From a virus: DNA of 26,210 nt. Of the stretch, positions 1 through 26,210 are shown in pieces. The notes beneath the pieces were generated by a model, which worked only from the letters and a program-made list of their open reading frames with translations, ran no database searches and had not been told where the DNA came from. The position numbers and the translations under genes were made by a program. The stretch is taken from positions 1 through 26,210 of IMG/VR virus record IMGVR_UViG_3300037068_000045; one strand, given 5' to 3'. The stretch's first letter is position 1, and the number at the start of each line of letters is the position of its first letter.

Positions 1-6
1 GAAATA

Positions 7-402
7 ATGTTACAGAAGATATTGAATCTGTTTAGGAGAAAGAAGAAAATTGTGTTTAAATCTCCTAAAGATATTTTACTAACACAAACGGAGTACTTTG
101 GTACACAATGCAAATCAACTATCTCTGATGTTCATCCGGAAGTCGCTGCCTGGAATAAATTACATGATGAGGTTGGATATGCAGGAACGATAAAATACAT
201 GAATGGAGATATAGATCCGATATTTAATGTTGGCATTGATTCACCATCGGTGTATCCATTCCCTTCAGATAGTGGCCCTGATTGGCCGTCGATTACCTCT
301 GATAGTGTAGATATCAGTAGTAGCGATCAGCCATCTGATTCGAATAGCTTTGACTTCGGTGGTGGATCAGGTGATGGCGGTGGTGCAACTGGTGAATATT
401 GA
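7..402 (+). CDS. Hypothetical protein with acidic, Gly/Ser-rich C-terminus
   Basis: I do not recognise this 131-residue protein. It starts with a short basic amphipathic stretch (residues 1-20, many K/R) that could touch membrane or nucleic acid. A globular middle follows (about 25-75), and then a low-complexity tail rich in D, S, P and finally G (about 80-131, ending in a GGGSGDGGG-type run). Such Gly-rich ends are common in small Bacteroidota and phage proteins and are probably disordered. The start ATG overlaps a TAA at bases 5-7, which suggests translational coupling to a gene left of the window. The next gene begins 3 bases after its stop. Confidence 0.6.
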   Translation: MLQKILNLFRRKKKIVFKSPKDILLTQTEYFGTQCKSTISDVHPEVAAWNKLHDEVGYAGTIKYMNGDIDPIFNVGIDSPSVYPFPSDSGPDWPSITSDSVDISSSDQPSDSNSFDFGGGSGDGGGATGEY

Positions 403-405
403 GCC

Positions 406-555
406 ATGGAAGATAACGACGGACCATATAATGTAGCATCGGTAGAGTGTCCACTTTGTACACATAAATGGTACGCTATCTGGCCGGTGGTAACTGACGA
501 ACTAGAATGTCCAAACTGTGAAAATATGGTTGAACCAATAATACTTGAACAATGA
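406..555 (+). CDS. Zinc-ribbon microprotein
   Basis: This 49-residue protein has two CxxC knuckles, C15/C18 (CPLC) and C35/C38 (CPNC), separated by 16 residues. That is the standard layout of a small zinc ribbon. The aromatic residues after the first knuckle (HKWYAIW) fit the usual beta-strand. It starts 3 bases after the upstream stop, and its TGA overlaps the next ATG (ATGA at 552-555), so it is part of the operon. Zinc ribbons of this size usually bind nucleic acid or a protein partner; nothing here indicates which. Confidence 0.7.
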   Translation: MEDNDGPYNVASVECPLCTHKWYAIWPVVTDELECPNCENMVEPIILEQ

Positions 556-1022
556 ATCCGATACCAGTACAAGAACTACGCATAGGTAATGTGGTTATTA
601 ATATAGAGAATGGGATCAGAAGTGTAATACTTTGTGATATGATTAATCTTCGACAGAATCATATTCCATCAGAATATAAACCAGATAATAATTATTGGAC
701 AAAAGAACAGAAGGAATTTGTATGGAATGATCTGGGATACAATGAGGCTATCTCAATTTCCGAAATGTGGTTACTAATATCTGATTTCGACAGAAAGGAA
801 TTTAGTCATGGAATTAAATATTATATTCAAATAAGTGATAAATATGAAATATGTATTGACTCATTGGATCCGGATGGCAGCGTATCTATACAGACAATAA
901 GTAGTGGATGGAAATGGTATCAGCCTCATATTAAGCACGTACATCAATTACAGAATCTTTACTATTCACTTACTAATGAAGAACTACAGCTCGACATAAG
1001 TAAATTCAACCAATTATTATGA
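552..1022 (+). CDS. RIGN-type conserved phage protein, copy 1
   Basis: This 156-residue protein has the plan of a family I recognise from Bacteroidota phages and prophages but that has no known function. An N-terminal motif reads ELRIGNVV (residues 8-15). The middle contains a xSEMWLL segment (about 88-94). The end reads HVHQLQNLYYSLTNEEL (about 129-145). The following gene has the same plan, so the two are paralogs. Start and stop overlap both neighbours by 4 bases, which indicates translational coupling. Confidence 0.7.
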   Translation: MNPIPVQELRIGNVVINIENGIRSVILCDMINLRQNHIPSEYKPDNNYWTKEQKEFVWNDLGYNEAISISEMWLLISDFDRKEFSHGIKYYIQISDKYEICIDSLDPDGSVSIQTISSGWKWYQPHIKHVHQLQNLYYSLTNEELQLDISKFNQLL

Positions 1023-1399
1023 TCGATCCTAAAGAGTCACGAATAGGTAATTTGATATCATTAAATTGCCGCCCATATATGGTTACTGAGATTACTAATT
1101 CTATTATACAAGCAAGAAGCGATAAAGTTGGGACGTTTAATTGTTGTATAGAAGAATATGAACCTATTCCCATAACCGAAGAGTGGCTGATTAAGTTTGG
1201 GTTTGAGAAAAGAAAAGACTGGGATGATGGGTTGTGGTTTGACATTGATAGTAGTTTACTATTTTCATTACATTATTATAGATATGAACTAAAACTACGA
1301 AGCGCTCAAGATAATTTGTTATTAAATATAAAATCAATCCACCAATTGCAGAACTTCATATATATCTTAACTGGCGAAGAATTAACAATACCTAAATAA
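1019..1399 (+). CDS. RIGN-type conserved phage protein, copy 2
   Basis: This 126-residue protein is a paralog of the gene before it. It has ESRIGNLIS near the N-terminus, PITEEWLIKFGFEK in the middle and IHQLQNFIYILTGEEL at the C-terminus. It lacks about 30 residues that copy 1 has between the first and second motifs. The role is unknown. The conserved EEWLxxFGF and HxLQNxxYxLTxEEL segments are the family's hallmark and probably form the core fold. It starts in a 4-base overlap with copy 1 and ends 1 base before the HU/IHF-like gene. Confidence 0.72.
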   Translation: MIDPKESRIGNLISLNCRPYMVTEITNSIIQARSDKVGTFNCCIEEYEPIPITEEWLIKFGFEKRKDWDDGLWFDIDSSLLFSLHYYRYELKLRSAQDNLLLNIKSIHQLQNFIYILTGEELTIPK

Positions 1400-1400
1400 T

Positions 1401-1718
1401 ATGGCAGCTCACTATACACAGGGTGTTAGTCTAATGAGGCATCGGGTACATAAGAAAACTGGATACCATATTGATGATGTATCGAAGATCATGAATGCTA
1501 TCGTGGAAGAGATACGCATTATGATGGAAGAGGGCAAGACACGGCGTATCTATTTTGAGAAACTGGGATCATTCGATTTGGTTAAGACGCGTCCTAAGCG
1601 AGGATATAATTTCCAGACGAAAGAATATTTCACCATTCATCCCAGGTTAACTCCCAAGTTTAAGTTTAACAAGGAGATGGTAGCGACAATAAAGAAAATT
1701 GAGATCGATAATGGCTGA
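1401..1718 (+). CDS. HU/IHF-family DNA-binding protein
   Basis: This is a 105-residue protein of normal HU/IHF length. The N-terminal helical dimerisation region spans about residues 10-50 and contains VSKIMNAIVEEIR. The turn is KLGSFDLVK (54-62). The beta-arm region spans about 64-89 and carries many basic residues (RPKRGYNFQTKEYFTIHP) before the closing strand TPKFKF. The family bends DNA as a dimer. IHF-like subunits are recurrent in crAss-like phages, where they may organise phage DNA or help replication and packaging. ATG 1401 is preferred because it supplies the first helix; an in-frame ATG at 1434 would trim it. The end overlaps the next gene by 8 bases. Confidence 0.88.
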   Translation: MAAHYTQGVSLMRHRVHKKTGYHIDDVSKIMNAIVEEIRIMMEEGKTRRIYFEKLGSFDLVKTRPKRGYNFQTKEYFTIHPRLTPKFKFNKEMVATIKKIEIDNG

Positions 1719-2214
1719 GTTTTATCATAAGGAGAACCCATTTATTAAGGAATTGCGAAAGCAGGTGCGGGTGATCATGCGCAGTCGGAAGCAGGTAGGC
1801 CCGATCATGAATGCAGATGGAGAGTTTGTTCAGGATGACAATGGTCTTGTGATGGTGACTACGCATACTGGCGCCTTTCCTTCATTTGAGGACGACTGCG
1901 AGTTCATTAAGCTCTACATAGAAAACATAAAGGTTCTCCGGACGATATCTGCAGCAGGCATATTGATTTTTACTTATGTATTAGAAGCATCGAAACCTAA
2001 ACAGGATTTAGTATATCTTAATTCGTCCGTCATTGCTGAGAAGTTAGATATCTCCCGCACTTATGTATATGACGGTATTCGGTCTTTATGTGCAGAACAG
2101 GTATTAGCCAGAGCATATACCGGGAAGCGAAGTGCAGTTGCTTATTGGATTAATCCCACCATATTCTATAACGGGAATCGTCAACATTTATTACTAAAAA
2201 ACAAACAAAAATGA
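1711..2214 (+). CDS. RepL-like winged-helix DNA-binding protein
   Basis: The protein has 167 residues from ATG 1711. A TTG at 1699 would add four residues but is a poorer start. A variable N-terminal third is followed by a long helix (FIKLYIENIKVL, about 65-76) and a helix-turn-helix VIAEKLDISRTYVYDGIRSL (107-126). After a short wing comes the signature YWINPTIFYNGNR (145-157). The helix-turn-helix followed by an x-I-N-P-x-x-F-x-x-G motif is how the RepL plasmid replication initiator family ends. I infer a replication initiator or transcription regulator of that fold. It sits directly after the HU/IHF-like gene, which suits replication. The stop overlaps the next ATG (ATGA). Confidence 0.65.
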   Translation: MAEFYHKENPFIKELRKQVRVIMRSRKQVGPIMNADGEFVQDDNGLVMVTTHTGAFPSFEDDCEFIKLYIENIKVLRTISAAGILIFTYVLEASKPKQDLVYLNSSVIAEKLDISRTYVYDGIRSLCAEQVLARAYTGKRSAVAYWINPTIFYNGNRQHLLLKNKQK

Positions 2215-2429
2215 TACACGTATTCAACCAGGAGAAATCTATCTGGGGTGGCGGCGATAAACCAGTAGATATTATAGTTGAGGGCATTGCGCTGCGGCTT
2301 GAATCAATCGTATCTGCGGAGCCACTTAGCGATAACCGGTGTTTAGTTGGCCTATCAACTGGCAGGGAGTTAGTAGTAAAGCATACCTTTGATGAAGTAC
2401 ACGGATTGTTAATCAAATCAAACTCATAA
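2211..2429 (+). CDS. Small hypothetical protein
   Basis: This 72-residue protein is unrecognised. It looks like a compact beta-rich domain with alternating hydrophobics in VDIIVEGIALRLESI and CLVGLSTGRELVVKHTF. It has no cysteine pair and no signal peptide. It is coupled to the RepL-like gene by an ATGA overlap and ends 2 bases before the Tad2-like gene, so it is clearly an operon member. Confidence 0.6.
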   Translation: MIHVFNQEKSIWGGGDKPVDIIVEGIALRLESIVSAEPLSDNRCLVGLSTGRELVVKHTFDEVHGLLIKSNS

Positions 2430-2431
2430 AT

Positions 2432-2809
2432 ATGAACTTCGAACAAGCTGTACAAGAAATGATTCATGGAAATCGAGTGCGATTATCTGATTGGATTGGA
2501 TATTGGTTTATGCCAGATGGTAAATTCATTAAAGTATTTACAAGGGATGGTGATATATTAGACGAGGCCAATGTTACAAGATATCAAAATCGCGATGATT
2601 GGGAGATTGTTACCGAAACTGGTTGGTCGTTTGATATGGCATTAAGGTTCATGAAGAATGGGAAAGAGATTACTCGTAGTGGATTCCCAGAACATGCAAG
2701 CATGTGTATCCTAGGAGAGAAAATATATGTTAGCATCCACTTGGCCGGTAGTATAAATACTATATTAAATGATATTTTAGCAAATGACTGGCAGATTGTA
2801 AACTCATAA
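2432..2809 (+). CDS. Tandem Tad2-like (DUF2829) protein, putative anti-Thoeris sponge
   Basis: This 125-residue protein consists of two diverged copies of a Tad2/DUF2829-type domain. Copy 1 (about 2-60) runs from NFEQAVQEMIHGNRVRLSDW to DDWEIV. Copy 2 (about 66-123) runs from SFDMALRFMKNGKEITRSGF to NDWQIV. Each has the family frame: (S/N)F-x2-A, a helix with a G-(K/N)-x-(V/I) turn, T/V-R, an aromatic, and a closing DW-x-IV. In phage SPO1 and relatives, Tad2 is a single-domain protein of about 90 residues that binds the Thoeris signal 1''-3' gcADPR and blocks defence. That activity is inference here. In copy 2 the usual Trp after the R is Phe (F85). An Acb2/Tad1-like gene lies 350 bp downstream. 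Confidence 0.72.
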   Translation: MNFEQAVQEMIHGNRVRLSDWIGYWFMPDGKFIKVFTRDGDILDEANVTRYQNRDDWEIVTETGWSFDMALRFMKNGKEITRSGFPEHASMCILGEKIYVSIHLAGSINTILNDILANDWQIVNS

Positions 2810-2820
2810 AATAAACTATC

Positions 2821-3078
2821 ATGGAAATTAACGAACAACTCGAAAACGTGAAATCACATTTGAAGAAAGGCGGTACTTACTTCGATTCGCTTGTATTGCG
2901 TGATTCTGAAATCATCTTTAATGAGATTATCCGTAGTGGTGTACATGTTGATTCCTTACAGGCTAGGCAGATTGCAGATTCTGCCGCCAAGCAGTTCTTA
3001 AATGAATGGATTGGTAGTGAACCAGAACCTGCGGAAGATTTGAGTAAAGTAAATCTTAGCAAAGGATCGAAAAAATGA
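2821..3078 (+). CDS. Small hypothetical alpha-helical protein
   Basis: This 85-residue protein is unrecognised. It is predicted mainly helical (LENVKSHLKKGG, SEIIFNEIIRSG, ARQIADSAAKQFLNEWIG), with an acidic then basic tail. There are no cysteines and no membrane segment. It lies between the Tad2-like gene (11-base gap) and a 26-residue membrane peptide whose ATG overlaps its TGA. Its place between two likely anti-immune genes makes a counter-defence role possible, but that is only guilt by association. Confidence 0.6.
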   Translation: MEINEQLENVKSHLKKGGTYFDSLVLRDSEIIFNEIIRSGVHVDSLQARQIADSAAKQFLNEWIGSEPEPAEDLSKVNLSKGSKK

Positions 3079-3155
3079 TTGTAAAGTTTATTTCATCATT
3101 CGTCTGTATAATATTACTGGCGTATGTAATTAAAAAAGGAGCAAAAATTAAGTAA
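3075..3155 (+). CDS. 26-residue single-pass membrane microprotein
   Basis: The ATG at 3075 overlaps the upstream TGA (ATGA). The peptide is MIVKFISSFVCIILLAYVIK followed by KGAKIK and TAA. It is one hydrophobic helix (about residues 3-19) with a strongly basic C-terminus, so the positive-inside rule predicts a cytoplasmic C-end. A tightly coupled start and a gap of only 1 base to the next gene argue that it is translated. Its function is unknown. Confidence 0.45.
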   Translation: MIVKFISSFVCIILLAYVIKKGAKIK

Positions 3156-3156
3156 T

Positions 3157-3363
3157 ATGTCCGAAAAAACAATCGGCGAACAAAGGGTTCGCATTGAATT
3201 TAATCCTTCCAACGAGGATTTAGTATTCCAGATCAAACAAAAAGCCGCAGAGCTGATTAATATCTGCGAAGGATTAAAGGCGAAAGATGGAAGATTGGCT
3301 TCTTTAGCACAAACGGGATTTGAGGATGCGGCAATGTGGGCTGTTAAAGCTGCCACTGCGTAA
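3157..3363 (+). CDS. Acb2/Tad1-like protein, putative cyclic-nucleotide sponge
   Basis: This 68-residue protein matches the small Acb2/Tad1 helical-hairpin family. It has N-terminal RIEFNPSNEDLVFQIKQKAAELI and the C-terminal signature R46-x3-LAQT-x4-AAMWAVKAAT (46-67). Acb2 (for example T4 Vs.4) forms a hexamer that sequesters CBASS cyclic di- and trinucleotides, and the related Tad1 binds gcADPR from Thoeris. The whole chain is the minimal core length, with no extra domain. It is in the same operon as the tandem Tad2-like gene, so this segment looks like an anti-signalling cassette. Family membership rests on the C-terminal motif seen by eye; ligand choice cannot be told from sequence. Confidence 0.72.
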   Translation: MSEKTIGEQRVRIEFNPSNEDLVFQIKQKAAELINICEGLKAKDGRLASLAQTGFEDAAMWAVKAATA

Positions 3364-3386
3364 CCGTGTCCTAAATGGAAATGGTT

Positions 3387-3485
3387 GAGGACGTGGCAGA
3401 GTGGTTAATGCGCGCCAAGGGAAGATATTTATATCTGGAAGTGTTGAGCATAAGATGGTCATCGGTTCGAATCCGGTCGTCCTCA
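3387..3485 (+). tRNA. tRNA-like gene with enlarged anticodon region, possibly Ser(GGA)
   Basis: A perfect 7-bp acceptor stem is present (GAGGACG 3387-3393 with CGTCCTC 3478-3484), with A73 at 3485. U8 is present. The D-arm is GCA/TGC with a GG-containing loop, and the T-arm is ATCGG-TTCGAAT-CCGGT (3461-3477). The stretch between D- and T-arms is 48 nt instead of about 22. The best reading is a class II tRNA-Ser. Loop CTGGAAG (3435-3441, anticodon GGA) would sit between CGCCA (3413-3417) and TGTTG (3442-3446) with 4 of 5 pairs, followed by a short variable arm CAT-AAG-ATG. This leaves 17 unexplained nt (3418-3434). The gene is cotranscribed inside the accessory operon. Confidence 0.6.
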
Positions 3486-3498
3486 CAAATAAAATTTT

Positions 3499-3714
3499 AT
3501 GGCAAACATTAAAAACATCTGGTCGCGGGATAGTCTGTGGAAGTCGGGAGCGGGTAAGTGGGAGGTTAACAAAACCCCTAGCAAACGAACCGTGACTCTC
3601 ACATACATCCATGATTCTAACCGGATGATGCGCAACTCTATTACGGCAACGTATGCGGAGTTTGAGGATTTACTTGACTTAGTCAACAAATTAAACCAAC
3701 CTAGTACTGAATAA
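3499..3714 (+). CDS. Small hypothetical protein
   Basis: This 71-residue protein is unrecognised. It starts 13 bases after the tRNA-like gene. The N-terminal part is basic and beta-like (GKWEVNKTPSKRTVTLTYIHD). The C-terminal part is a helix with hydrophobic spacing (ATYAEFEDLLDLVNKLNQ, about 49-66). There are no cysteine motifs, signal peptide or membrane span. The next gene starts 1 base after its stop codon, so it belongs to the same operon. Confidence 0.55.
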   Translation: MANIKNIWSRDSLWKSGAGKWEVNKTPSKRTVTLTYIHDSNRMMRNSITATYAEFEDLLDLVNKLNQPSTE

Positions 3715-3715
3715 C

Positions 3716-3922
3716 ATGAAAAAAGAAGAAGATTTACCAGAAGATCAACTTGAAGATGATCCAGATTTTGACGGGATGGAAGATAATGACCAAGAAACCA
3801 GGATCAGCGCGATCGATCTGGCAATAAAAGCCGTTGCGGTGTCCGGGTCAACTAAAGACCCGGGGAATATACTAGGCATTGCAATAGATTTCTACCGGTT
3901 TATAATTGGAGAGGATGAATAG
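3716..3922 (+). CDS. Small acidic hypothetical protein
   Basis: This 68-residue protein has a very acidic N-terminal half (1-30, mostly D/E with few basic residues) and a helical C-terminal half (about 31-68). The C-terminal half ends in GNILGIAIDFYRFIIGEDE. The A-x-DFYxFIxG ending resembles the end of the next gene (ANDYYNYIMG), so the two may be diverged relatives. The acidic head recalls DNA-mimic or protein-binding tails, but there is no direct support for that. Confidence 0.55.
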   Translation: MKKEEDLPEDQLEDDPDFDGMEDNDQETRISAIDLAIKAVAVSGSTKDPGNILGIAIDFYRFIIGEDE

Positions 3923-3942
3923 TAAATAGTAATAATTAAATT

Positions 3943-4197
3943 ATGCTTGCAAAACCATTAACAACACAAGAAGAGGTCGATTTACAAAAATTCATTGATG
4001 AAATGAATGACCAGCCAATGCAATTTCTGAATAAATTTAGTGAGAAGGATTGCGAAACCATATTTCGTTATCGAAAATTAGAATGCTTAAAGATGGCAAC
4101 TCTTCATGCTACTCCTGAGCAAGTGATTTCGGGATTAGTATATAAAATTGCCAATGATTATTACAATTACATAATGGGATTCAATAATGTTAAATAG
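3943..4197 (+). CDS. Small hypothetical helical protein
   Basis: This 84-residue, mostly helical protein is unrecognised. Its last third (ATLHATPEQVISGLVYKIANDYYNYIMG) has the same plan as the last third of the preceding gene: a helix, a short break, then an A-x-(D)-(F/Y)-Y-x-(F/Y)-I-x-G ending. The following gene starts inside its last codons (overlap 4187-4197), which suggests coupling to the packaging genes downstream. Confidence 0.55.
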   Translation: MLAKPLTTQEEVDLQKFIDEMNDQPMQFLNKFSEKDCETIFRYRKLECLKMATLHATPEQVISGLVYKIANDYYNYIMGFNNVK

Positions 4198-4540
4198 GCC
4201 CAATTTAAAAGGAACGCCGAAGGAAGTACTCGAATATATCGAGCAGTTGGAGGTTATGGTAGATGGATTGGATGGAAATGGAGCTGTCCAGTTCATGTTA
4301 GCGCTCAATCGGCAGCTTATGGACTTAGCTAAAGATATGGCAGACTTGAAAATCGACCTTTCCGGAAAAGACGATAAGACTTTAGATCGTTTTATTAAGA
4401 TGGCAACCGTTGCCAGGGGATGGACCGCCGACTTTAAAGCCTTCATACAGGAATATGGGCCTCAGATCAAGGAAGAATCAATGACTGGTCAACCATTAAT
4501 AGAAAGATTAATCAATAAGCGTAGTGAAAAAAGTAGTTGA
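4187..4540 (+). CDS. Coiled-coil protein upstream of terminase, possible small-terminase-like
   Basis: This 117-residue protein is predicted almost fully helical. It has a heptad-like stretch from about 12 to 60 (EVLEYIEQLEVMVDGL and then LNRQLMDLAKDMADLKIDL) and a second helical part to about 100. It is two genes upstream of TerL and overlaps the basic winged-helix gene by 17 bases. Size, helicity and position would suit a small terminase subunit or its partner, but no diagnostic motif is visible. I give this as a positional guess only. Confidence 0.55.
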   Translation: MLNRPNLKGTPKEVLEYIEQLEVMVDGLDGNGAVQFMLALNRQLMDLAKDMADLKIDLSGKDDKTLDRFIKMATVARGWTADFKAFIQEYGPQIKEESMTGQPLIERLINKRSEKSS

Positions 4541-5474
4541 TAAGCCGTGGACGTTTAAAGATGATGATATATTATCAGAAAGGAGAATAAATCAGCTTTC
4601 TATAGCTAAATTAAAGGAAGAATACTTTAAGTTAGGCGAAGTAATGAAGACTAGCCGGGATTATTCTACTTATCTGAGCTATCGAATACGCGGATATCAG
4701 GCCCGGTTGAAAAGACGGAAGCGTAGGCGTATTGCTATGCTCCGTCGTCGGGTTTTAAAGGCTTCTTACATCAGAAAGCGGGTCCGTCAGCAACACCGGA
4801 TAGAGATACGCAAGTCACGGGCGCTGATTAAGAAGAACGCGAAGATTGCCATACGTAAAATTGTAAAGATCCGGCTTGAAAGGGCTAAGAAGGTGATACC
4901 GCGCAGGCTAAATAAGTACCGGAAACACGTTCGAGTAGTGAAAGCCCGACAATTAAAGCGGTCCAGACGCACTATTCAGCGAAGATTAACCAGAAGAAAG
5001 ATCCTACTCATAAACAAAGCTAAGTTACTGGCCAAAGAGAATGCATTTATTGGACTGATTAAAAAGGAGAAACTCCCAGGTATCGGGAGATACATTGGAA
5101 TATATGGATTGATCATAAAAAGGATCGCCCCTAAACTGGGAATGAAGTTTGAGGATTGTTGTTTTTTTCTATGGTTCGGGAATTTTGAATCTTTCAATAC
5201 TGGCACGTTAGGTCTGATGTATCCTGGATTACCATATAATTATATTCAAAAAAGCATAATACATTTCAAACGAATACAGTATATTCAACATGTAAGTACG
5301 TTCCGTTGGAGGAAAACCTATTCAGTTACGCCGCTTGGCAAAGAGGTTTATAATAGAATCGTTCGTTATATGAAACGATTTAAGAAGCCATATAGTGGTA
5401 AGCGTATTACGAAGAAGATGGTAAGAACGCACTTCCAATTAAAGCCCAAGCCAAACTATTATGCAAAGTCATAG
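4524..5474 (+). CDS. Highly basic protein with C-terminal winged-helix-like domain, next to TerL
   Basis: This 316-residue protein uses a GTG start inside the preceding gene. Residues about 50-165 are dominated by Arg and Lys, with runs such as RLKRRKRRR and RRR every few residues, like a histone H1- or protamine-like tail predicted as a long helix. Residues about 200-290 look like a winged helix: helices around EDCCFFLWFG and YNYIQKSIIHFKRI, a wing with RWRKTYSVT, then PLGKEVYNRIVRYMKRF. The end overlaps TerL by 14 bases. I infer a DNA-binding protein of packaging or genome condensation, possibly the small terminase. A virion-packed DNA-condensing protein is an alternative. Confidence 0.7.
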   Translation: MKKVVDKPWTFKDDDILSERRINQLSIAKLKEEYFKLGEVMKTSRDYSTYLSYRIRGYQARLKRRKRRRIAMLRRRVLKASYIRKRVRQQHRIEIRKSRALIKKNAKIAIRKIVKIRLERAKKVIPRRLNKYRKHVRVVKARQLKRSRRTIQRRLTRRKILLINKAKLLAKENAFIGLIKKEKLPGIGRYIGIYGLIIKRIAPKLGMKFEDCCFFLWFGNFESFNTGTLGLMYPGLPYNYIQKSIIHFKRIQYIQHVSTFRWRKTYSVTPLGKEVYNRIVRYMKRFKKPYSGKRITKKMVRTHFQLKPKPNYYAKS

Positions 5475-7491
5475 CATATACGGAATCGATTATACACCAC
5501 CTGCCTATCCTGAAAGACACACGATAAAAGGGCATAAATTGCTATTCGGCGATCAGAAGTGGATACGGGAACCTATACCGGAATCATTTGAGAATGTTGA
5601 GTTTGATCTGGATGGTAATGCTATACTCGATGCTGAACAGGAAGCCTATGTAATTAATGAGCTAGAGAGGATTAAAGACGGGTACTATTTCTTCAACCGG
5701 GGGGAACTCACCTATTTAACCGGTGTCCACTATTTTTACCTGCAGTACTATACTCTTGAAGATGGAACTAAACCAGAGTTTCGTGATGCCGATCGTAAAT
5801 GGTTCTACTTCCTTGAATACTGCCTAAGCAAGCCATATATTACTGGTATTATCCGGATAAAGAAACGTCGTGAAGGTGCTTCTTCCCAGGCAGCATGCTT
5901 TGCTCTCTGGACAGCGCTGACTACTCCACAATCTAACTGCGGTATCGTATCAAAGACTGGAGCCGATGCTAAGTTACTATTCTCGGATATGATCGTGAAG
6001 GCCTTTAATGGCCTTCCAGCCTTCCTTAAGCCACGTGTAGAAGAATCTGAATCTAAGACCAGTCTTTCATTTAAAAAGCCCAAAGAGCGCAAGATGCGTG
6101 CGCGTGAGAAGGGACAGATATATAATAAGGATCGCGGGCTAGAATCTAAAATAGATTACAAGAATACCGCTCTTAATAGCTATGACTCAGGCCGCGTTAC
6201 GGTTATTATCATCGATGAGGCTGGTAAATGGAGCGTGGAAGTTCCAATTAACCAGTACTGGCCTATCGTAAAGAAAACACTGACCCAAGGGATTAAGCGC
6301 GTGGGATTTGCTATTATGGTATCTACCGTGAACGATGCTGAATCGGGTGGCCGCGCTTATAAACAGGTATGGGATGATTCAAATCAATTTGCAGATAAGA
6401 TTACGGGTACTGGATTATATCGCTATTTCTCCCCGGCATACGAGGGACTGGCTGGATTCATAGATGACCATGGGTTCTCTATTACGGAGAATGCTTCTGC
6501 AGCTATGCGGAAGATGTACCTTGATACATATGGAGAAGAATATAGTGGATCAAAAGACTACCTGCTAAAGATCAGGGCTAAGATAAAGGATCCAACTGCG
6601 CTATCTGAGGAAATAAGAATGAATCCGTTCGATGAACGAGAAGCCTTCATGATCTCCCAGGCCAAGTGCCACTTCTCTGTAGAGAAGATTACAAATCAGA
6701 TTGAGGCTATCAATAATGCACCCAAACCATTACGCCGGGGCAAGTTCTTCAAGAAGGATGACGGTACTTGCGACTTCATGGACATGAAGGACGGACCATG
6801 GCTAATCCTAAAATTCCCAGAAGTAGAAGAGCAGAATAAGCGCCAGATGACAGATAAAGGATGGGCGCCTGCTAATACAGGGAAGTATTGTAATGGTATC
6901 GATCCGCACCGGCACTCATTCACCAAAGGTAATAAAGATCTATCGCATACGGCAGCCTGGATCGGTGAACGTTATGATTCTAATGATCCGGGCAATACTG
7001 GAATGCCAATAGCCTTCTACTTTGATCGCCCTAAGGAAAAGAAAAATATGTATGATCAGATGCTATTTGCTGGCATCTTCTTTGGCGTGCGCGTGCATTT
7101 CGAAACTGATGCCGGTGATGATTATTATCAGTATTATAAGGCAGAAGGATATACGGCTTATATTCGCTGGACACCTACCTGCGCTCGTGATCCATTAAAG
7201 CCCGGGCGCCCAGTACCAGGTACATCTTCTAAAGACCCGTTTGCATTATCGAAGCAACTCGAACTTGGGATAGCCTTTATTGAGCATCATTGTCATAAAA
7301 TTTGGTTTATTGAATTACTGGAAGAGCTATTGCTATATGATCACGATGAACGGCAGATATTCGATAAAACGGTAGCGTTCCTGATCATGTTGATTGATAT
7401 GCTGGGTGATACGAAGGCTATGCGGACTACGGAAGAGAAACGAGAGAAACCACTCATTGCTACTTACAATCTTTTAAATCGAAATAACTAA
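5461..7491 (+). CDS. terL: Terminase large subunit (TerL)
   Basis: This 676-residue packaging motor is of the length usual for crAss-like TerL. The ATPase domain has a Walker A-like KKRREGASS (134-142), Walker B VTVIIIDEA (246-254, D252/E253) and coupling motif STVND (288-292). The nuclease domain has an acidic centre at GIDPHRH (D481), a second acidic cluster FETDAGDD (547-554), and a third in IFDKTVAFLIMLID (D635 onward). These three positions fit the RNase H-like terminase nuclease that coordinates metal ions. TerL docks on the portal, pumps DNA with ATP and cuts it. The gene is coupled to the basic protein upstream and converges on the minus-strand operon with an 11-base gap. Confidence 0.93.
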   Translation: MQSHSIYGIDYTPPAYPERHTIKGHKLLFGDQKWIREPIPESFENVEFDLDGNAILDAEQEAYVINELERIKDGYYFFNRGELTYLTGVHYFYLQYYTLEDGTKPEFRDADRKWFYFLEYCLSKPYITGIIRIKKRREGASSQAACFALWTALTTPQSNCGIVSKTGADAKLLFSDMIVKAFNGLPAFLKPRVEESESKTSLSFKKPKERKMRAREKGQIYNKDRGLESKIDYKNTALNSYDSGRVTVIIIDEAGKWSVEVPINQYWPIVKKTLTQGIKRVGFAIMVSTVNDAESGGRAYKQVWDDSNQFADKITGTGLYRYFSPAYEGLAGFIDDHGFSITENASAAMRKMYLDTYGEEYSGSKDYLLKIRAKIKDPTALSEEIRMNPFDEREAFMISQAKCHFSVEKITNQIEAINNAPKPLRRGKFFKKDDGTCDFMDMKDGPWLILKFPEVEEQNKRQMTDKGWAPANTGKYCNGIDPHRHSFTKGNKDLSHTAAWIGERYDSNDPGNTGMPIAFYFDRPKEKKNMYDQMLFAGIFFGVRVHFETDAGDDYYQYYKAEGYTAYIRWTPTCARDPLKPGRPVPGTSSKDPFALSKQLELGIAFIEHHCHKIWFIELLEELLLYDHDERQIFDKTVAFLIMLIDMLGDTKAMRTTEEKREKPLIATYNLLNRNN

Positions 7492-7502
7492 TCCATCATA
7501 AT

Positions 7503-7715
7503 TCAATAATAAAGTCTAAATATTTTCTGGAACCATTTTCTTTTTTGGCGCACATTCACCAATCTATGCGACATGTAGTCAAGGGCGTATATAACATCTT
7601 TACATTCCGTTAATAATTCCATGTGTACATTGTCGCGGATGCGCCACACATTTTTAATATCATCATAACACCAATTATATCGTTTTCTAATCTTCTTTAG
7701 CAATCGCGTTTTCAT
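7503..7715 (-). CDS. Small basic hypothetical protein
   Basis: This 70-residue protein is rich in K, R, W and Y (MKTRLLKKIRKRYNW near the start, VRQKRKWFQKIFRLYY at the end). It is the last gene of the minus-strand operon and overlaps its upstream neighbour by 29 bases, which is longer than the 4-base overlaps elsewhere. Charge and aromatic content suggest nucleic-acid contact, but there is no recognisable domain. Confidence 0.55.
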   Translation of the reverse strand: MKTRLLKKIRKRYNWCYDDIKNVWRIRDNVHMELLTECKDVIYALDYMSHRLVNVRQKRKWFQKIFRLYY

Positions 7716-7932
7716 CTTTAAAATAATTTGCAGCGTAAATATACTGTTCGTCAGTATGTGTTAAATTCCAGAACCTGATTCTCCATCCACATGGCAATGT
7801 TACTAAAATGGTAGGATCGACATCTTGTTCAATATCAGCCGCCGCGCTCTTATCTATAAATCCCACGTTTTCATCTTGTTCATTATAAAGAGAATAATTA
7901 AACTCCCCTCCAACGCGTTTCAATTTATTCAT
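7687..7932 (-). CDS. Small hypothetical protein
   Basis: This 81-residue protein is unrecognised. It appears to be a compact alpha/beta chain, with beta-like segments EFNYSLYN and TILVTLPCGWRIRFWNL and a helix at the end (DEQYIYAANYFKDENAI). It starts in a 4-base ATGA overlap with the ASCH-domain gene, so it is translated as part of the same message. No catalytic or metal motif is visible. Confidence 0.55.
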   Translation of the reverse strand: MNKLKRVGGEFNYSLYNEQDENVGFIDKSAAADIEQDVDPTILVTLPCGWRIRFWNLTHTDEQYIYAANYFKDENAIAKED

Positions 7933-8381
7933 ATAAGCATTTTTATGATATCATCTCCGAACCATGTAATTCCAGACTTATCACGGTATGATATTAGATC
8001 GCCAATTTCAAGAATAAAACAATCCTTATCAGCATCTTGTGGTTCACACCATGCGGCATATGGCTTGCCAATTCGTATACCTTTATGTTTCCATTCTACC
8101 AGAGGGCAATTCTTTGAATATCCATGTCTTGCCGACACTTTGTCAAACTCTTTAAACTTTGAATAATATCCTTTTAACACATCTTGCCATGGATGATTTT
8201 TCAAGTCGAATATAATGTCTTCTGGAATCGTTTTATTTCCACCTTTTTCTTCTTCCGGATGATTTATATCTATTAGCCTCTTAATCCAGTATGGTTTGAT
8301 CCCCCGGTATTCTTCTTTCTTTTCTCCGGATACGATCATATCAAACCATTTTCTTTTTAATATAAGCGGAAGTGTGGTCAT
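7929..8381 (-). CDS. ASCH-domain protein
   Basis: This 150-residue protein fits the ASCH/PUA-like RNA-binding fold as found in phages. It opens LPLILKRKWFDMIVSGEKKEEYR (4-26), where K11, F13 and the GEKKxEYR turn are the family hallmarks. It continues with IKPYWIKRL and closes with a beta segment CFILEIGDLIS (121-131) after GIRIGKPYAAW. ASCH proteins bind RNA or modified nucleosides; some act as nucleases or as ac4C amidohydrolases (YqfB). Which applies here cannot be told. It is coupled by 4-base overlaps on both sides. Confidence 0.75.
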   Translation of the reverse strand: MTTLPLILKRKWFDMIVSGEKKEEYRGIKPYWIKRLIDINHPEEEKGGNKTIPEDIIFDLKNHPWQDVLKGYYSKFKEFDKVSARHGYSKNCPLVEWKHKGIRIGKPYAAWCEPQDADKDCFILEIGDLISYRDKSGITWFGDDIIKMLI

Positions 8382-8674
8382 GGTTGAGGTTTGTGTAATA
8401 AAGAGTTAAATAGTTTCAGGTAATATTCATTATTCAATGAGTCCATATCCTTATAGAATTTTACCTGTCCATCAAGTATTGTCTTATCAAATTTCAGATC
8501 ACGTATCTCCCATGATTGATCATATATTCTCTTCTTATCCTTGTCACTTTCGCTCGAAAGATATATGCAGCCGCCAAAGAAAAGGGCTATTCCTATGATC
8601 CATATAATACGCTCAGGCCAAATCATGCAACATACTGGTATATTCTCTTCTGGTATTGTTTCTTTTTGTATCAT
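8378..8674 (-). CDS. Single-pass membrane protein with helical tail
   Basis: This 98-residue protein has one transmembrane helix at about 22-40 (RIIWIIGIALFFGGCIYLSS) after a short acidic N-terminus. A charged helical, coiled-coil-like region follows (about 42-90, SDKDKKRIYDQSWEIRDLKFD). One membrane helix plus coiled coil is the shape of an inner-membrane spanin, but the coil is short and no proline-rich outer partner is obvious. A 12-residue reading frame (8671-8709) whose TGA overlaps this ATG may couple translation. Confidence 0.55.
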   Translation of the reverse strand: MIQKETIPEENIPVCCMIWPERIIWIIGIALFFGGCIYLSSESDKDKKRIYDQSWEIRDLKFDKTILDGQVKFYKDMDSLNNEYYLKLFNSLLHKPQP

Positions 8675-8717
8675 AATGAATTAAATTCTTTTTGAAGTTC
8701 TGTAATCATAAATTACT

Positions 8718-8900
8718 TCATTTCTTTCCTTTTAATTGTCTTCTTAATTCATCTATCTGTGTTTCAAGATCTTTCAGTTTTTTCTTTCCTTCATTTCTTT
8801 CTACACAATTATCACATCGATATGCGTCCATTAATGGACGGCTAACAATTATTAATTTCCCGCCACAGTTAGGGCATTTAGGTTGTGAAAACCAACTCAT
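8718..8900 (-). CDS. Zinc-ribbon protein with coiled-coil tail
   Basis: This 60-residue protein has two CxxC knuckles, C9/C12 (CPNC) and C29/C32 (CDNC), forming a zinc ribbon. A basic-acidic amphipathic helix follows (about 37-59, KKLKDLETQIDELRRQLKG) that would form a coiled coil. The ribbon probably binds nucleic acid or protein while the coil gives dimerisation. Its start overlaps the stop of the upstream gene (TAATG), so it is operon-coupled. It is unrelated in detail to the zinc-ribbon microprotein near base 406. Confidence 0.65.
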   Translation of the reverse strand: MSWFSQPKCPNCGGKLIIVSRPLMDAYRCDNCVERNEGKKKLKDLETQIDELRRQLKGKK

Positions 8901-9217
8901 TATCCAACTTCTTTAATGTGTGATTTATTAATAAATGTGACCGTAAAATTATGATCCATTAGATTAGTATAACGATCTTTCTTAATTACATCAATTAGAT
9001 CATAAAAACACTTTTCATACGTGCTACATGCTGTAGTAGAATATTTGCAGTTATTTTCACCAAAATAAATATGTCCTTTATACCATCCACCAAGAAGAGT
9101 GATTTCTATTTTTATTGGAGTATCTATGCCTTTATTACATTTCTTAGAATGCACCTTCATGGCACATAAACATCCTATAGGGAATAAGATAGTAATACTC
9201 CATTCTAATATATTCAT
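8900..9217 (-). CDS. Small membrane-anchored hypothetical protein
   Basis: This 105-residue protein has a hydrophobic N-terminal segment (about 3-20, ILEWSITILFPIGCLCAM) that could anchor it in the membrane. A beta-rich soluble part with several cysteines follows (C48-type positions in NNCKYSTTACSTYEKC), which would suit an oxidising periplasmic setting. It overlaps the lipoprotein gene before it by 4 bases. I do not recognise the family. Confidence 0.5.
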   Translation of the reverse strand: MNILEWSITILFPIGCLCAMKVHSKKCNKGIDTPIKIEITLLGGWYKGHIYFGENNCKYSTTACSTYEKCFYDLIDVIKKDRYTNLMDHNFTVTFINKSHIKEVG

Positions 9218-9432
9218 TTTTCTGACAATTTAATTTTATTTAATGAATCGCACGGCACACAAGTAAGCACTCTACTTTCAGCCATTCTAGAAGCAGCAAA
9301 ACATAATCCAGTACTATCATCTTTGAAATATTCGAGTGGCGTTTCTTGCATATATTGCGTATGTGCATCATATCCACATCCAATTATAAATACAAGTAGA
9401 ATTACCATTATACCTAATAAAATTTTCTTCAT
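9214..9432 (-). CDS. Small lipoprotein
   Basis: This 72-residue protein has a classical signal II. A basic start (MKK) and hydrophobic core (4-17) lead to a lipobox I-I-G-C19, so it should be lipidated on Cys19 and exported. The mature part carries LEYFKDDSTGLCFAAS and a later VPCDSLNKI. I recall a similar ending from other Bacteroidota phage small proteins of unknown role. Candidate roles are lysis (outer spanin), superinfection exclusion or envelope change; the sequence does not decide. Coupled by 4-base overlaps on both sides. Confidence 0.65.
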   Translation of the reverse strand: MKKILLGIMVILLVFIIGCGYDAHTQYMQETPLEYFKDDSTGLCFAASRMAESRVLTCVPCDSLNKIKLSEK

Positions 9433-9866
9433 GATAATAATTGTTTATTTATTACTTCAACCGTTATAAGACCATCCTCTATTAGCTTGATCAGTAACGA
9501 GCCTCTTGCTTCCGCCTCTGTTTTGAACCATCCAATTTCAATATGATTACTTCCTGCGATCTCTGAATAGCCAACCGAATGGCCTTTGCAATTATATCTA
9601 TGATAATAAGAATACCTTCCCCATGAAGGGTCTATTGGCAACATACGCCCCAATTCAGCAACATTGTATGCAAGATACAAATCCACGTCTTCTATGTCAT
9701 AATATGCCCCCGAAAGAATAGCAATATGGCGTATCGGCATTTCTGACCAACATATACCGGCATGTGAAGGTGCCTGAAAATAGCAAAAGTAAGCAGGAAC
9801 AGTTATGCCTAAATTCGAGAGATGAATAGCCTGCTCCTTAGTTATTACTTGGTCTTCTAGTTTCAT
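9429..9866 (-). CDS. Conserved phage protein of unknown function
   Basis: This 145-residue protein resembles a family common in Bacteroidota phages. It opens VITKEQAIHLSNLGI (8-22), the middle contains LAYNVAELGRMLP (about 64-76), and the end reads IGWFKTEAEARGSLLIKLIEDGLI (about 111-134). The EAxARxxxLIxLIE helix close to the end is the recognisable part. No enzyme motif is seen. The start overlaps the next upstream gene by 4 bases. Confidence 0.68.
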   Translation of the reverse strand: MKLEDQVITKEQAIHLSNLGITVPAYFCYFQAPSHAGICWSEMPIRHIAILSGAYYDIEDVDLYLAYNVAELGRMLPIDPSWGRYSYYHRYNCKGHSVGYSEIAGSNHIEIGWFKTEAEARGSLLIKLIEDGLITVEVINKQLLS

Positions 9867-10111
9867 GGGAAAATATTCTTTAGTTTAATGAGCGTCTTTT
9901 CGATCTGCGCGATCTTCTTTTTAGCCTTTAACCTAATATGATTTTTTGCTTCCTCTTCTGTATAGAAAGCATCATTGCCGATAGAAAATATATCTTCATA
10001 TCGTCCATCCAATTTGGCCCAGACATATTTAGTCTCTTCGGCTTGTCTTTCTATTTTATCAGCTTCGATGATACCTTTAGTTTGCCAGTATTTTGTTATG
10101 TATAGTTTCAT
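9863..10111 (-). CDS. Conserved small phage protein
   Basis: This 82-residue protein opens KLYITKYWQTKGIIEAD and ends with DAFYTEEEAKNHIRLKAKKKIAQIEKTLIKLK. A beta-hairpin start followed by a Lys-rich terminal helix that tracks 'teeeA...kkKI' is a pattern I recall from Bacteroidota phage small proteins, without known function. It is coupled to the following gene by an ATGA overlap and separated by 4 bases from the gene before it. Confidence 0.6.
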   Translation of the reverse strand: MKLYITKYWQTKGIIEADKIERQAEETKYVWAKLDGRYEDIFSIGNDAFYTEEEAKNHIRLKAKKKIAQIEKTLIKLKNIFP

Positions 10112-10115
10112 TTTG

Positions 10116-10403
10116 TCATTTATTGTAATAATCAGATCCGGTTATTGGTTGAGGCCAAGCAACATTGAGCGCCTCTTCATTTGGCCCTGTCTGTTTATAG
10201 CACACGCCGTATCCGTCTGCTCTTAATTTATTTTGAACATAATCAGATACTGTCTCATAAATGAAAGTAGAATAGATGGCTTTCGAAGAGGATAAGATAT
10301 CAGTCTTAATGATATTAATTATCTTATCATACATCTTAAGATCCTTTTCATTCAATTCTGATAATCGTTTCTCTACTAACTGTGTGGCTTCGTATGCTTT
10401 CAT
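10116..10403 (-). CDS. Small hypothetical protein
   Basis: This 95-residue protein is helical in its first half (YEATQLVEKRLSELNEKDLKMYDKIINIIK). A region VSDYVQNKLRADGYGVCY then looks like helix-turn-strand, followed by a Pro-containing tail. The layout of a long helix, then 'LRADGYxV', recurs in phage small proteins, but I cannot name the family. It lies 5 bases after the Ser-rich lipoprotein gene in the operon. Confidence 0.55.
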   Translation of the reverse strand: MKAYEATQLVEKRLSELNEKDLKMYDKIINIIKTDILSSSKAIYSTFIYETVSDYVQNKLRADGYGVCYKQTGPNEEALNVAWPQPITGSDYYNK

Positions 10404-10408
10404 GTTGT

Positions 10409-10951
10409 TTAATGTCTACTTGGTGAACTGTGAAAAGAACTACGGCTTGGACTACTGTAGCTGCGTGATGGACTTGAATATGATCTACTCGGACTGCTGT
10501 AACTTCTACTTGGAGAAGAATAACTACGGGATGGGGAGCTTGAAGAAGAACTCCTATATGAAGATGTTGATCTACTTGGGGATGAAGGGGAACTTATCCT
10601 ACTTCTATTATTAGAAGAACTATTTCCATAATGGTTATTGATTACAGTCCTGCTATGATAACTACTGTACGATTGATATCGTGGAGAATGAAAGTACCCA
10701 GGATGATTGTTATAATACCCATAACAACTACCGTATCCGCCATGTGCATACAAAGTGCTGAATAAAAGATAGTCCATAAAAAAGCTCTGATCACGACCAG
10801 AATTATCGACGTAGTGAATATATACGGTGGAATCTCCATTTGGGGAATATCTTGTTTCGTAACTTGATACTTGCGGCTCTGAGGAACATCCTGCACATGA
10901 GGATAAAGAAATAATGATAGCTACTGCTAGGTAATAGATTGAATTTTTCAT
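10409..10951 (-). CDS. Lipoprotein with SPSRSYS tandem repeats
   Basis: This 180-residue protein has a lipoprotein signal (hydrophobic 5-16, lipobox L-S-S-C19) and more cysteines just after. The middle (about 45-105) is Tyr/Gly/His rich. The C-terminal third (about 115-178) is a Ser/Pro/Arg repeat: five back-to-back units close to SSPSRSY, plus degenerate copies before and after. It should be anchored in the inner or outer membrane with a disordered, positively charged, exposed tail. Repeat codons differ between units, so the repeat is conserved in protein more than in DNA. Its role is unknown; an effect on the cell surface or peptidoglycan is a guess. Confidence 0.6.
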   Translation of the reverse strand: MKNSIYYLAVAIIISLSSCAGCSSEPQVSSYETRYSPNGDSTVYIHYVDNSGRDQSFFMDYLLFSTLYAHGGYGSCYGYYNNHPGYFHSPRYQSYSSYHSRTVINNHYGNSSSNNRSRISSPSSPSRSTSSYRSSSSSSPSRSYSSPSRSYSSPSRSYSSPSRSYSSPSRSSFHSSPSRH

Positions 10952-10953
10952 GC

Positions 10954-11157
10954 TTAATTTATTGTGATTGTTTTGTTTGATAATACGGCAAGCAAATTGC
11001 CAACTAAATCTTTTGCTGTGGCCACGTCTCCTTCCGGAGTAGCAAAAATAGAATCATCATTCTTATTTTCTTGCATGCCATTAAGACGACTTTGCTGGTC
11101 TTGTAGCCAGCTAATCCAGTCCAGCTTTTTTTGATCTGTAATCGGTGGATAATCCAT
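10954..11157 (-). CDS. Small hypothetical protein
   Basis: This 67-residue protein is unrecognised. An N-terminal helix with Trp and Gln (QKKLDWISWLQDQQSRLNGM) precedes an acidic linker and a C-terminal helix TAKDLVGNLLAVLSNK. It has no cysteines and no signal peptide. It lies 2 bases upstream of the Ser-rich lipoprotein gene on the minus strand and is probably cotranslated with it. Confidence 0.5.
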   Translation of the reverse strand: MDYPPITDQKKLDWISWLQDQQSRLNGMQENKNDDSIFATPEGDVATAKDLVGNLLAVLSNKTITIN

Positions 11158-11162
11158 GTTGT

Positions 11163-11426
11163 CTATTTTTTCTTTTTTATACTTTTATTCCATGCCTTTT
11201 CCAATTCTGGTTCCAAGGCTCGTATTCCCTGTGCCACATATATGCACTCTGTTTCATAAGACTCATCCTCTTCCATTGGCGGAGATACTAAATGACTGGC
11301 AGCCCTTAATATAAACTGAGTTTTAGTTTCTCCCGGAATAGGAACTGGTTTCTTATAATTTGGATGCTTTTGCATCATGGCCAAAGGATCTTTTTTAGTT
11401 TCCTCTTGTTGTGGAGAGTATCCCAT
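11163..11426 (-). CDS. Small hypothetical protein
   Basis: This 87-residue protein is unrecognised. It has a polar, Pro-containing first part (about 1-35) and a helical second part (TQFILRAASHL, ETECIYVAQGIRALEPELEKAWNKS) ending in a Lys run. There is no domain signature. Five bases separate it from the HTH gene upstream and from the next gene downstream, so it is an operon member. Confidence 0.5.
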   Translation of the reverse strand: MGYSPQQEETKKDPLAMMQKHPNYKKPVPIPGETKTQFILRAASHLVSPPMEEDESYETECIYVAQGIRALEPELEKAWNKSIKKKK

Positions 11427-11431
11427 ATTAT

Positions 11432-11695
11432 TTATTTTACCAGTGATTTTAAATATTCGATGCGATCTTGAAGTGCAAGTATTTTATCTACACACCATTC
11501 ATTGTACAACTCCTGTAATTTACACAAAGCCTCGTCGTTATTGTAATATCCATTTCTCATCCTTGACCAGGTAGGCTGGTCTATTTCAAACATCTTGGCG
11601 CACTTCTTTCCACTTATCCCCATAAGTTGTAAAAACTTTATGATTACAGGAGATTGATCTAACCAGCGTAACCGATCTTCTTGCGACGAACTCAT
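11432..11695 (-). CDS. Helix-turn-helix DNA-binding protein (Cro/Xre-like)
   Basis: This 87-residue protein has a central LMGISGKKCAKMFEIDQPTWSRMRNG (about 24-49) that reads as a Cro/C1-type helix-turn-helix. The first helix ends at G, then come AKMFEI, the turn DQP and the recognition helix TWSRMRNG. An extended C-terminal helix (ALCKLQELYNEWCVDKILALQDRIEYLKSL) could dimerise. The size fits a small phage repressor or Cro-like regulator. It may control this minus-strand operon, and any operator would be expected upstream around 12760-13340. It is coupled by ATGA to the gene before it. Confidence 0.6.
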   Translation of the reverse strand: MSSSQEDRLRWLDQSPVIIKFLQLMGISGKKCAKMFEIDQPTWSRMRNGYYNNDEALCKLQELYNEWCVDKILALQDRIEYLKSLVK

Positions 11696-11967
11696 TTCAA
11701 AAGCGATTTAATCGTTTCCTTCAAATTTCCTTTTGGCACAGTAATCCATTTATTATTTCCATGTATACAAATCTTTCCTGATAATGGATAAAACTCAAAC
11801 GTTAACCTTTTACATGTTATTGTAAATTGGTAACATGTTCTTTCTACAATGCTTGATGCGAAGTCATTTTCATATAGCCGATACATTTCATTAACGGATT
11901 TTGCCCATGATTTATACTTTTCGGTATAAGTCTTTTTAAGGAATAATTCTTGAATTTCTACATCCAT
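11692..11967 (-). CDS. Conserved small phage protein
   Basis: This 91-residue protein starts at ATG 11967; a TTG six bases upstream would add two residues and is less likely. The first half is helical (SWAKSVNEMYRLYENDFASSIV). The second half is beta-rich with RLTFEFYPLSGKICIHGNNKWI and ends in a helix NLKETIKSLL. The 'YPxxGKxxx' beta-hairpin followed by a final amphipathic helix is a pattern I have seen in Bacteroidota phage proteins of unknown function. Its stop overlaps the HTH gene start by 4 bases. Confidence 0.55.
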   Translation of the reverse strand: MDVEIQELFLKKTYTEKYKSWAKSVNEMYRLYENDFASSIVERTCYQFTITCKRLTFEFYPLSGKICIHGNNKWITVPKGNLKETIKSLLK

Positions 11968-11998
11968 TTTCAAATAGTTTACATACTATATTGGAGAA

Positions 11999-12757
11999 CT
12001 ACTGAATCCTCACTATCCTGCCCAGATGATATAATATTCCTTCTTTCAATATGGAATATCCACAATTAGGATAAGGTCTATTTTGTTCAGCGAAAGCACA
12101 TCTCATTTGATGATTACCTTTGATTGAAAACCTAGATTGTTCATATTCATATTGAACAAGTCCTTTCCTGAGAATACTATTGAGCGTTTTAATAGCTGTA
12201 GTAGCAGATAGTCCTATTATCTTACCGGCATGTCTTGTAGACGTTATGATATTGTTTACATTAGATGCACGAAAAGGCGACTTATTTTTAATCCAGGCAT
12301 GTGCTAATGAAGCCCTGAGATTTCTTTTTTTATCACCTCGTTCCAATTGTCTGTCACCTAGTATAATAAATTCTTGTTGTCTAAAGTTTGCTATTAAAAG
12401 TTGTTCTCTTACATTTTCTTTTACTTGTTGAAATGAACCCTCTTTATTTATGTGGATTCCTTGACCAGCCTCACCGAACAAAACCTCAAATACATTTATA
12501 TACGATGAAAATATAATGTCATTATTGATATCAAACCTGCAAAGACCTAATTCAAAGCACTTCTTTAAATACTTTGAGTACGTATTAATAGAAATATTAA
12601 TATCTTTTGCAACTACATACTTTTTCTTTCGACCCCAAATACATGATGATTTGAATTGTCGTTTTAAAAGTATGATAAAAGCTAAAATGTCGGTAGTCTG
12701 TTTGATAAAAAAGAGAAAGCGCCTGGGGTAGAATGCATTCCCGGCGCTTTTTAACAC
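11999..12757 (-). CDS. Protein with two winged-helix regions, putative replication initiator or regulator
   Basis: This 252-residue protein is first in the minus-strand operon. Two helix-turn-helix-like regions are visible. One is VAKDINISINTYSKYLKKCFELGL (about 49-72), preceded by the helix DILAFIILLKRQF. The other is STRHAGKIIGLSATTAIKTLNSILRKGLV (about 173-201). The C-terminal part has four Cys/His positions (C220, C232, H244 region) without a clear metal motif. The only usable start is GTG 12757; the next in-frame stop upstream is at 12791. The first ~12 codons run through a strong hairpin, so expression may be controlled at the leader. Two winged helices suit a Rep-type initiator or a regulator; I cannot choose. 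Confidence 0.6.
   Translation of the reverse strand: MLKSAGNAFYPRRFLFFIKQTTDILAFIILLKRQFKSSCIWGRKKKYVVAKDINISINTYSKYLKKCFELGLCRFDINNDIIFSSYINVFEVLFGEAGQGIHINKEGSFQQVKENVREQLLIANFRQQEFIILGDRQLERGDKKRNLRASLAHAWIKNKSPFRASNVNNIITSTRHAGKIIGLSATTAIKTLNSILRKGLVQYEYEQSRFSIKGNHQMRCAFAEQNRPYPNCGYSILKEGILYHLGRIVRIQ
12716..12752. terminator. Strong bidirectional hairpin, terminator or attenuator
   Basis: AAAGCGCC (12716-12723) pairs perfectly with GGCGCTTT (12743-12750). An inner GGG (12725-12727) pairs with CCC (12740-12742), and the loop contains GTAGAATGCATT. A T-run follows on the plus side (TTTTT), and an interrupted T-rich run follows on the minus side (CTCTTTTTT). It overlaps codons 2-14 of the minus-strand initiator-like gene, so in that direction it may act as an attenuator or block ribosomes. 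Confidence 0.65.
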
Positions 12758-12772
12758 GATTAAGGTGTTATA

Positions 12773-12810
12773 AACTCCTGTATTGGCATTCTACCTACAA
12801 AACAGGAGTT
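12773..12810. repeat. Inverted repeat in leader of the minus-strand operon
   Basis: A 9-bp perfect stem AACTCCTGT (12773-12781) / ACAGGAGTT (12802-12810) encloses a 20-nt loop. In the minus-strand RNA the 3' arm contains AGGAG, a Shine-Dalgarno-like sequence about 17 nt before GTG 12757. The loop carries GCATTCTACC (12786-12795), the exact complement of GGTAGAATGC in the neighbouring terminator-like hairpin (12727-12736). Confidence 0.6.
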
Positions 12811-12861
12811 GTTATTCAAAAATACTATTTATTATTTTCTGCTCAAAACTTTTTCCAAAAT

Positions 12862-12894
12862 AAGTCCGACACTTTCTGCCGGACTTGGTTGGTT
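12862..12894. terminator. Hairpin, possible terminator
   Basis: AAGTCCG (12862-12868) pairs with CGGACTT (12880-12886) around an 11-nt loop and is followed by GGTTGGTTTT on the plus side. In the minus direction the hairpin is followed by ATTTTGG, a short T-run. It could end minus-strand transcription that comes from the tRNA-like gene or its promoter, or be a separate RNA structure. The signal is moderate. Confidence 0.4.
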
Positions 12895-12993
12895 TTACTA
12901 TGCTGGAAACGGAAACTACTCAAATTGTTAAAGAAAGGGCGGCATGTACAAGGCAAACCGCCGTCTTTCATCCATTGTCTATTTTAACCCCGG

Positions 12994-13095
12994 TGGAAAA
13001 GGACAGAATCGAACTGTCAACCTATTCATAAATGCAGTGCATCTATTCTCTTTCCCCTGTGATTTGGGTTGCTCCACCTATTGAGCTACTTCCCC
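12994..13095 (-). tRNA. Second tRNA-like gene with enlarged anticodon region
   Basis: Read on the minus strand, the acceptor GGGGAAG (13095-13089) pairs with CTTTTCC (13001-12995) through five Watson-Crick and two G-T pairs, with discriminator A. U8 is present. The D-arm is GCTC/GAGC with a GG-containing loop, and the T-arm is GACAG-TTCGATT-CTGTC (13018-13002). Between D- and T-arms are 51 nt instead of about 22. The best anticodon candidate is the loop TTATGAA (13031-13025, anticodon ATG). It would lie between ACCCA and TAGGT with 4 of 5 pairs but would leave only one nucleotide for the variable loop, so the identity is unresolved. No CCA is encoded. The minus-strand promoter at 13276-13296 lies 180 bp upstream. 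Confidence 0.5.
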
Positions 13096-13275
13096 ATTTA
13101 GGTTCCACACAGGAATATGCGGAACAAAATCATACACCAAAACAATCTTACGCCAATCGTAAGAAAAGATCTTTAAAAGAGGCCTGGGCTGACTTGCAGG
13201 ATACACCCAAGCCTCTTATTCAATGGTTGGAAAAACATTCACTCGATCATCTTCACAAATCGAAGGTATGGCATC

Positions 13276-13296
13276 TTTTGCATTTGCGCAAATATA
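13276..13296 (-). promoter_or_regulatory. Minus-strand promoter element with TTTGCGCAAA palindrome
   Basis: On the minus strand the -7 box TATATTTG is followed by CGCAAATGCAAAA. TTTGCGCAAA is a 10-bp palindrome overlapping the -7 box. The same 21-bp block occurs at 22655-22675 with a single mismatch. It is placed to drive the tRNA-like gene and the 7503-12757 operon. A second TATATTTG on the minus strand lies at 13310-13317. Confidence 0.6.
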
Positions 13297-13303
13297 TTTC
13301 ACG

Positions 13304-13334
13304 TTTACTCAAATATAATTTAGTGTTATATTTG
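13304..13334 (+). promoter_or_regulatory. Bacteroidota-type promoter for the portal gene
   Basis: A -7 box TATATTTG (13327-13334) matches TAnnTTTG. A TTTA (13304-13307) lies 19 nt upstream in place of the TTTG -33 element. The portal ATG is 16 nt after the -7 box, so the leader would be about 10 nt with no Shine-Dalgarno sequence. Confidence 0.65.
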
Positions 13335-13350
13335 TAGTAACATATACATT

Positions 13351-15735
13351 ATGAGCGATAACCGGATACTCGACTTCCACAAAGGCACTAACAAGGAAAA
13401 GGCAGATCCTAAGTTCGGATTACTTATCGCTAAATCTATCGATTCTACTATTCAAAGTGGATTCAATGGATATTATCTCAAACGAAACAAGAAGATAGAA
13501 CGCAGCCGGAAGATCGCAGCCGGGGAGCAGGATATGGCCAAGTTCCTGGACTTGATGAATATTGACGGTAAGAACTCATTTGTGAATGTGGATCTTACGC
13601 CGCCTATGATTGCACCTAAATTCCTGGATATAATCTGCCAGCGATTCATGGAGCGCGATGAACACGCCAGTGCGGAAGCCGTTGACCCAGTATCTATTAA
13701 TAAAAAGGACTATTCGAAGAAAGAAGCGGAATACCGCATGGAGAACAAGGATCTAATCAATAATGTCCAGCAGCAAGCCGGTGTGCCGGTGGAGGATCCT
13801 TCTGCTTATGTGCCGGATGATAAAGATGATCTTGAGTTCCATTTTGGCTATGAGTACCAGTTACCGGAAGAGATCAGGTTCGAAAAAGGAATTGATTGGG
13901 TATTGATGGATAATGATTGGTCACCTGTTCGTAAGCGGAAAACGATAGAAAATTTAATGGAAGCAGGATTGGCCGGAGCCAGAACCTATATAGATGTGAA
14001 TGGACTGATTAAAGTCAGGGAATGTAAACCAGAAAATCTTTTCTATTCATGGTCTGAACAAAATGATTTCCGGGATTTAACCTATTGTGGTGAGCTATAT
14101 AAGATGAAGGTGCCGGAATACCGGGCCAGATTTGCTAAAGACTATATTAAGGCTTTCGGGGAAGCAGCCGCAGAACAGAACCTTTTCGATGATATAAAGA
14201 AAGCTGCCAGTGATTCACCCGGGTATAATAGTTTATTGACTTGGAATAGCGACTGGAATAACGCTATGTTTCGTCCTTATGATGACTGGGAGATAGAAGT
14301 TATGGACTTTGAGTTTAAAACAGTGGACAATGACTACTATACTGCTAAAACCAATAGTTACGGCAAGCTGATAGCAGTTGATAAGAAAGATAAAAAGCCT
14401 AAAGAGGTATCAGATAATAAAGAGGTTGTCGTTAAGCAAGTTAATAATATATACAGAGGATATTACGTGCGCAGGCTAGGCAAACTATTTTGTTGGGAGC
14501 TAATGCAGAATATGATTCGCCCTCAGAGTAACCTTTCGGATGTATATTTCAGCTTTTGTTTATACATGCCGAAGAACCGGAAGATGAATAATCGTACCAT
14601 GTGCGAACGCATGGAAACGTCCATTAACAATATGACATTGGCTCTTTTGAAGATCCAGGTGTTAATGGCTAAACTTAGGCCGCCCGGCATCGCGGTAGAT
14701 ATTAATGGACTAAATGACCTTGATTTAGGGTTAGGTGGTGGCCAGATCACACCTCTGGAATTAATGAAGGTATATGATCAGACTGGTAATGTGTGGTATA
14801 GATCCTTTAAAGAGGATGGAGAAACACGCCAGCAGATGCCTATTACCGAACTTCCAAATGGCGCTTCTATTGCTCAATTTCAGCAATTAATTGCCGTTTA
14901 TAATTTCAATCTCGAAAGACTCAGACAAGATGTAGGAACCAACGAATATACCGAAGGACAGGCGGTTAATCCTAAACTGGGATTAGGTGTGATGGATAAT
15001 CAAGTGGCAGCTTCTAATCGAGCAAATGAGTTCATATATGAAGGGTATTTGTCAATCATGCAGAATGTTTGCCGAAATATCGCTATCCTGCTTTGGGATA
15101 ATGTGATGTTCGGTGGACAGGCTTACCGGCATATTGTGGGCGATGAGGCATTAGACGACAAACGATTCGATGTGAATGTGGAAATGCTTCCAGACGAACA
15201 GCAGCAACAACGCGTGGATGCGCAGGTACAGGCGGCCCTCACTGCTGGATTAATCGACTTCCAAGATGCATTTAAAATTAATAATATTCGTAATATAAAG
15301 CTGAAAGAACTGTATCTATCACGGGCGCAAAAGAAGAAGCGTCAACAGACAAATGAAGATAACCAGGCCAATATTCAAGCTACTTCCCAAGCACAACAGG
15401 CATCAGCCGCAGCTACATCTCAAGCCAAACAGCAGGAATTGCAATTAGAGTATCAGGGTAAGATGGCCGTAATGACCACAACCAATAAGGGAGCCTCTGA
15501 CTTATCGCTTCAAAACTGGGTACAGGAAATGCTTACCCTGTCATTCGAACAAAACAGACCATTACCACCTAATATCCAGGATATCGTGAATTCTTACTTT
15601 GAGGATAAAGCTAATCAGGAACAGGACCAAGCAGAAGCCACAGATCAGATTATGCAGCAACAGCAGCAAGAACAGGGACAGTCACAGCAGGGCCAACCGC
15701 AACCGGATCAGATGCCACAACAACAAGTAGCATAA
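13351..15735 (+). CDS. Portal protein
   Basis: This 794-residue protein is of the size and composition of crAss-like portals. An N-terminal region with RSRKIAAGEQDMAKFLDLM precedes DLTPPMIAPKFLDIICQRFMERDE (about 60-110) and a long alpha/beta clip and stem region. A helical crown follows with repeated 'AASNRANEFIYEGYLSIM', and residues about 660-794 are Gln/Ala-rich, ending in a Q-rich low-complexity tail. Portals are dodecamers at one capsid vertex that bind terminase and then the neck. Here the gene is followed by scaffold and major capsid genes, the usual order. TerL is separated from it by the minus-strand block. The Q-rich tail is probably disordered inside the head. Confidence 0.85.
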   Translation: MSDNRILDFHKGTNKEKADPKFGLLIAKSIDSTIQSGFNGYYLKRNKKIERSRKIAAGEQDMAKFLDLMNIDGKNSFVNVDLTPPMIAPKFLDIICQRFMERDEHASAEAVDPVSINKKDYSKKEAEYRMENKDLINNVQQQAGVPVEDPSAYVPDDKDDLEFHFGYEYQLPEEIRFEKGIDWVLMDNDWSPVRKRKTIENLMEAGLAGARTYIDVNGLIKVRECKPENLFYSWSEQNDFRDLTYCGELYKMKVPEYRARFAKDYIKAFGEAAAEQNLFDDIKKAASDSPGYNSLLTWNSDWNNAMFRPYDDWEIEVMDFEFKTVDNDYYTAKTNSYGKLIAVDKKDKKPKEVSDNKEVVVKQVNNIYRGYYVRRLGKLFCWELMQNMIRPQSNLSDVYFSFCLYMPKNRKMNNRTMCERMETSINNMTLALLKIQVLMAKLRPPGIAVDINGLNDLDLGLGGGQITPLELMKVYDQTGNVWYRSFKEDGETRQQMPITELPNGASIAQFQQLIAVYNFNLERLRQDVGTNEYTEGQAVNPKLGLGVMDNQVAASNRANEFIYEGYLSIMQNVCRNIAILLWDNVMFGGQAYRHIVGDEALDDKRFDVNVEMLPDEQQQQRVDAQVQAALTAGLIDFQDAFKINNIRNIKLKELYLSRAQKKKRQQTNEDNQANIQATSQAQQASAAATSQAKQQELQLEYQGKMAVMTTTNKGASDLSLQNWVQEMLTLSFEQNRPLPPNIQDIVNSYFEDKANQEQDQAEATDQIMQQQQQEQGQSQQGQPQPDQMPQQQVA

Positions 15736-15765
15736 TTTTAACGTGAAATTGCGCGAAAACAAATA

Positions 15766-15797
15766 TTACAGTTAAATACTTATTATTAGTAAATTTG
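15766..15797 (+). promoter_or_regulatory. Bacteroidota-type promoter for the scaffold/capsid genes
   Basis: A -7 box TAAATTTG (15790-15797) fits TAnnTTTG exactly. TTAC at 15766-15769 is a weak -33 candidate about 20 nt upstream. The scaffold ATG is 21 nt after the -7 box. No promoter is visible between scaffold and major capsid genes, so both probably come from this one. Confidence 0.5.
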
Positions 15798-15817
15798 TGT
15801 ATACCAAATAACAACAC

Positions 15818-16993
15818 ATGTCAAACATATTCAATCCTGAGAATGGGGCATCGTATGATGCTAGTGGACAGAAGATAGCAACGCCTCCTGCTGATACAAC
15901 GGTAGTTCCCCCAGTAGAAGCAACAACAACTGTTGATACTACTGTTGTCATTCCGCCAGCAACCGTTGTACCACCAACTACTGACGCACCTGCAACTACT
16001 GATATTGACTGGGCAGAACGCACCGGCGGAAAGTTTAAATCTTGGGATGAAATACAGAGTAAATTAACTGAACAGCCTACGCCTGCAGAACTGGCCTTCG
16101 AAAACGAAGAATCCAGAAAACTTGCACAATATATAAAGGACGGTAAACTGGATGACGTTCGCCAGGTGCTGAATGATCAACACCGGTTATCTACCCTCGA
16201 CAAAGTATCAGATGCCGATGCCATCAAACTACAATTAGAATTTAAGAACTCGAATTTCGATCACAATGATATTGCTGAGGAATTCGAGGCAAAATACAAG
16301 GCCGAAAAGCCAGAAGCTCCGGATGAGAGCGAATACATAGACGACGATGCCTATAAGGTAGCCGTTAAATCATATGACAAAGAAATGAAGTCGTATGAGA
16401 AACAGCAGGCCAAATTAGATAGGCAATTAAAACTTGATGCTGCAGAAGCCCGTTCTGAACTCAGCTCACTTAAATCGAATATCGTTTTACCTGATATAAC
16501 TACCGCACCACCGGCTGCTGTGCAAACTGGTCCTGACGAGGCTACTTTGTTAGCACAAGCCCAAGAAGCTGCCAAATGGAAAAGCCTGTATGACACAAGT
16601 CTGGAAAAATCCGCCAGCGAATTCACAACCATACCTTTCAAGATCGATGACGAGGGTGTCAAGGTCGATGTAAGTTATGCCATAGACCCTACGGAAGTAG
16701 CGAATATGAAGAAGGAGCTAATGGAGAAAGACTTAGTTAATGACGTTCTCCTGTCACGATACATCAAGGGCGATGCATATGACACAAATCAGTTGGTATC
16801 AGATATATACCGGCTGAATAACTGGGAGAAGATCATGGCTAATACAGTAAAACAAGCCATTGCGCAAGATCGCAAAGCACAATTGGCAGCACAGAAAAAT
16901 GTGAATTTGGATGGCGCTCAGAGAAACGATTTCACACCTAGCGCGGATGCAGAACTTAGGGAATTCTCTAAGAAATTCTTCCAAGCAGGGTAA
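15818..16993 (+). CDS. Scaffold-like acidic protein preceding the major capsid gene
   Basis: This 391-residue protein has a Thr/Val/Pro-rich low-complexity N-terminus (about 20-65). A highly charged, mainly helical body follows, with long D/E-K patterns (EEFEAKYKAEKPEAPDESEYIDDD and KSYDKEMKSYEKQQAKLDRQL) and Ala/Gln-rich helices. It ends in DAELREFSKKFFQ. Lack of a compact fold, acidic coiled-coil content and position right before the capsid gene fit a scaffolding protein, whose C-terminal helix usually touches the capsid protein. This is inference from composition and order. The next ATG is 26 bases downstream. Confidence 0.7.
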   Translation: MSNIFNPENGASYDASGQKIATPPADTTVVPPVEATTTVDTTVVIPPATVVPPTTDAPATTDIDWAERTGGKFKSWDEIQSKLTEQPTPAELAFENEESRKLAQYIKDGKLDDVRQVLNDQHRLSTLDKVSDADAIKLQLEFKNSNFDHNDIAEEFEAKYKAEKPEAPDESEYIDDDAYKVAVKSYDKEMKSYEKQQAKLDRQLKLDAAEARSELSSLKSNIVLPDITTAPPAAVQTGPDEATLLAQAQEAAKWKSLYDTSLEKSASEFTTIPFKIDDEGVKVDVSYAIDPTEVANMKKELMEKDLVNDVLLSRYIKGDAYDTNQLVSDIYRLNNWEKIMANTVKQAIAQDRKAQLAAQKNVNLDGAQRNDFTPSADAELREFSKKFFQAG

Positions 16994-17019
16994 TCTTAAC
17001 AAACTAAAAACTAATTACC

Positions 17020-18396
17020 ATGGCTGCTCCTGGATTACCATCAGCAATATCGTTACCGGTCGCAAACCGGGGCCTTCTTTTAACAGATCTGCAAATGCTT
17101 GCACCGCACTGTTATAAGGACTTCGTTCAAAATTATGGTCCGCAATCATATATTACCATCTTGGAAATGCTCGGTAAAACCGAAGATGTTCCAGGTAAAA
17201 CGTATTTCCACTACGAAAACGTAGGTAAGTTGCATCAGAAAGTAAGTGTTCAGACAGCCGTCGTAGCTCCGGCTGCAGGCGCTGATGTCACTGTTGTAGC
17301 AACTGCTGCTGACCACGCAACATCCGGTACTCAATCACCTTGGCGTGTTGGGGAAGTTGTAAGAGTTTCTTCCAGTGGCGTTGAAGGTAAAGTAGTAAGT
17401 GTTAATAAAGGTACGCCTAATGCACACTCTGCTGTTATCCGTCCTGAGAAAACTACTCTCGCCTTCGTATCTGCAGGTTCTGCCAACCTGTTAGCTGGCG
17501 AACTGTTGGAATTCAAGGGTGTTACCGAAGCCGGTGAACGCTCTTCTGCTCCTGATCCACTGATCGGACGTGAAAGAAAGATAACCAACACCACCACTGA
17601 GATTCGTGAATGTTGGAGGCAGACCGATCTTTCAATGATTGAGCAATTGATCTTTGAATATGATGGCCAGCCGTACTACAAGTACAAAGGAATGGACGAA
17701 ACTCAGCGTCGCTTCATGAATGACAAGGCATTTAAGCTCTTAATGGGTGATACTGCTGACAATCTGGGCGCATTGGGTGGTTCATTAGGTACACAAGGCG
17801 CGATTCCTCGTACCCGTGTCGATGGACAGACTGTCACATATACTCCCGGCGCTTTGGACATTCCAAAGATTCAGGAAGTAGTTCGTGCTATAGAATTCAA
17901 TGGTGGTGCTGCAGAATACCACTGGCTCATGGATATCTTCCAGCGTCAAGAAGTTGACAACGAAATATTCCAGACTTACAATGGCGGTGCTATCATCTGG
18001 AATTCTGTAGGCGGATCTGCCGATATCGCTATCGGATATGGATTCTCATCTATCGAAATTGGAGGTGTTGTATTCCATCTGCGCAATGAACGCCTATTCA
18101 GCCCAGAAGCCGTATATGGTGCTGCTGCAACTGTAGCTGCTCCTGAATTCAGGAATTTTGGTTGGTTAGTGCCACAGAAACAATTTACTGACCCAGTTCG
18201 TAAAGTATCTGTTCCATCTATCAGCATCGTTTCTAATAGTGTTCCTGGATTCCCTGCATTGAACACTTGGGAAACCGGTGGGTATGCTCAGGGCGGTAAT
18301 AAAACAGAGGTTGCGGAACTTGCCGTACACTGGTTACAGTACTGCGGTGTGAGACAATTCGCTGCAAATCAATGGATTATACTTGAGGCGGCATAG
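17020..18396 (+). CDS. Major capsid protein (HK97-fold expected)
   Basis: This 458-residue protein follows the scaffold and is followed by a terminator, as expected for a very highly expressed gene. An N-terminal part precedes a Val/Ala/Gly-rich insertion (about 75-170, QTAVVAPAAGADVTVVATAA and VRVSSSGVEGKVVSV) that looks like an added beta domain on the surface. The core then continues with KITNTTTEIRECWRQTDLS, a glycine-rich loop (GALGGSLGTQG) and a beta-rich end (VFHLRNERLFSPEAVYG, LAVHWLQYCGVRQFAANQWI). The opening NYGPQSYITILEMLGK is typical of phage capsid proteins from Bacteroidota. No protease gene or cleavage signal is seen here. Confidence 0.85.
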   Translation: MAAPGLPSAISLPVANRGLLLTDLQMLAPHCYKDFVQNYGPQSYITILEMLGKTEDVPGKTYFHYENVGKLHQKVSVQTAVVAPAAGADVTVVATAADHATSGTQSPWRVGEVVRVSSSGVEGKVVSVNKGTPNAHSAVIRPEKTTLAFVSAGSANLLAGELLEFKGVTEAGERSSAPDPLIGRERKITNTTTEIRECWRQTDLSMIEQLIFEYDGQPYYKYKGMDETQRRFMNDKAFKLLMGDTADNLGALGGSLGTQGAIPRTRVDGQTVTYTPGALDIPKIQEVVRAIEFNGGAAEYHWLMDIFQRQEVDNEIFQTYNGGAIIWNSVGGSADIAIGYGFSSIEIGGVVFHLRNERLFSPEAVYGAAATVAAPEFRNFGWLVPQKQFTDPVRKVSVPSISIVSNSVPGFPALNTWETGGYAQGGNKTEVAELAVHWLQYCGVRQFAANQWIILEAA

Positions 18397-18440
18397 TAAT
18401 ATGTTGTATTGCAAATGTAATCTTTTTATATTAAACACAC

Positions 18441-18470
18441 AAAGGCCATGGATTTATTCCATGGTTTTTT
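18441..18470 (+). terminator. Rho-independent terminator after the capsid gene
   Basis: CCATGGA (18446-18452) and TCCATGG (18458-18464) form a 7-bp stem with loop TTTAT, followed by six T. The A-run before the stem can extend pairing with the T-run. It lies 45 bases after the capsid stop and would separate capsid transcripts from those of the next gene. Confidence 0.8.
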
Positions 18471-18522
18471 GTTTATCTTTACATAGATAATTTATTCCAG
18501 GACAAGGTAAAACTTTAAAGCT

Positions 18523-18846
18523 ATGGCTTACGAAAGAACTAGACCGCTGGGGAACATGACCGGTACGCTTACTTTGGATGTTTATTTCAGTAAGAAGTAC
18601 TATGGAACCCTCACCGGCAACACAACAATCAATCTTAATGGTATGGACGAAGGGGCGGTAATTTCCTTGTATGTAATACAGGATGCTACTGCTGGCCGTA
18701 CATTGACCATTACCGCCGCTGCCGGTGGCGCAAACGTAGTTATTGGCCCATCTGCTGCTATATCAGCCGTGGCCGCTAAGACTTCAAAGCTCACTATCGC
18801 ACGGATAGGGGGTATTTATCGTATTGAAATTATAGCACAGGCATAG
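18523..18846 (+). CDS. Beta-rich head decoration or fibre-like protein
   Basis: This 107-residue protein consists of repeating short beta-strands with Thr, Gly, Val and Ala (GTLTLDVYFSKKYYGTLTGNTTINL, ISLYVIQDATAGRTLTITAAAGG, SKLTIARIGGIYRIEI). The 'YYGxLTGNTTINL...DGA/EGAxxxLYVxQDxTxGRTLTI' pattern occurs in phage head-fibre and tail-fibre modules. It has its own terminators on both sides, which indicates a separately regulated, probably abundant virion protein. A possible promoter TATCTTTA (18474-18481) is weak. A capsid decoration role is the likeliest reading. Confidence 0.6.
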   Translation: MAYERTRPLGNMTGTLTLDVYFSKKYYGTLTGNTTINLNGMDEGAVISLYVIQDATAGRTLTITAAAGGANVVIGPSAAISAVAAKTSKLTIARIGGIYRIEIIAQA

Positions 18847-18872
18847 TTTCTCGTTGTTATTTGGGTTAATAA

Positions 18873-18900
18873 TAGGCCGGGGCGTAATGTTCCGGCTTTT
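18873..18900 (+). terminator. Rho-independent terminator
   Basis: GCCGG (18875-18879) pairs with CCGGC (18891-18895) around an 11-nt loop, followed by TTTTT. Flanking A-G and T-T can add two pairs. It closes the decoration-like gene just before the next promoter. Confidence 0.72.
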
Positions 18901-18913
18901 TGCTTGTCAACTA

Positions 18914-18942
18914 TTTGTTTACAAGTAAAATTAGTATATTTG
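18914..18942 (+). promoter_or_regulatory. Bacteroidota-type promoter
   Basis: TTTG (18914-18917) and TATATTTG (18935-18942) are 17 nt apart, slightly shorter than the usual 19-21. The ATG at 18959 is 16 nt after the -7 box, so the leader is very short and A/T-rich without a Shine-Dalgarno sequence. Confidence 0.6.
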
Positions 18943-18958
18943 CTTTAAACTATATATT

Positions 18959-19855
18959 ATGGCAAGACCTCCTGCAAGTTTAACTGATTTGGATAATATT
19001 TTGGGCGAGAAAGGTGAAATGAAAGAACAGGCCCCGGAAGTTCCGAAGGCGGTTAAGAAAGCTCCTAAAGAATATATCTTTCAGATGGTGGGAAATTTCC
19101 CGGTAGATGCGGAAACAAAGACCATTCGCTATCCACAATTAAGTCTATCAAACTCCCAAATGATCTGGGATGAAGATACACAGAAACTTCGCCAAGCGCG
19201 TCTTCTTCGTGGATTCGGCTCCATTTGGCAAGATGAACAAAAAGACCTGGATGCGAATTATGTGAAACGGAATCCGGTTCAATTAACATTCTCTAGCGGT
19301 CGTATGGTCGTAAATGCGATGAATGCGGATGTTGTGAAATTCCTGATGGGTTGTTCCGACTTCGAAGGATGTAAGAAACCCGCTCAGAACCGTAAGACCA
19401 GATATCGGTTGCTGGATACCGAAGCTGCAGAACAGAAAGAATTTGACCGCAAGAAGAAGCAGCGCGATGCTATAGATATGGCGTGGAAAGCTACTATGGA
19501 AGATCTCATGGTACATTATGCCTACTTAGGCGGTAATCTTCTGAACGGAGATGGCGAAGTTAAGTCTGAGGCCGGTTTGCGTAATGATTATATCAAACAT
19601 GCGGAAGATCGTCCTGACTTGTTCTTAAGCACGGTGAGTAATCCTGTTGTTAAGATGCATATGCTGGTGAAGAAAGCCTTTGAGAAAACGTTTATCATCT
19701 ATATCGATGGTCAATGCTTATGGGCTGATACCAAGGCGTACATCTGTCAGGTTCCATTATCTCACCAAGGGAAAGTTGCCGATTATTTGGCTGAATTGAT
19801 GCTTACCAATGATGGTAAGGCGTTACGCGGCCGATTAGAATCAATGGATAAGTAA
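18959..19855 (+). CDS. Conserved protein of the structural module, function unknown
   Basis: This 298-residue protein has a disordered, Pro/Lys-containing N-terminus (about 1-35). Then comes a beta-like part with RLLRGFGSIWQDEQ (about 82-95) and PVQLTFSSGRMVVNAMNADVVKFLMG (about 106-131). A charged helical region around 145-175 and a helical C-terminal half follow (DAIDMAWKATMEDLMVHYAYLGG). I recall this 'SIWxDEQ ... L.F.xGxxxV' layout from capsid-adjacent genes in gut Bacteroidota phages, always without a known role. Its own promoter and a strong terminator behind it suggest a separately regulated structural or assembly protein. Confidence 0.62.
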   Translation: MARPPASLTDLDNILGEKGEMKEQAPEVPKAVKKAPKEYIFQMVGNFPVDAETKTIRYPQLSLSNSQMIWDEDTQKLRQARLLRGFGSIWQDEQKDLDANYVKRNPVQLTFSSGRMVVNAMNADVVKFLMGCSDFEGCKKPAQNRKTRYRLLDTEAAEQKEFDRKKKQRDAIDMAWKATMEDLMVHYAYLGGNLLNGDGEVKSEAGLRNDYIKHAEDRPDLFLSTVSNPVVKMHMLVKKAFEKTFIIYIDGQCLWADTKAYICQVPLSHQGKVADYLAELMLTNDGKALRGRLESMDK

Positions 19856-19881
19856 TTTTGAAACCCTGTAATACCCATAAA

Positions 19882-19907
19882 GAGGCCCCGGCATTGTCCG
19901 GGGCTTT
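19882..19907. terminator. Bidirectional terminator between convergent genes
   Basis: GCCCCGG (19885-19891) pairs with CCGGGGC (19898-19904) around CATTGT, and flanking AGAG/CTTT lengthen the stem. T-rich runs follow on both strands (TTTCTAATT on plus, CTCTTTAT on minus). It can stop both the plus-strand gene ending at 19855 and the minus-strand ATPase gene ending at 19912. Confidence 0.82.
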
Positions 19908-19911
19908 CTAA

Positions 19912-21153
19912 TTATACGAATACTGGCTTCGAAAGTAATTGTGATTTAATCGTACGGATGGCTTCTATGCAATTATTCTTATTTGTGATACATATCTCTT
20001 GAATACTCGACATGGGCAATAAGATGTTTTCACAATCACAATCAATTGAAATATCCTGTCTATAAAATATTGAAAGGAACTGTTCAATCTGCTGTACTTT
20101 AGGAAAATCAATTTCAATGATCATATCAGTCCTACCGGCGCGTAATAATGCAGGATCAAGTTTATCTAAGTGATTAGTTGTAATACAGGTAATTAGTCCT
20201 TCTTTGTAAAAAGCTCCATCAGTGCAGTTTAATAAACATGAAAAGCTAATCTTACATTCACTCTCCCGTTTTGTAAAGGATGCGTCCATATCCTCTATAA
20301 CTAATACTACGTCATTCCCTATGTTATTAAATGCCTGTTGCAATGCGGCATCCCCTTCCAATGAAGAAGGATTCAACACGTAAATATCACGCTGTGTATA
20401 TACGGCAATTGCCAAACAAATACTCGTTTTGCCATTCCCAGGGCCACCATGGAATGCATATGTTCTTTTATAGGGGATAGATGTTTCAAGATACCATTCC
20501 TTTGATGACTTGAATTGATCAATATCATTCATCAGCATAGCCTTTAAAGCTGGATCAATGATAATCTTATCCAATCCTTTAACGGTTAGGGAATTTGCCC
20601 GATCCCAATTGCCGTATTTATCATTGGTTCTTATCTGGATCTGATTCTTAGGGAACTTATCATAGTGTTCATTCACGATGCCTTGCAACATTTCGGTAAT
20701 TGCTTCTTTACCTCTGAATCCTTTTATAACATAAATATACCCATATAGTGATTTGAAACTTTGGGCGTATTCCAGTTTCTCGCGTTCTTTGGTTATGAAC
20801 AGCCGTTTACCATTGATATTTAAAATGAATACGTTGGTTGATTGGCTGTAATAAATCTGTGGAGTTTTCTTAATTCCTGCTTGCGGTTCTGAGTTTGGAG
20901 AAAATAACTTGCCCTCTACATCCTTATATTCTTTCTGATGATTATTTTGCAACCATACTTCGAGCAGTTCGAACAGATCGTCATATTCATATATCCGAAC
21001 GCTATATACAAGTTTGGCTGATATCTTTTTACTAACAATCTTCCATGCTTGTCCTGGAAGCGCCTTTAATGAGTAGATCAATCCACCACCGATAGTCATT
21101 ATTAGTCCAGTACCTAAGATGGGGTTATTCAGAATATCTTGAATGTTAATCAT
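19912..21153 (-). CDS. BCS1-like AAA+ ATPase with N-terminal membrane segment
   Basis: This 413-residue protein has a hydrophobic N-terminal segment (about 12-32, ILGTGLIMTIGGGLIYSLKAL). A BCS1_N-like region follows (about 50-185, including SVRIYEYDDLFELLEVWLQNN and an internal beta part). The AAA+ domain has Walker A GGPGNGKT (236-243), Walker B VVLVIEDMD (282-290, E287 D288), sensor I TTN (325-327) and LDPALLRAGRTD with the arginine finger R341. 'TTNHLDKLDPALLRAGR' is close to the BCS1 signature. Mitochondrial BCS1 translocates a folded Rieske protein; bacterial and phage relatives are poorly understood. It overlaps the GroES-like gene by 4 bases. A role in assembly, DNA handling or host takeover is open. 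Confidence 0.82.
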   Translation of the reverse strand: MINIQDILNNPILGTGLIMTIGGGLIYSLKALPGQAWKIVSKKISAKLVYSVRIYEYDDLFELLEVWLQNNHQKEYKDVEGKLFSPNSEPQAGIKKTPQIYYSQSTNVFILNINGKRLFITKEREKLEYAQSFKSLYGYIYVIKGFRGKEAITEMLQGIVNEHYDKFPKNQIQIRTNDKYGNWDRANSLTVKGLDKIIIDPALKAMLMNDIDQFKSSKEWYLETSIPYKRTYAFHGGPGNGKTSICLAIAVYTQRDIYVLNPSSLEGDAALQQAFNNIGNDVVLVIEDMDASFTKRESECKISFSCLLNCTDGAFYKEGLITCITTNHLDKLDPALLRAGRTDMIIEIDFPKVQQIEQFLSIFYRQDISIDCDCENILLPMSSIQEICITNKNNCIEAIRTIKSQLLSKPVFV

Positions 21154-21833
21154 AGTTCATATTTTAATCCTTCTGTGCGAATGCCCAAAAAATCACGATG
21201 AAAATTCACGCGAATTAGGGATCGTGGCTCGTTCTCCCAAACGTATTTGTGTTCTACATCAGCATTCTTATGAACTGCAATGATATCGCCTACGGATATT
21301 TCCGTCATGCAGATTTCATTATCCTCTGTGAAGTACATGCTTGGATTATCTGGTATCTGTTTCACCTGCACAAAGTTCTTCATCTTCTTGCGATCATCAA
21401 TAATCAAGGTCGTTTCTATTGCCGGTTCATACACGCGATCACATATTAAGCTAGCGCCGATGCAGAACATTTCACCTTCCCCACGAATGCCGATCCAGCA
21501 GAAACTCTTTGGTATAGAAAATACTTGTTCATCCGGTTCTAGGTCATACGCATTAAATTTATCCAGATCATGCCGTTGAATCTGCATACGTTCGTTCTGG
21601 AAAGCATTGTGTGATGTTAAAACATAGTCTCCGGCCCTTATTTCATCGCAATCCATGAGAGCCTTCCCAAGTGTCGGATTGCCTTCCCAGCCATCTAATT
21701 TCCACTCCTTAAAGCCAAGGAATAGACTACCATATGTCCCATCAGTCTTTTTTATGCGATATGTTTCTTTCTGATCAGGGATCGTGGATATCAGCAATCG
21801 CTTTTCTCCTATATTGTTATTGGGTACTTTCAA
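21150..21833 (-). CDS. Protein with two apparent GroES-like domains
   Basis: This 227-residue protein uses a TTG start (21833), since no ATG lies before residue 60. Two similar halves are visible. Half A (about 12-116) contains IRAGDYVLTSHNAF and ends FSIPKSFCWIGI. Half B (about 126-219) contains SLICDRVYEPAIETTLIIDD, then ISVGDIIAVHKNADVEHKYVW, and ends LIRVNFHRDFLGI. Half B follows the Cpn10 plan: a DRV near the start, a mobile-loop-like stretch, 'VGDxVxxxKxAGxE', then a closing 'xxRxxDILAI'-type strand. Phage co-chaperonins exist (T4 gp31, single domain). A tandem version next to a BCS1-like AAA+ is unusual. The match is by eye and needs a profile search. Confidence 0.55.
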   Translation of the reverse strand: MKVPNNNIGEKRLLISTIPDQKETYRIKKTDGTYGSLFLGFKEWKLDGWEGNPTLGKALMDCDEIRAGDYVLTSHNAFQNERMQIQRHDLDKFNAYDLEPDEQVFSIPKSFCWIGIRGEGEMFCIGASLICDRVYEPAIETTLIIDDRKKMKNFVQVKQIPDNPSMYFTEDNEICMTEISVGDIIAVHKNADVEHKYVWENEPRSLIRVNFHRDFLGIRTEGLKYEL

Positions 21834-21852
21834 AGTATAGATTATTTATACC

Positions 21853-21869
21853 ATCCGGAAATTCCGGAT
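21853..21869. promoter_or_regulatory. Perfect palindrome, possible operator
   Basis: ATCCGGAAATTCCGGAT is an 8+1+8 perfect inverted repeat 20 bases upstream of the TTG start of the GroES-like gene. No T-run follows on either strand, so it is not a classic terminator. It could bind a dimeric regulator controlling the ATPase operon, or be an RNA processing hairpin. Confidence 0.45.
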
Positions 21870-21897
21870 AGTTCAGACGGTTCGCGATGATGATAGG

Positions 21898-22065
21898 TTA
21901 TTTGCCTTTTACTTTCTTTAAAGAAGGGTTTTTAGCCTTAGCCGCCGGTGATGCATTACGTGTGGCATTTGCCAAAATAGCCCCGGCAGCCTGTTTGCTA
22001 TAACCTTCTTTCTGAATACCCTGGGCAACTGCTTTGAAACCAGGATGAGCGGTTGACTTTTTCAT
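21898..22065 (-). CDS. Small Lys/Ala-rich phage protein
   Basis: This 55-residue protein opens MKKSTAHPGFKAVAQGI and continues with EGYSKQAAGAILANATRNAS, ending in a Lys-rich tail. The plan 'HPGFKAV...I.K.g.S...AgAILA..tR.ASp.AK..NP.LkkVkG' is one I recall from many Bacteroidota phage genomes, unnamed. It is basic throughout and helical, so DNA or capsid-interior binding is plausible. Its ATG overlaps the stop of the upstream gene by 3 bases. Confidence 0.6.
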   Translation of the reverse strand: MKKSTAHPGFKAVAQGIQKEGYSKQAAGAILANATRNASPAAKAKNPSLKKVKGK

Positions 22066-22229
22066 TTTTTCTTTGGTTTAGGTTTAGTTGCGGGAGCTGG
22101 CTTCGTTGCTGGTGCAGCAGCTTGTACTACCTGCATAGCATTCTTACCCATCAGGTGTTTACCTGATTTATTCATTTTTGAAATGTTCTCATTTGTCTTT
22201 GAGATACCTTTTCCGTAGTCAATTGCCAT
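22062..22229 (-). CDS. Small Lys/Pro/Ala-rich protein
   Basis: This 55-residue protein opens MAIDYGKGISKTNENIS, followed by KSGKHLMGKNAM. It ends in an Ala/Pro/Lys tail (KPAPATKPKPKKK) like the linkers of histone H1-type proteins. The tail is certainly disordered and strongly positive. It lies in an operon with TAATG overlap to the gene before it and ATGA overlap to the one after it. A packaged DNA-binding or minor virion protein is a guess from charge and location. Confidence 0.55.
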   Translation of the reverse strand: MAIDYGKGISKTNENISKMNKSGKHLMGKNAMQVVQAAAPATKPAPATKPKPKKK

Positions 22230-22651
22230 TATTTTATATTTAGTAGTTTACAAATTAGTCTAAAATCGTTGATACATCGACATGAGCCTTTGTATATTAC
22301 ATCATCACCATCCATTACAACTCTTTCAATTTCAATGTCATGTAATTCTGTGTCTGTATATAGTCTAAATCCACAAAGGGAATTTACGGATATAAAATAT
22401 ATATTCTCATTTATTTGCTGCGTCCACCCTTCTGCTACAATCTGCTCTGCTGTCAGATAAGGAACACGAATACTATCCGACCATAATCTATCTTTAAGTT
22501 GGTACTCTAATGTTACCACGCAACATAAAGGGTGTCCAATAGGAGAATTAAAGATCTCCTTATTCCATCTTTCTATTTCCCTATAAAACAGTTCGAACTC
22601 AAACCCACTTCTAAAATCTTCAAGCGATGGTATGTAGTATTGCTGTTCCAA
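22229..22651 (-). CDS. Hypothetical protein
   Basis: This 140-residue protein is unrecognised. It uses TTG 22651 as start; no earlier ATG fits, and the -7 box at 22668-22675 predicts a leader of only about 10 nt. An N-terminal helix LEDFRSGFEFELFYREIERW precedes beta-like segments (CCVVTLEYQLKDRLWSDSIRV, VERVVMDGDDVIYKGSC) and a short Cys-containing C-terminal helix. It is first gene of the minus-strand block and is overlapped by the next gene. Confidence 0.58.
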   Translation of the reverse strand: MEQQYYIPSLEDFRSGFEFELFYREIERWNKEIFNSPIGHPLCCVVTLEYQLKDRLWSDSIRVPYLTAEQIVAEGWTQQINENIYFISVNSLCGFRLYTDTELHDIEIERVVMDGDDVIYKGSCRCINDFRLICKLLNIK

Positions 22652-22654
22652 TAG

Positions 22655-22675
22655 TTTTGCTTTTGCGCAAATATA
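22655..22675 (-). promoter_or_regulatory. Minus-strand promoter element with TTTGCGCAAA palindrome
   Basis: On the minus strand, TATATTTG followed by CGCAAAAGCAAAA gives 20 of 21 identities to the element at 13276-13296. A CTTG on the minus strand about 20 nt upstream (22696-22699) can serve as -33. It would drive the block from 22651 down to 19912. It is divergent from the promoter at 22733-22740. Confidence 0.62.
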
Positions 22676-22732
22676 ACAAATGAAACAACATCAGCCAAGA
22701 AAAATCATCAATCTGCACACATAATTATTTGG

Positions 22733-22740
22733 TATATTTG
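22733..22740 (+). promoter_or_regulatory. Promoter -7 box giving a near-leaderless transcript
   Basis: TATATTTG ends 4 nt before the ATG at 22745. With the normal start 5-8 nt after the -7 box, the transcript would begin at or within a couple of bases of the start codon. No clear -33 TTTG is seen at the expected distance. Confidence 0.55.
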
Positions 22741-22744
22741 TTAT

Positions 22745-23413
22745 ATGGATATTGGTCTTCAATACGATTTATGTCGATTCATTGCAAATAAGCAACAGTC
22801 TGGTTATCTATCTCCACAGGAGTTCCAGAACGCATATAATTTAGCCCAAAAACAATATCAACACGAACTCATAGAAACCATTATAGGATGGGATGCAAAC
22901 CGAAAGAGGGTTAGATTACCGGCAGCTAATATGCAACAAGTTAAACAAAAATTATCTCCATTCATTGTTGTTGGTGAAAGCATGACTGTTTCAGCAGATG
23001 GACATTTGTCAAAACCTACTGATATGGTAGATATTCTCTCAATGAGAACAATAGATGATAAAAAAAGAATATGGAGAGTAGAAGAGGATCGAATAGCATC
23101 GCATTTATCATCTGTTATTGACCCAGTAAGCGAATCTCCAATTTATACAGAAAAAGACAATTATTATAAAATATTCCCCATTGATATTGGGAATATAAAT
23201 TGGGAATATGTACGTATTGCGCCTGACGTAATATATGGATTTACTATTGTAGATGGGAGGCCCATATATGATCTAGGAAGCTCAACGACTGGTCTTTGGG
23301 GCGATCTGGAATGTAACGATATAATGATTCGTGTGCTTTTCATGTTTGGTATAAGTATACAGGCCCAGAATTTAACCGGATATTTTAATGAGGTAAAAAA
23401 TAATGGTCAATAA
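22745..23413 (+). CDS. Neck/ring-type structural protein 1
   Basis: This 222-residue protein opens with a helix FIANKQQSGYLSPQEFQNAYNLAQKQYQHELI (about 13-44). It continues with SKPTDMVDILSM (about 88-99) and contains SPIYTEKDNYYKIFPIDIGNINWEYVRIAPDVIYGF (about 135-170). It ends with NDIMIRVLFMFGISIQAQNL (about 195-214). The order 'NK.QSGY.SP..F...f..AQ...', 'YP.D', 'PIY', 'YLR.P..v.WGYT', then a final membrane-like helix 'I..R.L...GI' is a recurrent family in podovirus-like Bacteroidota phages, lying between capsid and tail genes. I infer a head-tail connector ring. It ends where the next gene begins. Confidence 0.7.
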   Translation: MDIGLQYDLCRFIANKQQSGYLSPQEFQNAYNLAQKQYQHELIETIIGWDANRKRVRLPAANMQQVKQKLSPFIVVGESMTVSADGHLSKPTDMVDILSMRTIDDKKRIWRVEEDRIASHLSSVIDPVSESPIYTEKDNYYKIFPIDIGNINWEYVRIAPDVIYGFTIVDGRPIYDLGSSTTGLWGDLECNDIMIRVLFMFGISIQAQNLTGYFNEVKNNGQ

Positions 23414-24054
23414 TGGCAGCGACTACAAGGCGAGTTTTAATAGAGCTGGTTCAGCGGCAGTTATCTGGCGGCATGATTTCTCAGGATTCTGACCTAAGTA
23501 CGGGGCTTATTAACCAGTATATTAATTCAGCCGTTGGTTATGCCGCCAAGGCTCAGTACAAAGAGGAAATACAGCTTAATGGCATTGAGAATATAGCAGA
23601 TGCATTCTATTCCGAGTTCACTGGTATTACAATAACAAAAGATGCTGTTTCAGGACAGTACAGAGCAACTCTTCCGCAGCAACCGGTTGGTATTGGCGTT
23701 GGATGGGACATCTCTGATTTCATGCTTATTGCCGGTAGCGGGGCCAAGATATTCGCAAGTCCTATTAGTCCAAGAGAAGTCCATTTTCTTTACGAACTCG
23801 GTACTGGATGCGATGAAGTATATTTTTGGGTAAACGGTCTTATTGCTTCCCTTCATGCATGTAGCGATATCACAAAATACAAGGCAAATGTGAGAATGAT
23901 CAGCAGCCAATCAAGCGATCTTGATGCGCCGATGAATATACCAGACGCATATTTACCGCTTATAATCGAATACATAGATAAGACATTGGGCTTTCAAATG
24001 AATATGCCTATTGATTCATCCGAGGACGGCAAACCGACCCCACAGATACGATAA
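23413..24054 (+). CDS. Neck/ring-type structural protein 2
   Basis: This 213-residue protein opens with a helical segment TRRVLIELVQRQLSGG and then DSDLSTGLINQYINSAVGYAAKAQYKEEI (about 26-55). A beta-rich middle (YRATLPQQPVGIGVGWDISDFMLI) follows, and a C-terminal helix DAYLPLIIEYIDKTLGFQ. It resembles second-ring or adaptor proteins found after the preceding family in these phages. The start ATG shares bases with the upstream stop (TAATG), and the next gene starts 3 bases after its stop, so the three ring genes are translated together. Confidence 0.62.
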   Translation: MAATTRRVLIELVQRQLSGGMISQDSDLSTGLINQYINSAVGYAAKAQYKEEIQLNGIENIADAFYSEFTGITITKDAVSGQYRATLPQQPVGIGVGWDISDFMLIAGSGAKIFASPISPREVHFLYELGTGCDEVYFWVNGLIASLHACSDITKYKANVRMISSQSSDLDAPMNIPDAYLPLIIEYIDKTLGFQMNMPIDSSEDGKPTPQIR

Positions 24055-24057
24055 CAT

Positions 24058-24846
24058 ATGGGAGAAACGGCACAATTTACGACACTAAAAAAAGTAGTAG
24101 CATACTACCAAGATGAAGCAATGCTGAATAAAGCTACAACACGAAGGCTTAATGGAATTGCTTCTCGTGGTGCTGTAGATCTCTTATTCGATGTAACCGG
24201 TGGCGCAACCGGCGCGGTGAAATCGGTTGAAATCTGTGTTGATGCGAACAAGACGGCTCAACTTCCAGAGGATTACATTAATTGGAGCAAGGTCGGGATA
24301 TTGAATAGCCGTGGAGAAGTTGCTACATTGAAGCACAATCCACAGTTAACCACACTAGCGGCCAATAATCCAAAGCGATTATCAAAAGTGGTTGATGCAA
24401 GCGGCCCTCCCGATCTTAGTTTACCTATCGATCTGTTTTATCTGAACTTCACCAATCCTGCATACGGGTATTATGGAGTTACTTTATTCGGACTTTCGGG
24501 TAACGAACTGCTTAGTGAAGGTAGTTTTGAGGTAGATGCAGATTGCGGTATCATTGTCTTGAATCCCAATTTCAATCATGATTATATCATCCTGGAATAT
24601 CTTTCTCTGCCTGATGAGAACTTTAAGATCCCAATCATGGCACAGGAAGCATTAATTGCCTGGATAGCCTGGAAGGACATCAATCAGTTAGCAGCCTCCC
24701 GGAAAGTGAGTGTGTACGATAAGACAGAGCGGAAACGGACTTATTACCGGGAGAAGAATTTGGCCCGAAATAGAATCACTCCATTTATACTACAAGATGC
24801 TATTGACGCATCACAAGACGCAATAAGATTAGTACCTAAAGGATAA
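24058..24846 (+). CDS. Ring/tail-tube-A-like structural protein 3
   Basis: This 262-residue protein has an N-terminal helical part followed by KSVEICVDANKTAQLPEDYINWSKVGILNSRGEVATLKHN (about 56-95). 'LPxDYxxWxKVGxxxxxGxxxxLxxN' is the hallmark of the ring protein next to the stabilization protein in crAss-like phages. The second half is beta-rich with FNHDYIILEYLSLP, and a C-terminal helix pair (AQEALIAWIAWKDINQLA, ERKRTYYREKNLARNRI) matches tail-tubular-A-like adaptors. I infer that it joins the portal-side rings to the muzzle. The stop overlaps the next ATG. Confidence 0.72.
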   Translation: MGETAQFTTLKKVVAYYQDEAMLNKATTRRLNGIASRGAVDLLFDVTGGATGAVKSVEICVDANKTAQLPEDYINWSKVGILNSRGEVATLKHNPQLTTLAANNPKRLSKVVDASGPPDLSLPIDLFYLNFTNPAYGYYGVTLFGLSGNELLSEGSFEVDADCGIIVLNPNFNHDYIILEYLSLPDENFKIPIMAQEALIAWIAWKDINQLAASRKVSVYDKTERKRTYYREKNLARNRITPFILQDAIDASQDAIRLVPKG

Positions 24847-26210
24847 TGCAAGAGATAAAAGTATTTACCGAAGGCGGCTTAAATTGGGACACGGAGTTAC
24901 ATTTGCTTCCAGCCCATGATTGGACAAATGCCATTAATATGCGTATGGCTGCTTCTGATGAGCAACAGGAAGGAGCGGCTATCAATATTGAGGGAAATGT
25001 TCGTATTGGCGTTTATGATTACGATGCCGGTACTAATATCTGTATCGGTTCCTATCCGGATGAGTTCCGCAGTGTAATTATTGCTATGATCTGCAATAGC
25101 AATAATTATGACCAGATCATCGAGATCAATCCGGAAACTGGTGCAATCACCCCCATCTTAAAAAACCTTACGTGGACTAATAACGTAGATATTACACAAT
25201 TTGAACCACAAACTAAGATTCATAGTATTGATATCATCCATCGAGCAGATGATGAGGGAGATTTATTGTTTTGGACGGATGGCGTTACAAGGCCCAGGAA
25301 GATCAATATCCTAAAAGGAAAGAACTTTGGGACTGCCACCGGTTATCCGTCACCGATTATTTACGATTACACTACTGTAGTGAAACGTCCTCCTGATTCT
25401 CCCCTGGCAACTTGGTTATCGGATCTGGACAGAGCCACTAACAATGTGAGGGCTAAGTTATTCCAGTTTCAGGTAAGATTTGTCTATGACGATTTCGAAA
25501 AATCTACATGGAGTGGATGGAGTGATTTCCCTATTCCTATAACACCATTCGATCCTGATAGAGATTCTGACCCTACTATAAATAATTATATCTCTGTAGT
25601 AATCCCTACTGGCGGCTCGAATGTGAAAAAGATTGAGCTGGGTGTTCGGCAGAATATAGCTTCTTTATGGGGTGATCTATCTCTTTTAGAAACATTCAAT
25701 AAAGAAGAGTTAAGTATTGCAGATGATTCTACGTACACTTATAGTTTCTATAATGACACCAGTGGAATACCACAAACGCCTGCTGATACAAATCAAATAT
25801 TTGATTATGTGCCGACTGCTGCGGGATCACAAGCGGCAGTAAATGGGAATACATTGGCATATGGGAACATCACGGAAGGATTGAATTTTCCCGATCCAGT
25901 AGATGTTACAATGTCAAGCTATGAAAATGAACTGGTTGTAATAAATAATGGGGATGATATCCTAGGATATAAAATGTCCGGGAAATATAAATTTGGATTG
26001 GTATATTTTGATGAATATAAGAGAACAGATGGCGTGCATAACGCACAAGTTATCACACCAACCAAAACAATGGAAGTAAACACTTCCTTTTATATCAGCG
26101 ATAATCTTGGCAGTGACAATTACAATATTTTCATTCCTAAAATATCTGCAGCCATCTTCCATCAACCACCCATCTGGGCAAAAACATTTAAATGGGTCAG
26201 AACCAATTGC
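24846..26210 (+). CDS. Stabilization/muzzle-type tail protein (partial, runs off window)
   Basis: The frame is open from ATG 24846 to the last base, giving 455 residues without a stop. It opens EIKVFTEGGLNWDTELHLLP and then NAINMRMAASDEQQEGAAINIEGN (about 28-51). Later it has SYENELVVINNGDDI, KYKFGLVYFDEYKRTDGVHN (about 379-398) and PPIWAKTFKWVRTNC at the window edge. The motifs 'GGxNxDxxxxLLP..D..NAxNMR', 'YxxGxVxFDxYxRxxGV' and 'PPxWAKxYKWVRT' are those I know from the large stabilization proteins of crAss-like phages, equated with the muzzle at the tail tip. The full protein should be much longer. It is coupled to the ring gene by TAATG. Confidence 0.75.
   Translation, partial: MQEIKVFTEGGLNWDTELHLLPAHDWTNAINMRMAASDEQQEGAAINIEGNVRIGVYDYDAGTNICIGSYPDEFRSVIIAMICNSNNYDQIIEINPETGAITPILKNLTWTNNVDITQFEPQTKIHSIDIIHRADDEGDLLFWTDGVTRPRKINILKGKNFGTATGYPSPIIYDYTTVVKRPPDSPLATWLSDLDRATNNVRAKLFQFQVRFVYDDFEKSTWSGWSDFPIPITPFDPDRDSDPTINNYISVVIPTGGSNVKKIELGVRQNIASLWGDLSLLETFNKEELSIADDSTYTYSFYNDTSGIPQTPADTNQIFDYVPTAAGSQAAVNGNTLAYGNITEGLNFPDPVDVTMSSYENELVVINNGDDILGYKMSGKYKFGLVYFDEYKRTDGVHNAQVITPTKTMEVNTSFYISDNLGSDNYNIFIPKISAAIFHQPPIWAKTFKWVRTNC

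Follow-up and report, generated by a model that had tools for sequence, protein, structure and literature searches.

On balance, four small genes in the genome of an IMG/VR virus appear to make up a phage counter-immunity cassette, in which a conserved Acb2-type sponge is encoded in one operon with a fast-changing Tad2-like partner. The window, meaning the whole stretch of DNA that was analysed, is the virus record IMGVR_UViG_3300037068_000045, of 26,210 nt (~26.2 kb). The outer two genes of the cassette belong to families that recur as neighbours in unrelated phages, and the core of the Tad2-like C-terminal domain has been replaced in the window.

Genomic setting of the cassette

The four genes share one strand with gaps of at most 14 bp, and the stop codon of the 85-aa gene overlaps the start codon of the gene for the 26-aa peptide (ATGA). 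An earlier sequence-only reading of this DNA had proposed Tad2-like and Acb2/Tad1-like genes in one operon, about 350 bp apart, with an 85-residue protein and a 26-residue membrane peptide between them. This layout is borne out, as both outer genes exceed the curated Pfam cut-offs (25 bits for PF11195 and 27 bits for PF24729), 347 bp lie between them and the intervening open reading frames are as proposed, the peptide being strongly hydrophobic (Kyte-Doolittle maximum over 17 residues; Table 1).

The same reading saw in the region a dedicated island against signal-based immunity, and here only the linkage of the two families, which goes beyond chance (see below), has stood. The four genes are a cassette within a longer dense operon and not an isolated island. 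The run of genes on this strand continues to the terminase gene (5461-7491) and includes, upstream, genes for an HU-like protein and a weakly RepL-like protein, and among the neighbouring open reading frames scanned against Pfam, PHROGs and NCBIfam no further recognisable anti-defence gene was found. Matches to DinI, EpmC and DUF4248 in the Pfam scan were weak, lay under the cut-offs and were discarded. The tRNA that follows acb2 is not called by ARAGORN and is missing from the one close relative that was found for the window. A second tRNA, at 12994-13095 on the minus strand, scores 41.2 bits with Rfam and is likewise not called by ARAGORN. An AAA ATPase with a weak BCS1 N-terminal match is encoded at 19912-21153, on the opposite strand and amid structural genes.

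The host is likely to belong to the Bacteroidota, because the terminase TerL is ~30% identical to the enzymes of Flavobacterium, Cellulophaga and Maribacter phages; a search with the capsid protein as a further clue to the host gave no match. A nucleotide search of GenBank phages returned no near relative of the window, and within IMG/VR a single close relative was found. This sister phage (3300047508_000090; loci L001 and L081) has a major capsid protein 99% identical to that of the window, and it serves as the main point of comparison below.

Table 1. Features of the cassette and its immediate surroundings, with positions in the window.
Feature	Position	Strand	Evidence
tad2-like gene, 125 aa, two Tad2-like domains in tandem	2432-2809	+	PF11195 (Tad2-like) 35 bits, E 2.1e-8, in two stretches (Pfam); AlphaFold; Foldseek
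Short N-terminal Tad2-like domain, 'W.GYW' type	2432-2617	+	17.7 bits to PF11195; ~45 phage/prophage proteins
C-terminal Tad2 domain, replaced core	2678-2768	+	unalignable with sister phage; both conserved boxes absent
85-aa gene, no assigned family	2821-3078	+	sole relative in sister phage, frameshifted
26-aa hydrophobic (membrane) peptide	3075-3155	+	hydropathy maximum 2.43; 92% identity in sister phage
acb2-like gene, 68 aa, Acb2/Tad1 hairpin	3157-3363	+	PF24729 (Acb2_Tad1_hairpin) 47.5 bits, E 2.1e-12 (Pfam); AlphaFold; BFVD
tRNA directly 3' of acb2	3387-3485	+	Rfam RF00005 42.5 bits

The Acb2-type protein

The 68-aa protein is a member of the Acb2/Tad1-hairpin family. Its 35 relatives in the family termed A1, which are 53-97% identical to the window copy, all match PF24729 at E≤0.01, and 21 positions are invariant among them, including R10, F15, N16, K27, R46, T53, E56-K64 and T67. 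When a profile was searched against the PDB the top match was the T4 protein Vs.4 (Acb2), with E=0.012, and a purpose-built HMM also recovered T4 vs.4 from the open reading frames of the fetched phage loci, T4 included. A PDB search from a single Acb2 sequence gave chance matches only; the profile and BFVD searches did better.

Structure prediction, which the sequence-only reading had put forward as a check, agrees with the assignment. The AlphaFold model (pLDDT 94.8) has one short helix followed by two long ones (residues 6-10, 21-42 and 45-67) and no beta-domain, which is the helix order described for Acb2 (PMC12043709). The two best matches among the BFVD viral models are both Acb2/Tad1-hairpin proteins (TM 0.89 and 0.86), and Foldseek against the PDB retrieved no Acb2 with this model. 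Identity with Tad1 is excluded by the all-helical structure.

In T4 Acb2 the residues Y8 and F82 are tied to the binding of cyclic dinucleotides (PMC12657218). Y8 sits in a Y-K-P motif ahead of helix 2, and the invariant F-N of the A1 family (mostly F-N-P) may take its place, a by-eye reading of residues that are left unpaired in the automatic alignment. F82, the residue stacked on the ligand in T4, is aligned with the invariant T67. The pocket therefore probably differs from that of T4.

The gene is under strong purifying selection in comparison with the sister phage (dN/dS = 0.019). The subfamily to which it belongs has 161 confirmed members in viral contigs, whilst a search of a collection of 85,000 genomes at the same sensitivity gave one match, on a contig of a Flavobacteriaceae MAG, so that at this search sensitivity hardly any members lie outside viral contigs. 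Its frequency there and its near absence from the genome collection suggest that the phages that carry it rarely lysogenise.

The Tad2-like protein

The 125-aa protein is best filed only as Tad2-like. If its halves are scanned apart against PF11195, the N-terminal half falls under the cut-off and the C-terminal half, at 25.9 bits, lies just over it. The predicted structure (pLDDT 84) also has the Tad2 fold, and the top 20 Foldseek matches in the PDB are all Tad2 structures with a probability of 0.77-1.0, the next match having 0.02, although the E-values are only 0.01-0.3. A W.GYW domain with a Tad2 domain behind it is also the layout of the phage and prophage proteins counted in Table 1, among them proteins of Dorea and Ruminococcus phages. 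In a Ruminococcus phage, the two-domain Tad2 protein is encoded between the holin and the endolysin. The N-terminal domain has a dN/dS of 0.034 against the sister phage.

The middle of the C-terminal domain cannot be aligned with that of the sister phage, whereas both of its flanks can. The core in the window consists of ~90 bp of unrelated sequence, against ~142 bp for the canonical core in the sister, yet the reading frame is intact across all 125 codons and the end motif DILANDW is kept. The change has the appearance of a swap by recombination that left the frame undisturbed. A W-N-G box is found in 140 of 149 other Tad2 domains and a W..S..D box in 141 of the 149, and neither is present in the window protein. 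The sister Tad2, by comparison, has a canonical C-terminal domain with both boxes; the whole protein scores 100.4 bits against PF11195 and its top solved match is the Myroides Tad2 (5e-16).

In the published description of Tad2 (PMC12043709), loops and strands from the region of the C-domain core form the pocket. As this is the part that has been replaced in the window, the ligand of the window protein has probably been changed or lost. The sequence-only reading had presented the protein as a Tad2-like sponge and had named Thoeris as the target of that fold. That proposal has lost ground, since both conserved boxes are absent while the sister keeps the canonical core, and binding of a Thoeris signal by the window protein is doubtful.

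The intervening genes and the YIGTK module

The products of the two genes between tad2 and acb2 have no convincing family match in Pfam or PHROGs, nor, for the 85-aa protein, in NCBIfam. The 85-aa gene has no relatives in phages and IMG/VR other than that of the sister phage, in which a 2-bp deletion, either real or an assembly error, leads to a frameshift and a stop. The 26-aa peptide is conserved and was found only in the sister. Both genes had been singled out in the sequence-only reading as candidates for new inhibitors, a suggestion that has weakened for the 85-aa gene.

A third intervening gene, which encodes a 76-aa product termed YIGTK (L081 6439-6669), is present in the sister and missing from the window. 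Of 80 IMG/VR loci, about half have the YIGTK module as the leading part of a fusion with Tad2. This fused form corresponds to PHROG 872, and the separate genes of the sister match its two halves. Neither Pfam nor NCBIfam has an entry for YIGTK, which would be a better candidate than the 85-aa gene for a new anti-immune domain.

Recurrence of Tad2-Acb2 pairs

Amongst 80 Acb2 records, Tad2 is found in six, and it is linked to acb2 in the sister phage, L045, L073 and L074. With the window counted in and the sister dropped, Tad2 lies within 500 bp of acb2 in four of six independent records, for which the probability by chance is ~4e-5. The reverse direction gives a similar picture, in that an Acb2-hairpin gene occurs within 3 kb in 18 of 80 canonical-Tad2 loci; 15 of these 18 genes are within ~200 bp of Tad2, and nearly all are its direct neighbours. 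Either gene may come first, and in many pairs the stop codon of one overlaps the start codon of the next. Of 19 partner proteins, 15 have a PF24729 match at E≤0.001. None of 126 YIGTK loci and two-domain Tad2 loci (sister excluded) is paired, a difference for which the Fisher value of 1e-8 is a guide only, as it ignores relatedness and compares different phages.

The pairs, that of the window included, fall into ~12 clusters that are unrelated at the DNA level. The Mycobacterium phage MalagasyRose (NC_073465; L310 707-1509) also has such a pair, as its genes 4 and 5 overlap, encode Tad2 and Acb2-hairpin proteins that score 82 and 79 bits, and lie immediately ahead of the terminase genes and beside tRNAs. 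The pairing is not due to chance and suggests that Tad2 and Acb2 may work as a pair; a shared role against immune signals is a fair inference because the pairing recurs in unrelated phages beyond chance.

Several other arrangements were seen around these genes. In L274 (2740-3461) Tad2 has an Acb2-like gene on either side, the two being different variants, and the junctions touch or overlap. Acb2-like genes lie near or beside terminase genes in unrelated phages (L316 2519-2743, L318 2498-2731 and the window gene). Curiosium gene 5 and Klebsiella KMI6 gene 51, both of which adjoin Tad2, gave no Acb2 match. In the Aeromonas phage Ahp1 (MT161459; L313 2468-4396) Tad2 adjoins a gene for nicotinamide phosphoribosyltransferase, and this could possibly be a combination of NAD repair and a sponge.

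Proposed mechanism and alternative explanations

Sponge function has been described for both families (PMC12043709, PMC12657218). In the proposed cassette the 68-aa protein most likely assembles via its helical hairpins, and the assembly would trap the cyclic di- and trinucleotides of CBASS-like systems so that the effectors stay off. The signals captured by Tad2-family partners would be those of the ADP-ribose type (Thoeris) or cyclic dinucleotides, and the two sponges together could cover two signalling classes at once. Co-expression would be favoured by the adjacent and often overlapping genes seen in other phages. In the window phage the Acb2 partner would be the strongly conserved component, and the exchange of the Tad2 core would have altered or abolished the ligand of the other. 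Counter to the cassette, two genes part tad2 from acb2 here, and genes for DNA binding and packaging share the operon. The threonine at the F82 position, the lack of an Acb2 match in the Foldseek search of the PDB and the two boxes missing from Tad2 also weigh against it. It is also possible, and is put forward tentatively, that Tad2 and Acb2 are the two halves of a real counter-immunity module, with Tad2 and YIGTK swapped rapidly to retune the signal that is bound. Unrelated, mostly lytic phages would then have kept the two together because both sponges have to be made jointly, for coverage of CBASS and Thoeris signals or as a mixed complex, and the window would show a Tad2 swap between close relatives.

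The replaced core and the two lost boxes could also mean that Acb2 is the sole active sponge, Tad2 being a decaying or repurposed remnant after the replacement of its pocket core and the 85-aa gene neutral filler. Such an explanation would fit the absence of YIGTK from one of the two phages, the broken 85-aa gene in one of them, the restriction of the tightest constraint to acb2 and the many Acb2 records in which there is no Tad2. It is nevertheless rather unlikely, as the Tad2 frame is intact, the N-terminal domain is under purifying selection, the C-terminal domain retains its end and the predicted structure is still that of a Tad2 fold.

The folds might, alternatively, be shared by proteins with a non-immune function in packaging or lysis, where they would be accessory or regulatory factors for the genes next to them. 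Acb2-like genes adjoin terminase genes in several phages, Tad2-like genes adjoin lysis genes in Ruminococcus and Bacillus phages, and the pair in L073 has the portal gene on one side and the next structural gene on the other. The genes are, however, missing from most relatives and occupy many different sites, as accessory genes do, and those members of the two families that have been characterised act as sponges (PMC12043709), which leaves a packaging or lysis role improbable. A role of the Tad2-like protein as an AcrIIA7-type anti-CRISPR, in place of a nucleotide sponge, is very improbable. In its favour, some PDB entries for Tad2-like proteins carry the names 'Inhibitor of Type II CRISPR-Cas system' and AcrIIA7, and the Tad2 fusion of phage Louie is annotated as an anti-CRISPR. 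Against it, the linkage with Acb2 points to signal-based immunity, and 8kbi, one of those structure entries, is HgmTad2, which is reported to bind nucleotide signals.

Significance

The individual sponge families and their kinds are already known. What is new is that Tad2 and Acb2 recur as a pair, that the window has a tandem Tad2 whose core has been swapped, and that there is a link to YIGTK. The literature surveyed, which excludes the main Tad2 and Acb2 papers, contains no description of Tad2 and Acb2 genes that recur as an overlapping pair. If the pair is real, it would provide a simple rule for the discovery of anti-immune genes, namely to search beside Tad2 and Acb2, and the YIGTK domain is nominated as a new anti-immune candidate. 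MalagasyRose grows on M. smegmatis, so that the idea of a functional pair can be tested in a laboratory host, and the comparison with the sister phage offers a natural experiment on how phages alter the specificity of their sponges.

Comparison with known systems

The operon of the sister phage holds both modules of the YIGTK-Tad2 fusions, but as separate genes in the reverse order, and the window has no YIGTK. The window Tad2-like protein shares PF11195 and the Tad2 fold with the Tad2 proteins of SPO1 and Myroides and with HgmTad2, and the sister copy has the canonical domain of these proteins. Unlike them, the window protein is a two-domain tandem in which the C-domain core has been replaced and both boxes are gone.

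The 68-aa protein resembles Acb2, as known from T4 Vs.4 and from the Pseudomonas phage Acb2, in being a small phage protein with the PF24729 hairpin, a short N-terminal helix followed by two long helices, and the signature A.T....A.MWA..A. It differs from T4 Acb2 in its length (68 aa against 88), in its N-terminal RVR..FNPS motif and in the invariant threonine that its family has at the position of F82. With Tad1 it has the C-terminal hairpin domain in common at the level of the Pfam family, but it lacks the N-terminal beta-sheet domain of that protein. As a pair, the window genes are like those of MalagasyRose (genes 4 and 5), L045, L073 and L074 in bringing both families together on one strand; in pairs elsewhere the genes touch or overlap, whereas two small genes intervene in the window and three in the sister phage.
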